Positions 1 to 63,694 of a DNA stretch of 63,694 nucleotides are shown piece after piece; within the stretch, counting starts at the first letter, position 1; each line of letters starts with the position of its first letter. The notes beneath the pieces are model-generated. The model saw nothing but the letters and a program-made list of their open reading frames with translations. It did not search any database and was not told the origin of the DNA. The stretch spans positions 1 to 63,694 of IMG/VR virus record IMGVR_UViG_3300030101_003495. One strand, written 5' to 3'. Both the position numbers and the translations under genes were made by a program. This DNA comes from a virus.

Positions 1-98
1 AAAGGTACAGGTATAGACGTAGTAACTGGTAAAAAAGTTAATATGATTAAATCTGGAATAATAGACCCGTTGTTAGTTACTAAAAGTGCTTTAAAAAA
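1..98. repeat. Direct terminal repeat, left copy
   Basis: The first 98 bases recur exactly at 63596-63693; the next base differs (t at 99, c at 63694), and the change is synonymous in the groEL frame. The repeat lies inside groEL, whose frame is continuous across it. This is what a circular or circularly permuted genome looks like when an assembler leaves an overlap. A biological terminal repeat is possible, but a 98-bp copy inside a coding gene makes an assembly overlap more likely. Confidence 0.95.
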
Positions 99-180
99 TG
101 CTGTATCTGTAGCTACAACAATACTATCAACTGATTGTGTAATTAATAATTTAAGGATCAATGAAGGCGATAGGAAATAA
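1..180 (+). CDS. groEL: GroEL chaperonin, C-terminal 59 codons (joins 62219-63694)
   Basis: Reading frame 1 is open from base 1 to the TAA at 178-180 and matches the frame of the gene leaving the right end. Joined through the 98-bp overlap, the product is 518 aa (459 codons before the overlap plus these 59). This part holds the end of the equatorial domain. The glycine/methionine-rich tail typical of bacterial GroEL is missing; the protein ends in NEGDRK. The last 20 bases overlap the start of groES, suggesting translational coupling in the order groEL then groES, the reverse of the usual bacterial operon. Confidence 0.9.
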   Translation, partial: KGTGIDVVTGKKVNMIKSGIIDPLLVTKSALKNAVSVATTILSTDCVINNLRINEGDRK

Positions 181-421
181 TATTATTATAATACCTAAAA
201 AAGTAGTTACTGATAAAACAAAAGGTGGTTTACTTATAATAGAAAAAGATAGAGAAGACTTAAGATATAGAGAAGCTACTATATATTCAGTAAGTGACAG
301 TATAAAAGGTGTTAAAGAAAACGATAAAATATACTATGATAAACATGCTGGTCATGGTATAGAGTTTAATAAAGAAAAATATACGGTTATAAAATTACAA
401 GATATCGTTGTTGTATTATGA
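161..421 (+). CDS. groES: GroES co-chaperonin
   Basis: 86 aa, within the usual 85-100 aa of Cpn10. The N-terminus (AIGNNIIIIPKKV) matches the first beta strand of GroES. A mobile-loop-like segment around residues 18-26 ends in GGLLI, the place where GroES carries the hydrophobic tripeptide that docks on GroEL. The second half has the VKENDKIYY and DIVVVL strands matching the VGD...F and DIL...I pattern at the end of the family. It should cap the phage GroEL, or the host one, during folding of virion proteins. The ATG lies inside the end of groEL and the stop overlaps the next start by 4 nt, so the three genes form one transcript. Confidence 0.88.
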   Translation: MKAIGNNIIIIPKKVVTDKTKGGLLIIEKDREDLRYREATIYSVSDSIKGVKENDKIYYDKHAGHGIEFNKEKYTVIKLQDIVVVL

Positions 422-864
422 GAAAACTCAGTGCAAGCGATATTAAAGAACTAAACTTATTTAAACATTATAGATTAGTTCGTAAATGGGCTTGCAGAAA
501 CAATAACTTAAACGATGCAGATTTAGAATTATTAATTTATTTTGACTGTATGGGTTTATTTACTAAGCAAGATTTTAAAATCGGTACTTATGCTTACAGT
601 TGGGACAACAGGCGCTGGAACAAAATGATAAAAAACGATTGGATAGTTGTATGGAGAAATCGTAATAGAACTACACAAAAGTATAATATCTATCAAGTTT
701 CTTTCAAGTGTAAACAACTAATAGCTAGAATGTACCGAATTATGTTAGGCGAAGAAGATGTACCTATAAGTAAAAGAAGAAATAAAATAATGCGAGGACA
801 AACTTACACAGATAAAGTTTTAATCACTGCAATTAAAAATGTTAACAACGATAAACAAAGATAA
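418..864 (+). CDS. Winged-helix-like DNA-binding protein, uncertain
   Basis: 148 aa, basic and rich in Lys/Arg and aromatics. The middle section (about residues 30-100) reads like a winged helix: a helix with DADLELLIYFD, then a helix with a WNKMIKNDW segment, then a strand-turn-strand with TTQKYNIYQVS. MarR-type regulators have this layout, but no full family match can be claimed by eye. It starts 4 nt inside groES and precedes the small virion-protein cluster, so it could be a late regulator or a DNA-binding virion component. Confidence 0.6.
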   Translation: MRKLSASDIKELNLFKHYRLVRKWACRNNNLNDADLELLIYFDCMGLFTKQDFKIGTYAYSWDNRRWNKMIKNDWIVVWRNRNRTTQKYNIYQVSFKCKQLIARMYRIMLGEEDVPISKRRNKIMRGQTYTDKVLITAIKNVNNDKQR

Positions 865-865
865 T

Positions 866-1093
866 ATGAATAACATGAATAAACAAATAGGCGATATAAA
901 TCTAGACGTTATGCCTGATGTTACAGGTAATCAAGCTTTATTTGATGGTCCATTAAAACCTACTTTTTCTGAAGGTATGGCAATGAAAAGTCCTTTAAAA
1001 CAAAATGCTTTTATAGGAGCTATGAGAGCTGCAAAAGAAGAAGGTAAAGATTCTTTTACTGTTGATGGTAAAGAATTTAAAGTTAAAAGCTAA
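866..1093 (+). CDS. Small protein with SPLKQ motif
   Basis: 75 aa, unrecognised. The ATG at 866, one base after the upstream stop, is preferred over an in-frame one at 839 that would overlap the previous gene. The sequence has MKSPLKQNAF near the middle and ends in VDGKEFKVKS. SPL(K/L) near the start of a basic protein recurs in at least four other small proteins here (1126, 1849, 33692, 33856). A small virion or virion-associated protein is the best guess from position and composition. Confidence 0.65.
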   Translation: MNNMNKQIGDINLDVMPDVTGNQALFDGPLKPTFSEGMAMKSPLKQNAFIGAMRAAKEEGKDSFTVDGKEFKVKS

Positions 1094-1125
1094 GGGGCAG
1101 CAACTAAAACAAAAAAATAAATATT

Positions 1126-1335
1126 ATGAGCAATTCTCCATTTTTACAAAAAGAATTTCCAGAAATAAAAGAAAAAAACAAAGGTAAATTTACTAGGTGG
1201 GTTAAAAAAAATATGCCCGGTAAAAGTACTTGTTCAGCTGCTTCTATTATAATGAAAGCCAAAAAAGGTAAATATAGTAGTGCGGTAAGATCAATGGCTA
1301 ATTATGCTAACAATATGGGATGTAATAAAAAATAA
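1126..1335 (+). CDS. Small basic protein with NSPFL N-terminus
   Basis: 69 aa, strongly basic (about a quarter Lys/Arg) with two cysteines. It starts MSNSPFLQKEF and ends in an alanine-rich helix (SSAVRSMANYANNMGC). The leader is ATAAATATTATG, the typical start context of this genome. Function unknown; the NSP(F/L) start links it to the other small basic proteins of the late region. DNA condensation or capsid packing would fit the charge but is not shown. Confidence 0.65.
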   Translation: MSNSPFLQKEFPEIKEKNKGKFTRWVKKNMPGKSTCSAASIIMKAKKGKYSSAVRSMANYANNMGCNKK

Positions 1336-1337
1336 CT

Positions 1338-1448
1338 ATGGATACTAAAAAATTAAAAACAATATCAGCTGAATTAAAAAAAGCTTCTGCCATGCACAAA
1401 GCTCAAGCTTTAAAAATTGATAAAATGTTAAAATCAATAAAAAAATAA
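1338..1448 (+). CDS. 36-aa lysine-rich helical peptide
   Basis: A short ORF starting 3 nt after the previous stop: MDTKKLKTIS..., then an amphipathic Lys/Ala helix (SAELKKASAMHKAQAL) and a KIDKMLKSIKK tail. Spacing, start context and residue pattern agree with a real gene in this packed cluster. No function can be assigned. Confidence 0.55.
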   Translation: MDTKKLKTISAELKKASAMHKAQALKIDKMLKSIKK

Positions 1449-1453
1449 ATATT

Positions 1454-1678
1454 ATGCACGAAGATAAGGCGTATAACAAAGCAAGTAAAAATAAAAAAGT
1501 AGGTATAGTAGGAGAAACTCACATATGGGACGGACCGTTAAATCAAACTGGTAGATCTCACGCATCTGGTGATAGTTCTGGAATAACAGGTATGGAAGTA
1601 TCTAAATATCCACAATCTCGTACTGAAATGCAAGTTAAATATCCTATAACAGCGTTAGCTCAAGGTAAAAAAATTTAA
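1454..1678 (+). CDS. Hypothetical protein, 74 aa
   Basis: 74 aa, polar and glycine-rich, starting 5 nt after the previous stop behind TAAATATTATG. The centre reads HIWDGPLNQTGRSHASGDSSG; the end TALAQGKKI. There is no signal peptide or membrane segment. The DGPL pattern also occurs in the 866-1093 protein (FDGPLKPT), hinting that both belong to one group of small late proteins. Function unknown. Confidence 0.6.
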   Translation: MHEDKAYNKASKNKKVGIVGETHIWDGPLNQTGRSHASGDSSGITGMEVSKYPQSRTEMQVKYPITALAQGKKI

Positions 1679-1679
1679 C

Positions 1680-1832
1680 ATGAGTGTATCAGATATAAAA
1701 TTACTCGCAATAAACGGGTTAGCTTTAGCTATTTCTATGACACATCTAGAGATTTCATTAAAAATTATACTTTTACTAGTAACTATTGGATATACAATAT
1801 CTAAGTGGGTAAAACTTAAGGAAAAGAAGTAA
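1680..1832 (+). CDS. Single-pass small membrane protein
   Basis: 50 aa. Residues 8-18 are weakly hydrophobic and residues 25-42 (ISLKIILLLVTIGYTISKW) form a clear membrane helix, followed by a basic tail KLKEKK. It begins 1 nt after the previous stop. Small size, one good helix and a charged C-terminus suit a holin-like or pinholin-like role, but a stronger holin candidate lies at 3796. Confidence 0.6.
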   Translation: MSVSDIKLLAINGLALAISMTHLEISLKIILLLVTIGYTISKWVKLKEKK

Positions 1833-1848
1833 TAATTAAACTATACAT

Positions 1849-2136
1849 ATGCCAACTAATAGTCCGCTAAAAATTACAGAAAAATCTTACGAAAAACAAA
1901 ATAGAAAAATGCGTAAGGAGTATACGTCTGAAACTGGTAAAAAACTAGGATCTAGACAAACTTCAGGTACTGGTAAACGAAGAGTTTCTTTTGCTTGTAG
2001 ATTTGGAGGTATGGCAGGTGCTTTAAAAAATAAAAAAGGAGATCCCACTAAATTAAAAATGGCTTTAAAAAAATGGGGTTTTGGTAGTAAAGAAGCTGCT
2101 AGAAATTTTTGTAATAAACATAAAAATAAAAAATAA
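1849..2136 (+). CDS. Small basic protein with NSPLK N-terminus
   Basis: 95 aa, very basic (about one residue in three is Lys/Arg), starting MPTNSPLKITEKS. The second half has FACRFGGMAGAL and WGFGSKEAARNFCNKHK. The layout is similar to the 54-aa protein at 33692 and the 124-aa protein at 33856: an N-terminal SPL, then a compact Gly/Trp/Cys module with many lysines. Probably a virion protein that contacts DNA; this is inference. A 117-codon antisense frame here is a shadow. Confidence 0.65.
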   Translation: MPTNSPLKITEKSYEKQNRKMRKEYTSETGKKLGSRQTSGTGKRRVSFACRFGGMAGALKNKKGDPTKLKMALKKWGFGSKEAARNFCNKHKNKK

Positions 2137-2369
2137 TGGAAAAAGGACACTTTGGTAAATACACAGGTAATGCTAGACATTCTCATACACCTGTAACAAC
2201 ACACAACGTACACGCTGCAGAACGTGATGATGCGGCGCATATTTCTTATTTAAAAAGAGATATTGATTATGATTCAAAACATAATAAAAGTGATATAGAT
2301 ATGACAGCTGATGAAAAACATATTTCTAAATTAGCTGGTGATATTAAATATGACAAAAAACATCACTAA
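2136..2369 (+). CDS. Histidine/aspartate-rich small protein
   Basis: 77 aa, start overlapping the previous stop by 1 nt (TAATG). Eleven histidines; N-terminal half HFGKYTGNARHSHTPVTTH. Two related segments follow: AHISYLKRDIDYDSKHN and KHISKLAGDIKYDKKHH. So the C-terminal half is an internal duplication of about 26 residues with the pattern H-I-S-x-L-x-x-D-I-x-Y-D-x-K-H. Metal binding is possible. No family recognised. Confidence 0.6.
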   Translation: MEKGHFGKYTGNARHSHTPVTTHNVHAAERDDAAHISYLKRDIDYDSKHNKSDIDMTADEKHISKLAGDIKYDKKHH

Positions 2370-2393
2370 ACAATTGCACAAACAAACGACAAA

Positions 2394-2414
2394 CTAAAAA
2401 CTAAAAACTAAAAA
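2394..2414 (+). promoter_or_regulatory. Triple CTAAAAA leader repeat
   Basis: Three tandem copies of CTAAAAA lie directly before the ATG at 2417. Bacteroidota ribosomes rely on A-rich, unstructured leaders rather than Shine-Dalgarno pairing, so this could be a strong translation leader for the putative decoration protein behind it. Confidence 0.4.
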
Positions 2415-2416
2415 CA

Positions 2417-2803
2417 ATGGCAAAATTTATAAAATTTAAATGTATAAACAATGCAGCTGTTGCTCCATTAGGACCAATCAACAGCGTGCTTGTAAATGTA
2501 GAAGATATAACAACAGTAACAGCAACAGGTGCTACAGGTGCTAATGCTAAAACAGTTGTTATAGGATTAACTGGAAGAGCTGCGCAAGCTGCTGGTTATC
2601 AAACATTAACATTATCAGTATCCACTTCAACTGGCTCTGCTGTAAACCCAACACTAGTAAGTGGACAAGACAATCCACTAGTAGGAGCAGTAAGAGGCGC
2701 TATGACATCAAACCCAGGAGGTGTAGTTACTACTTGCTCTCTAGGAAATGATCAAGCAGCAACACCTGTACAAATGTACTGGAGAACAGCTACTTATGCA
2801 TAA
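2417..2803 (+). CDS. Putative small capsid/decoration protein
   Basis: 128 aa, rich in Ala, Thr, Val and Gly with few charges: a beta-rich, structural-protein composition. It starts MAKFIKFKC and includes VLVNVEDITTVTATG, which resembles short capsid-associated proteins of marine phages. The strong A-rich leader and more even codon use than neighbours suggest high expression. A head decoration protein is the best reading, but a minor tail protein cannot be excluded. Confidence 0.55.
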   Translation: MAKFIKFKCINNAAVAPLGPINSVLVNVEDITTVTATGATGANAKTVVIGLTGRAAQAAGYQTLTLSVSTSTGSAVNPTLVSGQDNPLVGAVRGAMTSNPGGVVTTCSLGNDQAATPVQMYWRTATYA

Positions 2804-2954
2804 AAGTATTGGTTTCGGCGATACAGTAGAGAAATTTACTAGAAAAACTGGAATCAAAACTATTGTTGATCACGTATCACAGGGACTTAATATTCCCTGT
2901 GGTTGTGAACAACGTAAAAATGTATTGAACAAAATGTTTCCTTATAAAAAATAA
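2796..2954 (+). CDS. Small protein with GCGC-type cysteine pair
   Basis: 52 aa. The ATG at 2796 overlaps the previous gene by 8 nt and is preferred to an upstream in-frame start that would add 16 residues. The pattern FTRKTGIKTIVDHV then CGCEQRK and LNKMFPYKK is shared, from memory, with short conserved hypothetical proteins of marine phages. The Cys-x-Cys plus basic tail might bind a metal or nucleic acid. Function unknown. Confidence 0.6.
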   Translation: MHKSIGFGDTVEKFTRKTGIKTIVDHVSQGLNIPCGCEQRKNVLNKMFPYKK

Positions 2955-2955
2955 A

Positions 2956-3264
2956 ATGGCTTTTAAAATTAAACCACCTTATGTGATTGATAATACACCA
3001 TTGTATCATCTTGATTTTGAAGAAGATGGTTTACTTGGTAGAGCTGATAAAAACGGAAGCATATTAATAAATAAAAACATAACAGACCCCAAACAGAAAG
3101 CAAGCGTAATACGTCATGAAAAAGTACATCTTAATGATATGAAAAAAGGTATACTAGATTATGATGATAAAAACGTTTACTGGAAAGGTAAAAAATATCC
3201 TCGTTCTTCATTTAATGAGGGTAATAAAAATTTACCTTGGGAAAAAAAAGCTTATAACGCATAA
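2956..3264 (+). CDS. Small HExxH metalloprotease-like protein
   Basis: 102 aa. Residues 54-58 read HEKVH, a zinc-binding HExxH motif, inside a helix (VIRHEKVHLNDM). A conserved-looking LPWEKKAY at 93-100 puts a glutamate about 38 residues later that could be the third ligand, as in minigluzincin-type proteases. N-terminal residues form short beta strands. There is no signal peptide, so action on virion or cytoplasmic proteins is more likely than on peptidoglycan. Could process virion proteins; inference only. Confidence 0.6.
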   Translation: MAFKIKPPYVIDNTPLYHLDFEEDGLLGRADKNGSILINKNITDPKQKASVIRHEKVHLNDMKKGILDYDDKNVYWKGKKYPRSSFNEGNKNLPWEKKAYNA

Positions 3265-3274
3265 AATAAATAAA

Positions 3275-3796
3275 ATGGGATACGGTAATAAATCAGTAAG
3301 TGGAATACATCCAATACTAAAACACATGAATAAATTAGGAGGTAATCCTGAAATTAAATATGATCCAATTGCACATGATGAAAAAGGCATGGGTAGAGGT
3401 GGAAAACTAGGTACAGCAGAATATGGTAAAATGAAAGATGGTATGGGGGCGTATGGTAAAATGAAAGATGGTATGCCTGCATATGGTCACGGTAAAGACA
3501 AAGGAATGCCTGGTTATAAAAGTGATGCACAAAGAAAAGCAGTTCACGCATCAAAAGCAGAAAAAGGATCTGCTGCATATGGTAAGAAAAGTTATGGTAT
3601 GCCTAAACATGGTAAAATGCATGGTGAAGGTATGCCTAAACATGGTAAAATGCATAATGACGGTATGGCAGCTTATTATGGTAAAAAAAGCAAAGGAATG
3701 CCTAAACACGGTAAAATTCACAAAAAAGACACTGGTAAAGGATACAGTGTAATGACAGACTCTAAAGGAGTTAAAGTGAATATTAAAAATAAATAG
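3275..3796 (+). CDS. GMPxHGK repeat protein (Gly/Met/Lys/His rich)
   Basis: 173 aa from the ATG at 3275 (an earlier in-frame ATG at 3161 would sit inside the previous gene). From residue 50 to 160 the protein is built of short repeats: KMKDGMGAYG, KMKDGMPAYG, GMPKHGKMH twice, GMPKHGKIH. Each carries a Met-Pro and often a His. The whole is basic and low in complexity, with no membrane segment. Such repeats could bind copper or other metals, or coat DNA in the head. Not recognised as a named family. Shadow ORFs in other frames come from the repeat. Confidence 0.65.
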   Translation: MGYGNKSVSGIHPILKHMNKLGGNPEIKYDPIAHDEKGMGRGGKLGTAEYGKMKDGMGAYGKMKDGMPAYGHGKDKGMPGYKSDAQRKAVHASKAEKGSAAYGKKSYGMPKHGKMHGEGMPKHGKMHNDGMAAYYGKKSKGMPKHGKIHKKDTGKGYSVMTDSKGVKVNIKNK

Positions 3797-4176
3797 TGTT
3801 TAAATTATTACTAGGCCTTTTAGGTAAAGGTAACGGAAATAAATCTGTTGCTGGCGGTTTGGCTTGGGAAATAAGAGAAGCAATAAAAGGTAAGGAATTA
3901 GATCCTGAAAAATTAATAGAATTACAGACTAAGATAAATGCAGTAGAAGCCCAGCATAGAACATTGTTTGTTGCTGGATGGAGACCATTTATTGGGTGGA
4001 TATGCGGCGTAGCACTAGCATATAATTTTGTTGTAAGAGACTTGATTATATGGTTAACACCTACTTTCGAAACTCCACCCGCCTTACAAATGGATCACTT
4101 AATGACAGTACTTTTAGGTATGTTAGGTTTAGGTGGTCTTAGAACTTATGAAAAAATAAAAGATAAAGTAAAATAA
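3796..4176 (+). CDS. Holin candidate, 3-TM superfamily
   Basis: 126 aa with a GTG start overlapping the previous TAG by one base. After an amphipathic N-terminus, residues 54-88 (HRTLFVAGWRPFIGW, then ICGVALAYNFVV) form the hallmark segment of the GTA-type 3TM holin family. A second hydrophobic stretch at about 103-117 is followed by a basic tail (YEKIKDKVK). It should permeabilise the inner membrane at lysis. It lies far from the endolysin (34233), but both are on the same late strand. Confidence 0.75.
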   Translation: MFKLLLGLLGKGNGNKSVAGGLAWEIREAIKGKELDPEKLIELQTKINAVEAQHRTLFVAGWRPFIGWICGVALAYNFVVRDLIIWLTPTFETPPALQMDHLMTVLLGMLGLGGLRTYEKIKDKVK

Positions 4177-4185
4177 AAAATAATT

Positions 4186-4923
4186 ATGTATCAAAAAAGT
4201 CAAGACGATGTTTTTACTGATGCAGTTGATGTTACGTTGTCAGCTACATTACGAGCGCCGGGCGCATCAGCCGCAGGTATACCATCTGGTCAATTTACAG
4301 ATACCACAGCTAATATAGCTGCAACAGCTCAAAAAGTTATTGCTTTTGCTTCAGGTGGAACTTTTTTAGGTTCTGCAATACCAAGTACTAAAGGTACTGG
4401 TGGTGCTCCCGCATTAGCAGATACAGCATCACAAATGACTAGAACTGGTGCTTCATATGAAATAGAAACAAGTGCGCTTGGAGCAATTACAAATGTAAGA
4501 GTAGTACAAACAAGACCTGCTGGAGCAACAAGCGCTCCTGAAAACCCAGGGGCTGGACCTAATTTAGGAGCCAATACACAGACTATTGTTTTTGATGCGG
4601 CTTCATTAAATAAAGCTTTTGGTCAAACTAATATTACAGGTAGTTTATCTATAGCTTTAGCTGGAACTGATTTACAACCACCAACTAGTGGTACTGATGC
4701 TGGTACTGATGGTGTTTATGAAGCTGATCCTCAATCAAATGGTAGTTTTGGATTATATGTAGGTGGAACTGGTGATATTAAATTAGAATTAGTTGGAGCA
4801 GTTACAAATCAAACAGTTACTATTAAAAGTATTCCTGCTGGAACAATACTTCCTTTACAAGCTAGAAAAATTTTAATTGGTGACGCTGCAACTACTGCTA
4901 CTGAAATATTAGCATTATATTAA
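4186..4923 (+). CDS. Putative head fibre/virion surface protein
   Basis: 245 aa, Ala/Thr/Gly-rich and acidic, no signal peptide. The first 150 residues are low in complexity; the last 60 (DIKLELVGAVTNQTVTIKS, then GTILPLQARKILIGD) look like a beta-barrel of the sort found on phage virion surfaces. It sits between the holin candidate and the terminase cluster. A head-fibre or spike role is inference from composition and place. Confidence 0.5.
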   Translation: MYQKSQDDVFTDAVDVTLSATLRAPGASAAGIPSGQFTDTTANIAATAQKVIAFASGGTFLGSAIPSTKGTGGAPALADTASQMTRTGASYEIETSALGAITNVRVVQTRPAGATSAPENPGAGPNLGANTQTIVFDAASLNKAFGQTNITGSLSIALAGTDLQPPTSGTDAGTDGVYEADPQSNGSFGLYVGGTGDIKLELVGAVTNQTVTIKSIPAGTILPLQARKILIGDAATTATEILALY

Positions 4924-4947
4924 TAAATTAAATTTAAATTAAATCAA

Positions 4948-5217
4948 ATGAAAAAAGTAGAATCAAAAGCCGAGGAGGCTAAAACACAAATTACTGAAGA
5001 ACAATTATCTAAGATACAAAAACAGCAAGAAATTTTAGCTGGTCTATTAAGAGATATAGGTTTTTTAGAAGGACAAAAACATGGTTTATGTCATAAGTAT
5101 GCTGGAGCAGTTCAGGATATGGATGATTTTAAACTAGAACTTGAAAAAGAATATGGTGCTGTTAATATTAATTTAGAAGATGGTACTTATACACCTATAG
5201 AAGAAAAAAGTGAGTAG
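4948..5217 (+). CDS. Coiled-coil protein, 89 aa
   Basis: 89 aa, acidic. Residues 12-80 form one long amphipathic helix (ITEEQLSKIQKQQEILAGLL, later AGAVQDMDDFKLELEKEYG), then a short NINLEDGTYTP strand. Small proteins with this shape are common next to terminase genes of marine phages; no role is known. It overlaps the following gene by 8 nt. Confidence 0.6.
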   Translation: MKKVESKAEEAKTQITEEQLSKIQKQQEILAGLLRDIGFLEGQKHGLCHKYAGAVQDMDDFKLELEKEYGAVNINLEDGTYTPIEEKSE

Positions 5218-5437
5218 TGTAATAAGAAAAATTAGCATAGGAGCTGATTATAAAAATGACGCTATGCATTATGCTATAGGACAGCAAGTGTATGGCGGTC
5301 ATACTATATCTCATATATTATATAATGAAGAAGAGTTTTCTTATAATATATTTATTAAAAAAGAAGACGAGGTATTACCTTGGAAAAAATTTAATTCCAA
5401 TATGGCTATATCGGTTGAATATGATTTAGAATACTAA
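5210..5437 (+). CDS. Conserved hypothetical, 75 aa, GTG start
   Basis: 75 aa; no ATG is available and GTG at 5210 overlaps the previous stop. Pattern: IGADYKNDAMHYAIGQQVYG near the N-terminus, then DEVLPWKKFNSNM and a VEYDLEY end. This short beta-rich protein is familiar from marine phage genomes, but I know of no function. Coupled by overlap to both neighbours. Confidence 0.6.
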   Translation: MSSVIRKISIGADYKNDAMHYAIGQQVYGGHTISHILYNEEEFSYNIFIKKEDEVLPWKKFNSNMAISVEYDLEY

Positions 5438-6051
5438 TGAACAGTGTTTATGATTTTATTATAAAACCATTAGGTGAAAGATATAATAACAAAGTAAATA
5501 TTGATAATAAAGAATTAATTATTAATTCTAGTATTTCAGATCATAAATTTGTTAATAGGCTTGCCAAAGTAGTTAGTATCCCATTAGCTATAAAAACAAA
5601 TATTAAAATAAACGATATAGTTGTAGTACATCATAATTTATTTAGACGTTATTATAACATGAAAGGAAAATCTGTAAATGGTTCTAAATATTTTAAAGAT
5701 GATTTATACTTTGCCTCAGAGTCACAAATATATTTATATAATAATGGTATTTGGAATACAAATAAAGATTTTTGTTTTATAAAGCCATTACAAGAAAATA
5801 ATGAGTTTAGTGTTGAAAAAGTAAAAAAGAATGTTGGTATACTAAAGTATGGTAATAGTTCATTAGAAGTGCTAGGAATAACTACAGGAGATGTTGTTGG
5901 GTTTAAATCTAACAGAGAGTTTGAGTTTGTGGTTGATAAGCAGCTTTTATATTGTATGGAATCAAATGATATTTTAATTAAGTATGAACACGAAGAAAAC
6001 CAAAGAGAGTATAATCCAGGCTGGGCAGAAAGCGGTAGAAGAATTAATTAA
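5437..6051 (+). CDS. GroES-like beta-barrel protein
   Basis: 204 aa. The N-terminus DFIIKPLGERYNN resembles the GroES start (IRPLxDR). Residues 38-65 (NRLAKVVSIP, then IKINDIVVVHHN) match the GroES strand pair ending in VGDxVxF. The C-terminal 60 residues repeat the pattern (ITTGDVVGFKSNREFEFV, then LLYCMESNDILIKY), like the GroES end with DIL...I. In between lies an insert of about 80 residues. It could be a divergent co-chaperonin, in the way T4 gp31 replaces GroES, or a barrel reused for another job. Located just before the terminase genes. No catalytic residues visible. Confidence 0.5.
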   Translation: MNSVYDFIIKPLGERYNNKVNIDNKELIINSSISDHKFVNRLAKVVSIPLAIKTNIKINDIVVVHHNLFRRYYNMKGKSVNGSKYFKDDLYFASESQIYLYNNGIWNTNKDFCFIKPLQENNEFSVEKVKKNVGILKYGNSSLEVLGITTGDVVGFKSNREFEFVVDKQLLYCMESNDILIKYEHEENQREYNPGWAESGRRIN

Positions 6052-6256
6052 AGTAGCTAAAGAAGCAATAGTTGATTCTGATGATGATATTTCTGCAGAC
6101 AGATTAAAAAACGCAGCTGCTACAAAAAAATTAGCTATATTTGATGCTTTTGAAATACTTAACCGTATAGAAGAAGAAGAGAATATGTTAAAAGAAACTA
6201 GTAAAAAAGATAAAGGAGCAAGCTTTAAAGGTTTTGCAGAAAATAGATCTAAATAA
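5984..6256 (+). CDS. terS: Putative terminase small subunit
   Basis: 90 aa, acidic and helical (ESIIQAGQKAVEELIKVAKE, later KNAAATKKLAIFDAFEILNR). It overlaps the previous gene by 68 nt and touches the terminase large-subunit ATG by one base. Size, helical content and the slot directly upstream of TerL fit a small terminase subunit, which recognises the packaging site and regulates TerL. No clear helix-turn-helix is visible, so the call rests mainly on context. Confidence 0.55.
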   Translation: MNTKKTKESIIQAGQKAVEELIKVAKEAIVDSDDDISADRLKNAAATKKLAIFDAFEILNRIEEEENMLKETSKKDKGASFKGFAENRSK

Positions 6257-8478
6257 TGTATAAGCAAACTCTTTATAAAATTTTACCTAATCATATAAAA
6301 TCTAAAATACTTAAAAAAAATAACAGGTATAAAAAATGGGAAGCAGGTTATAATGAAGAACACGATGTTGTTATTATTAGTAAGAGTGGTAAGATTGGTG
6401 AAATATATGAAATACAAGGTCTTAAAATTGCGCTTCCATTATTAGAAGATGTTTATAAAAGATCAGATAAAAAAGAAGAACAGTATTGGGAGGTAAAAGA
6501 ATATCCTAAACAATTAGATAAAATTAAAACTGTATTTGATTGGAATAATTATCCTGCTCAATTTAAAGATAAATGGTATGACTATATTGATGAAGAGTTT
6601 AAAAGGCGTGAACAAGGCTTTTGGTTCTATAACAAAGGTATTCCTAGTTATATTACTGGTTCTCATTATATGTACTTGCAGTGGACCAAGATTGATGTTG
6701 GGCACCCAGAGTTCAGGGAATCTAACAGAATTTTCTTCATATTTTGGGAAGCCTGCAAACTTGATTCTCGATCCTATGGACTGTGCTATCTTAAGAATAG
6801 ACGATCCGGTTTTTCTTTCATGGCATCTTCAGAGCTTGTACACCAGGCCACTATATCCTCAGATTCCAGATATGGTATACTTTCGAAGAGTGGAGCTGAT
6901 GCGAAGAAGATGTTTACCGATAAGGTGGTACCAATCTCCGTTAATTACCCCTTTTTTTTTAGACCCATACAGGACGGTATGGACAGGCCCAAAACGGAAC
7001 TTGCCTACAGAGTACCGGCGTCCAAACTTACCCGTAAGAAACTTGATCAGAACGAACGTGCCGAGGACCTCGTCGGGCTTGACACGACCATCGATTGGAA
7101 GAACACGGGGGACAACTCGTACGATGGGGAGAAGCTCAAACTTCTCGCCCATGACGAATCGGGCAAATGGGAGAGGCCGGACAACATCCTCAATAACTGG
7201 AGGGTTACAAAAACAACATTAAGATTAGGTAGTAGAATAATAGGTAGATGCATGATGGGTTCAACGTCCAATGCATTAGATAAAGGAGGTGCTAATTTTA
7301 AAAAACTATATGATGCGTCAGACGTTACAAAAAGAAACAGAAATGGACAGACTAATTCAGGACTATATAGTTTGTTCATACCTATGGAATGGAATTACGA
7401 AGGATACATCGATACTCATGGATTTCCTGTATTCGAAACTCCGAAAAAAGCGGTTAGAAGTATCGATGGCGGAGAAATTAAAATCGGTGTCATCTCACAT
7501 TGGGAAAACGAAGTAGAAGGTTTAAAAAATGACCAAGACGGTTTAAATGAATTTTATCGTCAGTTTCCAAGAACTGAAAAACATGCTTTTAGAGATGAAG
7601 CAAAACAATCTTTATTTAATCTAACTAAGATTTATGAACAAATAGATTATAACGAAGATTTAAAAAACACAAATATCCTTACAAAAGGAAGTTTTCAATG
7701 GGAAAATGGTGTAAAAGATACAAGAGTGATATTTGTTCCAAACAATAATGGCAGGTTTTTAGTATCTTGGATACCACCAGTTAATTTACAAAATAAATAT
7801 ATAATTAAAAATGGTATTAGGTATCCTGGAAATGATCATACTGGTGCTTTTGGCTGTGATAGTTATGATATCTCTGGTACAGTAGATGGTAGAGGCTCTA
7901 AAGGAGCTTTGCATGGTTTAACTAAATTTTCTATGGAGGATGTTCCTCCAAATAGTTTTTTCTTAGAATATATAGCTAGACCACAAACAGCTGAAATATT
8001 TTTTGAAGATGTTTTAATGGCTATATCTTTTTATGGTATGCCATTACTTGCAGAAAATAACAAACCAAGATTATTATATTATTTAAAAAGAAGAGGTTAC
8101 AGAGGTTATTCTATGAATAGACCAGATAAAGTTTATAATAAATTATCTGTTACAGAAAGAGAAATAGGTGGAATACCTAATACAAGTGAAGATATTAAAC
8201 AAGCACATGCTGCTGCTATTGAAGATTATATTGAAAACTTTGTTGGTTTAATTACTACAGGTTATGGAGATATGTATTTTCAAAACACATTAGACGACTG
8301 GGCAAAGTTTAATATAAACAATAGAACTAAGCATGACGCTTCAATAAGCTCTGGTTTAGCTATAATGGCTTGTAATAAAAACAGGTATACACCTCACGCT
8401 AAAAGAAATATATCATCAGTTCCTTTAAAGTTTAAGTCATATGATAATAAAGGATATAATTCAAAAATAATCACATAA
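6256..8478 (+). CDS. terL: Terminase large subunit
   Basis: 740 aa. The N-terminal half is the packaging ATPase: residues about 175-185 (YLKNRRSGFSFM) occupy the Walker-A position and an acidic cluster follows. The C-terminal nuclease (RNase-H fold) is seen from about residue 528 (GAFGCDSYDISGTVDGRG) with ARPQTAEIFFEDV and LLAENNKPR after it, the pattern of TerL in marine and Bacteroidota podoviruses. It pumps DNA into the procapsid and cuts it. Codons 140-318 lie in a GC-rich tract unlike the rest of the gene (separate entry), yet the frame is intact. It follows terS and runs into the portal gene without a gap. Confidence 0.92.
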   Translation: MYKQTLYKILPNHIKSKILKKNNRYKKWEAGYNEEHDVVIISKSGKIGEIYEIQGLKIALPLLEDVYKRSDKKEEQYWEVKEYPKQLDKIKTVFDWNNYPAQFKDKWYDYIDEEFKRREQGFWFYNKGIPSYITGSHYMYLQWTKIDVGHPEFRESNRIFFIFWEACKLDSRSYGLCYLKNRRSGFSFMASSELVHQATISSDSRYGILSKSGADAKKMFTDKVVPISVNYPFFFRPIQDGMDRPKTELAYRVPASKLTRKKLDQNERAEDLVGLDTTIDWKNTGDNSYDGEKLKLLAHDESGKWERPDNILNNWRVTKTTLRLGSRIIGRCMMGSTSNALDKGGANFKKLYDASDVTKRNRNGQTNSGLYSLFIPMEWNYEGYIDTHGFPVFETPKKAVRSIDGGEIKIGVISHWENEVEGLKNDQDGLNEFYRQFPRTEKHAFRDEAKQSLFNLTKIYEQIDYNEDLKNTNILTKGSFQWENGVKDTRVIFVPNNNGRFLVSWIPPVNLQNKYIIKNGIRYPGNDHTGAFGCDSYDISGTVDGRGSKGALHGLTKFSMEDVPPNSFFLEYIARPQTAEIFFEDVLMAISFYGMPLLAENNKPRLLYYLKRRGYRGYSMNRPDKVYNKLSVTEREIGGIPNTSEDIKQAHAAAIEDYIENFVGLITTGYGDMYFQNTLDDWAKFNINNRTKHDASISSGLAIMACNKNRYTPHAKRNISSVPLKFKSYDNKGYNSKIIT
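6675..7210 (+). other. GC-rich tract inside terL
   Basis: Rows 7021-7200 count 52-55% GC, while rows just downstream, such as 8041-8100, count about 25%. The shift starts near 6675 and stops near 7210 within a few codons. Within it synonymous codons change: CTC, GTC, TCG, ACC, CGT and GAC replace the AT-ending codons used elsewhere. The amino-acid sequence stays a good terminase ATPase. Long open shadow frames on both strands (for example 6536-7222 plus, 6859-7152 minus) are a by-product of the missing AT-rich stops. Confidence 0.85.
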
Positions 8479-10890
8479 ATGATTAATATAAACTATAACA
8501 GCAGCTTTCCAGATCAGGTAGTACCTGAAGCAGAGAAAAGATCTTTAGAATATGGATTAGCTGTTGCACAAGCAATAGAGCATGAGTGGTTTAGAAACAA
8601 TAGTGGGCAAAACAGGTTTCTTAACAATTATCAAAACTTTAATAGATTAAAACTATATGCAAGAGGTGAACAACCTGTGCAAAAATATAAAGATGAATTA
8701 GCTATAAACGGCGATTTATCTTATCTTAATTTAGACTGGAAACCAGTACCCATATTATCTAAATTTGTAGATATAGTTGTTAATGGCATGACAAACAAAG
8801 GCTATGAAATAAAGTCTTACGCTACAGATCCTTTTGCTATTAAAGAAAGAACTGATTTTGCTACTAATGCCTTGCAAGATATAGAGGCTCAAGAATTTAT
8901 ACAAGAACTATCTCAACAACTAGGAAAAGATTTTTCTGTATCTGGTATTGATTCAGGAGAATTACCAGCAAACAAAGATGAACTTGATCTTTATATGCAG
9001 TTAAATTATAAGCAAAGTATAGAAATTGCAGAAGAAGAAGTTATAAATAATATTTTAGATTTTAATAAATACGATGAAACTAAAAAAAGATTAGCATATG
9101 ATCTTACTGTTTTAGGTATAGGTTGTGTTAAAACTAATTTTAATTTAGCTGAAGGAGTTACGGTAGACTATGTAGACCCTGCAAATATTTGTTATTCTTA
9201 CACTACAGATCCTAACTTTGAAGATTTATATTATGTAGGTGAAGTAAAAAGTATGTCACTTGCGGAAGTTAAAAAACAATTTCCTAATTTAACAGATAAA
9301 GAATTAGAAGAAATACAAAAATTTCCTGGAAGAAACTCTTACACAAATAATTGGTGGGGACAATCTCAACAAGATCAAGTACAAATATTATATTTTGAAT
9401 ATAAAACGTATCATGATCAAGTATTTAAAATAAAACAAACAGATAACGGTTTAGAAAAAACATTAGAAAAAGATGATACTTTTAATCCGCCTGAAAGTGA
9501 TAATTTTAAAAGAGCTTCAAGATCTATAGAGGTTTTATATAGCGGTGCTAAAGTTTTAGGTCTGGGTAATAATATATTAAAATGGGAGTTATGTGAAAAT
9601 ATGACTAGACCAAATGCTGATACTAGTAAAGTTAACATGAATTATATTTTATCAGCACCTAGAATGTATCAAGGCCGTATTGAATCTTTAGTTAGTAAAA
9701 CTATAGGTTTTGCTGATATGATTCAATTAACTCATTTAAAATTACAACAAGTTTTAGCAAGAATGGTACCAGATGGCGTGTATGTAGATGTTGATGGATT
9801 AGCAGAAGTTGATCTAGGTAATGGTACTAATTATAACCCATCTGAGGCTCTTAATATGTACTTTCAAACAGGTAGTATTGTTGGTAGATCATTAACACAA
9901 GATGGTGAATTAAATAGAGGTAAAGTACCTATTCAAGAATTACAAACCTCAAATGGTATGTCTAAAATATCAGCTATGATACAGACATATCAATACTATT
10001 TACAAATGATACGTGATGTAACTGGTTTAAATGAAGCAAGAGATGGTAGTACACCTGATAAAAATGCTTTAGTTGGTTTACAAAAATTAGCTGCTGCCAA
10101 CTCTAATACAGCAACCAGACATGTATTACAGTCGTTAATGTATTTGACTGTTAGAACCTGTGAAAACATAAGCTTACGTGTATCTGATATGCTTAATTTT
10201 CCTTTAACTAAAGAATCTTTAATAGGTAGTATAAATACCTTTAATGTTAATACTTTAGAAGAAATAGATAAATTAGCATTGCATGATTTTGGTATATTTT
10301 TAGAATTAGAACCAGAAGAAGAAGAAAAAAGTTTATTAGAACAAAACATACAAATAGCATTACAAGCTAAAAATATTGGATTAGAGGACGCAATTGATAT
10401 ACGCGAAATAAAAAACATTAAGCTTGCTAATCAAATGCTTAAATTAAAACAAAAAGAAAAGGCAGAACAGGCAAGGATTAATCAGTTACAAAATATTCAA
10501 GCCCAAGCTCAAGCTAATGCTCAATCAGCTGAAAAAGCTGCTTTAGCTGATGTTCAAAAAGAACAAGCTATGGCTGAAACAAAAGTACAAATAGAACAGG
10601 CCAAGTCTGATTTTGAAATACAAAGAATGCAACAAGAAGCTGCTATTAAAAAACAATTAATGGCTGAAGAGTTTGAATATCAAATGAAGCTAGCTGAAAT
10701 GCAAGCTGAAGTACAAAAACAAAAAGAACAATCAATAGAAGATCGTAAAGATAAAAGAGTAAAAATACAAGGTACACAACAAAGTGAACTTATAAACCAA
10801 CGACAAAATGATTTATTACCTCAAAACTTTGAATCAGCAGGTAATGATAATTTAGATGGTTTTGGGCTAGAGCAATTTACCCCACAGTAA
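8479..10890 (+). CDS. Portal protein
   Basis: 803 aa, large as in podoviruses and crAss-like phages. The early part contains LDWKPVPILSKFVDIVVNGM, typical of this portal type. The central section has the wing/stem region (VDYVDPANICYSYTTDP, later GRIESLVSKTIGFADM). Residues about 650-760 form an Ala/Gln/Glu-rich coiled coil resembling the barrel or tail-like extension of such portals. It forms the dodecameric vertex through which TerL packs DNA. It starts directly after terL and is followed by scaffold and capsid genes, the standard order. Confidence 0.88.
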   Translation: MININYNSSFPDQVVPEAEKRSLEYGLAVAQAIEHEWFRNNSGQNRFLNNYQNFNRLKLYARGEQPVQKYKDELAINGDLSYLNLDWKPVPILSKFVDIVVNGMTNKGYEIKSYATDPFAIKERTDFATNALQDIEAQEFIQELSQQLGKDFSVSGIDSGELPANKDELDLYMQLNYKQSIEIAEEEVINNILDFNKYDETKKRLAYDLTVLGIGCVKTNFNLAEGVTVDYVDPANICYSYTTDPNFEDLYYVGEVKSMSLAEVKKQFPNLTDKELEEIQKFPGRNSYTNNWWGQSQQDQVQILYFEYKTYHDQVFKIKQTDNGLEKTLEKDDTFNPPESDNFKRASRSIEVLYSGAKVLGLGNNILKWELCENMTRPNADTSKVNMNYILSAPRMYQGRIESLVSKTIGFADMIQLTHLKLQQVLARMVPDGVYVDVDGLAEVDLGNGTNYNPSEALNMYFQTGSIVGRSLTQDGELNRGKVPIQELQTSNGMSKISAMIQTYQYYLQMIRDVTGLNEARDGSTPDKNALVGLQKLAAANSNTATRHVLQSLMYLTVRTCENISLRVSDMLNFPLTKESLIGSINTFNVNTLEEIDKLALHDFGIFLELEPEEEEKSLLEQNIQIALQAKNIGLEDAIDIREIKNIKLANQMLKLKQKEKAEQARINQLQNIQAQAQANAQSAEKAALADVQKEQAMAETKVQIEQAKSDFEIQRMQQEAAIKKQLMAEEFEYQMKLAEMQAEVQKQKEQSIEDRKDKRVKIQGTQQSELINQRQNDLLPQNFESAGNDNLDGFGLEQFTPQ

Positions 10891-10920
10891 AAATTATTAT
10901 TAATTTTATATTATTATATT

Positions 10921-12174
10921 ATGTCTAAACAAGAAGAAGTAAAAACAAAAGAAGAAGTAAAAATTACTGCTACTGATACTACTCCTACTAAAAAAGAAGG
11001 AGATTTTAAAATAAAAAGTGCAAAAAAAATAAAAAACTTAGGTGAAGAAAAAATACCTGATATTATTAAGGTAGATTTAAGTAAACCTAAAAAAGAAGAA
11101 AAAGATGCCGTTCAAACACAAAAGACAAATGATAGCGATGTTGTTGTCGAAGAGCAAGAAAACAGTGGCGACAGCGAAAAAGTGGTTGAAGAAGTACGGT
11201 CCACCGACGAAGGAGTAGAGTCTGACTCGCCTATACAACTAATAACAGATGAAAACGATACACCTGACGAGGCAGGAGTGGATGGAAGCGCTGAAACTAC
11301 CACTACCTCATCGAAACAAGAAGAAATACCACAGGAAGTTCAAACACAAAAACTCCCTGAAAATGTAGAAAAACTAGTAAAGTTTATGGAAGAAACTGGC
11401 GGAAATATACAAGACTACGCTAGATTAAACGCTGACTATACTAATGTAGATGAAACTACACTTTTACATGAATATTACAAACAATCTAAACCTCATTTAA
11501 ATGCGGAAGAAAGAAGCTTTATAATAGAAGATTCTTTTTCATTTGATGAGGAATTAGATGAAGCAAGAGCTATTCGTAAGAAAAAGCTTGCATATAAAGA
11601 AGAAGTTGCAAAAGCCAAGAACTATTTGGAAAAAATCAAGAGTAAATATTACGACGAGATCAAGTTGAGACCGGGCGTTACTCAAGAACAACAAAAAGCC
11701 ACTGACTTTTTCAACCGCTACAATGAAGAACAAAAAGCAAATAATGTTAAACACGACCGTTTTGTTACCAAAACTAAAGAATTATTAAACGATAATTTCA
11801 AAGGTTTTGATTTTAATTTAGGAGATAAAAAATTTAGATACGGTATTAAAGATCCTGGTAGTGTTGCAAATAACCAAAGTGATATTTCAAATTTTATAGG
11901 AAAGTTTCTTAATAAAGAAGGAGAAATAACTAATACTAAAGGTTATCATAAAGCATTATATGCTGCACAAAATGTAGATACTATTGCTAATCATTTTTAT
12001 GAGCAAGGTAAAACTGATGCTATTAAAGATCAATTAGCAAAATCCAAAAATATAAGTACTGATAGCCCAAGGCAAACAGCTACGGGTGATGTATTTGTTA
12101 ATGGTTTTAAAGTAAAAGCAATTAGTGGTGTTGATTCTTCAAGATTAAAAATAAAAAAGAAAACATTTAACTAA
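10921..12174 (+). CDS. Putative scaffold protein
   Basis: 417 aa, acidic and hydrophilic, between portal and capsid genes where scaffolds sit. The first 150 residues are low-complexity Glu/Lys/Thr/Asp; residues 190-290 are charged helices (ARAIRKKKLAYKEEVAKAKN). No protease motif is seen. It would direct procapsid assembly and then leave. Two stretches (about 11100-11345 and 11585-11765) use more GC-ending codons than the flanks, a weaker version of the shift in terL. Confidence 0.7.
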   Translation: MSKQEEVKTKEEVKITATDTTPTKKEGDFKIKSAKKIKNLGEEKIPDIIKVDLSKPKKEEKDAVQTQKTNDSDVVVEEQENSGDSEKVVEEVRSTDEGVESDSPIQLITDENDTPDEAGVDGSAETTTTSSKQEEIPQEVQTQKLPENVEKLVKFMEETGGNIQDYARLNADYTNVDETTLLHEYYKQSKPHLNAEERSFIIEDSFSFDEELDEARAIRKKKLAYKEEVAKAKNYLEKIKSKYYDEIKLRPGVTQEQQKATDFFNRYNEEQKANNVKHDRFVTKTKELLNDNFKGFDFNLGDKKFRYGIKDPGSVANNQSDISNFIGKFLNKEGEITNTKGYHKALYAAQNVDTIANHFYEQGKTDAIKDQLAKSKNISTDSPRQTATGDVFVNGFKVKAISGVDSSRLKIKKKTFN

Positions 12175-12186
12175 AAATAATAAATT

Positions 12187-13644
12187 ATGTCTTTAATACC
12201 ACAATTTGGTGCGATAGTACCTGCTCCTAATCAGCAGTTACTAGCATCAGCATATTTGGCATTTGATGGTGGAGCAAATGATTTTGCTCAACAATATTTG
12301 CCAGAGTTATACGAACAAGAAGTAGAGCGTTATGGAAACAGAACGTTATCTGGATTCTTGAGAATGGTAGGCGCTGAAATGCCTATGACATCAGACCAAG
12401 TAATTTGGTCAGAACAAAACAGATTACACATAGCATATGACAACTGTGTTAACGGCCAACAGGGCGCTAACCCAACCATTACTATTCCTGCTGCTACTGC
12501 TCCAGGCGTTACACGAAACGTAATTAGCCCCGGTCAAACAATAGTAGTAATGGATAATTCTGGTAACGAAGCAAAATGTTATGTATCTGCAAGTAACACT
12601 GCAACAGGTGTTTTAACAGTAGAACCATATTTAACAGCTGGTCTTGGTGCCGCTGTAATGGGTGCAACTGTAAAAATATTTGTATACGGTTCAGAATTTC
12701 AAAAAGGTGCTTCTACAGTTAACGCTGGTGCTGGTGCTTTAGTTGATGCTCCTGCTGCTCAGCCACAGGTGACTATCACTCCTTCTTTTACTCAGTTTTC
12801 TAACTCACCTATCATTATAAGAAATGTTTATACAATAAACGGATCTGATATGGCTCAAATAGGTTGGGTTGAAGTTGCTACAGAAGATGGAACAACTGGT
12901 TACTTATGGTACTTAAAAGCGGAGTCTGAAACAAGATTACGTTTTGAAGACTACTTAGAAATGATATGTGTTGAAGGTGAGTTAACAGCTGCTGGTTCAG
13001 GTGTTGCTGGTCTTGGTACAGGTCTAGGTGGTACTCAAGGTTTATTCGCTGCTATCACAGCTAGAGGTAACGTAGAGATTGGTTTCTCTGGTGCTTCTGG
13101 TATAGATGACTTTGATGAAATTCTTAAAAACTTAGATACTCAAGGAGCTATAGAAGAAAACATGCTTTTCTTAAATAGATCTACTTCTCTAGAGTTTGAT
13201 AACATGCTTTCAAATGTTTCTTACGGAGCACAAGGAGGTACAGCTTATGGCTTGTTTGAAAATTCTGAAGAAATGGCATTAAATCTTGGATTTAGTGGTT
13301 TCCGAAGAGGATCTTACGATTTTTATAAGACTGACTGGAAATACTTAAATGACGCTTCTACTAGAGGTGCTCAAACAGGTATCTCTTCAATTGAAGGTGT
13401 TTTAGTTCCTGCTGGAACTTCAACAGTTTATGACCAAATTCTAGGAACAAACATCAGACGACCATTCTTACACGTTAGATATAGAGCTTCTCAAACAGAA
13501 GACAGACGTATGAAGTCTTGGTTAACTGGTTCTGCAGGTGGTGCTTATACTTCAAATCTTGATGCTATGGAAGTAAACTTCCTATCTGAAAGATGTTTAG
13601 TTACACAAGCTGCTAACAACTTTGTTTTATTCCAAGGAATTTAA
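12187..13644 (+). CDS. Major capsid protein
   Basis: 485 aa, starting behind ATAATAAATTATG. It follows the scaffold gene and is followed by a hairpin, as expected for the most highly expressed gene. Sequence features: an N-terminal arm with PELYEQEVERYGNRTLSGF, a beta-rich insertion (about residues 90-200), an SPIIIRNVYTINGSDMAQIG segment, an FDEILKNLDTQGAIEENM helix like the HK97 spine, and a late RRMKSWLTGSAGGAY loop. The size and pattern match capsids of crAss-like and related Bacteroidota podoviruses. Codon use is slightly richer in C, consistent with strong expression. Confidence 0.85.
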   Translation: MSLIPQFGAIVPAPNQQLLASAYLAFDGGANDFAQQYLPELYEQEVERYGNRTLSGFLRMVGAEMPMTSDQVIWSEQNRLHIAYDNCVNGQQGANPTITIPAATAPGVTRNVISPGQTIVVMDNSGNEAKCYVSASNTATGVLTVEPYLTAGLGAAVMGATVKIFVYGSEFQKGASTVNAGAGALVDAPAAQPQVTITPSFTQFSNSPIIIRNVYTINGSDMAQIGWVEVATEDGTTGYLWYLKAESETRLRFEDYLEMICVEGELTAAGSGVAGLGTGLGGTQGLFAAITARGNVEIGFSGASGIDDFDEILKNLDTQGAIEENMLFLNRSTSLEFDNMLSNVSYGAQGGTAYGLFENSEEMALNLGFSGFRRGSYDFYKTDWKYLNDASTRGAQTGISSIEGVLVPAGTSTVYDQILGTNIRRPFLHVRYRASQTEDRRMKSWLTGSAGGAYTSNLDAMEVNFLSERCLVTQAANNFVLFQGI

Positions 13645-13663
13645 TAAGTACTTTGTAAAGTTA

Positions 13664-13683
13664 TGGGGCATTAATTTGCCCCA
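13664..13683 (+). terminator. Hairpin after the capsid gene
   Basis: TGGGGCA (13664-13670) pairs with TGCCCCA (13677-13683) across a 6-nt loop, 20 nt after the capsid stop codon. There is no long U-tract behind it, so it may be a weak terminator or an mRNA-stabilising 3' end that raises capsid message over downstream genes. Confidence 0.65.
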
Positions 13684-13719
13684 GCTTTACTATTATTAAC
13701 TATTTAATTATATCATATT

Positions 13720-14484
13720 ATGAAAAATAAAAAAACAACTCAAGATACGTCTTGGGAAATAAAAGATAGAACATATCTTGTAAAAGGTACAAATCAACCA
13801 TTAACCTTAAAAATACCTTCTCGTCATACAACACGTCATGCTTTATTATGGTACGACAATGAAAAAAATGAACAAAGAGAAATAAGATATGCTACAAATC
13901 AAAATTCACCGTTTAAAGATGAACAAAAAGGTGAAGCAACTTTAGGACATATTGTGTTTAAGGATGGTGCTTTAACTGTAAGAAAAAAAGAACAGGCTTT
14001 ACAAAAAATACTATCACTTTATCATCCTTTACTAAATATAAAATATAAAGAATTAGACACAGTAGAAGATGCTAAAGATGAATTAGTAGACTTAGAAATG
14101 GAAATAGATGCTTTAAATATTGCTAGAAACATAGATATTGATCAAGCTGAAGCTATTTTAAGAGTTGAAATGGGATCTAAGGTATCTGAGATGAGTTCTA
14201 AAGAAATAAAAAGAGATTTACTTATATTTGCTAAAGATGATCCTAAATTATTCTTAGATCTTGCAAAAGATGATAATGTACAGTTAAGAAATTTTGCTAT
14301 AAAAGCATCTGAAGCTGGCATTATACATTTAGCAGATGATCAAAGAACATTTAAATGGTCTTCAAACAACAAAAAACTAATGACTGTACCTTTTGATGAA
14401 CATCCTTACGCTGCTATGGCTGCGTTCTTTAAAACAGATGAAGGTTTAGAAATATATAAATCTATAGAGAAAAAACTCTCTTAA
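13720..14484 (+). CDS. Hypothetical post-capsid structural protein
   Basis: 254 aa, charged, with a beta-rich N-terminal half (TYLVKGTNQPLTLKIPSR) and a helical C-terminal half (SSKEIKRDLLIFAKDDPKLF). It stands alone between two hairpins just after the capsid gene. Head-completion or capsid-associated proteins commonly occupy this slot, but no family is recognisable by eye. It could also be a regulator of late assembly. Confidence 0.55.
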   Translation: MKNKKTTQDTSWEIKDRTYLVKGTNQPLTLKIPSRHTTRHALLWYDNEKNEQREIRYATNQNSPFKDEQKGEATLGHIVFKDGALTVRKKEQALQKILSLYHPLLNIKYKELDTVEDAKDELVDLEMEIDALNIARNIDIDQAEAILRVEMGSKVSEMSSKEIKRDLLIFAKDDPKLFLDLAKDDNVQLRNFAIKASEAGIIHLADDQRTFKWSSNNKKLMTVPFDEHPYAAMAAFFKTDEGLEIYKSIEKKLS

Positions 14485-14498
14485 CATGTAATACTAAT

Positions 14499-14522
14499 AA
14501 GGGAGGTGTAAAAGCCTCCTTT
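14499..14522 (+). terminator. Hairpin terminator
   Basis: AAGGGAGG (14499-14506) pairs with CCTCCTTT (14515-14522), 8 bp with one G-U, loop of 8 nt, followed by TATTATAATA. It lies 15 nt after the preceding stop and 20 nt before the next start. It is the best intrinsic-terminator candidate within the late operon. Confidence 0.65.
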
Positions 14523-14541
14523 ATTATAATAAAAATAACAA

Positions 14542-15315
14542 ATGGCTATAAATGTAAACACTGTTTATCAAACCGTTTTACTTATATTAAACAAAGAGCA
14601 AAGAGGTTATATGACACCTACAGAGTTTAACAATATAGGTACTCAGGTTCAATTAGAAATATTTGAAAAATATTTTGAGGATATAAACCAACAAATACGT
14701 ATACCTCAAACAGATACTGATTATGCTGATAGAGTAGAAAATATTGATGAAAAAATAGCTATTTTTAAAACTTACGGTGATGCTAATTATGTCACTGGCC
14801 CTCCTGCTTATTGGACCTTACCAACAACTGATATTTATGGTAATGATGTAGCTGATAACTCTGATACTCCTTTTTATAGATTAGGAACAGTTACTTATAA
14901 AAACGAAGTATTAGTTCAAAGATTAGATAGAAACAGTTTTTATACTATAAATAAATCTTTACTTACAAAACCAACAAAAACTTTTCCTGCATATTTATAT
15001 GAGAATAATTATTTATATGTTTTACCTACTGATATAACTACAGCTGGAGATATACAAGTTGAATTTATTAGAAAACCTATATCACCTATTTGGGGTTTTA
15101 GTGTAGGTTCTTTAGGGCAATATATATACAACAATACACCATTTAATATTACAACTGCTCCAACTGGTTCAAGAAACTTTGAAATACATGTATCAGAACA
15201 AACTTATTTAATAATAAAAATATTACTTTATGCTGGTATTGTAATAAGAGACCCACAAATTGTTCAAGCTGCAGCCCAACAAGTTCAAGCTGAAGAAATA
15301 AATGAAAAAAGTTAA
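14542..15315 (+). CDS. Neck/ring protein candidate
   Basis: 257 aa. Start MAINVNTVYQTVLLILNKEQ; then a long mixed alpha/beta protein with DIQVEFIRKPISPIW and an Ala/Gln-rich helical end (VQAAAQQVQAEEINEK). The MTPTEFNNIGTQVQLEIFEK segment and gene position after the capsid genes match head-tail connector (ring) proteins of crAss-like phages. It should join the portal to the tail. The next gene starts 6 nt later. Confidence 0.6.
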   Translation: MAINVNTVYQTVLLILNKEQRGYMTPTEFNNIGTQVQLEIFEKYFEDINQQIRIPQTDTDYADRVENIDEKIAIFKTYGDANYVTGPPAYWTLPTTDIYGNDVADNSDTPFYRLGTVTYKNEVLVQRLDRNSFYTINKSLLTKPTKTFPAYLYENNYLYVLPTDITTAGDIQVEFIRKPISPIWGFSVGSLGQYIYNNTPFNITTAPTGSRNFEIHVSEQTYLIIKILLYAGIVIRDPQIVQAAAQQVQAEEINEKS

Positions 15316-15321
15316 TAAATT

Positions 15322-16545
15322 ATGGCAACACCCAACGGAGGATTAATAACAGAAACAAATTCGCAGTATTATGCAGGTGCACAAGTAATTATTGCTACAA
15401 ATAATCAAACAGTTTTTACAGCTACATTTAATACTGAAATTATATTTGGCGCTAGCGATCCAGCAAATTCTTTATATAATAACAATAATTTTAGATTATA
15501 TACTAGCGCAACTGGGGCTCCAGGTACTTTTACAGAATACACAACCGCATATACTGTTGTTGATAATGTGTTTACTCTACCTGCACAAGCCACTGGTACA
15601 TATGTAGTTATACAGTTGTTAACTAAAAATGGCGGCGAATATGGTACAGAAAACGCTTTAGGGTCTGTTGTAGAAGACAATTATGGAGAATATCAATATA
15701 TAAAAGTAAATGAAATAGTTAATAACTTTTTAGTTGCATATGTAGGTGCTGGCAAGTTAATATCAAGTGTAAAAAGAACTGATATAATATTTCATACTAA
15801 AAGAGCATTACAAGAATTTAGCTACGATACACTAAGAAGTATACACTCACAAGAGCTTACTATACCTCACAACTTAAGTGTACCTCTTCCGCAAGATTAT
15901 GTTAATTATGTAGGTGTTTATTGGATAGATGACAATGGTATAAAACACAACATATACCCAACTACACTAACAACTAACCCATACACTAAGCCTATACAAG
16001 ATGCAGAAGGAGTACCAACACAAACAAACGAAGGCCAAAATATAACTGGAACATCAATAACAGAAGAAAGATATGACGCTATTGATAGTGCTTTATTACA
16101 AGAAATTAGAGATGATATTACAGGTAGATTAATATCTGATGGTTTATGGGGTATATATGGTAATGGATTATTAGGTTATGGCCAACTATATGGTTTACAA
16201 CCAGAAATAGCCCAAATAAATGGTTGGTTTACTATAAACAATAGAGAAGGTAAAATGTCTTTTTCTAGTGATTTAAAAGATAAGTTAATAATACTAGAAT
16301 ATATATCTGATGGCTTATCTTATGATCAAGAAATGAGAGTACCTAAACTAGCTGAAGAAGCTGTATATGCTTATGTCATGCATGCTGTTATTGCTAGTAA
16401 AATAAATCAACCTGAATATATTGTACAAAGATTACGTAGAGAAAAAAGTGCTAAATTAAGAAATGCAAAAATAAGATTATCTAACATTAAATCTAATGAG
16501 TTTGTTCAAATAATGAGGGGCAAATCTAAGTGGCTTAAAAACTAA
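15322..16545 (+). CDS. Neck/tail-tube-like structural protein
   Basis: 407 aa. The first 130 residues are a beta-sandwich-like, Thr/Asn-rich domain; residues 140-280 (TDIIFHTKRALQEFSYDTLR) and the end (EYIVQRLRREKSAKLRNAKI) are helical with many Arg/Lys. A region like LQEFSYDTLRSIHSQELTIP is often seen in tail-tubular or ring proteins of podoviruses. It lies between the connector candidate and the giant tail protein. Structural role is confident, the exact ring position is not. Confidence 0.6.
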   Translation: MATPNGGLITETNSQYYAGAQVIIATNNQTVFTATFNTEIIFGASDPANSLYNNNNFRLYTSATGAPGTFTEYTTAYTVVDNVFTLPAQATGTYVVIQLLTKNGGEYGTENALGSVVEDNYGEYQYIKVNEIVNNFLVAYVGAGKLISSVKRTDIIFHTKRALQEFSYDTLRSIHSQELTIPHNLSVPLPQDYVNYVGVYWIDDNGIKHNIYPTTLTTNPYTKPIQDAEGVPTQTNEGQNITGTSITEERYDAIDSALLQEIRDDITGRLISDGLWGIYGNGLLGYGQLYGLQPEIAQINGWFTINNREGKMSFSSDLKDKLIILEYISDGLSYDQEMRVPKLAEEAVYAYVMHAVIASKINQPEYIVQRLRREKSAKLRNAKIRLSNIKSNEFVQIMRGKSKWLKN

Positions 16546-16550
16546 ATTAA

Positions 16551-19500
16551 ATGGCAGAAGTTAAAAATTCTTTTATTAAGTCCAAAATGAATAAAGACCT
16601 GGATGCCAGGTTGTTACCAAATGGTGAATATCGTGAAGGAAATAATATACAAGTAAGTAAGTCTGAAGGTGCCGACGTTGGAGCGTTAGAAAATGTTTTA
16701 GGTAATCTAGAACTAGTAGATTTTAAAGTACAATCTGGTTGTAATTGTAATCTTACAGCTATTGGTATGTTTACTGACAACCTAAGCGACTACGTGTATG
16801 TGTTTTTAACTGATTATGATGAAAAACAAAATGCAGATTATATACCTCAAGCTTTAAATTACTCACCTACAGCTAATAATTATGTTTATAGGTACGATGT
16901 TGCAAACCCGAATGCAACAGCTGAAATGTTATTATCAGGTGCTTATTTAAATTTTTCTATAAATAATCCAATATATGCTGTAAATTTATTAGAAAACATA
17001 TTATTTTGGACTGATAATAGAAACCAACCTAGAAAAATAGACATTTTAAAAGCTGCTGGAGGAACAGCACAAGCAACTAATGGGTTTTATACTACAGAAG
17101 ATCAAATTAGTGTAGCTACTTATGCTCCATACCAACCTATTGAACTATATTATAAAAGAACATCAGAATATAACACTAATGGTGGTCAAGGTACTACTGA
17201 AAGTGTATCAGCTGGAACTACACCTACTTGGACTGTAAGTTTAGATGCAGCAACTTTAGTCGGTATATCACCTACAGATTTAGTAGGTGCTACTGTATCA
17301 TGGGCTGGACAAGCGGTAGGTACTTTTGTTATTGCTTCGTATGGAGGTAATGTACTTACAATTACAGGAACACCTGATCCAAGTCTAACAGCTGGTGTTG
17401 TTTTAACTTTTAATGCAAATACTTTAGTTGGTAATAATCAATATGTCACTAGCATGTTAGATGTTAGTAGCCAAACTAATCCTGATGGAAGTGCAAATGC
17501 TAATTATGATGCAAATTATAATGGAGATCCTGATTTTTTAGAAGATAAATTTGTACGGTTTAGCTATAGGTTTAAATATATAGACAATACTTACTCTATA
17601 ATGGCGCCTTTTACACAGGCTGCTTTTATTCCTAGACAAGATGGTTATTTTTTAGGTACATCAAATCCGTTTTTAGACAATAATAGTAAAGACGAACAAA
17701 ACGCTTACCGAAGTACGGTTGTAGATTTTATGGAAAATAAAGTAAATAATATTTTATTACAAATTCCTACGCCTACTTTAGATTCTAATGGTATACCGTC
17801 TAGTAATGGTATAGTTGGAACTGATTTATATAATAAGTTAAATATTCAAGAAATAGAAATATTATATAAAGAGTCTGATGGTGTTGCTGTTAAAGTTGTC
17901 GATTCAATACCAAGAAGTACAGTTGGTGAAAGCACAGGATATGAACAATTAAGTATAGTTAATGGTGTTTCTACTGATATTATATCTTATAATTATCAAG
18001 GAACAAAACCTTTTAAAACTTTACCAGAAGCGGAAATAGTTAGAGTTTTTGATAAAGTACCTGTAAAAGCATTAGGTCAAGAAATTATAGGAAATAGAGT
18101 TGTATATAGTAATTTTCAAAATAAACATACTCCGCCGCCGTCTCTTGATTATAACGTAGGTATTTCAAATAAAAATACTAATTTTGCTGTTAATGATTCA
18201 TCAAATCCTACTTTATTAAAACCTTTAGAAAAAACAGTGTCTAGAGAATATCCTATGCACACTGTAAAACAAAATAGAAACTATCAAGTTGGTGTAGTTT
18301 TATCTGATAAATATGGTAGATCATCAACTGTTTTATTATCTACAGCCACAACTCAAGCTACTGACACAATAAATCTTGTAGATGTAAAATTAGTAGGAGA
18401 TACTGTTTATTTTCCTTATAATGTAGTAGATTTAGGTGTTAATAATGATATAAACTCATGGCCTGGAGATTCTATAAAAGTATTATTTAGAAACCCTATA
18501 AATTCAACGGCTGATTCAGGTAGTTTTACACCAGGTATTTATAACGGAGACTCTACAAGCTCTGATTATAATCCACTTGGCTGGTATTCATATAAAATTG
18601 TAGTTAAACAACAAGAACAAGAATATTATAATGTTTATCTACCTGGTATATTAAATCCTTATCCTAAAGACATAAGTGTAACTGAAGACCCTACAAATAC
18701 TATTAATACAATTGTTTTATTAAACGATAATATTAACAAAGTACCAAGAGACTTAACAGAGGTAGGACCAGAACAACAACAGTTTAGAAGTGCTGTAGAA
18801 CTATATGGTAGAGTAACTCCTCAGGCCGCTGCTTTACCTCTATATAACCAACAATATAATCCTTCAACAGCGAGTAATGTTATTCCTACCATTAGTACTG
18901 TTGCTTCTATTGGTAAACAAAATGATTTATTTGATAACACTACCAATGTAGTATTTAGTGAAATATATCAATCAATATCAAACCCTGAAATAGCTAGATT
19001 ATCACAAGACGAAGCATTACCAATAGGTTCTTTACCTGTAGGCACACAAGGAGCAGCATATAATCTTTTATTAGGTGTATATGAAACAAAACCATTTGAA
19101 TCGTTACTAGATATTTATTATGAAACCTCAAGCTCAGGTACAGTAGCTCAGTTAAATGAAGCTATTGATTCAAGTAGTGTTGGTGCTGCTGGTTTTACTA
19201 CTTCTACAGATGGTGGAAGCGCGCCTGATACTTGGACTTTTAATCTATATGAAAATATAACATCTTCTCAATCACCAAATCAAACATTTAATGGTTCTTA
19301 TACTACTTTAACTAACTTAACACCTGGGGTAACAGATGTTCCAGATAAACCTTTTTGGCCTTATACTCAAGATGCTGGTGGAAGTAAAACTATTATAAAT
19401 CAAAGTTTAGTTGATGGTGCTATTACTTTTAGTGAATATGCTAGTTTTACAGGTACACAACAAGGGTTTAGTGTAACAAGAGCAGACGGGGTTGATGTTT

Positions 19501-22004
19501 CTGATCAATTTACATTAATAAAAGATGAAAGTGTACAACCATATAGATATTGGATAGTTGTTAGAAGTGGTGTTAATTTTTATTATGGTCCTAATTCTTC
19601 AACTCAAGATTCATTTACGTTTAGTTTTAATGTAACTAATTTAGACGTTGCTGTAGAAGACAGAATAAAAACAGTTGTTACACAAACTGGTAAATTAAAG
19701 AATATTAAACCTACTTTTACTAATTGTCCTACATCTGATTTAACACCTAGTGCTACAGATATTAATTTAATTACTTTTACTGCTGTAAGTGGCGCTTTAG
19801 TAAACACACAAAGCGGTTTGTCTTTTCATATTACTAATCAAACACCCGCTGCTAATATAGACGAAGGTATACCACTTATAGAAATAGACTCAACAACAGG
19901 TATTTTAAGCAATAATAGCGGTTTATTTCCTTCAGGTATAAGCGTTACGGTACAAGTAAGAGACGGCGGTTATAACGTGGCTAATACAGAAACATTCGGT
20001 GGCCAAGCTTTTGATAACTGCGTTGTAAATATAAATGCTGGTGCTGGTTTTACTGCTGAATTGCTTAATGAAAACTTTGGTAATTACAAAAACTTATTAA
20101 TTAACGCTGGTGCTGAATCATCTACATTTATATGGTCTACTAGCGCAGATATAGTAAATGCTTATAACGCACCTCCACTATTACAAACTGCATCTGCTAC
20201 AATACCTGTAAATCCTAGTGTTACTTTTACCGACAATACTGCTTCTACTTTGGCTGCTCAAGGTTTAACTAGAGTAGAAACAACAGCTTCAAATTGCACT
20301 GACTGGTATTGGTGGAACACAGTTAGAGCAAATACTTTAACATATGGTAATGCTATAGGGCTTTCTAATTTTGGAGGTCAAACATCTAGCACAAGTTTTC
20401 AACCAGAAACTGGTGGAGGTACAACTAGTAATAGTGGTTTAGATAGCTTAACACAAGGTACTGCATATATAATGGTTGATTATTTTTTAAGAGATTATGG
20501 TGGTACAAGCACAGATCAGCCTTCTGTTATATGGCCTACCTATTTACAATATAGAGCTCCTGGTGAAACTGATTTTGTTCAAGCAATTGATATAGAAGGA
20601 AGACCAATACAATTTGGTGGTACTCAAGACAATGATAATACCATACAAACACAAGATACTCAATATGCTTCTACAGGTATTATATTTGACAAAGATGAAG
20701 CTCAAAAAGGTACAAGTTCTTCAAGTACAAACACGGAGCAAGCTTGGGTAAAAGATTCTTTTCAGTCTAGATATGATGGATCTGGCTCTGGTTTCTTTAA
20801 TTCTAGAGGTAGAAAAATATTTGCTGTAGGAAAAAACCAAGCATATAGATTAGGTGGTGGTGCTGAAAATCCAGACGCACAAGATAAGTTTGGAGAATAT
20901 AGGTTAATAGTAAGATACCCATATGGTGATAACACAGGTACTGTTATACCTACACTTTCAACAACTAACTGCCCAAGTGGAATATATAGTAGTAATTTAG
21001 ACGCAAGAAATAACCAACAAGTTTATTTAAATTACGGTGATTTTTACAAACCTACGTTGTTACTTAACAAATACCAAACAAATGGAATTATTGAGGGCGG
21101 TGGTTTAACAGATAATGTTGTGTCTTATAGATACTATATAAGTGAAGGTTTTGAAACTAAAGAACAAGCAGAGGCTCAGGTAAGTTTTAATCAAGTGGTT
21201 TTTGCAAAAGAGTGGTCAATGAGGTATGTTTCACATTTTTATACAGACGCTAATTTAACTAATGTGTATTTACCTCATACTGGGTCTACACTTTGGCATT
21301 CATATATAAGTTATTCTCAACCACCACAAACAGCTGCTCAAAGTGTATCTCAAATATTTGCTAATAGATATTGGGGTAATGAAAACTCTAGTCCAAACGC
21401 TCCTGGCATATTACCAGGTGTAAATTTACCAGATCCTCAAAATGCTATAGTTGGTAAATCAAACAAAACAATAGATGAAAGAAAATGGGTTGCACAGTTT
21501 GATGCTGGTGGTAAAAAAGTACCTTATTATGCTAGCATAGCTGGTGGTGAAGAACCAGCATATCCTTGTGAATTAAAAGGTGCTACACCTGCTGCTTTAC
21601 CTACGGGTGGTGTACAGTATGGTAAAGCTTTAGTTTCTGATTGGGGTAATCCTCCTGAAACTGATGAAAGTGCTACTGCTAACAATATTGCTGTATGGTT
21701 TAATGGCTCAGACGCTATTACAAATGCGCAATTATTTATGACCGCATTGTTACCTGGTGGTGGAAATAATGCCTATAATCAACCTGCACAATTTATAAAA
21801 TCATCTATAACTAATGTAGAGGTTTTTGATGGCGCATATCCACACGCTAGTTTATTTACTTTTACATGTACGCCTAATGTTTCAAAAGCAAGACTTCAAA
21901 ATTTTGAAAACGTAGCATATAGAGTTATATTTTCTAGTATAGAAATAAACACAGGTACACAAAACCAAAATTCAATAAGTAATTTTTACTGGAAAGGTTT
22001 ATAG
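16551..22004 (+). CDS. Giant tail (stabilisation/muzzle-like) protein
   Basis: 1817 aa, almost entirely beta-type, Thr/Ser/Asn/Gly-rich, no coiled coil or membrane segment. It starts with MNKDLDARLLPNGEYREG and has ENILFWTDNRNQPRKID at about 150, the start pattern of large tail-stabilisation proteins in crAss-like phages. The body carries several Ig-like stretches (residues 950-1400). It probably forms the barrel or muzzle of the short tail and offers docking sites for fibres. The companion gene at 22038 looks like a separate C-terminal piece of the same device. Confidence 0.65.
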   Translation: MAEVKNSFIKSKMNKDLDARLLPNGEYREGNNIQVSKSEGADVGALENVLGNLELVDFKVQSGCNCNLTAIGMFTDNLSDYVYVFLTDYDEKQNADYIPQALNYSPTANNYVYRYDVANPNATAEMLLSGAYLNFSINNPIYAVNLLENILFWTDNRNQPRKIDILKAAGGTAQATNGFYTTEDQISVATYAPYQPIELYYKRTSEYNTNGGQGTTESVSAGTTPTWTVSLDAATLVGISPTDLVGATVSWAGQAVGTFVIASYGGNVLTITGTPDPSLTAGVVLTFNANTLVGNNQYVTSMLDVSSQTNPDGSANANYDANYNGDPDFLEDKFVRFSYRFKYIDNTYSIMAPFTQAAFIPRQDGYFLGTSNPFLDNNSKDEQNAYRSTVVDFMENKVNNILLQIPTPTLDSNGIPSSNGIVGTDLYNKLNIQEIEILYKESDGVAVKVVDSIPRSTVGESTGYEQLSIVNGVSTDIISYNYQGTKPFKTLPEAEIVRVFDKVPVKALGQEIIGNRVVYSNFQNKHTPPPSLDYNVGISNKNTNFAVNDSSNPTLLKPLEKTVSREYPMHTVKQNRNYQVGVVLSDKYGRSSTVLLSTATTQATDTINLVDVKLVGDTVYFPYNVVDLGVNNDINSWPGDSIKVLFRNPINSTADSGSFTPGIYNGDSTSSDYNPLGWYSYKIVVKQQEQEYYNVYLPGILNPYPKDISVTEDPTNTINTIVLLNDNINKVPRDLTEVGPEQQQFRSAVELYGRVTPQAAALPLYNQQYNPSTASNVIPTISTVASIGKQNDLFDNTTNVVFSEIYQSISNPEIARLSQDEALPIGSLPVGTQGAAYNLLLGVYETKPFESLLDIYYETSSSGTVAQLNEAIDSSSVGAAGFTTSTDGGSAPDTWTFNLYENITSSQSPNQTFNGSYTTLTNLTPGVTDVPDKPFWPYTQDAGGSKTIINQSLVDGAITFSEYASFTGTQQGFSVTRADGVDVSDQFTLIKDESVQPYRYWIVVRSGVNFYYGPNSSTQDSFTFSFNVTNLDVAVEDRIKTVVTQTGKLKNIKPTFTNCPTSDLTPSATDINLITFTAVSGALVNTQSGLSFHITNQTPAANIDEGIPLIEIDSTTGILSNNSGLFPSGISVTVQVRDGGYNVANTETFGGQAFDNCVVNINAGAGFTAELLNENFGNYKNLLINAGAESSTFIWSTSADIVNAYNAPPLLQTASATIPVNPSVTFTDNTASTLAAQGLTRVETTASNCTDWYWWNTVRANTLTYGNAIGLSNFGGQTSSTSFQPETGGGTTSNSGLDSLTQGTAYIMVDYFLRDYGGTSTDQPSVIWPTYLQYRAPGETDFVQAIDIEGRPIQFGGTQDNDNTIQTQDTQYASTGIIFDKDEAQKGTSSSSTNTEQAWVKDSFQSRYDGSGSGFFNSRGRKIFAVGKNQAYRLGGGAENPDAQDKFGEYRLIVRYPYGDNTGTVIPTLSTTNCPSGIYSSNLDARNNQQVYLNYGDFYKPTLLLNKYQTNGIIEGGGLTDNVVSYRYYISEGFETKEQAEAQVSFNQVVFAKEWSMRYVSHFYTDANLTNVYLPHTGSTLWHSYISYSQPPQTAAQSVSQIFANRYWGNENSSPNAPGILPGVNLPDPQNAIVGKSNKTIDERKWVAQFDAGGKKVPYYASIAGGEEPAYPCELKGATPAALPTGGVQYGKALVSDWGNPPETDESATANNIAVWFNGSDAITNAQLFMTALLPGGGNNAYNQPAQFIKSSITNVEVFDGAYPHASLFTFTCTPNVSKARLQNFENVAYRVIFSSIEINTGTQNQNSISNFYWKGL

Positions 22005-22037
22005 GTAATAAGATAAATAAATGAGTAATAATAAATT

Positions 22038-23504
22038 ATGGCAGCAACTATAGAAGTTAAATATTTTAACAGTTTTATACTGAGAAAAACACTAAACTCT
22101 TCTGGCGCTCCTGTTTGGAACGGTTCTAGAGGAGATGGTACATATGCTCAAACCGCTGTTGTTGATGCTAAAAACTGGGCCGTAGAAGAATCACGTATTA
22201 AAGGTGGTTTTAACAACACGAGTACTAGCTATGGTGTGAAAGCTTATTTAGTTGATGATAGTCCACAAGGGTCTATTAGATTTAATTCTATGATATACTC
22301 TGGTATATTTAACTCTAGAACAGGTATAAATGATACTAATGTATTTTCTGTAGGTACAGATATAACTAGAAGTGTTGATCCTTCTAACGGTTCTATACAA
22401 AAATTATATACAGAAGATAACTATGTGAATATTTTTCAAGAGAAAAAAGTAAGTAGAGCTCCTATAGATAAAGATATTATATATTCAGCTGAAGGTAGTC
22501 CTACTATTACAGCAAGCACAGCTGTTATAGGCGATATACAGGCTTATGTGGGTAATTTTGGTATTAGTAGAAACCCTGAAAGTTTTGCTGTATATGGTAG
22601 AAGAAAATACTTTACAGATAAAGACAGAAATGCTGTAATGAGGCTATCACAAGATGGTCTTACAGAAATATCCAACTATGGTATGATTGATTTCTTTAGA
22701 GATCAGTTTGGTGCTATGGGCGAGGGTAAACTTACTGGTGGTTGGGATATATATAACAAACAATATGTATTATCAATACAACCTCAGGACACTAGCATTG
22801 ATTATAAAACATTATCTTTTGATGAATCAGTACAAGGATGGACAAGTTTATATTCTTATAAACCTGGTTTAATGCTTAGTTTAAAAAATAAGTTTTACAC
22901 GATGGGGCCGTCTGACACTACAGACACTGATACAGCTGGTTTATATCAACATTATATTACATCACAACCAAGATGTAATTTTTATGGTGTACAAGATAAA
23001 GCTAGTATAAAATTTGTATTTAATCCTAATGTAAGCTTGTCAAAAGTATTTAAAACAATCAACTACGAGGGTAGTAATGGTTGGCAAGTAGATAGTTTTG
23101 TGTCTGATCAAACAGGTATAGGGTTTCCTAATATTGATTTTAGTAATTATGAAACAGTAAACACTCAAGACTCAACAGTTGCTATATACAGTTATAATGA
23201 AGGTTCATTTGATAATTATGGTAACTTATTTATAAATCCTTTAAATAGTCCTATAACAGAAAGTAATACACCATTAATACCGCCTGTAAATCATGCAGGT
23301 TTTACTAGAAAAGAAAATAAATATATGGCTAATCTTGTTAATAATAGTCCTGCAGCTCCAGGTGAAGTAGTATTTGGTGCTGATATGACTGGTATTAAAG
23401 GTTACTTTGCTACTGTCACTATATCTACTGATACTTTAACAGATCCAGGAGGCATGAAAGAATTATTTGCAGCATCGTCAGACTATGTAGAATCAGCTTA
23501 TTAG
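22038..23504 (+). CDS. Tail protein, beta-propeller-like
   Basis: 488 aa, Tyr/Ser/Asn-rich. Repeated strand motifs such as SFAVYGRRKYFTDKDRNAV, then LTGGWDIYNKQYVLSI and FDESVQGWTSLYSYKP look like blades of a propeller or stacked sheets. The same succession is known, from memory, in the C-terminal part of crAss-like tail muzzle proteins. It starts 33 nt after the giant tail gene. Probably a tail-tip or hub component, cytoplasmically assembled. Confidence 0.6.
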   Translation: MAATIEVKYFNSFILRKTLNSSGAPVWNGSRGDGTYAQTAVVDAKNWAVEESRIKGGFNNTSTSYGVKAYLVDDSPQGSIRFNSMIYSGIFNSRTGINDTNVFSVGTDITRSVDPSNGSIQKLYTEDNYVNIFQEKKVSRAPIDKDIIYSAEGSPTITASTAVIGDIQAYVGNFGISRNPESFAVYGRRKYFTDKDRNAVMRLSQDGLTEISNYGMIDFFRDQFGAMGEGKLTGGWDIYNKQYVLSIQPQDTSIDYKTLSFDESVQGWTSLYSYKPGLMLSLKNKFYTMGPSDTTDTDTAGLYQHYITSQPRCNFYGVQDKASIKFVFNPNVSLSKVFKTINYEGSNGWQVDSFVSDQTGIGFPNIDFSNYETVNTQDSTVAIYSYNEGSFDNYGNLFINPLNSPITESNTPLIPPVNHAGFTRKENKYMANLVNNSPAAPGEVVFGADMTGIKGYFATVTISTDTLTDPGGMKELFAASSDYVESAY

Positions 23505-23512
23505 AATAAATT

Positions 23513-24520
23513 ATGGAAGAAATTTTAAATATATTAATAGAACGTTTGTTTAACACTTCATATGGTACTAACTATATGTTTTTACCTGTTGTATTTGGAG
23601 CTATAAAGACTTTTGCGGCAACTGGTTTAGGAAAATCAGTTCTTGGGGCCGCGGCCACTGGTGTATCATCACTTTTTGGTAATAGAGGCGCTAAAAAAGC
23701 TCAAGAAGCTCAAGAAAGAGCAGCAGAACAAGCTAGAAAAGATAAACTTAGATTACAAAATGATTTAAAATTATTAGAAGGAAAAAGACAAGCTATTATA
23801 AATCCTTACGAAAATGTAACTGATCTTTCTGGTATGATAGAAAATACTGATCAATATCTTTCTAATCCTTTTGCTAATTTAGGTGTAGCCACTCAAGCCG
23901 CTGAGTTTCAAGCAGAAGAAGCAGATGTTGCTTTAGCTAATACTTTAGATATTCTACAAGCAACCGGCGCATCAGCTGGCGGCGCTACTGCTTTAGCGCA
24001 AGCCGCATTACAAAGTAAAAGAAGTGTAAGCGCTAACATAGAGCAACAAGAAGTAAGAAATCAAGAAATGGCCGCAAGAGGAGAAGCAAACTTACAACAG
24101 CAAAAACAAGCTGAAGCTATAAGGGTACAAGCTGCAAAATATGGCGAAGCCGCTAGAATGCAAGATATAGATGTTGCTGGTAGAGAATTTGTATTTGGTC
24201 AACAAGAAAGAAGAGAAGGTGAACAATTAAATAGACTGCAATCACAAATTACAAATCAAGCACAAGCAGCACAAGCTTATGGTACTAATGCTGCCAATAT
24301 AGGCATGGCAAGGTCTAGTGCTGTAGGAAATATAGTTGGTCAAGGTTTAACTACTTTAGGTGATATATATAGTAATTATCAAAGCCAAAAGAAACTTGGA
24401 GCCTATAAAGACTTAAATGTAGGAGAATCATCACCGGATACTACAGGTCAGTATGTGCCAAATGAGACTCGTTTGTTGTCAATACAAGAATTATTAAAAA
24501 GAAACCCATCAAAACCATAA
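23513..24520 (+). CDS. Internal virion protein with N-terminal hydrophobic region
   Basis: 335 aa, Ala/Gln-rich. After a short N-terminus, residues 22-55 are hydrophobic and glycine-rich (FLPVVFGAIKTFAATGLG), then a long coiled coil (KKAQEAQERAAEQARKDKLR) and a helical core. T7 gp14 has a comparable layout; it leaves the capsid and forms a pore in the outer membrane during DNA entry. Placement before two larger internal proteins mirrors the T7 gp14-gp15-gp16 order. Confidence 0.65.
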   Translation: MEEILNILIERLFNTSYGTNYMFLPVVFGAIKTFAATGLGKSVLGAAATGVSSLFGNRGAKKAQEAQERAAEQARKDKLRLQNDLKLLEGKRQAIINPYENVTDLSGMIENTDQYLSNPFANLGVATQAAEFQAEEADVALANTLDILQATGASAGGATALAQAALQSKRSVSANIEQQEVRNQEMAARGEANLQQQKQAEAIRVQAAKYGEAARMQDIDVAGREFVFGQQERREGEQLNRLQSQITNQAQAAQAYGTNAANIGMARSSAVGNIVGQGLTTLGDIYSNYQSQKKLGAYKDLNVGESSPDTTGQYVPNETRLLSIQELLKRNPSKP

Positions 24521-24522
24521 TT

Positions 24523-26262
24523 ATGGCTAAACAAAATTTTTCAGGAGGAACACAATATTACAGGTCTGGCGCATATGCAAATCCAGGTTCAGAAGTAAAC
24601 CTTAAAAATATTGAAAGACAAGGAGATGTTGCAATGGGTATTGTACAAAATAACTTTCTTAGAACAAATGCTTTACTTAAAAGAGAATCAGCTAAACAAA
24701 CCGCCGCGGCTCAAGAGGCTCAAAACTTATTAGATTGGGGATTAAATAATCAAGCTGAAATGATGAATGATTTTCAGCAAGAAGCATTAAAATATGGAGT
24801 AAACAACGAAAGCCTTAATAAATTAATAGAAGGAAAAATATCAACATTTTCAAAAGCAACTATAGGGTATAAAACAGCTACAGATTCAAAAGAAAGAGCA
24901 TTTTATAAAAAACAAATGGATGCTGCAAGTAAAACTTTAAATAGTATTGTTCCAATGTTTCAAGCAATGGAAAGCCAAGCTGCTTCTTTAAGTAATATGG
25001 AAGATAAAGGTAATGCAAATCAAGGCGGCTCGTTGTGGTTGGCTAATAAAACTGGTAATGAAATTTTATTAGGTCAAACTATTAATGCTGGAAGAGGTGG
25101 TCCAAGCGCTTATCAAAGATTTACAGCGTCTGAAGACGGAACTCTTTTAATGAGCGCAGGTGCTAACGTACCTGCTCAATATAAAACTACGCAAAATAGA
25201 AAAGGTACTTTTGGGTTTTATAATAAAAAAACTGGTAAGTTTGAAAAAAATCCAGACCAAGGACAATCTACAACAACCATTGATCCTAATTATAAACCTC
25301 AAAGAATTACAGATGTAGATGCTATTCAGTTTTTCTCAAGACCTATACCTACTGCACCTAATTGGAAAAAATCAATAACTGATAAATTAGATCCATTACT
25401 TTATGATGATAAAGGTAACTTAAAAAGACAGTTTTATAAAACTAGTGGAGAAACTGATGCTGGAGGTAATGCTATACTTGAAGAAGTACAAAAAACTAAA
25501 TATCTTCCTAATGGTGAAAGAGTTATAACCTATGTTAATGTGCCAGATATGGAAAAAATAGGTGCGCTTATATCTAACGAAGTAGAGCAAGTAGGTTCTG
25601 GTTATTTTAAAAATCTAGAAGAAACAAAAATAATATACAACATGCTAGGCAATGAAGGTGATGTAAAAGCCGGCGCCAATAATAGTTCTTTATTATATGG
25701 TAATATAGAACAAAATGCTGCTGATGAAATACTTACTGGTTTTGCTCAGTTTGCTTTAAATACTGGTAACTTTAATGATATAAAAGTAAGAGAAGATAGA
25801 GTTAAATTTGACAAGCCAGATAAAGGTGGTAGTGGTAGCACACCTCAATTAACTATTATAGATTTTCTTAATTTACCTAATGATCCTTCAAAAATAGCTG
25901 AATCATTTAATAGACTTTTTGGTGTAGGAACTAAAAGAGCTACATATGATCAAGGTAAGTTAATTATAAGTGATAGTGCAACAGATAAAGATGGAAATAA
26001 AATTACTGATGATGCTGTGTTTGAGATAGGTGATCTTGATAAAAAAGTTTTAGGTGATTGGGATAAAAAATCCTCCACAATACAAAAAGAATTAGATAGA
26101 ATAAAAAGAAATTTATTTCAACAATATTTAGGTGATAATAAAGGTGACAATGCTCTTTTAAAGAAAATAGATTCTTATTTAGATTTAGATCAAAATAGAA
26201 GAGAAAAATATAGAGATAACTTATTTTCTAAAAATAAAAAACCTTTACCAATTAAAAGATAA
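24523..26262 (+). CDS. Internal virion protein, middle
   Basis: 579 aa, starting 2 nt after the previous stop. Helical N-terminal third (TNALLKRESAKQTAAAQEAQ), then a mixed region and a charged helical end (NLFQQYLGDNKGDNALLKKI). No catalytic motif. By position it matches the middle ejected protein of podoviruses, which bridges the membrane-pore protein and the largest internal protein. Assignment is from gene order. Confidence 0.55.
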   Translation: MAKQNFSGGTQYYRSGAYANPGSEVNLKNIERQGDVAMGIVQNNFLRTNALLKRESAKQTAAAQEAQNLLDWGLNNQAEMMNDFQQEALKYGVNNESLNKLIEGKISTFSKATIGYKTATDSKERAFYKKQMDAASKTLNSIVPMFQAMESQAASLSNMEDKGNANQGGSLWLANKTGNEILLGQTINAGRGGPSAYQRFTASEDGTLLMSAGANVPAQYKTTQNRKGTFGFYNKKTGKFEKNPDQGQSTTTIDPNYKPQRITDVDAIQFFSRPIPTAPNWKKSITDKLDPLLYDDKGNLKRQFYKTSGETDAGGNAILEEVQKTKYLPNGERVITYVNVPDMEKIGALISNEVEQVGSGYFKNLEETKIIYNMLGNEGDVKAGANNSSLLYGNIEQNAADEILTGFAQFALNTGNFNDIKVREDRVKFDKPDKGGSGSTPQLTIIDFLNLPNDPSKIAESFNRLFGVGTKRATYDQGKLIISDSATDKDGNKITDDAVFEIGDLDKKVLGDWDKKSSTIQKELDRIKRNLFQQYLGDNKGDNALLKKIDSYLDLDQNRREKYRDNLFSKNKKPLPIKR

Positions 26263-26272
26263 TTAATAAAAT

Positions 26273-29200
26273 ATGTACGAACTAGACGGTACTGAATATT
26301 CTATTGAAGAAATAGAAGAAGCTGCAGCTCAATCAAATCTTTCAGTTGAAGAGTATTTATCTGAATTTAATATAACTCAACCTGAAAAAGAAGTAAAGAC
26401 GCCAACCACAACTTCGGGTGCGGATGTGGTAGAAGAAATAGCACCCGATTTGGAATTAACATCGGTAGATACTTCATTGGAATTACCACCTGTTGAACCA
26501 ATTACATCTGTTAAAACAGGTACTGTAGCAGATACAACAATTGAAAAAGAAAGAGATTTAATTAGAGAACAAGATATTGTTAATGAATATAATAATATAG
26601 AAAAAGAAATTATATTTAATAATCCTGATTATACTCCTGAAGAAATTAAAGCTAATGTTGATAAAAAACAACGACTATTATTAGAAGAATTAGATACTTT
26701 TGATAAAGACATGCTATTAAATAGTGCTATTAATGTTAAAAATGATGTTAATAAAAGAATGCAACTTGATATAAGTCAAGCTAAAAATAATATTAATGAA
26801 ATACAAAATATAAAAAACAATTTAAAAGCAGCTATTGACAACGGTACGCCTTACTCTAAAGAACAAGAAAAAGAAATAATAGATAATCATAATGCTTTAG
26901 TTGAACAAACAAAGTTATTAGAGCAAAATATTATAAGAGATGCTGGTGTTATTGAAGATAAAAATAAATTTATAGATACTTTTAAAAGAAGTTATAGTGA
27001 AATAGATAGATTAACAAACTCTGTTCTTTCTGCAGGTACAGATATAGCTTTAGGCGCATTGCTTACTTTAGATATGGCTAAGGATGAAGAAGGAAAAGAA
27101 AAATCAATAAGCAAAGATTTATTATCTTATAGAGAAGAATTAGCTAGAATATCTGAAGAAGATTTAGGAAAAGCTATTGCTGTTGAAAACATTAGTGATC
27201 CTCAAGACGCTTTAAGATGGGCTGCTGATGGTTTAATTAATTTTGTTCCTTCCGGAGTTATGGCTTTTAGTGGTCCAGCAGCAATGCCTTTATTTTTTGC
27301 TAGCGGTTATGGTGGTCGTTTATCTGAGTTTGAGCTTGCTGATAAAAAAGCTGAAGAAGTTATACCTAAACTTGAAGCTCAATTAAAAGAAACTCAAGAC
27401 CCTTTATTAAAACAAAAAATATTAGAAGAAATAGAGTTTCACAATAAAGCTCTTAGCACCACTGATATGAAGAAATTTTTAACTAGTACTTTATATGGTG
27501 GTTATGAGGTTGGTACTGAGTGGCTTACTACTTTACAGTTAGTTAAAGGATTAAAAGGATTAAATGGTAGTAAAGCTTTAGAAACGTTTTATAAAGAAGC
27601 AGGTCAAGCTAGTTTTGGTAAAGCATTAGTTAATACAATTAAAGATCCTAAAGTATTAAAAACACTAGGACTAGGTACTTTAAGTGGGCCTATTGAAGGT
27701 GGTGGTGAGGGTTTAAATCAATTGTTAGGTAATATTACAGATATAACTTTAAACGATGCTAATGTTTCGGTGTTAGATGGAGTTGGAGAAGCAACCGCAC
27801 AAGGCGTATTAATAGGTAATGGGTTTGCTCTGGCTAGAGGTGCTCAAATAGCAAGAGCAGGTATGATGGATGTTATTGCTGATAAACAAACTAAAATAGA
27901 GTTAAATAAACTTTACGATGAAATACAAGGTCTTACATCTGATTTAAAACAAACAACAGACTCTAAGGTAAGAAAGCAACTTTATGATGTTATAAGAAAA
28001 AAAATTAAAGAATCTAACACAGTCCAAGATTACAGCGCTTCGGCGTTTATAAAATTAGATCCAAAAAAACAAAAAGAAGTTTTTGAATTAGATAGAAAAG
28101 CTACAAATATTAACAACAGATGGATAGAAATAGCTAAATCAAACGCTAGTGAAGCTACAAAAACTCAATTAAAAAAAGATTTATTAGAACAATTTAATAG
28201 TTTGCAAGGACAAAAAAGAACTATATTAAATAATTCTAATAGTTTAAAATTAAAAAATTTAGAACTTCCTGAAGGTTTAGTACAAGGAGATGTTGTAAGA
28301 AACCTTAAAAGAACTCAAAACAATTTATTATCTGTTGAACAAAATAATAAAAAAACAAAGTATTTAAACAAACAAATAACTTTTGCAAATAATGATTTAG
28401 AAAATATAAATAATTTTATTAATTCTAACGAAACAACTTTAACTCTTGAAAGTGGTAGTGTTATAAACAAAGAAGATGCATCAGAAATTATAAATATTAT
28501 AGCAGAAAACGCAGATGGTGGTTTTAATAAAAATAATAAAAATAGTTATATACATTTAGAAATGGCTGTTAGTGGAAATCCTGCAGCTCCAATACATGAG
28601 TATTTTCATGCTATGGGTAAAGATAATGCTTTTACTAAAGATCAATATGATAATATTAAAGATGATTTTTTAGACTTATTAAAAACTAAATTAAAAAATA
28701 AAGAAATAACTAAAGATCAGCACGATACTATTAAAAAAAGATTTAAACTATATGATGGTAGCCCTGCACAATCTGAAGAACTTTTAGCAATAACAGGTGA
28801 TGCTATAAATCTTGATATACTTTCTGAAGATGATATAACTTTTTTACAAAAATCAGCTTATAATATAAAGAAATTTGTAGCAGGTTTGATAGGTAAAGAA
28901 GAATCTGAGAATTTTGGTATTGATACAGCTGAAGATGCTTTTAGTTTACTGCAAAGTTTTCAAAGAAGTATAGTAAAAAATCAAGATATTAATATAAGAG
29001 CTAATGTTTTAGAGCCTACAGAACAACAAACAGATGATACAACTGTTTTATCTAGATCTACTTTATTTGAAGAAATAAATAAACTTGTTCCAGATAATAT
29101 TAAAACTAAAACAGAGTTTGATAATTTTGTACGTTCACCTGATGGAGCTAAGTTATTTAATGCCATATATAATGAAGGCGGAGCTATAAATAATTATATT

Positions 29201-32200
29201 AGACAAAGAGCTACTACTATAGAAGAGTCTCAAAAAATAATAGATAATACTATAGAAAGAGTATTAAACTTTAATCCTGAGAGTACAAGAGATGATGGTA
29301 GCGCAGTTGGCATTGAAGGTTTTACTGAAAGAGTAATGGCTGATACTAGATTTGCTAAGTTAGATGCTAAAAAAGATTTGTTTAAAGAATCTGAAAAAGC
29401 TAAACAAGAACAACAATTAGACTCACCACAAGCAGCTCAAGTTACTGCAGAAGAATCTGCAACAACTGAAACTACAAAAGAAAAAACATCTAAATTAAGA
29501 AGAGATTTAGGTATAAAACAAGGTGATGATCTTTATAATGCAGTAAAACAAACAGCTAAAGAAATATTTGGAAAAGATTTAGACAATGTAGAACTTAAAA
29601 AACTTAAAGCTATTGTAAATAAAAAAGCTAGAGGTAGTGAGTTGTTTAAAGATATAGCTAAATTAATGGGTACTGAAAAAGCTATAGATCAACAGTTTTT
29701 AAATAAAAATATATTAAATATTTTAAAAGATCTACCTGTTTCTGATTTAGTAAAATTAGAAAGAGGAACAAAAGGCGAAAAAATATTTACTAAAACTGGA
29801 CCTAGACTAGGACCAATTGCTGCTCGTGAAGCTGTTAACGAAGGCTTACTACCTAAAAATACTAATATTAATTCAGGGCCTAGAGTATCTGAAAAATTAC
29901 CTGTTACATTAGAACAAGCTAAAGAGTTTTTTACTCAAAAAAGAAAAGCAGGTCTTGTTGGTGTTATAGCAGAAAATTTAGTTGCCGATGCTGCTCCATC
30001 TGTAACTAAAGAAATAAAAACACCACCTAAAAGAAGAGCTGAAGTTTTAGATGTTATTGATAGAGATCCTGAATTAAAGTTTAGTAAAAGTTTAAGAAAA
30101 ATATTTAATCTTCCTTTAAAAGGTAGAAGTAAAGTTAATACTTTGTTAAAAGAGAAAGGATTAAATGAAACTTTGGATTTAAAAAAAGATATTCTTACTG
30201 AATCTGGTAGAAAAAAAATATTAGATAATTTTATATATATAATGACATTTGGCCCTAAAGATATGTGGTTTGGGCCTAGGGGTGGTTCTGTTTTTACAAC
30301 AAGTGGAAAAGACTACGATGTTAGCATGACTGAATTTAGAAAAGATGGATCTAAAAATCCTAAATGGACAAAAGAAAAATCAGACGCATTAAAAAAGCTT
30401 AGACAAGATTTAATAGATTATTCTAAATCTGATGATGCTGTTTTTGGAGAACCTATAAAAGGTGTTACTGATTATAAATTAAGTAGTTATAGTACATTAT
30501 TAGGTAATGCTAAAAACGCGGCTATTAAAAATAAAAATGGAGATATTAAATCGTTTAATAATAAAGTAAGTAAAATTCACAAAGAAATGTGGAGGCGATT
30601 TAATAATGCAATAAAATCTGATAAAAACAACGCTTCAAAAATAGGTACATATTTAAAACTTGTTGCTAATCATACTGGTCATTGGCATAAACTAGGTGCT
30701 CAAATAGTTGGCTGGTCTACTAGTCCTAAAGGTAAAAGTGGTACGTTATATGAATATGAGCATGCTATGCCTGCCACTGCTGCTTATTTATATTTATTAG
30801 ATACAGCTATTGATAAAGGTAATTTTGATTTATCATATCAAGCTGTTATGGATAATTATAAATTAATAGCGTTAGATAAAGCAGAAAATGCTAAACTAGG
30901 AAAAGCTGGTCTTTCTACAGGTATGCCACAAGGATGGTTTCTTGGTGATAATTTTTGGTGGCAAAGATATTTTAACCCTGAAGTAGGCGCTATTGAAGGA
31001 GGTATAACACCTAACTCTATAATGATGACTAATGGTAGAACAATGGGTAATCAACTTGGTGTAGACGCTATGGGTCGACGTACTAATCAAACAATAGAAG
31101 CTAGTAAAAAATTAGTATCTAAAATAAATAATAAAATATTACCTAAAAATTTACAATTAAAAGGAGATTTTACTAACCAAATGGTGTTAGATAAAATGGC
31201 TGAAGTTGATAATATTAATAAAGAAGAAGCGTTAAAGTTTAGTAAATCAGAAGATTTAAGTAAACAGTTTAATGATATAATAGAAAACAAAACTGGTATA
31301 GGTACCGACAAAAGATATGCTAAAGTAAAAGCTAAAGTTGCAGGTGCGGGTAAAGGTAAATTTAATTTCTTTGTACCACCATCAGCTGAAGACTTTGTAG
31401 GTTTATTATATAAAACTCTTGGTAAAGGTAAAACAGGTGATGCGCAAATGGCTTGGTATAAAGTTAATTTATTAGATCCTTTTGCAAGAGCCATGAATGA
31501 TTTAAATAGAGATAGATTAACTTTGTTAAATGACTACAAAGCGCTTAAAAAAGATCTTAAAATTGTTCCTAAAAATTTACGTAAAAAAATACCAGGTGAA
31601 CCATTTACTAGAGAACAAGCAGTAAGAGTATATATTTGGGACCAACAAGGTATGAGTATACCCGGGTTATCACAAACAGATTTAAAAGAATTAACTAAAT
31701 ATGTAAATGATAATGCTGATTTAAAAATATTTGGAGATCAATTGTTAGGTATAAATAAAGGAGATCCATATAATGCACCTAAAAATGAAGGTTGGACAGC
31801 TGGAGATATTTCTAGCGATTTATTAGAAGGTTTAAGAACAACTAAAAGAGCAAAGTATTTAGAACTTTGGCAACAAAATGTTGATCAAATATTTTCTGAA
31901 ACTAACTTAAATAAATTAGAGGCTGCCTTTGGTGAAGGCTATAGAGGTGCATTAGAAAATATACTTTACAGAATGAAAACTGGTAGAAACAGAACATTTG
32001 GTAAAGATGGTTTAGTAAATAGAGCCACAGACTGGTTGACAAATTCTGTTGGTGCTATTATGTTCTTTAACACAAGATCAGCTATACTTCAAACTATATC
32101 TTCTATAAACTTTATAAATTTTAGTGATAATAATATATTAGCAGCAGGTAAAGCGTTTGCTAACATACCTCAGTATAAAAAAGATTTTGTAAAATTAATG

Positions 32201-33322
32201 AACTCTCCGTTTTTATTAGCTCGTAGAGACGGTTTAAAAATGAATGTAAATGAAGCTGATATAGCTGATATGGCTAAAGATCCTGGTAGTATGGCTAGAA
32301 GATTTATAGCTAAAACATTAAGATTAGGGTTTTTACCTACACAAATAGCAGATAGTTTTGCTATAGCTTCAGGCGGTGCTACTTTTTATAGGAATAGAAT
32401 TAAAAAATATGTAAAAGAAGGTATGTCTGAGCAAGCCGCAGAAAAACAAGCTATGATAGATTTTACAGAAATAGCTGAAACATCTCAACAATCAAGTAGA
32501 CCTGATAAAATTAGTGAGCAGCAAGCTGGTGGTTTAGGGCGTGTTATATTAGCTTTTGCTAACACTCCAATGCAATATACCAGAGAGATTAAAAAAGCCG
32601 CTCTTGATCTTAAAAATGGCCGAGGAGATACAAAGACTAATATATCTAAGATTATATATTATGGCTTTGTACAAAACTTAATATTTAACGCTTTACAACA
32701 AGCTTTATTTGCATTAATGTTTGACGACGAAGAAGAGTTAACTAAAAAAGAACTAGAAAAGAAAGAAACAAAAGATCAAAAAAGATATTTAAGAATACTT
32801 AATTCTATGTCAGATCAATTTTTAAGAGGTATTGGCGTTGGTGGAGCTATTGTTTCTACTTTAAAAAATGCTACTATAAAATTATTAGAAAAAAGTAAAG
32901 AAAAAGAACCTGAATATGCTAAAAATGCTATCATTGAATTAGCACAAGTATCACCTCCTCTTGGTTCTAAGTTTAGAAAAATAAATAATGCAGCTAATGC
33001 TTTTGAATGGAACAAGGATGAAATGAAAGCAACAGGTTGGAGTTTAGATAATCCTGCTTATTTAGCTGGTGCTAATGTAATATCAGCAATGACAAACTTG
33101 CCTGCTGATAGAGTTGTTAAAAAAATAGACAACCTAAGAAATGCTAGCAATACAGATTTACAAATTTATAAGCGTATTGCTTCTGCTGGAGGTTGGAGTA
33201 GATGGGATTTAGATATTCCAGCACCTAAACTTCCAACTACTACTTCTAAAAAATTACGTAGAGTTAGTACTGGATTAAAAGGTGGTTTTAAATCAAGTTT
33301 AAAAGGAGGAAAATTAAAATAA
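26273..33322 (+). CDS. Giant internal virion protein with HExxH protease motif
   Basis: 2349 aa, the largest gene. N-terminus SIEEIEEAAAQSNLSVEEYL is a short module seen at the start of huge marine phage proteins. Residues 775-779 read HEYFH within PAAPIHEYFHAMGK, a zinc-protease HExxH; a following EELLAITGDA may supply the third ligand. Around residue 1490 there is an EYEHAMPATAAY segment. The C-terminal 700 residues are helical with weak hydrophobic helices, including ILAFANTPMQYTREIKKA, a conserved patch of ejected phage proteins. No RNA-polymerase motif (DxDGD type) was found. Probably ejected with the DNA, like T7 gp16, with its protease opening host barriers or maturing partners. Confidence 0.7.
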   Translation: MYELDGTEYSIEEIEEAAAQSNLSVEEYLSEFNITQPEKEVKTPTTTSGADVVEEIAPDLELTSVDTSLELPPVEPITSVKTGTVADTTIEKERDLIREQDIVNEYNNIEKEIIFNNPDYTPEEIKANVDKKQRLLLEELDTFDKDMLLNSAINVKNDVNKRMQLDISQAKNNINEIQNIKNNLKAAIDNGTPYSKEQEKEIIDNHNALVEQTKLLEQNIIRDAGVIEDKNKFIDTFKRSYSEIDRLTNSVLSAGTDIALGALLTLDMAKDEEGKEKSISKDLLSYREELARISEEDLGKAIAVENISDPQDALRWAADGLINFVPSGVMAFSGPAAMPLFFASGYGGRLSEFELADKKAEEVIPKLEAQLKETQDPLLKQKILEEIEFHNKALSTTDMKKFLTSTLYGGYEVGTEWLTTLQLVKGLKGLNGSKALETFYKEAGQASFGKALVNTIKDPKVLKTLGLGTLSGPIEGGGEGLNQLLGNITDITLNDANVSVLDGVGEATAQGVLIGNGFALARGAQIARAGMMDVIADKQTKIELNKLYDEIQGLTSDLKQTTDSKVRKQLYDVIRKKIKESNTVQDYSASAFIKLDPKKQKEVFELDRKATNINNRWIEIAKSNASEATKTQLKKDLLEQFNSLQGQKRTILNNSNSLKLKNLELPEGLVQGDVVRNLKRTQNNLLSVEQNNKKTKYLNKQITFANNDLENINNFINSNETTLTLESGSVINKEDASEIINIIAENADGGFNKNNKNSYIHLEMAVSGNPAAPIHEYFHAMGKDNAFTKDQYDNIKDDFLDLLKTKLKNKEITKDQHDTIKKRFKLYDGSPAQSEELLAITGDAINLDILSEDDITFLQKSAYNIKKFVAGLIGKEESENFGIDTAEDAFSLLQSFQRSIVKNQDINIRANVLEPTEQQTDDTTVLSRSTLFEEINKLVPDNIKTKTEFDNFVRSPDGAKLFNAIYNEGGAINNYIRQRATTIEESQKIIDNTIERVLNFNPESTRDDGSAVGIEGFTERVMADTRFAKLDAKKDLFKESEKAKQEQQLDSPQAAQVTAEESATTETTKEKTSKLRRDLGIKQGDDLYNAVKQTAKEIFGKDLDNVELKKLKAIVNKKARGSELFKDIAKLMGTEKAIDQQFLNKNILNILKDLPVSDLVKLERGTKGEKIFTKTGPRLGPIAAREAVNEGLLPKNTNINSGPRVSEKLPVTLEQAKEFFTQKRKAGLVGVIAENLVADAAPSVTKEIKTPPKRRAEVLDVIDRDPELKFSKSLRKIFNLPLKGRSKVNTLLKEKGLNETLDLKKDILTESGRKKILDNFIYIMTFGPKDMWFGPRGGSVFTTSGKDYDVSMTEFRKDGSKNPKWTKEKSDALKKLRQDLIDYSKSDDAVFGEPIKGVTDYKLSSYSTLLGNAKNAAIKNKNGDIKSFNNKVSKIHKEMWRRFNNAIKSDKNNASKIGTYLKLVANHTGHWHKLGAQIVGWSTSPKGKSGTLYEYEHAMPATAAYLYLLDTAIDKGNFDLSYQAVMDNYKLIALDKAENAKLGKAGLSTGMPQGWFLGDNFWWQRYFNPEVGAIEGGITPNSIMMTNGRTMGNQLGVDAMGRRTNQTIEASKKLVSKINNKILPKNLQLKGDFTNQMVLDKMAEVDNINKEEALKFSKSEDLSKQFNDIIENKTGIGTDKRYAKVKAKVAGAGKGKFNFFVPPSAEDFVGLLYKTLGKGKTGDAQMAWYKVNLLDPFARAMNDLNRDRLTLLNDYKALKKDLKIVPKNLRKKIPGEPFTREQAVRVYIWDQQGMSIPGLSQTDLKELTKYVNDNADLKIFGDQLLGINKGDPYNAPKNEGWTAGDISSDLLEGLRTTKRAKYLELWQQNVDQIFSETNLNKLEAAFGEGYRGALENILYRMKTGRNRTFGKDGLVNRATDWLTNSVGAIMFFNTRSAILQTISSINFINFSDNNILAAGKAFANIPQYKKDFVKLMNSPFLLARRDGLKMNVNEADIADMAKDPGSMARRFIAKTLRLGFLPTQIADSFAIASGGATFYRNRIKKYVKEGMSEQAAEKQAMIDFTEIAETSQQSSRPDKISEQQAGGLGRVILAFANTPMQYTREIKKAALDLKNGRGDTKTNISKIIYYGFVQNLIFNALQQALFALMFDDEEELTKKELEKKETKDQKRYLRILNSMSDQFLRGIGVGGAIVSTLKNATIKLLEKSKEKEPEYAKNAIIELAQVSPPLGSKFRKINNAANAFEWNKDEMKATGWSLDNPAYLAGANVISAMTNLPADRVVKKIDNLRNASNTDLQIYKRIASAGGWSRWDLDIPAPKLPTTTSKKLRRVSTGLKGGFKSSLKGGKLK

Positions 33323-33338
33323 CAATAAATAAATAAAT

Positions 33339-33692
33339 ATGAATAACGAAAAAAAAGAAGTACGTCATTACATCGGTGCAGCCGGCATATTTACTTTAAT
33401 CATATTATTACTAATATTTCTAAGTTATGTAGAAATACCACCAGTAAATAAAGACTTATTCGTGGCCATCGTAGGAACACTAGTTTCTAGTTTGGGAATT
33501 GTTGTGTATGTTATAATAGGACAACAGCCGGATGAGGTTAATAAATTACAAAAGAAAAATGAATCATTAGAATCAATGACTCATCAAATGGAAAAACGTA
33601 ATGATCAATTAGAAGAAATGATAATTGACATGCAAAAAGAAATGATAGAAAAATTTACTTCAAAAAGTTGTAACTGTAAAGATAAAGAATAA
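33339..33692 (+). CDS. Two-TM membrane protein with coiled coil (holin/spanin candidate)
   Basis: 117 aa. Membrane helices at about residues 12-30 (AAGIFTLIILLLIFLSY) and 42-62 (VAIVGTLVSSLGIVVYVIIG), followed by a coiled coil (VNKLQKKNESLESMTHQMEK) and a cysteine-containing end (SKSCNCKDKE). It lies three genes before the endolysin, so it may be a second holin, an antiholin or an inner-membrane spanin-like partner. Family not identified. Confidence 0.6.
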   Translation: MNNEKKEVRHYIGAAGIFTLIILLLIFLSYVEIPPVNKDLFVAIVGTLVSSLGIVVYVIIGQQPDEVNKLQKKNESLESMTHQMEKRNDQLEEMIIDMQKEMIEKFTSKSCNCKDKE

Positions 33693-33856
33693 TGAAAAAA
33701 CAAAGTCCGTTATTAGGTAAAATAAGTGGCCCGTGTAAAGCTGCTGCTAAAAGAAAATTTAAAGTTTGGCCTAGCGCTTACGCTTCAGGTTGGGGTGTAA
33801 GATGTACTAAAGCTGGTGGTCCAGGTAAAATGGGTAAAAGCAAGAAGAAAAAATAA
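33692..33856 (+). CDS. Small basic protein with QSPLL N-terminus
   Basis: 54 aa, about one third Lys/Arg, with both ends overlapping neighbours by one base. MKKQSPLLGKIS is followed by KFKVWPSAYASGWGVRC and a GGPGKMGKSKKKK tail. The W-P-S-A-Y-A-S-G-W pattern is known to me from small domains in phages and large DNA viruses, with no assigned function. Shares the SPL start with several other small proteins here. Confidence 0.6.
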   Translation: MKKQSPLLGKISGPCKAAAKRKFKVWPSAYASGWGVRCTKAGGPGKMGKSKKKK

Positions 33857-34230
33857 TGGGCTTTAATATAAAACAAAGACACACTAATAGCCCTTTAGCT
33901 TGCTGGGATGGTTACGAAAGAGTTCCTGGTACAGTTAAAGGCGCTAAAGGTAGTTGTAGAAAAACTACATCATCTGGTCCTGCTCAAAAACAAAAAGGTG
34001 GTGGTACAACTAAAACTTGTTTACCTGCTTCTAAACTAAGAAGTATGAGTAAAGAACAAAAAGATAAATTAGTATCAGCTAAAAAATCAGCTGGTGCAAA
34101 AGGTAAATATAAAAGATCATCTAAAACAAACGTAAAAGGTGCTAGAAAAAAAGGTGCTACTTTGCGTGACTGGTTTGAAAAAGAAGACTGGAGAAGAGTA
34201 GATGATCCAAGTAAAAAATGTGGAGAATAA
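33856..34230 (+). CDS. Basic cysteine-containing protein with NSPLA motif
   Basis: 124 aa, basic. It begins MGFNIKQRHTNSPLACWDG, then VPGTVKGAKGSCRK, a Gly/Lys linker, TCLPASKLRSMSKEQKDKL and a DWFEKEDWRRVDD end with a last cysteine. Four or more spaced Cys and many lysines suggest a compact metal- or DNA-binding virion protein. It sits between another NSPL-type gene and the endolysin. Unknown function. Confidence 0.55.
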   Translation: MGFNIKQRHTNSPLACWDGYERVPGTVKGAKGSCRKTTSSGPAQKQKGGGTTKTCLPASKLRSMSKEQKDKLVSAKKSAGAKGKYKRSSKTNVKGARKKGATLRDWFEKEDWRRVDDPSKKCGE

Positions 34231-34232
34231 TT

Positions 34233-34586
34233 ATGCAATACTTTAATATTACAGAGTTTGATAGTCCCGACCAAATTGGTAGTGGTCGAGTAATGAAAGA
34301 AAATATATTAGAAATGTTGGATATGGCAAGAGGTAAGTTTGATAAAGCCATACACATAAACAGCGGTTATAGAACTAAAGAACATAATAAAAAAATAGGT
34401 GGAAAAAAAGATTCTGCTCATTTAAAAGGATATGCTGTAGATATACATTGTAATAATTCAAGAGATAGGTATCATCTTGTTAATTGTTTATTAGATGTAG
34501 GATTTAATCGTATAGGTATAGCTAATACATTTATACATGTAGATGCTGATCCAGATAAAGATCCAGATGTAATTTGGATATATTAA
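34233..34586 (+). CDS. Endolysin, M15 peptidase
   Basis: 117 aa from the ATG at 34233, preferred to one at 34218 because it follows the upstream stop, has the usual AATAATTATG context and gives the family N-terminus MQYFNITEFDSPD. Zinc-site residues: His63 and Asp70 in SAHLKGYAVD, His102 in FIHVDAD. SGYRTKEHN (44-52) is the typical upstream helix of M15A/M15_3 D-Ala-D-Ala carboxypeptidase-like enzymes. It cuts cell-wall peptide bonds at lysis, after holin opening since no signal peptide is present. Last gene of the late plus-strand block. Confidence 0.85.
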   Translation: MQYFNITEFDSPDQIGSGRVMKENILEMLDMARGKFDKAIHINSGYRTKEHNKKIGGKKDSAHLKGYAVDIHCNNSRDRYHLVNCLLDVGFNRIGIANTFIHVDADPDKDPDVIWIY

Positions 34587-34633
34587 AAGGAACACGATAA
34601 AAATGGGCTTCCACCCCCAAAAGTTCCTGCAAT

Positions 34634-34662
34634 TGAAGGGAGATCATTACGGTCTCCCTTCA
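34634..34662. terminator. Bidirectional terminator between convergent units
   Basis: A 12-bp stem: 34634-34645 pairs with 34651-34662 (one G-U), loop ATTAC. It lies between the endolysin stop and the nrdA stop, where two convergent operons meet. Upstream, AGGAAC (34588-34593) can pair with GTTCCT (34623-34628), enclosing a small GGG/CCC hairpin, so the whole 80-nt gap may fold. Confidence 0.75.
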
Positions 34663-34668
34663 TTATTT

Positions 34669-36387
34669 CTAGCCGTCACAAGACAAACACTCTTCATCCA
34701 TAGCTGCAGCTGCTATGTCGCCTCTAAGAACAGATTCTGTTCTCATATAGTATAAGGTCTTAATACCTTTTTTCCATGCATCTAAGTGAACTTTATTAAT
34801 CCATTTAGGTGTTGCTTCAGAAGGAAATGCTAGGTTTAAACTAACCCCTTGATCTATATATTGCTGTCTTATACCTGCTTGATTAACTAATTCTAGTTGA
34901 TTTATTTCTTTAAATGTTTTAAATACATCTTTAGCTGGTATATCATTATTAAACATTAAACCATCTAGTTCTTTTACATCTTGAACTGAGCCGCCATCTC
35001 TTAATATTTTATCCCATATCTTTTCAGTATTAAGTTTATTTCTACGTAAAAACTTAACTAGTGTAGGGTTTTTTCTAATAAATGTACCTTTAGCTGATTG
35101 TTCTGTAAATACATTTGCAGCCCATGGCTCAATACCAGGTGATATATTACCGGATAGTTTACTATTACTAACAGTTGGTGCTATAGCTCTAAGATGAGTA
35201 TTACGCATACCAGTTCCTACACACCATAATGGTTCACCATATGTTTCAGCTAGGTTTCTACTGGCTCTATCAGATTCTATTTTAATCTGACTAAATATTC
35301 TACGTGTTTCATATTGTGACAATAGCCCTTCAAATGGTATACCTTTTTCTTGTAAATAAGTATGCCAACCAAGTACTCCTAGGCCTAATGCTCTACCTTT
35401 ACTAGCTGATCTTACAGAGTTTTCAAAACCTCTTAATCCTTTAGCTCTATGTATAAACTCTTCCATAACGCCATCTAAAAACCATATACTATCATATATA
35501 AGATTAGTATTTTTCCACTCATCATACTTAGCTAAATTTAAACTAGATAAACAGCATACAAAACTATGGTTTTCATCTGTATGTAAAGTAATTTCACTAC
35601 AGATATTAGTCATATGAACTTTTAAGCTGTTCGACTTGTAAGCATCTGGATTAGCCTTGTTTGTATTTCCTTTAAAGAGGACATATGGCTCGCCTGTAGC
35701 TTTTCGTTTTTGAAGTAATTTGGACCACTTATTCCGTGCATTTGTATCTCCACTTTCGAGTCTTCGCATAAACTTATCGCCAACGACAGCACACTGATGT
35801 AAGTTAAGAGATTGACGATTGACGTCCCCTTTAGGTTCTCTGATTTCCAACCATTCATCGAAATCAGCGTGGTCAATATTGATATTAACGGATGCAGCCC
35901 CTCTACGTACTGATCCTTGGTTGGTTGCGAGTATAGTTGAGTCATAGATTTTGCAAAAAGGGACAACTCCATCTGATGTTCCATTACCTGTAATTTTAGA
36001 TCCGGCGGGTCTTATCATATTTATACCGACGCCTACGCCACCACCGTGTTTAGCGAGCAGCATCATTTCTAGATTTTTTTGCCCTATATCGCTTATACTA
36101 TCAGCGACATCAATACCAAAACAAGATATAGGTAAACCTCTATCAGTTCCAGTGTTAGAAAGAACAGGTGAGGCTAAACATAGCCAACCATTCCATATGT
36201 ATTCAAAAAACGTAGGTGCTAATTCAGGTTTATATAAACGTCGTGCCACAGTTTTCGATACTCGCATATAGGCTTCTCTGGGTGTTTCACCTTGAAGTAG
36301 GTATCCTCCACTAATAGTTTTTTTATAGACATCAGTATTTCCCCAATTAGGGTAATCTTCTCCTTTAATCCAATCATTATTCCACAT
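34669..36387 (-). CDS. nrdA: Ribonucleotide reductase large subunit, class I
   Basis: 572 aa; shorter than bacterial NrdA because the N-terminal ATP cone is absent. Active-site residues: Cys89 (PISCFG), Asn261-Cys263-Glu265 (NICSEI), a Cys at 278-279 (VCCLSSLNL), tyrosines 546-547 (TLYYMRTES) for radical transfer, and the C-terminal Cys567/Cys570 pair. It reduces NDPs to dNDPs with NrdB at 37335. Loss of the ATP cone suggests it escapes dATP feedback. It is the last gene of the minus-strand unit. Positions 35645-35955 are moderately GC-richer (roughly 37-43% per row) than the rest. Confidence 0.92.
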   Translation of the reverse strand: MWNNDWIKGEDYPNWGNTDVYKKTISGGYLLQGETPREAYMRVSKTVARRLYKPELAPTFFEYIWNGWLCLASPVLSNTGTDRGLPISCFGIDVADSISDIGQKNLEMMLLAKHGGGVGVGINMIRPAGSKITGNGTSDGVVPFCKIYDSTILATNQGSVRRGAASVNINIDHADFDEWLEIREPKGDVNRQSLNLHQCAVVGDKFMRRLESGDTNARNKWSKLLQKRKATGEPYVLFKGNTNKANPDAYKSNSLKVHMTNICSEITLHTDENHSFVCCLSSLNLAKYDEWKNTNLIYDSIWFLDGVMEEFIHRAKGLRGFENSVRSASKGRALGLGVLGWHTYLQEKGIPFEGLLSQYETRRIFSQIKIESDRASRNLAETYGEPLWCVGTGMRNTHLRAIAPTVSNSKLSGNISPGIEPWAANVFTEQSAKGTFIRKNPTLVKFLRRNKLNTEKIWDKILRDGGSVQDVKELDGLMFNNDIPAKDVFKTFKEINQLELVNQAGIRQQYIDQGVSLNLAFPSEATPKWINKVHLDAWKKGIKTLYYMRTESVLRGDIAAAAMDEECLSCDG

Positions 36388-36613
36388 TTAAATCTAGTTT
36401 CTTTTCTTGTTCTTTTTTATTTCTTTTTTCTTCAGCTTTTTTCATTTTATTTACTATTTTATCCCACTCTTTTTCACCCATAAACAATTGTAAAGCTGTT
36501 ATAGTTCCACGTGATAATGAATCTATTTGTTGTATTTCTAATATAAGTTTTTGAGATACTCTAATTAAAGAATCTATTTTCTTTTGCATCTCTACTAATG
36601 TACTTTCTTTCAT
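36377..36613 (-). CDS. Coiled-coil protein between nrd genes
   Basis: 78 aa, mostly one amphipathic helix (LVEMQKKIDSLIRVSQKLIL) with a charged, Lys/Glu-rich end. It overlaps the nrdA start by 11 nt and the upstream gene by 4 nt, so it is translated with nrdA. No known family; possibly a small reductase-associated or unrelated early protein. Confidence 0.6.
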   Translation of the reverse strand: MKESTLVEMQKKIDSLIRVSQKLILEIQQIDSLSRGTITALQLFMGEKEWDKIVNKMKKAEEKRNKKEQEKKLDLNVE

Positions 36614-36750
36614 ATGTTTTTACTTAATATAATTGGACTTGCATCTTCGTGATGATTTACTTCGTAATGATTATCAAATTCTTTTATAAGAACTTTTTTA
36701 TTTTTAAATCTACGAGGATATCTTTTTAATACGTATTCTTCTATATTCAT
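36610..36750 (-). CDS. Hypothetical protein, 46 aa
   Basis: A short ORF linking its neighbours by ATGA overlaps at both ends. Sequence begins MNIEEYVLKRYPRRFKNKKV and ends HEDASPIILSKNI, with basic N-terminal and His-containing C-terminal halves. The tight overlaps support translation; function unknown. Confidence 0.55.
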   Translation of the reverse strand: MNIEEYVLKRYPRRFKNKKVLIKEFDNHYEVNHHEDASPIILSKNI

Positions 36751-37013
36751 GTGTTTAATAAATAAATTGTGTAGCCTATCATAACGTTTATATTAACAGC
36801 TACTAAGTTCCATTGTTTTGCTAACCATACTTGAGGCATGCAAATAATACCTCCTATTATATATAATATAGGACCAATATTACCTTGGTTTAATACATAC
36901 GGAGCTATCATAATAAAACCTGTACCCATATATCCTAGTCTATTTGATATACGTTCTTTAGCAGATAATCTTCTCTGTTTTACTAATAGTTTTAAAAAAC
37001 TTCTTTTTTTCAT
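36747..37013 (-). CDS. Small membrane protein, PQ-loop/PnuC-like
   Basis: 88 aa. After a basic N-terminus (KQRRLSAKERISNRL) there are three hydrophobic helices; the last two read PILYIIGGIICMPQVWLAK and VAVNINVMIGYTIYLL. The PQVxxAKQWNLV pattern recalls half-size vitamin or sugar carriers (PnuC, SemiSWEET). If so it might take up a nucleotide precursor next to the reductase genes. The assignment is weak, but membrane location is clear. Linked by overlap to its neighbours. Confidence 0.55.
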   Translation of the reverse strand: MKKRSFLKLLVKQRRLSAKERISNRLGYMGTGFIMIAPYVLNQGNIGPILYIIGGIICMPQVWLAKQWNLVAVNINVMIGYTIYLLNT

Positions 37014-37324
37014 TAATTACTTATTTTTTCAAACATCCAACAGTTTTTAGAATAAGGTTTATAAACATATAATGTAGTATTTTTTATAGTAAAAGGTAAT
37101 TTATATGCGTCACTAGGTTTAGTAACATATATTTTGTTGTCTTTTATTTCAAATTCACCTGTACTAACACTATCTTTATTTATCCTTATAAATGTATTGT
37201 CTTCGTTTATTGTAAGTCTTTCTCTATCTATATAACTAATCCACTCTCCGTATAAATCTACGTTTTGTTGAGAATATAATTGTGTTGTTAATAATAAGAT
37301 TAATAATTTAATTGTTTTATTCAT
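37013..37324 (-). CDS. Secreted lipocalin-like protein
   Basis: 103 aa with a clean signal peptide (MNKTIKLLILLLTTQLYSQQ). The mature part is a small beta barrel pattern: LYGEWISYIDRERLTINEDN, then GEFEIKDNKIYV and FTIKNTTLYVYKP. This is like the lipocalin-like domains common in Bacteroidota secreted proteins. There is no lipobox Cys in the signal, so it is probably periplasmic. A phage early-region gene of this type could alter the host envelope or block other phages. Probably gained from a host. Confidence 0.65.
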   Translation of the reverse strand: MNKTIKLLILLLTTQLYSQQNVDLYGEWISYIDRERLTINEDNTFIRINKDSVSTGEFEIKDNKIYVTKPSDAYKLPFTIKNTTLYVYKPYSKNCWMFEKISN

Positions 37325-37334
37325 TTTTATTTAT

Positions 37335-38303
37335 TTACCAAATATCTTCAAAATCTTCTCCTTCGTTAGCCTTTGCGTAATCAGTAGGCCTAACACTAAA
37401 AAAGTCAGTATGAGTATGCCCCCCGGTAAGATGGTAGAACCAATCAAGAGCTTTTGCTCCGTCTTTGTCAAACTGAAAGTACTCCCCGTGGTGCTCGTAG
37501 CCGAGTTCTGTAATTTTTTCATTGAGTCTTTTTCTAATGAATTGTTTAAGGTCGTAAGCTTTGAGATTTTCAATATCTCCAAGTTCGAACATTTTGTCAA
37601 TATAGTTTTCTTCTGCTTCGAGCATTGCTGTTGCAGCATCCAATATGTCTTGTTCACAGTCTTTTAATAATTTATTATTTTCTTTACACATATGACGAAA
37701 AAGTGTACAACCCATCTTACTATGCAACGACTCATCGCGCACACTCCATTTCATCTGTTGTCCTACTCCTTTCAGTAAATTTCTTAACTGAAAACTATAT
37801 AGAACAGCGAAGGCAGAGTACAAGCTAACACCTTCAGCAAAGGCGCTAAAGACTGCAAGGCTTCGTGCAATTCCAGTATGTTCACTTCCATCATAACTAA
37901 CTAAATTATCAAAGCGTTCCATTGTTGCTTCGTCTTGTAAGAACGCTTCAAAATTTTCAAGACCAAGAGTTTCATTTAAATAACTATATGCAACAGCATG
38001 TATTGTTTCTTGCGAACCAAACATCATTGCCATTTGTTGAATTTCATGCTTCGGAAACCATGATACAACTTTCTGTGTCCAATAGTCTGACACAGCACAT
38101 TCTGTTTGAGCAAAGCCCAACAGTATATTGCCTACTAAATTTTTTTCTTCTGGTGTAAGCTTTTCGTTCCAATCTTTAATATCGCTTGACATTGATATTT
38201 CAGTATGAAGCCAGAATGCTTGAGCCTGTTTAAGCCACCCTTCAGTATAGTATTCAGGGTACTCAAAAGGCTTGTAAGGTACTCTTACGTCAAATAATCC
38301 CAT
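37335..38303 (-). CDS. nrdB: Ribonucleotide reductase small subunit, class I
   Basis: 322 aa. Metal ligands by spacing: Glu68, Glu99, His102, Glu157, Glu191, His194, matching E. coli D84, E115, H118, E204, E238 and H241 with the same 31-residue gap between the first two. Tyr106 sits four residues after His102, the place of the radical tyrosine, so this should be a tyrosyl-radical subunit (Ia/Ib). It ends in the acidic GEDFEDIW tail that docks on NrdA. Codon use is a little richer in GC than in small neighbours. Four small genes separate it from nrdA. Confidence 0.92.
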   Translation of the reverse strand: MGLFDVRVPYKPFEYPEYYTEGWLKQAQAFWLHTEISMSSDIKDWNEKLTPEEKNLVGNILLGFAQTECAVSDYWTQKVVSWFPKHEIQQMAMMFGSQETIHAVAYSYLNETLGLENFEAFLQDEATMERFDNLVSYDGSEHTGIARSLAVFSAFAEGVSLYSAFAVLYSFQLRNLLKGVGQQMKWSVRDESLHSKMGCTLFRHMCKENNKLLKDCEQDILDAATAMLEAEENYIDKMFELGDIENLKAYDLKQFIRKRLNEKITELGYEHHGEYFQFDKDGAKALDWFYHLTGGHTHTDFFSVRPTDYAKANEGEDFEDIW

Positions 38304-38306
38304 ATA

Positions 38307-38447
38307 TTAATCGTTAAATATTTCTAAACAAATATCTACAAATGGTAGATATATTACGTGCTGCACAGAATCTGAATGAGGATAACTTCTAGCTCCTATC
38401 AAAACACCTGGGTAGAACCCAACAGTTAATTCCCAATTTTTATCCAT
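38307..38447 (-). CDS. Conserved small protein, 46 aa
   Basis: 46 aa: MDKNWELTVGFYPGVLIGAR then HSDSVQHVIYLPFVDICLEI. This pattern (WELTVGFYPG, later YLPFVDIC) is one I know from short hypothetical proteins next to nrd or other early genes in marine T4-like phages. Starts 8 nt inside the upstream gene; ends 3 nt before nrdB. Function unknown. Confidence 0.65.
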   Translation of the reverse strand: MDKNWELTVGFYPGVLIGARSYPHSDSVQHVIYLPFVDICLEIFND

Positions 38448-38613
38448 AGCATTTTATATTGTTTTCTTCTTGTAATTTTACTAAATCTTTGTAATACATA
38501 TAGCCTTTAACTTCAAACCTCCATTTAATCCACTTATCAATTTGTCTTTCAGCATATTTTCTACGAGCTATTTGTTTTGTGATTCGAGTATTAATCTTAT
38601 CGTTTCGTCGCAT
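38440..38613 (-). CDS. Small basic helical protein, 57 aa
   Basis: 57 aa: MRRNDKINTRITKQIARRKY, then AERQIDKWIKWRFEVKGYM and an acidic helix. The first part is strongly basic. It overlaps the endonuclease gene by 46 nt and the following gene by 8 nt, a spacing usual here. Possibly nucleic-acid binding; no family known. Confidence 0.5.
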   Translation of the reverse strand: MRRNDKINTRITKQIARRKYAERQIDKWIKWRFEVKGYMYYKDLVKLQEENNIKCYG

Positions 38614-39017
38614 TCTTTTTGATTTTGTGGTTTATATATGGTAGTTGAATCTAAATTATCTAAAACATATTTTTTAAACATCTTCCATTTAATTGGAAAA
38701 CTTTCATTAGCTCTACCTTTTGTTTCTATTATAAATCCTTTACCTATAAAATCAGGTGTGTATTTAATATTAATTATATTTTTATTACCTCTGTTTTTAA
38801 AAACTCCTTTACCATTAGCACACCTTTCATATGCTGGTTGATCAAAGTTAAATCCAGGAAACAATTCAAATGTAACGCCTTCATATTTAGCTTTTATTTT
38901 AGCTTTTTTTAAGGCTATATACATATATTTTTCAAGTCCAGAAGCAAAAGTAATACCGTCATATGATATTTTTTTTGATTGTACAGGTCCTTTTTTTCGT
39001 TTATATTTAGTCTTCAT
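38568..39017 (-). CDS. T7 endonuclease I-like Holliday-junction resolvase
   Basis: 149 aa, the size of T7 gp3. PD-(D/E)xK residues: Glu29 (GLEKYMY), Asp89 (YTPDFIGKG), Glu98 and Lys100 (IIETKGR). The N-terminus is basic (KTKYKRKKG). The ATG at 39017 is preferred over a GTG two codons earlier. It should resolve branched recombination and replication intermediates before packaging and may degrade host DNA. Partner functions nearby: ERF annealase, exonuclease, ligase. Confidence 0.8.
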   Translation of the reverse strand: MKTKYKRKKGPVQSKKISYDGITFASGLEKYMYIALKKAKIKAKYEGVTFELFPGFNFDQPAYERCANGKGVFKNRGNKNIINIKYTPDFIGKGFIIETKGRANESFPIKWKMFKKYVLDNLDSTTIYKPQNQKECDETIRLILESQNK

Positions 39018-39258
39018 GTGCACGTTTTATCATAGCTTCTTCAATCTCATCACTTAAACAACGCTTAGCAGCTTCAATATAAAGTAGTGCATCCATTAAT
39101 TCTTCTTGTACGTCTACTAAAAATCTATTAAGATCTTTTTTTTGATGTTTAATTTCTTGCATCATAGTAGCACCATACTTTTTTTGGCCAATAAGACTAC
39201 GCTCATCCATCTTAGCTAAGACAGCTTGAACTATTTTATCTTCTGTTTTAATCCTCAT
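39007..39258 (-). CDS. MazG-like/phage nucleotide-metabolism-associated protein
   Basis: 83 aa. The pattern LIGQKKYGATM, then DLNRFLVDVQEELMDALLYI, with an E-E-L-M-D helix, is a frequent short phage protein related to the all-alpha NTP-pyrophosphohydrolase group. The full MazG metal site (EExxE plus ExxD) is not complete, so catalysis is uncertain. It overlaps the MazG-like fusion gene and the endonuclease gene by about 11 nt at each end. Confidence 0.55.
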   Translation of the reverse strand: MRIKTEDKIVQAVLAKMDERSLIGQKKYGATMMQEIKHQKKDLNRFLVDVQEELMDALLYIEAAKRCLSDEIEEAMIKRAHED

Positions 39259-40024
39259 CTTTAACAAATGTTCCGTTAACCATTTTACCGGTACGTTTAT
39301 TAATTACTTTATATGCTGAAGCTATACAACTTTCTATATTATAGCCTTTTAAATAAGCTAAGTTAGTTAATACAACTACAATATCACCTATTGCATCTAC
39401 AACTTCTGGCTCATCATCTTTTAATAAAGCTTTAGCAAGCTCACCACACTCTTCTTGTAGTTTTACATATTGAGTTTTAGCATCGCCTGTGGCATATATA
39501 CCTCTTGTGCTAGCCCAATCACGTATATTATTAAACATTTTTAAGGGTTTTTTACTACAAGTTTTTGTTTGTGGTGTGTGTTCTGGATTAAAATAAGCTT
39601 CATAAAAAGCTTTATTGTATATATAACATCTTTTATCGTTAAACATAGATGTTTTTGCGTTGTGTAATATCCAAGGTATGTTCTCTTTTGTTATATTAAA
39701 CTGGCCGAACTCTGTTTTCCATGTTAAACCTATGTTATTCTTTAATTGTTTTTCAAGCTCAGCGCTTGAACAAGGGAATGTTGAGGTTTGTTCTGTTGCG
39801 TTTATTTTCATTTTATTAAATAAGTTTTTATATTTTTTCATGTCTACTTTGTAGCCATAAGACTTTTGAAGTTCTATCTCCCTGTCAGATATATAGTCTA
39901 TATCTTTACTAGAATCAAGAACTTCGTACTCTCCTTCTTTATAACCTTGTATAAGTGTAACCCTTTTATTAAGATTACTTGTTACACCTATTTTTTTACC
40001 CGGTATATGATATAAATAATACAT
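39248..40024 (-). CDS. GIY-YIG-like N-terminus fused to MazG-like domain
   Basis: 258 aa with two parts. Residues 1-60 (MYYLYHIPGKKIGVTSNLNK, then SDREIELQKSYGYKVD) look like a GIY-YIG nuclease module. Residues 165-250 are a MazG-type NTP pyrophosphohydrolase: EECGE at 191-195 and EVVDAIGD at 207-214 give the EExxE and ExxD metal ligands. The MazG half could clear dNTPs or alarmones such as ppGpp; the nuclease half may nick DNA or be degenerate. The middle (about 80-160) is Cys/Lys-rich and unrecognised. Next to the TS-like gene. Confidence 0.65.
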   Translation of the reverse strand: MYYLYHIPGKKIGVTSNLNKRVTLIQGYKEGEYEVLDSSKDIDYISDREIELQKSYGYKVDMKKYKNLFNKMKINATEQTSTFPCSSAELEKQLKNNIGLTWKTEFGQFNITKENIPWILHNAKTSMFNDKRCYIYNKAFYEAYFNPEHTPQTKTCSKKPLKMFNNIRDWASTRGIYATGDAKTQYVKLQEECGELAKALLKDDEPEVVDAIGDIVVVLTNLAYLKGYNIESCIASAYKVINKRTGKMVNGTFVKDED

Positions 40025-40026
40025 AT

Positions 40027-40698
40027 TTAGAATTTTAATTTGTCGTTGTAAATGTGTAGGTTGTGTGCAAAATGATAGTATGTGCCAACTTCAATAGATA
40101 ACCTCTCTGCTACCATTTTTTGTAGCATTGAAAAACAGTATTGGTCATTGCAAAAACCATACCATAGATCATTAGAACGCATCAGAACAGCCATATTAAG
40201 AGCTGGGTTCTGTCTACCTGTTAGCTTTTGATCATATAATATAGTAAATTGTATTGCATAAGTACATGGTGTATCTTTTGCATATGTATCAATTTCTTTA
40301 CCATCATAAATAGATATTGCAGCGTGTCTAGTATCTTTTACTGTTTCTAGTTTAGCTATAACTTTATCTATTTGATCATTTCTATTCCATTGCCAACCAT
40401 AATTAGATCTTACACAACCATTGCTGTCCATCATTTTGTACCAGATTGGGGCTTTTTTAGCAATATCTTCCGCGTTAGGATTTCCTGACAGATACCAGTT
40501 CCATTCTCTTTCAGCATACGTAATATTCCAATTACGAGACTTGTTGTGTATAGAATTTTGAAGCGGGTCGTTAAGCGTAAACCCCACGTTAAATAAAGCT
40601 CTTGTATCAGCAAACTCAACACCTTCAGTAGCGATTTTAGTGTAGAAATAATTGTATGCATCACTTGCGTTATTAAAATTATTTTTTATGTTTATCAT
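40027..40698 (-). CDS. Thymidylate synthase-fold enzyme, dCMP hydroxymethylase-like
   Basis: 223 aa from the ATG at 40698; an upstream non-overlapping start is not available. Catalytic Cys145 lies in DTPCTYAIQF, the PCxxxxQF motif of the TS family. RSNDLWYGFCND (174-185) aligns without gaps with the RSCDVFLGLPFN segment of E. coli TS, so R174, D177 and G181 match, but TS Asn177 becomes Asp185. That Asn-to-Asp swap is the known mark of dCMP hydroxymethylase (T4 gp42, Asp179). HFAHNLHIYND near the end matches the last substrate-contact region. It is smaller than TS (264 aa), so the loop regions are reduced. Confidence 0.75.
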   Translation of the reverse strand: MINIKNNFNNASDAYNYFYTKIATEGVEFADTRALFNVGFTLNDPLQNSIHNKSRNWNITYAEREWNWYLSGNPNAEDIAKKAPIWYKMMDSNGCVRSNYGWQWNRNDQIDKVIAKLETVKDTRHAAISIYDGKEIDTYAKDTPCTYAIQFTILYDQKLTGRQNPALNMAVLMRSNDLWYGFCNDQYCFSMLQKMVAERLSIEVGTYYHFAHNLHIYNDKLKF

Positions 40699-40990
40699 AA
40701 TAATATTTTTGCATTCTTCTAACCTCTTGATGTATGTTTTCGTGTGTATATACGTTAGGAGATAGATGAGGTTTTTCACCTTTTTTATATGGTCCTAATC
40801 TTATTTCTATATACCACTCTTCTGGTTGCAAACCAGGTTTGGTAGGTACAGGACTAATTCTAACGTTATTATTTATACACCAAGAATTTATTTCATTTTC
40901 TTGTTTACTCATTGTAGGATAATTATAACTTAATCCTTTATGACTTGATTTTTTTTTGGTTCTACGTTGTTGTCTTTGATCTACTCCCAT
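40679..40990 (-). CDS. Conserved hypothetical, 103 aa
   Basis: 103 aa. Basic N-terminus (DQRQQRRTKKKSSHKG) followed by a small domain: WYIEIRLGPYKKGEKPHLSP and EVRRMQKYYYDKHKK. It overlaps the primase-helicase stop by 10 nt and the TS-like gene by 20 nt. A small nucleic-acid-binding protein of the replication operon is plausible, but nothing decisive is visible. Confidence 0.55.
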   Translation of the reverse strand: MGVDQRQQRRTKKKSSHKGLSYNYPTMSKQENEINSWCINNNVRISPVPTKPGLQPEEWYIEIRLGPYKKGEKPHLSPNVYTHENIHQEVRRMQKYYYDKHKK

Positions 40991-42687
40991 GGCATAGGTT
41001 CATTTTCTTTAACCACATTATGATGAGGTATAAAACAACCAGATGCTGCATCCCATTTAAAATGAGCTTCAGCTCCATTTTCACCTAAGTTTTGAAATTT
41101 AACCTTAAGTATTTTAGCTTTGACTGTTTTTTCTTCATAATTTCTATGTACTAATATACCATGATAACTAGCATCATACCATTCACCACCACCTTTTATA
41201 TTATACATATTAGGTTCTTCTATTTGACCGTCTTTATCTCTGTACATTTTAGTAGGATGAGCTACAATAAAAACTAATACATCAAACTTTTTAGCAAAGC
41301 TTTCTATTTTAGTAAGATATTCCATTGTATAACGATTTATATCTTCTGTTTTACTATCAACATCTCTTATTTTATTAAATGGATCTATAACTAAACATTT
41401 AATACCTTTACGTTTTACAAGCTCAGCTCCTTTTCTTAATACAGATTCAAGAGTATAACGCTCCATATCAATAAAGAAAAAATTATCATTAATATGGTTA
41501 GCAACTCTATTCCATTTATCACTTTTAATATCACCTCTTGTTGGCATACCCTGCCAAGTTTTACGCATTAATTTATGTGCGTGTAAATATGTAGGTGCGT
41601 TTTCAGGCGAAGCAAATGCTGTTTTCCAACCATAATTTATGTTATAACCAATAACCATTTGATCCACAAAATCAGATTTACCGCTACTCGGTATACCAGT
41701 AACAGTAATAAACTGCCCAGTATAAGTGCTAAATATATCATCAAAATTTTGTAAACCAACTTGATATCCTGGTTTAAACCCGTTTTCCACAAAGTCTGTA
41801 ACTTCATTTTCAATATCTTTAAATGTAGTGACATTTTCAAGAGGAACAGGTCTAGCTTGGTTAATCCTTTGAACGAGTTTTTGTTTTCCATGTTTTAATA
41901 AATATTCGTTAGCATCTTTACAGTCTTCAAACGTAGCTAAAAAACAAACTTCAGCACCAAGACGTCTTATAAGTTCTTGCTGTAATGCTTGACCAGCTTC
42001 GTCTTGATCTACTGCTAGTATTATTTTTTCTTTCTTATCAAAATAATCTATACAGTTGTCTAAATAATCTAAATTATTAGAGTTTAAAGTAGCTCCATTT
42101 GGTACAGAAACCACGTTAGGTATGCCAGCTTCATGACAAGATAAAGCGTCCATTTCTCCTTCCACAATAACACAGCTATCATAACCCACAATACTATTAA
42201 TATTGTAAAATACTTTTTCTGCTCCTTTGAATAATTTAAAATTCTTTCTACCATCTCTATATTTTATATTGATGAGCTGATCACCCATCATGTAATTAAA
42301 ATGTATAGTATTCTCTTTCTTACCGGTTTGAGGCATAAACTCAAGACCTTCACCGACCTTGAGATCGGTTAAAGTCTTTTGAGATATTCCTCTTGTATTA
42401 AACCAATCAACAACTTTACTCTGTAGAAGTTTATAAACGTATTCATCAGGTCTTGTATAGACCTTTTCACTAGCTCCTTTGCGTTGATAAGTATGTAGTT
42501 GAAAAGTAGTATTACAATTATGACAAGTACCAAGGCCACGATCCCAATCATAAGAAGCACATTTTGCTTTTTGATTTTTAGGTTTTCTTTGAGATGAACA
42601 CAGGGGACAAATCCCCTGCGTTTTTTCATCTAGACCGTATTGATTGTATTTATCAATCAAAAATCCGTTGATCTCTTGTTGTTGCAT
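40981..42687 (-). CDS. Primase-helicase, T7 gp4-like
   Basis: 568 aa, the size of T7 gp4. Zinc-binding domain: Cys27/Cys30 and Cys55/Cys58. TOPRIM primase: VEGEMD at 175-180 and VDQDE at 226-230 give the acidic metal site. DnaB-type helicase: Walker A GIPSSGKS at 331-338, Walker B CLVIDPF at 431-437, then an Arg/Lys-rich loop. It unwinds the fork and makes RNA primers for lagging-strand synthesis. It follows the SSB-like gene with 3 nt between. No DNA polymerase gene lies near it. Confidence 0.9.
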   Translation of the reverse strand: MQQQEINGFLIDKYNQYGLDEKTQGICPLCSSQRKPKNQKAKCASYDWDRGLGTCHNCNTTFQLHTYQRKGASEKVYTRPDEYVYKLLQSKVVDWFNTRGISQKTLTDLKVGEGLEFMPQTGKKENTIHFNYMMGDQLINIKYRDGRKNFKLFKGAEKVFYNINSIVGYDSCVIVEGEMDALSCHEAGIPNVVSVPNGATLNSNNLDYLDNCIDYFDKKEKIILAVDQDEAGQALQQELIRRLGAEVCFLATFEDCKDANEYLLKHGKQKLVQRINQARPVPLENVTTFKDIENEVTDFVENGFKPGYQVGLQNFDDIFSTYTGQFITVTGIPSSGKSDFVDQMVIGYNINYGWKTAFASPENAPTYLHAHKLMRKTWQGMPTRGDIKSDKWNRVANHINDNFFFIDMERYTLESVLRKGAELVKRKGIKCLVIDPFNKIRDVDSKTEDINRYTMEYLTKIESFAKKFDVLVFIVAHPTKMYRDKDGQIEEPNMYNIKGGGEWYDASYHGILVHRNYEEKTVKAKILKVKFQNLGENGAEAHFKWDAASGCFIPHHNVVKENEPMPWE

Positions 42688-42690
42688 AAG

Positions 42691-42999
42691 TTAAAACGGT
42701 AAGTCGTCTTCTACTTTAGTTTTAGCTGGAGCTGCTTGAGGTTGGTCTGTTCTAGGTGCAGGCTCAACGTTTTCTCCGTTAGTCCATACAACTTTACAAT
42801 TACCAAGATAAACCTTAGCAACCTTTGCTTCTCTTTCTTCTTTTGTTTGTTCTATTATAACTGGGCCTTGGTTACCAAATTGATCAACCTCATCATTAAG
42901 AGTTAAGCTGATTGGTAAGTATTTACCTTTTGCTCCAGTTATAATTTTACTTTTATCAATCTTAGTGAGATCAATACTAGTTTTAATTATTGATGCCAT
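42691..42999 (-). CDS. SSB-like single-strand DNA-binding protein
   Basis: 102 aa. The core (KYLPISLTLNDEVDQFGNQG, then KVYLGNCKVVWTNG) is a short beta barrel; the end is a Pro/Ala-rich linker and the acidic tip VEDDLPF. A terminal D-D-x-P-F is the protein-docking tail of bacterial SSB. It is shorter than E. coli SSB, so an atypical OB fold or T7 gp2.5-like protein is likely. Directly upstream of the primase-helicase. Confidence 0.65.
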   Translation of the reverse strand: MASIIKTSIDLTKIDKSKIITGAKGKYLPISLTLNDEVDQFGNQGPVIIEQTKEEREAKVAKVYLGNCKVVWTNGENVEPAPRTDQPQAAPAKTKVEDDLPF

Positions 43000-43001
43000 T
43001 A

Positions 43002-43169
43002 TTAATATGTAGCCAATTGGTTAAACATTCTTACTAACTGTGGCTTTGTAGCTCCAGTTGTTCTACGCAAATTGTCAACTGCTTTTACATGGCTTTGATT
43101 AGTGTAAAAATTGTTAACGCTTGTGTTCATACCTGTAACATCACAGGTTCTTTTTCTAGTTCGTGCCAT
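43002..43169 (-). CDS. Small basic replication-region protein, 55 aa
   Basis: 55 aa: MARTRKRTCDVTGMNTSVNN then SHVKAVDNLRRTTGATKPQL. Basic, two cysteines none paired, helical in the second half. It fits exactly between the exonuclease and SSB-like genes with 2-nt gaps. Possibly DNA-binding; a conserved short phage protein by appearance, function unknown. Confidence 0.6.
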   Translation of the reverse strand: MARTRKRTCDVTGMNTSVNNFYTNQSHVKAVDNLRRTTGATKPQLVRMFNQLATY

Positions 43170-43171
43170 AA

Positions 43172-43903
43172 TTAAAGTGTTTCTGTTTTAAAAAATTGTT
43201 TAGAGTCAAAATCTTTAGTCTTAAAAAATAATTGGTATTGTGCTACTGCTTCTTTCACTTTATCTTGACCCTTTTCATAAAATGAATCGGAGCAATCGCA
43301 TATTTTAATTTGGTGAGTTATTTTATCTATAACAATAAAAACCATTTCATAGTTAAATAATGTTCTATATATAAATGCTTGGCTGTCATAATTATAACGT
43401 GAAGCTGAAAATCTAAACTTTTCTATATCTGAAGTAGTCTTCAAATCTACAATTAGTTTTTCGCTATGATTAATTATATCAGCTTTACCTTTCCACATTT
43501 CACCTTCTATCTCAGCAATACCTGGTATCTCATACTCTACTTCTCCGGTTTGAATAAGATCTTTACAGACGTTATTGGCTAAAACTTTTTCAACCATTAA
43601 TTCTATTTGATCAACCTCGTGTTGTAGTAGACATAATTCACCTTCTGAGATCTCTTTATACACTTTATTGTTCCTTGTAGCCGACTCAATAACTTTAAAG
43701 TTTTTAAGTTTGTCAGGCTCTAGTATGGCGGTGTGAAAATAACCGCCTACTAGAAACGCTGGACGTGGTTGTGATGGTTCGTACAGTGCTAAAGGATTTT
43801 TTAATAGCGTAGATATGTTTGAATTACTTAAGTATTGTTGGCCAATACCATTATAATACTCATCATCGTTTTTTAACGCTGTTAAAACCTCTTTATGTGT
43901 CAT
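43172..43903 (-). CDS. RecE/lambda-exonuclease-like nuclease
   Basis: 243 aa. PD-(D/E)xK residues Asp142 (GKADI), Asp153 and Lys155 (VDLKTT), and Gln175 (NYDSQAFIY) match the exonuclease VIII/DUF3799 family, with GGYFHTAILEP (53-63) as the usual helix before it. It should chew 5' ends to expose single strands for the ERF annealase encoded just upstream. Together they form a SynExo-type recombination pair for end repair or concatemer formation. Confidence 0.8.
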   Translation of the reverse strand: MTHKEVLTALKNDDEYYNGIGQQYLSNSNISTLLKNPLALYEPSQPRPAFLVGGYFHTAILEPDKLKNFKVIESATRNNKVYKEISEGELCLLQHEVDQIELMVEKVLANNVCKDLIQTGEVEYEIPGIAEIEGEMWKGKADIINHSEKLIVDLKTTSDIEKFRFSASRYNYDSQAFIYRTLFNYEMVFIVIDKITHQIKICDCSDSFYEKGQDKVKEAVAQYQLFFKTKDFDSKQFFKTETL

Positions 43904-44419
43904 TTAGAGTGTTGTTAGTTCCTGCTCAACTTCTTTAGTTAGTGCATACTTGGCTTTAATAGTCTCTAATTTACCTCCTGCTTTAATAAACTGTTTAGCT
44001 TTAGCTATTTGATCTTTAGACATTACTCTATTGTGATCGTTAACAGCATCGCTATCCTGTGTATCATCTATTAAAAATAGATTACCAAGAGCGTATTTCT
44101 TTCCGTAACTCGATGCAGAACCAAACTGCTGAGGTGTTTGCATACCTTTCTGTAACAGATCAACGCCAACTAAAGCTGTTGCTGTAATAGAATTTTCACC
44201 ATCAGATATGGTTGCTATACTATTAAATATAGGTATAGGTTCAGAGCTAACTAGTTCTTCATCTAGTTTTACTGATACTCCTAATTCTAATAGATAGGGT
44301 TTTGTTGCTTCGAGGATGTCTTCGGCTGATCGGAAGTAGTATTTGCCGAATGAATTAAATCTTGATTTTTTAGATTTAAATTTAGTCTGAATAGTTGATA
44401 ACTTTTCGTTTATAGTCAT
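43904..44419 (-). CDS. erf: ERF-family single-strand annealing protein
   Basis: 171 aa from the ATG at 44419 (a GTG 7 codons upstream is possible). Pattern: KKSRFNSFGKYYFRSAEDIL, ISDGENSITATALVGVD, then TPQQFGSASSYGKKYALGNL, the ERF hallmark, followed by DTQDSDAVND. It anneals complementary strands and works with the exonuclease of the next gene. The C-terminal 40 residues are a separate helical tail. A 62-nt AT-rich gap, wide for this region, separates it from the sigma gene and may hold a promoter. Confidence 0.85.
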   Translation of the reverse strand: MTINEKLSTIQTKFKSKKSRFNSFGKYYFRSAEDILEATKPYLLELGVSVKLDEELVSSEPIPIFNSIATISDGENSITATALVGVDLLQKGMQTPQQFGSASSYGKKYALGNLFLIDDTQDSDAVNDHNRVMSKDQIAKAKQFIKAGGKLETIKAKYALTKEVEQELTTL

Positions 44420-44481
44420 AGGTTTATGGTTTATTCTCACTTATATAATTACATATAAATAAGATGATTTACATATATAAC

Positions 44482-45234
44482 TTACAGATATTCAATAACT
44501 TGCGAATGATCTACACTATCAATTAGCTTTTGAACAGCTTGCTTTTTAAGCTCAGAAACTCTGACATAACCGCTAGCTCCTTTTATATTAATTTGAGGTG
44601 CAATATCTTTGGCTGAATGTTTATCACAGTCAAGACCATAAGATAATCGTAACACTTCATATTCGCTTTCATTTAAGTGTTTTTTCATCAAGCTTTTTAA
44701 ATAACTATTTAATAACCCTATATTGTAGGGCTCAGATTGATCAGGTATTTGATAAATCATATCCTCATCATCTGTAAAAGACCTAGCATCTATGCTTAAA
44801 AATATACTATTAAAAAACATTTCTACCATTTTCTTGTCTTTAGGATTTCTACGCATATCATTGAGCTTATGTTCAGGTATACGTATATCACCTCGTTTTA
44901 TATCAATAGATCTACGAATAGCTCCTTTGATACGTTTAAAAAAGAAAGATTTTAAAGTCTTTTCTTGATCTTCTGATTGTTTTAATATATCATAATCTAA
45001 TTTATCAACAGCTTTTATAAGTCCAATTGAGCCTTCTTGTATTAAATCAGTAATATCAAGAACTCCACTCGCCTGCTGTGATGTAGAAAACTTACGAGCT
45101 ATATTCTCTACTAATGGTAAAAATCTTACAATTAAATCATCTCTACTGTCAAATATTAGATCATTGTAGTCTGGCATAGAAGCTTTGATATCTTCTTTAT
45201 ACCGAATATAATTTTTAATATTATATTTTTTCAT
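44482..45234 (-). CDS. Phage-encoded sigma-70-family factor
   Basis: 250 aa. Region 2: LVENIARKFS, DLIQEGSIGLIKAVDKLDYD, and SFFFKRIKGAIRRSID correspond to sigma regions 2.1-2.4. Region 4: LNESEYEVLRLSYGLDCDKH followed by the helix-turn-helix ASGYVRVSELKKQAVQKLI. Region 1.1 is absent and region 3 is short, as in group 3 factors. It should guide the host RNA polymerase to phage promoters, perhaps the four-copy module in this genome or late genes. It is overlapped by the HTH gene 45221. Confidence 0.85.
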   Translation of the reverse strand: MKKYNIKNYIRYKEDIKASMPDYNDLIFDSRDDLIVRFLPLVENIARKFSTSQQASGVLDITDLIQEGSIGLIKAVDKLDYDILKQSEDQEKTLKSFFFKRIKGAIRRSIDIKRGDIRIPEHKLNDMRRNPKDKKMVEMFFNSIFLSIDARSFTDDEDMIYQIPDQSEPYNIGLLNSYLKSLMKKHLNESEYEVLRLSYGLDCDKHSAKDIAPQINIKGASGYVRVSELKKQAVQKLIDSVDHSQVIEYL

Positions 45235-45847
45235 TGTCCTTATTTAAAAGTTCTTTTTCTCGTTTAAGATTACTACCCATTGTTCTATAAACAGTTCTAC
45301 TAGAACAATCTAGTAAGCCTGCTATTTTACCAATCGTAATCTTCTTACCAATATCATGTAACTCTAACATGCATTGATAGATCATCTCTTCATTTATTAA
45401 TCTATCTCGGCCTATTAATTGGCCTACGATACTTAACTTCTCTTTCATGGTTAAACCAGTAAAATCTTTAAATATAACTTTACGTAGTTTATTTTTAGGT
45501 GGTTGTTTAAGTTCTGTTAAAGTAACATCGTCAATCATATTAACTAAATATTTATCTAACATAGTGAACGTAACAAACCCGTTACTTTTTGTAGCTATAT
45601 GTCTAGCTAGCTCTTCAAACTCTTTAATAGAAAGTTGAGGATTTAAATACCACAGCACTAATAAGTGCCATTTAAGGGATCTAAAAGTATTTATCTTAGC
45701 TTTGCTTCTAAATAACTCATAGCATTCATGTGTGCCATATTTATAATAATAACCCCATTTATATACCTCTGTAGGTTTATCATTAATAGGATCACGCCGA
45801 TAAATTATCTTATGTTTATTTAAAAACTTAAGTCTTAAATGTGACAT
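45221..45847 (-). CDS. HTH DNA-binding regulator candidate
   Basis: 208 aa, basic. The C-terminal 40 residues contain a clear helix-turn-helix: KITIGKIAGLLDCSSRTVYR. The N-terminal part is Tyr/Trp/Lys-rich with KAKINTFRSLKWHLLVLWYL. The stop overlaps the sigma gene start by 14 nt, so the two are translated together; it could modulate the sigma factor, or bind the origin for replication. No named family. Confidence 0.6.
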   Translation of the reverse strand: MSHLRLKFLNKHKIIYRRDPINDKPTEVYKWGYYYKYGTHECYELFRSKAKINTFRSLKWHLLVLWYLNPQLSIKEFEELARHIATKSNGFVTFTMLDKYLVNMIDDVTLTELKQPPKNKLRKVIFKDFTGLTMKEKLSIVGQLIGRDRLINEEMIYQCMLELHDIGKKITIGKIAGLLDCSSRTVYRTMGSNLKREKELLNKDNEKI

Positions 45848-45881
45848 TAGCCTCTTACTCTTTATATCTTATTACCTATTG

Positions 45882-46178
45882 TCATACAGGCTCAGGAATT
45901 GTTTCATTCCACCTTATTGTATCGTATTTACGAAGTTTCTGTGAATATTTCTGAATTAATTGAGCTTTGTGTACTAAGTTATCCCAATGTTTTAGTCTAT
46001 CTTCACGGGTTTTAATTATAGATTTAGGCCCATGTATTAACGTATAATTTGTTATTTCACATCTAAGCTCCCATATTCTATCCCATAAATATTCTTCGTG
46101 CTTATTTATTCTTTTTAAATCTTTGTACGCTTTTTTTATGTCTATTCTCATGTTTCTTTTTTGGTTTTCTTCTTGCAT
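45882..46178 (-). CDS. Helical protein, 98 aa
   Basis: 98 aa, mostly charged helix with many Arg/Lys and aromatic residues (NKHEEYLWDRIWELRCEITN, later LKHWDNLVHKAQLIQKYSQK). There is no membrane segment. A downstream ATG at 46151 would give an 89-aa form. Lies in the ligase/sigma cluster. Unknown function. Confidence 0.55.
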   Translation of the reverse strand: MQEENQKRNMRIDIKKAYKDLKRINKHEEYLWDRIWELRCEITNYTLIHGPKSIIKTREDRLKHWDNLVHKAQLIQKYSQKLRKYDTIRWNETIPEPV

Positions 46179-46233
46179 TTATACCGAATAAATCAGTATT
46201 AATAATGTGGTTATATAATTTATATCTGCTCAT
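46102..46233 (-). CDS. Very basic 43-aa peptide
   Basis: Frame open from ATG at 46233 to TAA at 46102, overlapping the following gene by 77 nt. MSRYKLYNHIINTDLFGINA is followed by about 20 residues that are half Lys/Arg/His. The overlap is larger than usual here, so it could be chance, but the first half looks like a genuine protein and starts close to the upstream gene. Confidence 0.4.
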   Translation of the reverse strand: MSRYKLYNHIINTDLFGINARRKPKKKHENRHKKSVQRFKKNK

Positions 46234-46447
46234 GTTTTAAAAATATTATTATTTTACTTAGTGTACCTGCCATAACTCCTGTCATTATATCTATATTGTC
46301 CATATAATGCTGAGAGTATATGCTTATACCGTCTAATATAATCATTAAAGGCATTAATAATGCAAACATAATTATGTGTTTTCCAAGTTGTATTACTATG
46401 TAGCCTGTTAAGCTCATTAACAATGTTATTATGAGTATTGTTTTCAT
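46220..46447 (-). CDS. Small membrane protein, 75 aa
   Basis: 75 aa with three hydrophobic segments: IITLLMSLTGYIVIQLG, IIMFALLMPLMIILDG and a weaker one at 55-70 ending IIIFLKHEQI. It overlaps the ligase start by 4 nt. Membrane location is clear; role unknown (superinfection exclusion and membrane alteration are common for such early genes). Confidence 0.6.
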   Translation of the reverse strand: MKTILIITLLMSLTGYIVIQLGKHIIMFALLMPLMIILDGISIYSQHYMDNIDIMTGVMAGTLSKIIIFLKHEQI

Positions 46448-47292
46448 TCGTAGTTACGTATTGCTTTGAATAATGGGTGACGGTATGAACCTGATGGTGT
46501 GCGTTGGAAGTATGTAAATGTAGCTGTTTTGCCGATATACCACTCAGCTATATCGTACATCTCTTCGAGCATTGATTGTTTGCCCATAACAGGCATACCG
46601 AATTTAACACCGTTGGAATCTACAGCAAGGAACTTACCGATAGTACCGGTACGTTTACCTTGGCCTTCAACCCAGCCAACAATCGTAGCCTCTGTGTCGT
46701 GAAAGTCTTTGAACTTTTGTAGATTATAAGAACGTTTTTGTTCGTAAGGCTTGTTGTAACGTAGTATTGAGCCTTCATAGCCATCATTTAAGTTAAGTTG
46801 ATGGTTGTATTTTGCAGCATCTAAGCTGAGTACAGCTTGAAATGGCACTGATTTAGTATATTTAAGATCAAATAAATCAATGATTTCAGATATATCACAG
46901 CTGCGTTGATAGTATTTATCAGCTGGTATCATAGGGTTGAACATGTCATAACAGTGAAACTGCACGAGAGATTGTGCTTCGCTCATATCTATAAGCGTAG
47001 GTTTTTGCTTACGTACGAGAGATATTATCTTGTTAAAGTTATCTTTAAGCTTATGGTTGTATAGCTCACCATCGAGAATAATATCTGGGTATTTATGAAA
47101 GACATGTTCTAAATCCCTAAGTATATGGTCTATATTGTGAAAAGGTTTGTGGTTACGACTGAAAGCACCGGTTGATGTAATGTAACATCTTACACCGTCA
47201 AGCTTTGGCTGAATATAAGTATCAGACCAGTCGGTTTGTTTTTTGCCTACAGGATGTGCAAGCATGCACTCAAATTGTTTTTTGGTTTTCAT
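46444..47292 (-). CDS. ATP-dependent DNA ligase
   Basis: 282 aa, a minimal ligase with nucleotidyltransferase and OB domains only. Motif I is KLDGVR with the adenylated Lys30; further motifs DIILDGELY (III), DGYEGSILRYN (IV) and a LQKFKDFHDTEATIVGW (V) follow. It seals nicks during replication and recombination. GC and codon choice (more CGT, ACC, GTG) differ from the AT-rich small genes around it, hinting at a different source. Starts 4 nt inside the upstream coding sequence. Confidence 0.88.
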   Translation of the reverse strand: MKTKKQFECMLAHPVGKKQTDWSDTYIQPKLDGVRCYITSTGAFSRNHKPFHNIDHILRDLEHVFHKYPDIILDGELYNHKLKDNFNKIISLVRKQKPTLIDMSEAQSLVQFHCYDMFNPMIPADKYYQRSCDISEIIDLFDLKYTKSVPFQAVLSLDAAKYNHQLNLNDGYEGSILRYNKPYEQKRSYNLQKFKDFHDTEATIVGWVEGQGKRTGTIGKFLAVDSNGVKFGMPVMGKQSMLEEMYDIAEWYIGKTATFTYFQRTPSGSYRHPLFKAIRNYE

Positions 47293-47531
47293 ATATTATA
47301 TCGGTTTTTAATTGTGGTTATTTTCTTTTGTATTATACTAGCTTTTTCATATTCTTCATCAGCTTCATATCGTGACAATAGGTTATTAAGCCTATCTAGT
47401 TCCATTAGTATAAGATCTGTTTCATCAATAGAATTTGTTTTCATTTCACTAGAATATTCTCTAATAAAAGTTTCAACAACTTCTTTAGCAACTGCTTTAG
47501 CTATTTTATTTATTTCTTTATCGGTTAGCAT
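47289..47531 (-). CDS. UVR-like helical protein, 80 aa
   Basis: 80 aa. The end (LNNLLSRYEADEEYEKASII, then QKKITTIKNRYNI) resembles the UVR helical hairpin shared by UvrB, UvrC and McsA. The first half is a plain acidic helix. Its ATG lies only 8 nt from the GATAAT box of promoter copy 4, so the mRNA would be almost leaderless. Function unknown. Confidence 0.6.
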   Translation of the reverse strand: MLTDKEINKIAKAVAKEVVETFIREYSSEMKTNSIDETDLILMELDRLNNLLSRYEADEEYEKASIIQKKITTIKNRYNI

Positions 47532-47536
47532 GTGTA

Positions 47537-47570
47537 TATATTATCTATTTGTATTCGTATTTAGTTTGTA
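47537..47570 (-). promoter_or_regulatory. Early promoter module, copy 4
   Basis: On the minus strand TACAAACTAAATACGA (47570-47555) is followed after exactly 8 nt by AGATAATATA (47546-47537). The same 16-bp block, spacing and GATAAT box occur at 48193, 50491 and 50751. The layout fits a sigma-type promoter: TACAAAC as -35, GATAAT as -10, about 18 nt apart. Between tRNA gene and 47289-47531. Confidence 0.75.
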
Positions 47571-47572
47571 GT

Positions 47573-47644
47573 TGCGTGGGAAGGATTCGAACCTCCGACC
47601 TTTGGGTTATGAGCCCAACGAGCTGGCCACTGCTCTACCACGCT
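47573..47644 (-). tRNA. tRNA-fMet (CAT), initiator type
   Basis: Full cloverleaf of 72 nt. Anticodon loop CTCATAA gives CAT. Initiator features: D-stem GAGC/GCTC with an A11-U24 pair, three consecutive G-C pairs in the anticodon stem (GGGCTCATAACCC), and an unpaired first acceptor position (A1 against A72). T-arm GGAGG-TTCGAAT-CCTTC. CCA is not encoded. It follows the 47651 gene by 6 nt and may be processed from that transcript. An elongator Met or Ile2 tRNA is less likely because both normally have Y11-R24. Confidence 0.88.
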
Positions 47645-47650
47645 ATTTTT

Positions 47651-47989
47651 TTATCCAATAGGTAAATCGCCTCTGTATAATTCTTCGTAATCAACATCCA
47701 TATACCTAGGATCAGCCAATCCCATCATGCCGTGTAAAGTTTCAACATTAGATTTTATTGGCTCTCTGTAATCATCTGTTTCAATAAGTTTAGCTATGTA
47801 TTCCCATGTTTGTAAATCTGCTTGTAAGTGGTTTACACTTTTTTGTAACATTTCTACAGGCACAGAACCATTACCGCCTTCACGTATTTCTTTTTTAACT
47901 CTTTTTATATCGTCTTTGATATGTACTATCTTAGAAAAAGCCTTATTATGTGCTCTCTCTGACTTTTCTTCTATGCTTAGTTTGTTCAT
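47651..47989 (-). CDS. Coiled-coil early protein, 112 aa
   Basis: 112 aa. Residues 5-75 form a charged coiled coil (IVHIKDDIKRVKKEIREGGN, then MLQKSVNHLQADLQTWEYIA); the end is acidic with DPRYMDVDYEELYRGD. It ends 6 nt before the tRNA gene. No known family. Confidence 0.6.
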   Translation of the reverse strand: MNKLSIEEKSERAHNKAFSKIVHIKDDIKRVKKEIREGGNGSVPVEMLQKSVNHLQADLQTWEYIAKLIETDDYREPIKSNVETLHGMMGLADPRYMDVDYEELYRGDLPIG

Positions 47990-47993
47990 TTTA

Positions 47994-48188
47994 TTAATTC
48001 TTTATATATGTTAGTCCTTTGTAATTAAACCACTCTCTGATGCCGAAATCAGTTACAGCACCATCATCGGTTTCTATCTCTTTTTTAATATAACTAAAAG
48101 TAGGAGGTAAATCACCTAACATATAACCTTTATAGTTTATACCATTTAATTTAACTCTGTCTTTTGATATTTTTTTTATTGCATTCAT
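47994..48188 (-). CDS. Small early protein, GLTYI paralogue A
   Basis: 64 aa. LNGINYKGYMLGDLPPTF, later WFNYKGLTYIKN. The order K-L-N...G(F/Y)...L and the C-terminal KGLT(F/Y)I match the 67-aa protein at 50528, so the two are paralogues. The ATG lies 6 nt after GATAAT of promoter copy 3, which predicts a leaderless message. Function unknown. Confidence 0.65.
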   Translation of the reverse strand: MNAIKKISKDRVKLNGINYKGYMLGDLPPTFSYIKKEIETDDGAVTDFGIREWFNYKGLTYIKN

Positions 48189-48192
48189 GTAT

Positions 48193-48225
48193 ATATTATC
48201 TTTTTATTATCGTATTTAGTTTGTA
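48193..48225 (-). promoter_or_regulatory. Early promoter module, copy 3
   Basis: The 16-bp block TACAAACTAAATACGA (48225-48210), 8 nt, then AGATAATAT (48201-48193) on the minus strand. The TAA stop of the upstream gene (48216-48218) is embedded in the block. The downstream ATG follows GATAAT by 6 nt. Confidence 0.75.
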
Positions 48226-48347
48226 ATTTTTACTTTATTTACTAATAATTTAAGTCTTTTTTGTACTTGTGTACGAGATATTTTACCTTTTTCAAACTCA
48301 TTGATAAGATCGGACATATCTATGCCGTTATATATTGCTTTTATCAT
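48216..48347 (-). CDS. Small early protein, 43 aa
   Basis: 43 aa: MIKAIYNGIDMSDLINEFEK, then a basic helix RTQVQKRLKLLVNKVKITN. The stop codon falls inside promoter copy 3. ATGA-type overlap with the upstream gene supports translation. The IDMSDLINEFEKGKIS part resembles a short regulatory helix pair; function unknown. Confidence 0.55.
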   Translation of the reverse strand: MIKAIYNGIDMSDLINEFEKGKISRTQVQKRLKLLVNKVKITN

Positions 48348-48712
48348 GTTAAAATTTTTCTAGCTTGTTCATATTTTATATTTCCGTATTTATTTTTTTG
48401 CAGCACCAAATAATCTAGTAGTATTTGCATGTTTTTATCTGTATTATCAAAACCACCAACAGACCAAACAGTTAATTCTTTTAATGTATAATCTAAACTG
48501 TAAGTTTTCCAGTCATATATGGTAAATATATCACCATTTACTTTAAATATCCATTCACATTGTACTTTTTTATCATTTCCATCATAAAAAATAGTTGGAG
48601 GACCAACTCTTTTCATTATATCTAGATATGTCATATCTTCTAATGTACCTATTTTAAAACTACCGTTGGTATTTACAGCATCAGTAGTTATATATTTACT
48701 TATTTCATTCAT
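48344..48712 (-). CDS. Conserved phage hypothetical, TIYDWK type
   Basis: 122 aa from the ATG at 48712. Pattern: NTNGSFKIGTLEDMTYLDIM, RVGPPTIFYDGNDKKVQCEW then GDIFTIYDWK. I know this order (NTNGT..., GxP, xxEWxxxxxxxxFTIYxWK) from many phage hypothetical proteins with no assigned role. It overlaps the following gene by 4 nt and the preceding one by 8 nt. Confidence 0.65.
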   Translation of the reverse strand: MNEISKYITTDAVNTNGSFKIGTLEDMTYLDIMKRVGPPTIFYDGNDKKVQCEWIFKVNGDIFTIYDWKTYSLDYTLKELTVWSVGGFDNTDKNMQILLDYLVLQKNKYGNIKYEQARKILT

Positions 48713-49025
48713 GTTTATTTGCCATTTTTTTATATTCATTCATTTCTATTTCTTCTATTATATGTTCTAGTATTTCATGGTAATTTACTTCACAAATAAA
48801 AGCTCTTGCATAATCTTCAACTAAGCCTAAACTTCCATGATTTTCAAAAACACAGTTTTCAACAACCTCTTTTAAGTATTCTACAGTCGGAAGTTGCCCG
48901 CATTCTAAAAATTGTTGAGCAAAATCATGATCGCTTAATATTTCTAGGTTAATTCTCCAAGTGGCATAATTACTCCAGCCATTGCATTTATTGTCGTTTA
49001 AAGGTTCAAATTCTATTTGATTCAT
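48705..49025 (-). CDS. NGWSNYATW-motif early protein
   Basis: 106 aa. KCNGWSNYATWRINLEILSD at residues 13-32 is the hallmark of a small protein family common in phages and plasmids (DUF7249-like). The rest is acidic and helical (ENHGSLGLVEDYARAFICEV). Such genes are usually early and of unknown role; a few lie beside antirestriction genes. Confidence 0.65.
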   Translation of the reverse strand: MNQIEFEPLNDNKCNGWSNYATWRINLEILSDHDFAQQFLECGQLPTVEYLKEVVENCVFENHGSLGLVEDYARAFICEVNYHEILEHIIEEIEMNEYKKMANKHE

Positions 49026-49026
49026 A

Positions 49027-49275
49027 TTATCTTATTTTTTCGTCTATATATTCTAGTAATCTATTTTTATTATAGTTATCATCTTGATTTTCTATAATAT
49101 TTTCTATTTTATCAGCCATGCCAATAACCTCGTAAGCAAGATCTAGTATATCATAGAGGCCTTGCTGTTCATATTCTGATAATGTTTCGCCACAATCAGA
49201 ATTATGTAGCGTATCAACTACATCTTTTAAATCGGTTGCAGTATTTTCATACCTGCAATAACTCATATTTGCCAT
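49027..49275 (-). CDS. MSYCRYENT-motif early protein
   Basis: 82 aa. MANMSYCRYENTATDLKDVV at the N-terminus is a conserved start seen in many phage early genes; the remainder is acidic helix (TLSEYEQQGLYDILDLAYEV). It ends 1 nt before the start of the next gene. Role unknown. Confidence 0.65.
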   Translation of the reverse strand: MANMSYCRYENTATDLKDVVDTLHNSDCGETLSEYEQQGLYDILDLAYEVIGMADKIENIIENQDDNYNKNRLLEYIDEKIR

Positions 49276-49282
49276 TTTTTAT

Positions 49283-49399
49283 TTATTTTAGTGTTTCAAA
49301 TTCTTTTTTTAGCTGCATTAACTGTCTTCTGCTAGTTAAGCAAAATCTACTTTTTGTAGATAAATTTTTAATTCTATTTTTATAGTATGCTATTGTCAT
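49283..49399 (-). CDS. Small basic early protein, 38 aa
   Basis: 38 aa: MTIAYYKNRIKNLSTKSRF then SRRQLMQLKKEFETLK. Basic, helical second half. It begins 20 nt inside the upstream gene and stops 7 nt before the next ATG. Plausible small gene, unknown function. Confidence 0.5.
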   Translation of the reverse strand: MTIAYYKNRIKNLSTKSRFCLTSRRQLMQLKKEFETLK

Positions 49400-49568
49400 A
49401 TTTTTCAGCTAGTATTTTTTTACTCCATGTGCTTAAATAAGCATTATCATGCTCTATTACAATTTCTTCACATAAATCTTTAATTTCTTCAAGTTTATAT
49501 ATATCAGAGTCAGTTTTTTGTAACTGATCTGCAATTGCATATATTTTATATAGTTTTACTTTGTTCAT
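49380..49568 (-). CDS. Helical early protein, 62 aa
   Basis: 62 aa, acidic: KLYKIYAIADQLQKTDSDIY then KLEEIKDLCEEIVIEHDNAY, ending WSKKILAEKYDNSIL. Two or three amphipathic helices, no motif. Overlaps the next gene by 20 nt. Confidence 0.55.
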   Translation of the reverse strand: MNKVKLYKIYAIADQLQKTDSDIYKLEEIKDLCEEIVIEHDNAYLSTWSKKILAEKYDNSIL

Positions 49569-49587
49569 ATTTTATATTTTTCTTTTT

Positions 49588-49683
49588 CTATAGCTTTTCA
49601 GTATCTTCTTTTGATCTACCCATTTCAGCTTCCCACTCTTCATCATCAATGTACATACCTTTTTTATATTTATTTACCATCAT
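49588..49683 (-). CDS. Acidic 31-aa peptide
   Basis: 31 aa from the first of two adjacent ATG codons: MMVNKYKKGMYIDDEEWEAE then MGRSKEDTEKL. It overlaps the upstream ORF by 14 nt. Short but with a protein-like composition. Confidence 0.4.
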   Translation of the reverse strand: MMVNKYKKGMYIDDEEWEAEMGRSKEDTEKL

Positions 49684-49786
49684 ACCATTTATCTATTATT
49701 TGCTCATTAGTACTATCATCAATTAAATATATATATTTATTAATTTTAATGAATAGAACATCTTTGCTTTTAATATCTATTTTCAT
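49670..49786 (-). CDS. Small early protein, 38 aa
   Basis: 38 aa: MKIDIKSKDVLFIKINKYIY then LIDDSTNEQIIDKWYDGK. Alternating hydrophobic pattern typical of two beta strands. Starts 13 nt downstream of the tRNA-like element. Function unknown. Confidence 0.45.
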   Translation of the reverse strand: MKIDIKSKDVLFIKINKYIYLIDDSTNEQIIDKWYDGK

Positions 49787-49799
49787 AATTTTAATTTAG

Positions 49800-49901
49800 T
49801 GGACGTGGCAGGAATCGAACCTGCGTTAGTAATCATCGAGCCGTTTTTCGCATCCCGCTAAGGAATTACGCCTTTAATCATACTCTAACCATTTCACGCC
49901 C
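49800..49901 (-). ncRNA. tRNA-like element, 102 nt, identity unresolved
   Basis: Minus strand. A 7-bp acceptor stem (GGGCGTG/CACGTCC, one G-U) and a T-arm (GCAGG-TTCGATT-CCTGC) are both good, and A49800 is in the discriminator position. Between them lie 70 nt instead of the usual 40-56. AATGGTTAGAG looks like a D-loop but its 5' D-stem strand is missing. ATGATTA occurs twice (46 nt apart). Two weak anticodon arms are possible: AAGG-CGTAATT-CCTT lacks U33, and ATTC-CTTAGCG-GGAT has it (UAG). A pseudo-tRNA, a tRNA with an insertion, or a tRNA-like regulator are all open. Confidence 0.55.
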
Positions 49902-49956
49902 TTTTTGATAGTTCAACTTTATTTATAGTGGAGAGAACTAACAACGCCCACATTTT

Positions 49957-50097
49957 TTATAAATCTTCTTCTGTATAATCTAGCTTACATAAATCATACA
50001 GCCATTTTTTGTAATTTCTGTCTGATTCGAGTATTCTACCTGCTAAGTAAGATTCACGATCTAACCTTTTTTGTTTATCTTTTTTTAGTTTATTCAT
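49957..50097 (-). CDS. Small early protein, 46 aa
   Basis: 46 aa: basic start MNKLKKDKQKRLDRESYLAG, then RILESDRNYKKWLYDLCKLD and an acidic YTEEDL end. Helical. Stop lies 55 nt before the tRNA-like element. Unknown function. Confidence 0.5.
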   Translation of the reverse strand: MNKLKKDKQKRLDRESYLAGRILESDRNYKKWLYDLCKLDYTEEDL

Positions 50098-50105
50098 TTA
50101 CTTAA

Positions 50106-50225
50106 TTATTTTATATATTCGCCTTCTTGCCACTCTCCACATTCTTGGCATGATGAGTCGCATATTGTATATTGGTGGTATACTAATTCTGTACTACCAC
50201 AAAATTTACATTTAGTTTCTTCCAT
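50106..50225 (-). CDS. Zinc-ribbon-like small protein
   Basis: 39 aa with CKFC at residues 6-9 and CDSSCQEC at 22-29: two Cys-x-x-Cys pairs that can bind one zinc ion (ribbon). The rest is acidic (GEWQEGEYIK). Such mini zinc ribbons in phages bind nucleic acid or RNA polymerase. Starts 9 nt after the previous stop. Confidence 0.55.
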   Translation of the reverse strand: MEETKCKFCGSTELVYHQYTICDSSCQECGEWQEGEYIK

Positions 50226-50234
50226 TTAATTATT

Positions 50235-50480
50235 TTAACAATTTCTTTTTTCAAAGTTTTCTAGATATTTTAATCTATCGCATTCTCTTTCAATTAAAAC
50301 TCTTTCATATCTATATCCATAAGGATCATTACAATCAAACCAAAGTTTTACTTTTTTATTTATTTGATACATTCTATCATTTCCATTTATTCTTACATAA
50401 CCAGAATCAAAAATACTACCAATTCTATTATCATTTAATCTAAAAAACTTTCCAGTTTTTGTTCTTTTAATTAATTTCAT
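50235..50480 (-). CDS. Small basic early protein, 81 aa
   Basis: 81 aa, basic. KRTKTGKFFRLNDNRIGSIF then YVRINGNDRMYQINKKVKLW suggests a small beta barrel; the end is helical (LIERECDRLKYLENFEKRNC). Directly downstream of promoter copy 2, with a 16-nt leader after GATAAT. Unknown function. Confidence 0.6.
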   Translation of the reverse strand: MKLIKRTKTGKFFRLNDNRIGSIFDSGYVRINGNDRMYQINKKVKLWFDCNDPYGYRYERVLIERECDRLKYLENFEKRNC

Positions 50481-50490
50481 TTTACTTATT

Positions 50491-50527
50491 TATTATATTA
50501 TCTTTATTGTTTCGTATTTAGTTTGTA
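50491..50527 (-). promoter_or_regulatory. Early promoter module, copy 2
   Basis: TACAAACTAAATACGA (50527-50512), 8 nt, then AGATAATATAATA (50503-50491) on the minus strand. It begins at the very base after the stop of the upstream gene and lies 11 nt before the ATG of the 50235-50480 gene. Confidence 0.78.
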
Positions 50528-50731
50528 TTAAATGTATAAGTTTTTTAATTTATTTTTATTTATAAATGTTAAACCTTTATTATTAAAATCATATTCTAAA
50601 TTATATAATTTATATTCAATTAATTCATTTAATTTAAAACCAATAAATGTTTGATTATTTATTTTTAGTTTTTTATTTGGTATTAATTTTGACTCATAAT
50701 GTTTTGTTTTAAGTCTAAATATATTTGCCAT
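50528..50731 (-). CDS. Small early protein, GLTFI paralogue B
   Basis: 67 aa. KLKINNQTFIGFKLNELIEY and YDFNNKGLTFINKNKL are the same building blocks as in the 64-aa protein at 47994. First gene of the leftward early region, 20 nt downstream of promoter copy 1. Very AT-rich. Function unknown. Confidence 0.65.
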   Translation of the reverse strand: MANIFRLKTKHYESKLIPNKKLKINNQTFIGFKLNELIEYKLYNLEYDFNNKGLTFINKNKLKNLYI

Positions 50732-50750
50732 AGTAATTATTTTATTTGTT

Positions 50751-50787
50751 TATTATATTATCTAATACACATCGTATTTAGTTTGTA
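50751..50787 (-). promoter_or_regulatory. Early promoter module, copy 1
   Basis: TACAAACTAAATACGA (50787-50772), 8 nt, then AGATAATATAATA (50763-50751) on the minus strand. It stands at the edge of the divergent intergenic region and would drive the whole leftward early block. Identical block and spacing to copies 2-4. Confidence 0.8.
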
Positions 50788-51236
50788 AAAAGGTGTATAA
50801 ATATTTATTTATAAAAATAGTTTGAATAGTATTGCGCATGACATAATGACATATAAAAGTATTTATAGTGACAATTTGTCATATTATAATAAAAATATAT
50901 AATGTATAGGTCAAAAACCATGCCAAACTAGTTGTCCATGACAAAAAGTCATAACATTGGATGACATGTTGACCAGTAAAAGCCAAAACATTTACGGTAA
51001 AATCTAAAAAACAAAGGCCGGTGGGCCAAAACCAAGTCAATCTGGTAACACGTTGGTAATCAGCTAGTTAGGGTATAATACTTTACTCCTATATATCTAA
51101 CGCAAAAAGTGTGACAATAGGTAATTAGGCTAAGAATAGTAACAGGCAACTGTCACATTATTACAATTACATGCTTTTACGTAAAAATACCGCGTTTCGT
51201 GTAAGTATATATAGTATACACAAACAATAAAAACAC
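50788..51236. other. Divergent intergenic region, origin/regulatory candidate
   Basis: About 450 nt without any convincing gene, the longest non-coding stretch of the genome. It separates leftward early genes from rightward fibre genes. Besides TGACA repeats (own entry) it contains TTTTACGTAAAA (a perfect 12-bp palindrome, 51175-51186), TTTAC-g-GTAAA (50991-51001), and AT-rich tracts before the first plus-strand ATG. It is the best place for a replication origin and divergent promoters. A 69-codon antisense frame at 51130-51339 has no protein-like features. Confidence 0.65.
50839..51156. repeat. TGACA/TGTCA repeat cluster
   Basis: Copies of TGACA or its complement at 50839, 50847, 50869, 50877 (inverted), 50939, 50962, 51112 and 51151 (inverted). 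Some form dyads: TGACAA-t-TTGTCA (50869-50881), ATGAC-aaaaa-GTCAT (around 50938-50952), and GTGACA (51111) with TGTCAC (51151). Such a cluster fits iterons or operator sites for a phage regulator. Confidence 0.6.
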
Positions 51237-51341
51237 ATGGCAACAGATATAAGAGTGGGTACATTAACCCCAACTGCCTTTTACGTAGGTACTCAAGCGG
51301 TAAGCGAGATATATTTAGGCGATAAACTAGTATATTCATAA
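51237..51341 (+). CDS. 34-aa fibre-associated peptide
   Basis: MATDIRVGTLTPTAFYVGTQ then AVSEIYLGDKLVYS. The A-F-Y-V-G...V-S-x-I-Y-L-G...L-V-Y pattern is a short beta module found at the ends of many phage tail proteins; here it is a free gene in front of the fibre array. ATG at 51237 gives 34 aa, stop 4 nt before the next gene. Confidence 0.65.
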   Translation: MATDIRVGTLTPTAFYVGTQAVSEIYLGDKLVYS

Positions 51342-51344
51342 ATA

Positions 51345-53912
51345 ATGCCTAAAATTCGTAGCTATGGCACCGTAACTCCGTACAATAGTGACTTCATAAT
51401 CGGTACAGACAGAGATATTTCTAATGTAACTCGCAACTATAAGGTAAGTAAGATCGTAGATATCATACTCGCATCGCTTGGCATCGGTACTGTAACGTCA
51501 ATTGCTACAACATCGGGCACATTTGTGTCTGTAACAGGCGGTACTATCAATACAGCTGGTACTATCACCATGGATATATCAGCTACTGGTACGCCCGGGA
51601 CTACAACTTTTTTAAGAGGCGACGGTACTTGGTCACAACCAGGCCCTGCACCTACAACTGTAATAGGTAGATACAACAGTAACTTGCTTACAAGTGATAT
51701 AGATTCACTTAATTTTACTGGAGCAGGCGTATCAGCAACAGCATCAGACCAAGATGTGTTAATAATTATACCAGGAGATGGTTCAGTAGTGGATTCTGTA
51801 ATTGCAGGAACTGGAATCTCAGTGAGTGGACCAACAGGTAATGTAACAATTACAAATACTGGTGTAACTCAGGCTAGAGCCGGTGGAAATGTTACTCTCA
51901 GTGGTGGAACAGGAGCAGTAACAGTAAGTACAACTGCAAATGCAGGTACAGTATCTAGTGTAAGTCCAGGTCTTGGTATAGATACCATAGCAAATAACAC
52001 CACAAACCCAAATATAGACGTAGAATACACAGGTTCTAACAATATTGTAGACGTAAGTGAGTCAATTGTGACTGCTTCTGGCGATGATTTTGTAGAATTT
52101 AACCAATTAACGTCAAGTAATGTAAAAAGTGCGCGTTTACGTGACATAAATGAAGACATGTTAACGCTTGTTAAGCAAACTATTGATGATGCTGACTTAA
52201 ATAAGGTAAAAAACACAGAACCTTCAGGTTTTACAACCACAGCCGGAGCAAATAATATAGTAACACTAACAATTACTGAATACCAAGCTATACCAGTTAA
52301 AGATCCTAACACATTGTACTTAATTATTGGTGCTGGTACGTCTTTTACAGTAAACCCATCAATAGTAGACAATATAACAGGTGGTACTTCAGGTGTAGAT
52401 TATACAATAAGTACATCACCTACGTCATTTACCGGTATTAATGGTGCATCATATACATTTACTACTACCGTAAATCCAGGTAGTGGTACTTTTACAGGCA
52501 CAAACCCAGTTGTTACAACAGATAATGTAGTAAATAGCTCTGGTAATCCTTATAATAGATCAATAACAGTTTCAGGTACATGGACAGCACCAACTTCTAA
52601 TAGTGTAAGAGCTAGATTAGGAACAATTGCTTTAGATCAAGACAGTAGCGGTTCTATAGGAACAAGTAATTTAAATGCAAATTTATCAAATCTTACTTTT
52701 GGTGGAAACGTAGTAGGCGATGTTGATCCACCTTCATATTCTACAGCTAATCCTACATCGTATTCATTTGCATCGACAGTATCTATAACAGATACTAATA
52801 CTTACGAGTTTACTGTAGGTCCTACGGTGATTGATGCTGCAGGAACTTTAACACCTACAACTCCTAATCAAGATGTAGATGTAACAACATACATGCACGG
52901 TACTGTAGCTTTAAAAACCTACACAGTTGATTTAGCTGTAACTAATAGCGTTAGTGTAACAGGTGCTGGTGCTGGAACACCTACCTATAATATGGATTTC
53001 ATTTCTACAGGTAGCCAAGTACAATCATCAAGTATAAGTCAAGCTGGTGGTACTATTTCTAACGCTATAACAGGATTAAATCAAGGTGGTACTTTTGGTT
53101 TTAGTTTAAATAATTTAGACTGGGCTTTACCAACAGATTATAGTTGGAGTGTTAGTCCAAGTTTAACTGTAGACTCTAATAGTTCACCAATAAGTGGTGC
53201 AAATGGAACAGTGGCTGTAACTGTTAATGGTACTATTTTATATACAGCGCCACCTCCAGATCAATATAGAAAATTAGATGCAACTTCTGTAATAACAGCT
53301 GCTATCAGTGGTATTGCAAATGGAACTATAAACAATGCTGTTCAAGGTCCAGTTAACGGAACAGCTGGCACATATACATATACAGTACCAACTGTAACGG
53401 CAAATACAGGTTATGTATTAACAGGCGGTGTAGTTACTTTAGCTGCTAATCCAGTTACATTTAATTCAACACCTGGTCAAAGCGGTGCTGGTACTTCAGG
53501 TAATCCACTTATAGAAAATGATCCTACTGTAACTGCTGGTACTATAACACAAATAAGTGCTAACTTAAGTCAATCACAATTAGCGCCTGCTTCTAATATA
53601 AGTTATAACACAAGTTACTTTGCACAAGGCGGCGGTGGTTCAACAAATGTTACTACAAGTGGTACTAATGCTTCTAACACTGGATCGCTTACTATTGGTA
53701 ATGGAACAGTTAATGCAACAGTAAGTAAAACAGCACCATCAAGCCAAGCTAGTGGTAGTGGCGTAATAACTTGGAACTATAAGCCAGCAGGCGGTGCGTT
53801 TACTACGGTTAATACATATACGTTTAGTTCTGGTACTTATGTATATTCTTCATACACATACACTGGTGTATCAAATGGAGATGAGCTAAAAACAATAATA
53901 ACAGAAAATTAA
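51345..53912 (+). CDS. Tail fibre protein 1
   Basis: 855 aa, Thr/Gly/Ser/Asn-rich, beta-type. N-terminal anchor (KIRSYGTVTPYNSDFIIGTD) is related to those of the next two genes. Then come GTVTSIATTSGTFVSVTGGT and TTTFLRGDGTWSQPG, the repeat cassette of trimeric fibre proteins. Later parts (residues 330-760) contain Ig-like stretches with SYTFTTTVNPGSGTFTG. Probably a trimeric receptor-binding fibre bound to the tail hub. Antisense frames here are shadows of the biased composition. Confidence 0.7.
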   Translation: MPKIRSYGTVTPYNSDFIIGTDRDISNVTRNYKVSKIVDIILASLGIGTVTSIATTSGTFVSVTGGTINTAGTITMDISATGTPGTTTFLRGDGTWSQPGPAPTTVIGRYNSNLLTSDIDSLNFTGAGVSATASDQDVLIIIPGDGSVVDSVIAGTGISVSGPTGNVTITNTGVTQARAGGNVTLSGGTGAVTVSTTANAGTVSSVSPGLGIDTIANNTTNPNIDVEYTGSNNIVDVSESIVTASGDDFVEFNQLTSSNVKSARLRDINEDMLTLVKQTIDDADLNKVKNTEPSGFTTTAGANNIVTLTITEYQAIPVKDPNTLYLIIGAGTSFTVNPSIVDNITGGTSGVDYTISTSPTSFTGINGASYTFTTTVNPGSGTFTGTNPVVTTDNVVNSSGNPYNRSITVSGTWTAPTSNSVRARLGTIALDQDSSGSIGTSNLNANLSNLTFGGNVVGDVDPPSYSTANPTSYSFASTVSITDTNTYEFTVGPTVIDAAGTLTPTTPNQDVDVTTYMHGTVALKTYTVDLAVTNSVSVTGAGAGTPTYNMDFISTGSQVQSSSISQAGGTISNAITGLNQGGTFGFSLNNLDWALPTDYSWSVSPSLTVDSNSSPISGANGTVAVTVNGTILYTAPPPDQYRKLDATSVITAAISGIANGTINNAVQGPVNGTAGTYTYTVPTVTANTGYVLTGGVVTLAANPVTFNSTPGQSGAGTSGNPLIENDPTVTAGTITQISANLSQSQLAPASNISYNTSYFAQGGGGSTNVTTSGTNASNTGSLTIGNGTVNATVSKTAPSSQASGSGVITWNYKPAGGAFTTVNTYTFSSGTYVYSSYTYTGVSNGDELKTIITEN

Positions 53913-53918
53913 AATAAC

Positions 53919-55463
53919 ATGGCAATAATATATAGCTATCCTTTAGATGCTAACCCTACAACATCAGATCTTTTATTAGGTTCATCTAGTATAGACGGTA
54001 AACCTACTAAAACATTTACTATTGGTAGTATTGCTGCTTTAGCAAATGCTGCTGGTGGTACTGGTACAGTTACAAGTGTTGCCACTGCAAATTCTACATT
54101 TATTGATGTAACAGGCGGTACTATAACAAACGCTGGAACTATAACCGCTGATTTGTCTGCAACAGGTACACCATCTAATTTAACTTTTTTAAGAGGTGAT
54201 AATACTTGGGCACCAGCTACATCTACAGGATCACCTAATATAGATGTGCTTGATGAAGGTGTTAGCATAACAACTCAGGCTGATTCATTAAACTTTACAG
54301 GCGCTGGTGTAACAGCAACTGCTTCAGGTAATGATGTAACTATAGATATTCCAGGAGCATCATCGGCCGTAACGTCTATAATTGGTGGTACAGGTATTAC
54401 AACAAGCGCAGCAACAGGTAATGTAACTGTAACAAACTCAGGTGTTACTTCTTTAGTTGCTGGTACTAATATAACTTTAACACCTAGCACTGGCGTAGGT
54501 AGTGTTACTATTAATGCTACTAATAATCCAGGTACAGTACAAAGTGTTATTGCTGGTGATGGTTTAAACTTAGAGTCAGCAGCTGGTACAGAAACATCAA
54601 CACCTACATTAGGTATAGAAAAAAATGGTTCTAATAATTATATAATAGTTCAATCATCTGCAGCAACACCTACAGTAAATGATTTTATAGCATTTAATCA
54701 AAACAGCTCAAGCAATGTAAAAACATCTACATTTTCAACAATACCAATGGCTGCTTTATCAGCTGTTAAATCTTATGTAGATACAGGTGATGCTGATACA
54801 GTTAAAAACGATACTGATACATTTACAACTACAGCTAAAGTAGAAAAAGTCGTAACATTAACAAGTACAGAATATGCAGGTATTACACCAGATGTAAATA
54901 CATTTTATGTAATAGCAGCAGCATCAACTGCTTATACAGTAACATTAACTCCTGTTACAAACTCAATAGTAAGTCCAGACGGTACAGGTACAGGTACTGG
55001 TTATACTATAACAGGTAGTGTAGTAAATGATACTGTTAGTGGTATAGCTGGAGAACCATATTCTTTTACAACTACAGTAACTCCTGCCGCTGGTTATTAT
55101 TTTTCAACTCCAGTGTCAGGTAATGTAGTATCAGGAACAATTGCATCAACAACTAATGTAAGCCAAACTTTAACCGGTACAGTAACAACAGTACCAACAC
55201 CTTCTGTGGTTGCTACATTATTAGTTGTAACAAATATTCAAGGCGGACCAGCTGATGGTTCTGGCTTTACACTTGGTGGTAGTTTAACTGGTGCGACACA
55301 AACAGGTACAGCACCACTTACAGTAAGCGCTTTTTCAACAACTTGTGTAGCTGCAACTGGTTATACATTTAGCTCAGGGCCTACAATAGTAAACGCATCA
55401 GGTACAATAAACGGATCACAAACAGTAGTAACAACAATAACAGGTACACTACAATTAACATAA
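53919..55463 (+). CDS. Tail fibre protein 2
   Basis: 514 aa. Starts MAIIYSYPLDANPTTSDLLL, almost the same as fibre 3. The cassette GTVTSVATANSTFIDVTGGT and LTFLRGDNTWAPA matches fibre 1. Its C-terminal third carries an Ig-like repeat (PYSFTTTVTPAAGYYFSTPV). Paralogue of its neighbours by tandem duplication with divergence. Confidence 0.68.
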   Translation: MAIIYSYPLDANPTTSDLLLGSSSIDGKPTKTFTIGSIAALANAAGGTGTVTSVATANSTFIDVTGGTITNAGTITADLSATGTPSNLTFLRGDNTWAPATSTGSPNIDVLDEGVSITTQADSLNFTGAGVTATASGNDVTIDIPGASSAVTSIIGGTGITTSAATGNVTVTNSGVTSLVAGTNITLTPSTGVGSVTINATNNPGTVQSVIAGDGLNLESAAGTETSTPTLGIEKNGSNNYIIVQSSAATPTVNDFIAFNQNSSSNVKTSTFSTIPMAALSAVKSYVDTGDADTVKNDTDTFTTTAKVEKVVTLTSTEYAGITPDVNTFYVIAAASTAYTVTLTPVTNSIVSPDGTGTGTGYTITGSVVNDTVSGIAGEPYSFTTTVTPAAGYYFSTPVSGNVVSGTIASTTNVSQTLTGTVTTVPTPSVVATLLVVTNIQGGPADGSGFTLGGSLTGATQTGTAPLTVSAFSTTCVAATGYTFSSGPTIVNASGTINGSQTVVTTITGTLQLT

Positions 55464-55473
55464 CAAAAACAAC

Positions 55474-58317
55474 ATGGCAATAATTTATAGTTATCCATCA
55501 GAAACAAACCCACAACCTACCGACTTACTTATCGGTACATCAACTGTTGTTACTAATGGTGTAGAAGAAAATGTAACTAGAAACTACTCTATACAAACTT
55601 TAACAGATTATATAAAAACATTAGGTGGTATTGGTGTTGAATCGATAACATTTACAGCACCACTAACTGGTGGTACAATAACAAAAGACGGTACAGTAAG
55701 TATACCCCAGTCAGATGCAACAACTGATGGTTATTTAAGTTCTACAGACTGGAATACTTTTAATAGTAAACTAGGTGGTATAAGTGGTACTGCAGATTCA
55801 ATACCACTTTGGCAAACATCATCATCTCTTGGTAATTCAGCACTTACACAACCTGCAGGTAATTATATATATTCAAACAAAAGCTTTGCACCATTTGCAG
55901 ATGCAACGTGGGATTTAGGTGTATCAACTGTAGCTAATAGATGGAAAGACATATATTCATCAGGTACCGTTTATAGTGCTAATCTTAGTTTATCAGGTTA
56001 TATAAACACTGCGACTGGTAACGGTACTGCTGGTCAAATACTAGAATCACAAGGTGCTGGTCAACCAGTAAGATGGGTTGATAATGCTGTTGGTGATATT
56101 ACAGGTGTTACATCTGCTACACCACAACAATTAAGTGTAACTAGCTCAACTGGCCCAGTTCCAGATCTTTCAATAGTTACAGCTACTGTAGCAAACGCTG
56201 GTACTGCTCTGGCTACCGGTGATCAAATATATGATTTTGTAATAGCACAAGGATATGGTTCAGGTACAGTAACAAATGTAAGTGTTGTATCTACAGAGTT
56301 TCCAGGTATTACAACAACTGTAACAAACGCAACAACTACACCTCAAATAACTTTAGAAACAACAGGTACGCCTACGTCTACTCAATATTTAGACGGTACT
56401 GGTAACTGGTCAACACCCGCGGGTGCAGGTACTGTTACAAGTGTAACTGGTGCTAGCGCTGATACAATTACAGTTGCAGATTCTACAACAACACCAAGCA
56501 TCACAGCTGTAACAGGTGCTGTAAGTGGTAGTTCACCTAATTTAGCAACAGGTGCTCAAATACAAACAGCTATTGATGCAGCTCTTGTTGGGTCAGTAAC
56601 ATTTAAAGGTGGTTTTAATGCTAGCACTGGAGCTATTGATGGTGGTGGTAACTTAACAACAGGTGGAACTAGAGTTGCAATATCAGTTGGTGATTTATAT
56701 GTAGTAACTACAGCTGGTGATTTTTACGGATCAGAAGCATTAGGTGTTGGTGATCAAGTTATATGTCAAACGGCGGCTAGCGCTGGTGCATCTACAATTA
56801 ATGATTGGACAACAGTTGAATCAAATGTAGTACCCGCTCAAGCAGGCGCTACAGATGCAACAACCACAAAAGGTGTTGCAGGTTTTGACCACCAAATGTT
56901 TGCAGCTACAACTGATGGCTTTATTACATCTACAACTCTTAACAATATAAATATAACTGTTTCAAACGCTTCAGGCGCAAACAAGTATTATGTAGAAGGT
57001 ACACAGCAAGCAAATATATACTTAGCTAAAAGTTCTACATTTTATATAAATCAAGACTCAGCAACTAACAATGGTCATCCATTAGTATTAAGTACCGCGG
57101 CGGCTGCAGATCCTAGAGTAGTATATAGTACAGGTGTTGTATATTTATTAGATAATGTAGTTACTTCTCAATCTGACTATGTTAATACAACAAACTTTAA
57201 CGCGGCTACACAAAGAAGAATAAGGGTTACTTTAACTCAGACAGCACCAACATTATCATACGCTTGTTATTATCATGCTGGCATGGGTGCTGATATTGTT
57301 CAAACTACATTTACTGGTAGTGGAGTAACATCTGTTGCTACGGGTAATGGTTTAACGGGTGGTACAATAACTTCAACAGGTACAATATCACCAGATTATT
57401 CATCGGCTACAAACTTAATATTATCTGCCACAGATGGTACAGGTGATACATTAGTAGATGCTGATCACTTTATGTTTAATGACGTATCAGCAACACCTGA
57501 TACAGTTAAATATGCTACGCTTGGCCAACTTAAAACTTATATAAGCGCAGGTGGTGGTTCAGTAACAAGTATTGGATTAACAGAAACTGGTACTGCTCTT
57601 ACTATAACAGGCTCACCAGTAACATCGTCTGGTACTATAAATATAGCAGGTGCTGGTACATCATCACAAGTAATACTTGGTGATTTAACTTTAGCAACAT
57701 TACCAACAGGCACAGTTACAAGTGTAGGATTTACAAGTAACATTGCGGCGTTTGCTGTTGGTGGTCAACCAATAACAACCTCTGGTACATTAACATTAAA
57801 CTTAACAGGCGGTAGCGCAGGTCAGTTCTTAAGACAAGACGGTACTTGGGCATCAGTTCCTGCAGGTTATACTTTAAATGTAGATGCTGACGGTGGTGGA
57901 CCTGGTGCTGTTGATGCTGGCGGAACAATTGATGTTGCAGGTGGTACAGGCATAACAACTGCTTTAACAGGCTCATCATCAAGTAGAGTTATAACAGCTA
58001 ACTTAGATAATACTTCAGTTACAGCTGGTAGTTACACTAACGCTAGTATAACAGTAGACGCACAAGGTAGATTAACGGCTGCATCTAGTGGTGGAAGTTC
58101 ACTTCCTACTAGAACAGTAGACACTAAAACAGGTGACGGAACAACAACTGTTTTTGCTTTATCTGTAAGCCCTACAAGCACAGCTTATATAGATGTTTAT
58201 ATAGCTGGTGTATACCAACAAAAATCATCTTACTCTTTATCAGGTGCAAATGTTACATTTAGTACTGCACCTCCAACAACAATAACTAACGGTATTGAAT
58301 TTGTCTCATTAACATAA
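55474..58317 (+). CDS. Tail fibre protein 3, longest
   Basis: 947 aa. Anchor MAIIYSYPSETNPQPTDLLI as in fibre 2, several GTVTSV cassettes and TQYLDGTGNWSTPAG, FLRQDGTWASVPAG repeats. The end (VDTKTGDGTTTVFALSVSPT, then YIDVYIAGVYQQKSSYSL) is the standard C-terminal tip domain of many phage fibres, where trimerisation or receptor contact takes place. Fibres 1 and 2 lack this tip. Confidence 0.68.
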   Translation: MAIIYSYPSETNPQPTDLLIGTSTVVTNGVEENVTRNYSIQTLTDYIKTLGGIGVESITFTAPLTGGTITKDGTVSIPQSDATTDGYLSSTDWNTFNSKLGGISGTADSIPLWQTSSSLGNSALTQPAGNYIYSNKSFAPFADATWDLGVSTVANRWKDIYSSGTVYSANLSLSGYINTATGNGTAGQILESQGAGQPVRWVDNAVGDITGVTSATPQQLSVTSSTGPVPDLSIVTATVANAGTALATGDQIYDFVIAQGYGSGTVTNVSVVSTEFPGITTTVTNATTTPQITLETTGTPTSTQYLDGTGNWSTPAGAGTVTSVTGASADTITVADSTTTPSITAVTGAVSGSSPNLATGAQIQTAIDAALVGSVTFKGGFNASTGAIDGGGNLTTGGTRVAISVGDLYVVTTAGDFYGSEALGVGDQVICQTAASAGASTINDWTTVESNVVPAQAGATDATTTKGVAGFDHQMFAATTDGFITSTTLNNINITVSNASGANKYYVEGTQQANIYLAKSSTFYINQDSATNNGHPLVLSTAAAADPRVVYSTGVVYLLDNVVTSQSDYVNTTNFNAATQRRIRVTLTQTAPTLSYACYYHAGMGADIVQTTFTGSGVTSVATGNGLTGGTITSTGTISPDYSSATNLILSATDGTGDTLVDADHFMFNDVSATPDTVKYATLGQLKTYISAGGGSVTSIGLTETGTALTITGSPVTSSGTINIAGAGTSSQVILGDLTLATLPTGTVTSVGFTSNIAAFAVGGQPITTSGTLTLNLTGGSAGQFLRQDGTWASVPAGYTLNVDADGGGPGAVDAGGTIDVAGGTGITTALTGSSSSRVITANLDNTSVTAGSYTNASITVDAQGRLTAASSGGSSLPTRTVDTKTGDGTTTVFALSVSPTSTAYIDVYIAGVYQQKSSYSLSGANVTFSTAPPTTITNGIEFVSLT

Positions 58318-58318
58318 T

Positions 58319-60136
58319 ATGGCATTAACTAAACTATCAACAGACGTAATAGATCTTAGTAGTAACACTAGAGCTTTAACTATACCTTCAGGTACAACAG
58401 GGCCTAATACAACAGACACAACTGGAACTTGTAGTTTTCCTACAACAGCAGCTAACTTGTTTCAATTTAATGATGATGTAGTAGATACTTGTAATAACAA
58501 TAATGGAACAGCTGTTAATGCGGCTTATGCTACAGGTTATTTTGATAAGGCTTATGACTTTTCAGCTAACACAACATCTTATAGTGGCACTAGTGCTTTT
58601 GTTACTTTTGCTGATGATATGTCTAGACAAAATGATTTTTCTTGGTCTTTTTGGCTTAAGTCTACAGGTGGGCCTACAAATTATGCTACAATAATTTCAT
58701 TTTATGGAAGTTATTATAATTACATATATTTCAACCCTGGTATTTCAAATATTTATATATCGCTTGGAGATGGTGGTGATACCTCTTTTAACACAGGTAT
58801 GACTTCTGGAAGTACTTGGTATCATTTAGCTCTTACTAAAAGTAGCACCAATGGTAGAGCATTCTATGTAAATGGATCTGCAGTTTTTAGTGATGGTAAT
58901 ACAAGTAATGGTGGTTCGGCCTCTAGAACAGGTAATGCAATAGGTATGCATTGGGGTTCTGGTTCAGCATGGCAATACCCTTTAAATGGCGATACATTAA
59001 TAGATCAATTTAGAATATTTCCAAGTGGATTAACGTCTTCTCAAGTATCACAACTTTATAATGAAACTAATGTTACTGTTACATCAGGTAGACCAACATC
59101 GCCTACAGAAGGATTGTTAAGAGACAATACTACAACTGGTGCTTTAGAGTTTTATAATGGATCTTTATGGCAACAAATAGCAGGTACATTAGTTCCTGAT
59201 TACCAACCACCAACTGCTACGGGTAATTTTATTACTACATTATTTAACGGTAACAACACAACTGTTACAACAGGTTTTCAAGCTGATTTAGCTTGGGTTT
59301 CAAACAGGCAATATGCAAATGGTAATTTTATTTATGATTCAGTAAGAGGAGCTAGTAATAATCTTTGGCCAACTAGTAATGATGCCGAAGGCGTTAGGTC
59401 AGGTGTAACTGCTTTTAACGCAACAAGTACTACAATAGGTACTTATGCCTCTATTGGCTCAGGAGGTAGCGGTACTAATGTACAGTGGGCTTGGAAAGCT
59501 GGAGGTACGGCTGTATCAAATTCTGACGGCACGACAACTTCAACAATATCTAAAAATGCAACTACTGGTTTTAGTATTGTAAAAACTTCTGCTGCTGGTG
59601 GAACAATTAATGTAGGTCATGGTCTAGGATCCGATATAGGTATGATAATACTTAAAGGAGTGGATGTTGCAGAGGCATGGCAAGTTTGGCATAAAGATGT
59701 AGGTACAGGAAAATACTTACAACTGTCTTCTACTGCTTCAGCAACAACTAGAGCTAATAGTTTTTCTACTGTTAATTCTACAATATTTGAAAATGATTGG
59801 ACAGGCGGCGCTGTAGTTTGGATCGCATATTGTTGGTCTTCTATTACCGGATATTCTAAAATGGGCAGTTATACTGGTACAGGTAGTGGAAATACACAGT
59901 CTATAAACACAGGCTTTGAAGTAGGTTGGATTATGATAAAAGATTATACCGCGACAGGATCTTGGTTTGTTATGGACAATGAAAGAGGAAGTCAAAATAG
60001 TATAGCAATAAATGCAGGTACCGCAGAGTCAACTACTAATTATGTAACTTTTACTTCTACCGGATTTGATGTTACAAGTGATTTAAACAGTAACTCTTCA
60101 AGTAATTCATTTATATATATGGCATTTAGATCTTAA
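58319..60136 (+). CDS. LamG-like adhesin with C-terminal fibre domain
   Basis: 605 aa. Residues 35-250 form a concanavalin/LamG-like lectin fold: CSFPTTAANLFQFNDDVVDT, FSWSFWLKSTGG, TWYHLALTKSSTNGRAFYVN, ending DQFRIFPSGLTSSQVSQLYN. The rest (residues 270-605) is a Thr/Ser/Gly-rich fibre domain with WAWKAGGTA and AYCWSSITGYSKMGSYTG. It should bind host surface sugars. First of three paralogous lectin genes. Confidence 0.72.
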   Translation: MALTKLSTDVIDLSSNTRALTIPSGTTGPNTTDTTGTCSFPTTAANLFQFNDDVVDTCNNNNGTAVNAAYATGYFDKAYDFSANTTSYSGTSAFVTFADDMSRQNDFSWSFWLKSTGGPTNYATIISFYGSYYNYIYFNPGISNIYISLGDGGDTSFNTGMTSGSTWYHLALTKSSTNGRAFYVNGSAVFSDGNTSNGGSASRTGNAIGMHWGSGSAWQYPLNGDTLIDQFRIFPSGLTSSQVSQLYNETNVTVTSGRPTSPTEGLLRDNTTTGALEFYNGSLWQQIAGTLVPDYQPPTATGNFITTLFNGNNTTVTTGFQADLAWVSNRQYANGNFIYDSVRGASNNLWPTSNDAEGVRSGVTAFNATSTTIGTYASIGSGGSGTNVQWAWKAGGTAVSNSDGTTTSTISKNATTGFSIVKTSAAGGTINVGHGLGSDIGMIILKGVDVAEAWQVWHKDVGTGKYLQLSSTASATTRANSFSTVNSTIFENDWTGGAVVWIAYCWSSITGYSKMGSYTGTGSGNTQSINTGFEVGWIMIKDYTATGSWFVMDNERGSQNSIAINAGTAESTTNYVTFTSTGFDVTSDLNSNSSSNSFIYMAFRS

Positions 60137-60139
60137 AAT

Positions 60140-60994
60140 ATGGCAACAACAAAAATAATAAATGATTTAATCGATTTAAATCAGACTGGTAATACTACAG
60201 CTTTAAAAGGTTGTGTAGGTACCACAGCGCAACAACCAACAGGTGTTGAAGGTATGTTAAGAACAAACACTGATTTATCATCAGCTAGTTCTACTAGCGC
60301 TATGCAATTTTATAAATCAACAGGTAGTCCTTTCACAAGTGGTTGGGTTACACTTACAAACTTTACAACTCTTGATCAATGTAATTATCCTACTACAGCA
60401 ACTGCGTTATATCAATTAGACGGTAATGCAAATGATACTTGTGGAAATTATAATGGTACTGCATCTAATATGTCATGGACTACAGGAAAATTTGGACAAT
60501 GTGGGGTATTTAATGGGACAAATGGAGCGAGTGGAAGTAGAATTTTATTATCTAATGATGTTGATCAATTTCCAATGTCTGTATCTTGTTGGATTTATCT
60601 TGATGCAGTTCAAGCTTCGGGCAATGGAGCTGTAGTGTTTGAAGGTCAACAAGGCATGGGTATTAATTTTACAGGTGGTAATCCTACTCATTTATCTACT
60701 CAAACACAAAATAGTCAAACTGGTCAAGTAGATTCTAATTCTGCTTTAAACACTGGTCAATGGTATTTTGTGGTAGGTATTTTTAACAGCTCTAGTTCTT
60801 CTGCACTATACATTGATAACGTATCTCAAAGTGGAAGTTCTAGTATTGATTATCTTACTTCAGATGAAAACGCAATAGGCGGTAGAGATCATTATGGTTA
60901 TACAGCAACATTTAATGGTAAAATAGATCAATTAAGAATATTTCCTAGCGCACTAACAACTGCTCAAATGACACAATTATACAACGAGGCATAA
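60140..60994 (+). CDS. LamG-like adhesin 2
   Basis: 284 aa. Short N-terminal anchor (MATTKIINDLIDLNQTG) and a LamG-like domain: CNYPTTATALYQLDGNANDT, MSVSCWIYLDAVQASGN, NTGQWYFVVGIFNSSSSS and the tail DQLRIFPSALTTAQMTQLYN. Same boundaries as in the 605-aa neighbour, without its C-terminal domain. The stop overlaps the next ATG by one base. Confidence 0.72.
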   Translation: MATTKIINDLIDLNQTGNTTALKGCVGTTAQQPTGVEGMLRTNTDLSSASSTSAMQFYKSTGSPFTSGWVTLTNFTTLDQCNYPTTATALYQLDGNANDTCGNYNGTASNMSWTTGKFGQCGVFNGTNGASGSRILLSNDVDQFPMSVSCWIYLDAVQASGNGAVVFEGQQGMGINFTGGNPTHLSTQTQNSQTGQVDSNSALNTGQWYFVVGIFNSSSSSALYIDNVSQSGSSSIDYLTSDENAIGGRDHYGYTATFNGKIDQLRIFPSALTTAQMTQLYNEA

Positions 60995-61830
60995 TGGCAA
61001 TAACAAAAGTAACATCACCAGATTTAATAAATCTTCCGTATAATAATACAGATGGAATAATACTACCTAAAGGAACAACAGCTACAAGACCAGCTAGTGC
61101 TGTTGATGGTGAGTTTAGATATAACACTACAGATAAAAAAGTGGAATATTACGATGGATCTGATTGGTATCAATTAAGTAGCAGCCCAGCCGTACCTCAA
61201 TCAGGCACAACAACTACTTGTAATTACCCTACAACAGCTACCGCACTGTATCAATTTGAAGGTAATGCTAATGATACTTGTGGAAATTATAATGCTACAT
61301 CAGTAACAGATGTAACTTATTCTTCAACAGCCCCTGCTCAATTTGGTCAATATGCTCTTGCAGGTTCCAGTCCAGAAATTGTTACAGGTATAACACAAGA
61401 TTCAAACGCTGCGTTTACTTGGTCGTTTTGGTTTTATGCAACCGCTAATTCAGGTATAGATCCTATAATTGCTGCTATTAGTACAACAAATATTTTTGAT
61501 TCTATAAATGTAGGATTAGAATTTAATACAATATTTTTATTTACAGCAGGATCTAACAGAGGAAGTGGAAGTTCTATTTCTTTAAATACATGGACACATT
61601 ATGCTGTTACTTTTGATGGTAGCAATGGATTTGTTACGTATTTAAATGGTTCAGTAGCAGAAAATATAACACAAACACCACCTTCATTTACAGGTGGAAA
61701 CGTAAAATTAATGTTAAATATATTTGGTTCATGGGGATATTATGAAGGAAGACTTGATCAATTAAGAATATATCCTACTGTATTAACCGCAACCCAAGTA
61801 AATGCTTTATACACAGAAACAGCACCTTAG
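60994..61830 (+). CDS. LamG-like adhesin 3
   Basis: 278 aa. Anchor (MAITKVTSPDLINLPYNNTD) plus an EFRYNTTDKKVEYYDGSDWY segment, then a LamG-like domain: CNYPTTATALYQFEGNANDT, FTWSFWFYATANSGID, TWTHYAVTFDGSNGFVTYLN and DQLRIYPTVLTATQVNALYT. Third paralogue. Different loops at the lectin binding face suggest different ligands. Followed by a 69-nt A-rich gap. Confidence 0.72.
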   Translation: MAITKVTSPDLINLPYNNTDGIILPKGTTATRPASAVDGEFRYNTTDKKVEYYDGSDWYQLSSSPAVPQSGTTTTCNYPTTATALYQFEGNANDTCGNYNATSVTDVTYSSTAPAQFGQYALAGSSPEIVTGITQDSNAAFTWSFWFYATANSGIDPIIAAISTTNIFDSINVGLEFNTIFLFTAGSNRGSGSSISLNTWTHYAVTFDGSNGFVTYLNGSVAENITQTPPSFTGGNVKLMLNIFGSWGYYEGRLDQLRIYPTVLTATQVNALYTETAP

Positions 61831-61899
61831 GCTAAAAAACAAAAAAAACAAGTAATAATAAACTATAAACCTATTGTCAAACATTTAAAACCAAAACCA

Positions 61900-62187
61900 A
61901 TGACACTATATTACCAGACTCATTCGTGGAATAGTCAACCACAAATTTCAGATGAAACCAAAAACTTATGGAAACACCTTGCTGATAAAAAGCATTGGCG
62001 TATAACCCAGTTACCAAACGGTTTTTATCAAACTGAATACCAAGATCCAGAAAAAGATAATTGGATCGACATAACTAGGAGAGAAACAATTGAAGGAGCT
62101 GAAAGTGCTATTGACGCATCAGTCGAGCATTACAGTAAAAAAATTGAGTTCTTGAATGGTCCAAAAGTCGTTAAGACCTTTAAATAA
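61900..62187 (+). CDS. Conserved hypothetical, 95 aa
   Basis: 95 aa. WKHLADKKHWRITQLPNGFY, then PEKDNWIDITRRETIEGAES and a helical end. A short alpha/beta protein found, from memory, in several marine phages near structural or chaperonin genes. Lies between the fibre array and groEL; leader is A-rich and not structured. Role unknown. Confidence 0.6.
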   Translation: MTLYYQTHSWNSQPQISDETKNLWKHLADKKHWRITQLPNGFYQTEYQDPEKDNWIDITRRETIEGAESAIDASVEHYSKKIEFLNGPKVVKTFK

Positions 62188-62218
62188 AATCAAATAATCA
62201 AATTAAATTTAATTCAAT

Positions 62219-63694
62219 ATGTCAGACTTAATAGTCAAGAATCTTAATTTTGGGCAACGCGCTCAGAATCAAGTGTTTAAAGGAATTGATAAACTCACGC
62301 AAGCTGTTAGCTCCACTCTTGGGGCTAGCGGCAAGTGTGTATTACTTGAAGATGACAACGGTAAACCTATTATAACTAAAGATGGTGTTACTGTTGCTAA
62401 CTCAATAGTTTTATTAGATCCAGTAGAAAATATGGGTGCTACACTTTTAAAAGAAGCAGCCAGAAAAACAGTAAATGAAGCGGGTGATGGAACTACCACT
62501 GCAACAATTTTAGCACATGCTATACTTAAAGAGGTAAGAGATACTGATTTAACAGTAAGCGCAAGAGAATTAAAAGATGGTATTAATTCAGCTGCAAAAA
62601 AAGCAATAAACTATTTAGAAAAAAATAGTATACCTGTTACAGGTAATATGATAGACAATATTGCTACAATATCTACAAATAATGATCCAGAACTTGGAAA
62701 ACTTATTGGTGATGCTTTTAGAGCTGTAGGTAAAACAGGTGTAGTAATGATGGATTATTCACCAAAATCAGAAACACAAGTAGAATTAGTTGATGGTATA
62801 CAATATGATAAAGGTACTTTAAATGCTAATTTTATTACTAATCAAGAAAAGAAAAGTTGTGAATTAGATAATCCAGTTGTATTATTAATTGAATCACCAG
62901 TAAGTAACATAAGACAAATACAATCAGTATTAGAATATGTTATAAAAGAAAAAAAATCTTTACTTATTATAGCAGACGTAGAACCACCAGTTATGGCCAC
63001 ACTTGCTATGAATAAACAAAAAGGTAATATTAAAGTAAATATTATCAATGCTCCTACATACGGAGTAAATAAAAGAGAGCAGCTAGATGATCTTTCTATG
63101 TTAACTGGTGCTACAGTTATAAATGAAGATTTAGGCGATGATATGGATCTTATTCAGCCAGAAATGTTGGGTACGTGTTTAAAATCTACTACTACAGAAA
63201 AAGATACTGTAATACAAGTGGGTGAACCTTCAGAAGAAATTTTAAACATTATTGCCAAAATTAAAGATGAAATAGCTGATGGACCATTACCAAGTAAGTT
63301 AGTTGGTTTAGAAAAAAGACTAGCTAGATTATCAGCTAAAATAGCCATAGTTAAAGTAGGTGCAGATTCAGATATAGAATTAAAAGAAAAATCTGATAGG
63401 ATAGAAGATGCTATATGTGCTACTAAAGCTGCAATAAAAGAAGGTATAGTATCAGGTGGTGGCATAGCATTATTAAATGCTGCGCTAGATATTAAAGAGG
63501 TAAATGAATCTGAAAAGATTTTAACTAAAGCAATATTATCACCTTTTAAAACTATATTAGACAATGCTGGTATAGAAGTAAAAATACCTTCAAAAAAAGG
63601 TACAGGTATAGACGTAGTAACTGGTAAAAAAGTTAATATGATTAAATCTGGAATAATAGACCCGTTGTTAGTTACTAAAAGTGCTTTAAAAAAC
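62219..63694 (+). CDS. groEL: GroEL chaperonin, codons 1-492 (continues at base 1)
   Basis: Open from ATG at 62219 to the window end. Joined to 1-180 the product is 518 aa. Equatorial domain motifs: DNGKPIITKDGVTVAN, GDGTTTATILAHA (ATP binding, with the catalytic-type Asp in GDGTT), IEDAICATKAAIKEG with the Asp used for hydrolysis, and SGGGIALLNA. Apical domain (about residues 180-370) keeps the MDYSPKSETQVELVDG stretch. It is shorter than bacterial GroEL (about 547 aa), mostly through a shorter tail. It should make a folding chamber for phage proteins with the groES product; whether it forms rings by itself is unknown. Confidence 0.92.
   Translation, partial: MSDLIVKNLNFGQRAQNQVFKGIDKLTQAVSSTLGASGKCVLLEDDNGKPIITKDGVTVANSIVLLDPVENMGATLLKEAARKTVNEAGDGTTTATILAHAILKEVRDTDLTVSARELKDGINSAAKKAINYLEKNSIPVTGNMIDNIATISTNNDPELGKLIGDAFRAVGKTGVVMMDYSPKSETQVELVDGIQYDKGTLNANFITNQEKKSCELDNPVVLLIESPVSNIRQIQSVLEYVIKEKKSLLIIADVEPPVMATLAMNKQKGNIKVNIINAPTYGVNKREQLDDLSMLTGATVINEDLGDDMDLIQPEMLGTCLKSTTTEKDTVIQVGEPSEEILNIIAKIKDEIADGPLPSKLVGLEKRLARLSAKIAIVKVGADSDIELKEKSDRIEDAICATKAAIKEGIVSGGGIALLNAALDIKEVNESEKILTKAILSPFKTILDNAGIEVKIPSKKGTGIDVVTGKKVNMIKSGIIDPLLVTKSALKN
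63596..63693. repeat. Direct terminal repeat, right copy
   Basis: Same 98 bases as 1-98, in the same groEL frame. The final base of the window (c at 63694) differs from base 99 (t). Supports a closed circular map of about 63595 bp when the overlap is merged. Confidence 0.95.

Follow-up and report, generated by a model that had tools for sequence, protein, structure and literature searches.

Four copies of a two-part, promoter-like module, called E here, lie in front of small genes in the 63,694-nt stretch of DNA that was analysed (the window, which is the complete IMG/VR virus record IMGVR_UViG_3300030101_003495). In the model that we favour, with a probability of roughly 60%, expression would proceed in two steps: E would be used early, by the host polymerase with an extra factor, and a second promoter class, M/L, would be read by the phage sigma factor.

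Four exact 33-base matches to TACAAACTAAATACGA-N8-AGATAATAT were found in the window, all on the minus strand (Table 1), and no further copy with up to 3 mismatches was present. The module did not occur in 100 dinucleotide shuffles of the window, so that its chance expectation is zero. An earlier note on this DNA had described an invariant 16-bp block, a fixed 8-bp gap and a GATAAT box, and this was exact for all four copies. The four minus-strand locations that it gave were also right, except that at some ends they ran 1–4 bases beyond the motif. It had further placed every copy just upstream of a small gene, and ORFs of 64–81 aa (mechanical calls) were found there. E promoter 4 begins where the tRNA-Met gene (47571–47644) has its 3′ end. 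The plus strand of the window carries genes for a terminase, a portal and other virion proteins, and its minus strand the replication genes. Among named phages, the closest portal and terminase belong to Flavobacterium phage elemo, Cellulophaga phages and Maribacter phage Panino.

Table 1. Positions of the promoters of both classes and of the sigma and HTH genes in the window.
Feature	Sequence or product	Position	Strand	GATAAT end to ATG (nt)	Match or context
E promoter 1	TACAAACTAAATACGA-TGTGTATT-AGATAATAT	50755..50787	-	25	Exact match; precedes ORF 50528-50731 (67 aa)
E promoter 2	TACAAACTAAATACGA-AACAATAA-AGATAATAT	50495..50527	-	16	Exact match; precedes ORF 50235-50480 (81 aa)
E promoter 3	TACAAACTAAATACGA-TAATAAAA-AGATAATAT	48193..48225	-	6	Exact match; precedes ORF 47994-48188 (64 aa)
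E promoter 4	TACAAACTAAATACGA-ATACAAAT-AGATAATAT	47538..47570	-	8	Exact match; precedes ORF 47289-47531 (80 aa)
M/L promoter	GTAAA-N14-TGTAA	44449..44472	-		Sigma–Erf interval; putative sigma-dependent middle promoter
M/L promoter	GTAAA-N14-TGTAA(GTATATA)	51181..51204	+		Before first late (structural) gene
Phage sigma factor	250 aa, sigma70 regions 2 to 4	44482..45234	-		phrog_351 8e-21; Sigma70_r2 (Pfam)
HTH protein	208 aa	45221..45847	-		Overlaps sigma start; weak HTH_7/HTH_23

The exact pattern recurred in at least 119 stretches of IMG/VR; these relatives are metagenomic records, often fragments, and counts over related genomes are not independent. For 271 unique exact 16-mers in the relatives, GATAAT stood at the identical offset in 259 and at any other offset within 45 nt in none. 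Part of this set had been fetched with the full pattern, and the subset retrieved by the 16-mer alone is therefore given apart: 91 of its 101 members had GATAAT at the same offset and 0 at another. In 82 sigma-bearing IMG/VR genomes, 515 E sites were found, with rigid spacing. The sigma proteins of these genomes are pairwise 46–99% identical. Information content was 1.3–2.0 bits at most motif positions, versus 0.1–0.2 bits at flanking positions. The low information of the flanks and a sigma identity of only 46–99% argue that selection, rather than recent descent, has preserved the motif.

The upstream block is not the same in all genomes, while GATAATA and the geometry are constant. The block reads TACAAACTAAATACGA, CACGGACTTA (class II, which lacks TACGA), TCGAAAnnTAATACGA (class III) or nATAAGnTTGACACGA (class IV), and several sub-forms exist in class I. 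Sigma loci first thought to be motif-free carried such block variants with identical geometry; these, or cut contigs, largely explained an apparent lack of the motif in 9 of 50 sigma records. In a weight matrix scan, 105 of 135 sigma loci had class I sites, 478 in all, and 3.6 Mb of shuffled DNA gave no match. Almost all of these sites (474 of 478) were on the sigma strand, 452 of the 474 within 10 kb upstream of sigma and the remaining 22 at most about 5 kb downstream of it.

The earlier claim that the module is a promoter is well supported by its intergenic position, its restriction to one strand, its fixed geometry and its distance to start codons. Random placement inside the genes of relatives, which had been named beforehand as speaking against a promoter, was not what we found: ORFs of 80 aa or more on the same strand contained only 20 of the 515 E sites, versus 315 of 515 random positions. 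In 77 of 496 cases the distance from GATAAT to the start codon was exactly 6 nt, and distances of 5 and 7 nt had only 2 and 6 cases. Given the usual spacing between a −10 box and the transcription start, this spike would place the A of AUG at +1, and hence produce leaderless mRNAs. It suggests that GATAAT is a −10 box and that many early mRNAs may be leaderless, as is predicted for the mRNA of E promoter 3. In Flavobacterium psychrophilum, leaderless mRNAs amount to 5.5% (PMC9723704). The base before GATAATA was genome-specific, with a within-genome entropy of 0.50 bits versus 1.41 bits after permutation; the corresponding values for a control spacer position were 1.38 and 1.47 bits. Such a genome-typical base is best explained by a genome-specific, trans-acting reader. 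That the module is another DNA or RNA element, for instance a processing or regulator site, is very improbable. Position, strand and the 6-nt spike all fit a promoter, and an Rfam scan of the window found tRNA only and no other RNA family.

A second promoter class, GTAAA-N14-TGTRA-TTATA (M/L), was found immediately behind the sigma gene and in front of the late operon, and the window contains exactly two copies. The sigma gene product itself matched sigma70 chains in PDB sequence-profile and predicted-fold searches. Of 128 loci, 85 had M/L in the interval from sigma to Erf, 82 of them with a gap of exactly 14, where 0.2–1.3 would be expected. Downstream of sigma 89 M/L sites were counted versus 6.2 expected, and upstream 11 versus 8.8. 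The M/L sequence was the same in block classes I, II, III and IV. Since both M/L elements are constant where sigma is constant, we assign M/L to the phage sigma, which probably reads it, judging from position, constancy and analogy. Promoters proven for the phage 7-11 sigma read GTAAtg-(16)-aCTA, and that of the phiEco32 sigma tAATGTAtA (PMC8948821). M/L resembles these promoters in its GTAA element, its fixed spacing and its location before middle and late genes, and TGTAATTATA of M/L recalls the phiEco32 sequence; spacing, −10 sequence and host phylum differ, however, and the E block resembles neither. If M/L is read by the phage sigma, E would be the early promoter that is used before sigma exists.

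It had been proposed earlier that E is read by the host polymerase with the phage sigma factor, and an elaborate form of this proposal, with host core polymerase and phage sigma on E, a helper on the block and a self-amplifying early/middle programme, is in our view unlikely. The presence of sigma and that of E are near-perfectly linked both ways, as this reading would have it: of the 68 sigma loci for which 6 kb or more of upstream DNA was available, 67 had at least 3 E promoters, all 30 E-bearing records that reach 59 kb or more contained sigma (the 10 E records without it are shorter), and 5 relatives without sigma were also without E promoter. It would also account for the constancy shared by GATAATA and sigma region 2.4, and for the lack of a host-type promoter starting the early operon in the divergent region of the window. 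Against it, sigma regions 2.4 and 4.2 remain unaltered where the block changes class. In the sigma tree, class III forms one clade, but class II requires no fewer than 3 changes, and class IV requires 2, between sigmas that are closely related. E thus varies where the DNA-reading regions of sigma are constant, whereas M/L, constant in both elements and beginning right after the sigma gene, does not, and makes a better sigma target. Moreover, one sigma is unlikely to serve both GATAATA and TGTRATTATA, and sigma would be needed before the expression of its own gene. E occurs only with the sigma gene, and this is equally true of M/L, which in the 5 relatives without sigma was missing or present in chance numbers; the absence of both classes there is also what one would expect if sigma read both. 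It is plausible that an activator or some other additional factor occupies the block.

Candidates for the block reader were sought among the phage genes. The HTH protein, which has a C-terminal HTH in the predicted model, overlaps the sigma start in 131 of 136 loci. It was found in 12 of 12 class II records holding sigma but was missing from all the class III records, of which there were 16, with sigma in 7. Its absence from class III is suggestive as a clue to the block reader; as class III is one clade, this absence probably reflects one event. The HTH protein was rejected as reader, for although it is lost in class III its sequence does not track the other classes. No gene was found to track all block classes, be it the HTH protein, any early gene family or the giant virion protein. 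Among early gene families, the class was followed by DNA ligase, which class II lacks, and otherwise only by families that are small or confined to a clade. An SSB-like family (family 5) showed a correlation in a partial Mantel test, but was set aside as a single-strand binding protein. Residue covariation as evidence for sigma as the reader was discarded because mutual information was confounded by kinship, and in a nearest-neighbour test on the base before GATAATA sigma ranked first, barely above other gene families.

On the host side, the module is indeed unlike the usual Bacteroidota promoter, as had been claimed. TAnnTTTG was not enriched in phage intergenic DNA (52 versus 62.8 expected), whereas GATAATA was enriched in the phages (59 versus 20.3 expected). 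At the place of the host −33 element, E has TACAAA, CACGGA, TCGAAA or ATAAG, and not TTTG or TTG. The Bacteroidota primary-sigma promoter (TTTG / TAnnTTTG; PMC6847099, PMC9723704) resembles E in having two elements, in being AT-rich and in serving genes without Shine-Dalgarno sites, but in E the TAnnTTTG element is replaced by GATAATA, a 16-bp block stands upstream and there is no TTTG box. E might nevertheless mimic a different class of host promoter, for which the host polymerase would use an alternative sigma or a regulator of the host, so that the block classes would correspond to different hosts. We consider this possible but doubtful. Exact or near-exact E copies do precede host genes in a few small-genome Flavobacteriia, three of which (G145, G146 and G229) share related small secreted-protein genes behind the copy, and block class follows the virion module better than it follows sigma. 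Yet a match with up to 2 mismatches was present in only 7 of 300 Flavobacteriaceae and 3 of 396 Flavobacteriales genomes, some of these matches being binned phage DNA; such copies are too few for E to be a host regulon. Furthermore, none of the six promoter motifs in the start-site map of F. psychrophilum resembles GATAATA or E (PMC9723704), and no sigma clearly like the phage sigma was found in the motif-bearing host genomes tested.

The link of block class to the virion module could mean host range or a virion-borne factor. In a more speculative scenario, which we hold to be quite unlikely, a virion-borne or pre-existing factor would steer the host polymerase at infection by reading the long genome-specific block; blocks would be swapped with changes of host, and the rare host genes that carry the block would be switched on. 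A phage RNA polymerase, injected or newly made and without recognisable sequence match, is an improbable reader of the module. A long conserved block and rigid spacing are typical of such enzymes, and E contains AATACGA-N9-G, which we take to resemble the T7 promoter. The likeness is limited to these positions, TACGA is missing from class II altogether and no enzyme was found, so that a T7-like promoter was rejected. Several large virion proteins are without family match, and a virion polymerase fused to the tape measure is on record for phage P23-45 (PMC10770324). However, no single-subunit RNA polymerase gene or other polymerase family was named among the 29 proteins scanned with PHROGs. The giant virion protein was examined as a possible virion polymerase for its class-specific central region, and was discarded: three unrelated versions of this region occur with the same class I block, no DxDxD motif was shared by 11 giant proteins, and Pfam gave no match above cut-off.

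In the two-step model, then, E would be the early promoter of a lineage of phages with genomes of 60–70 kb that probably infect marine and freshwater Flavobacteriia. GATAATA would act as −10 element, read by a sigma-type domain bound to RNA polymerase, and transcription would start about 7 nt after it, many early mRNAs beginning at AUG. The 16-bp block would then cover about −37 to −22, and its sequence would be dictated by a trans-acting reader, which is not the same in every genome. We infer that E is probably read while sigma is still absent: host RNA polymerase would act together with a factor on the block that comes from the host or from the virion. E promoters would drive the small early genes and also the operon whose last genes encode the HTH protein and sigma. 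Once made, the phage sigma would most likely bring host core polymerase to M/L, which follows directly on the sigma gene and also stands in front of the structural operon.

The T4 middle promoter, in which a MotA box is combined with a sigma70 −10 element through sigma appropriation, offers a parallel to such an arrangement. It shares with E a −10 box and a protein-bound block in the stead of a −35 element, the E reader being putative. Block and spacing differ, however, and the class of the E block changes between close relatives; among the proteins scanned with PHROG and Pfam, a part of the total, no relative of MotA or AsiA was named. The T4 early promoters are, like E, many, strong, extended and each placed before small early genes. 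They follow the host sigma70 consensus, whereas E does not follow the known host consensus.

Bacteroidota hosts use an unusual primary sigma, and no promoter signal of the E kind was found for Bacteroidota phages in the open-access PMC literature. E is probably a promoter type common to more than 80 uncultured phages, likely infecting marine and freshwater Flavobacteriia. A large uncultured phage family would thereby gain two predicted promoter classes, with many early genes predicted to be leaderless, and the natural series of block variants offers a route to the block reader. E may also serve to mark early genes, which are likely to be the host-takeover genes, in metagenomic contigs.

Promoters of the second class, GTAAA-N14-TGTRA-TTATA, were common to every class of the upstream block of the E promoter. 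The ATP-dependent DNA ligase, present in most relatives, was found in 66 of the 82 early regions outside class II, and in none of the 16 class II early regions (for example loci L323, L322 and L399). All class III relatives were without the HTH protein that overlaps the sigma start in the window; there, the ligase or another gene is followed immediately by sigma. Elsewhere in the genome, the giant virion protein has a conserved C-terminal third, but its central region, similar among the members of some groups of phages, is unrelated when other groups are compared.

Features of the window.
Feature	Position	Strand	Remark
Giant virion protein	26273-33322		2349 aa
Second-class promoter	44449-44472	-	directly after sigma
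HTH protein	45221-45847		overlaps sigma start
tRNA-Met gene	47571-47644		its exact end is an E promoter start
Intergenic segment	49800-49955	-	tRNA-like end
Second-class promoter	51181-51204	+	ahead of late operon

The coincidence of a tRNA 3' end with an E promoter start recurs in several relatives. At its end the intergenic segment has a T-arm and acceptor like those of a tRNA (GCAGGTTCGATTCCTGCCACGTCCAC). Neither ARAGORN nor Rfam called it; it may be a tRNA that is degenerate or interrupted.

One record, G061 (the contig of loci L021 and L345), measures 129537 b, about twice the usual length, and carries two different sigma genes; it may be two phage genomes joined.

Exact or near-exact E promoters were also detected in Flavobacteriia chromosomes (loci L467, L468, L469, L471 and L476). 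Downstream of one lies a TerB-like gene, and in three genomes such promoters precede related small secreted-protein genes. The genes behind these chromosomal promoters are possibly host genes turned on by infection.
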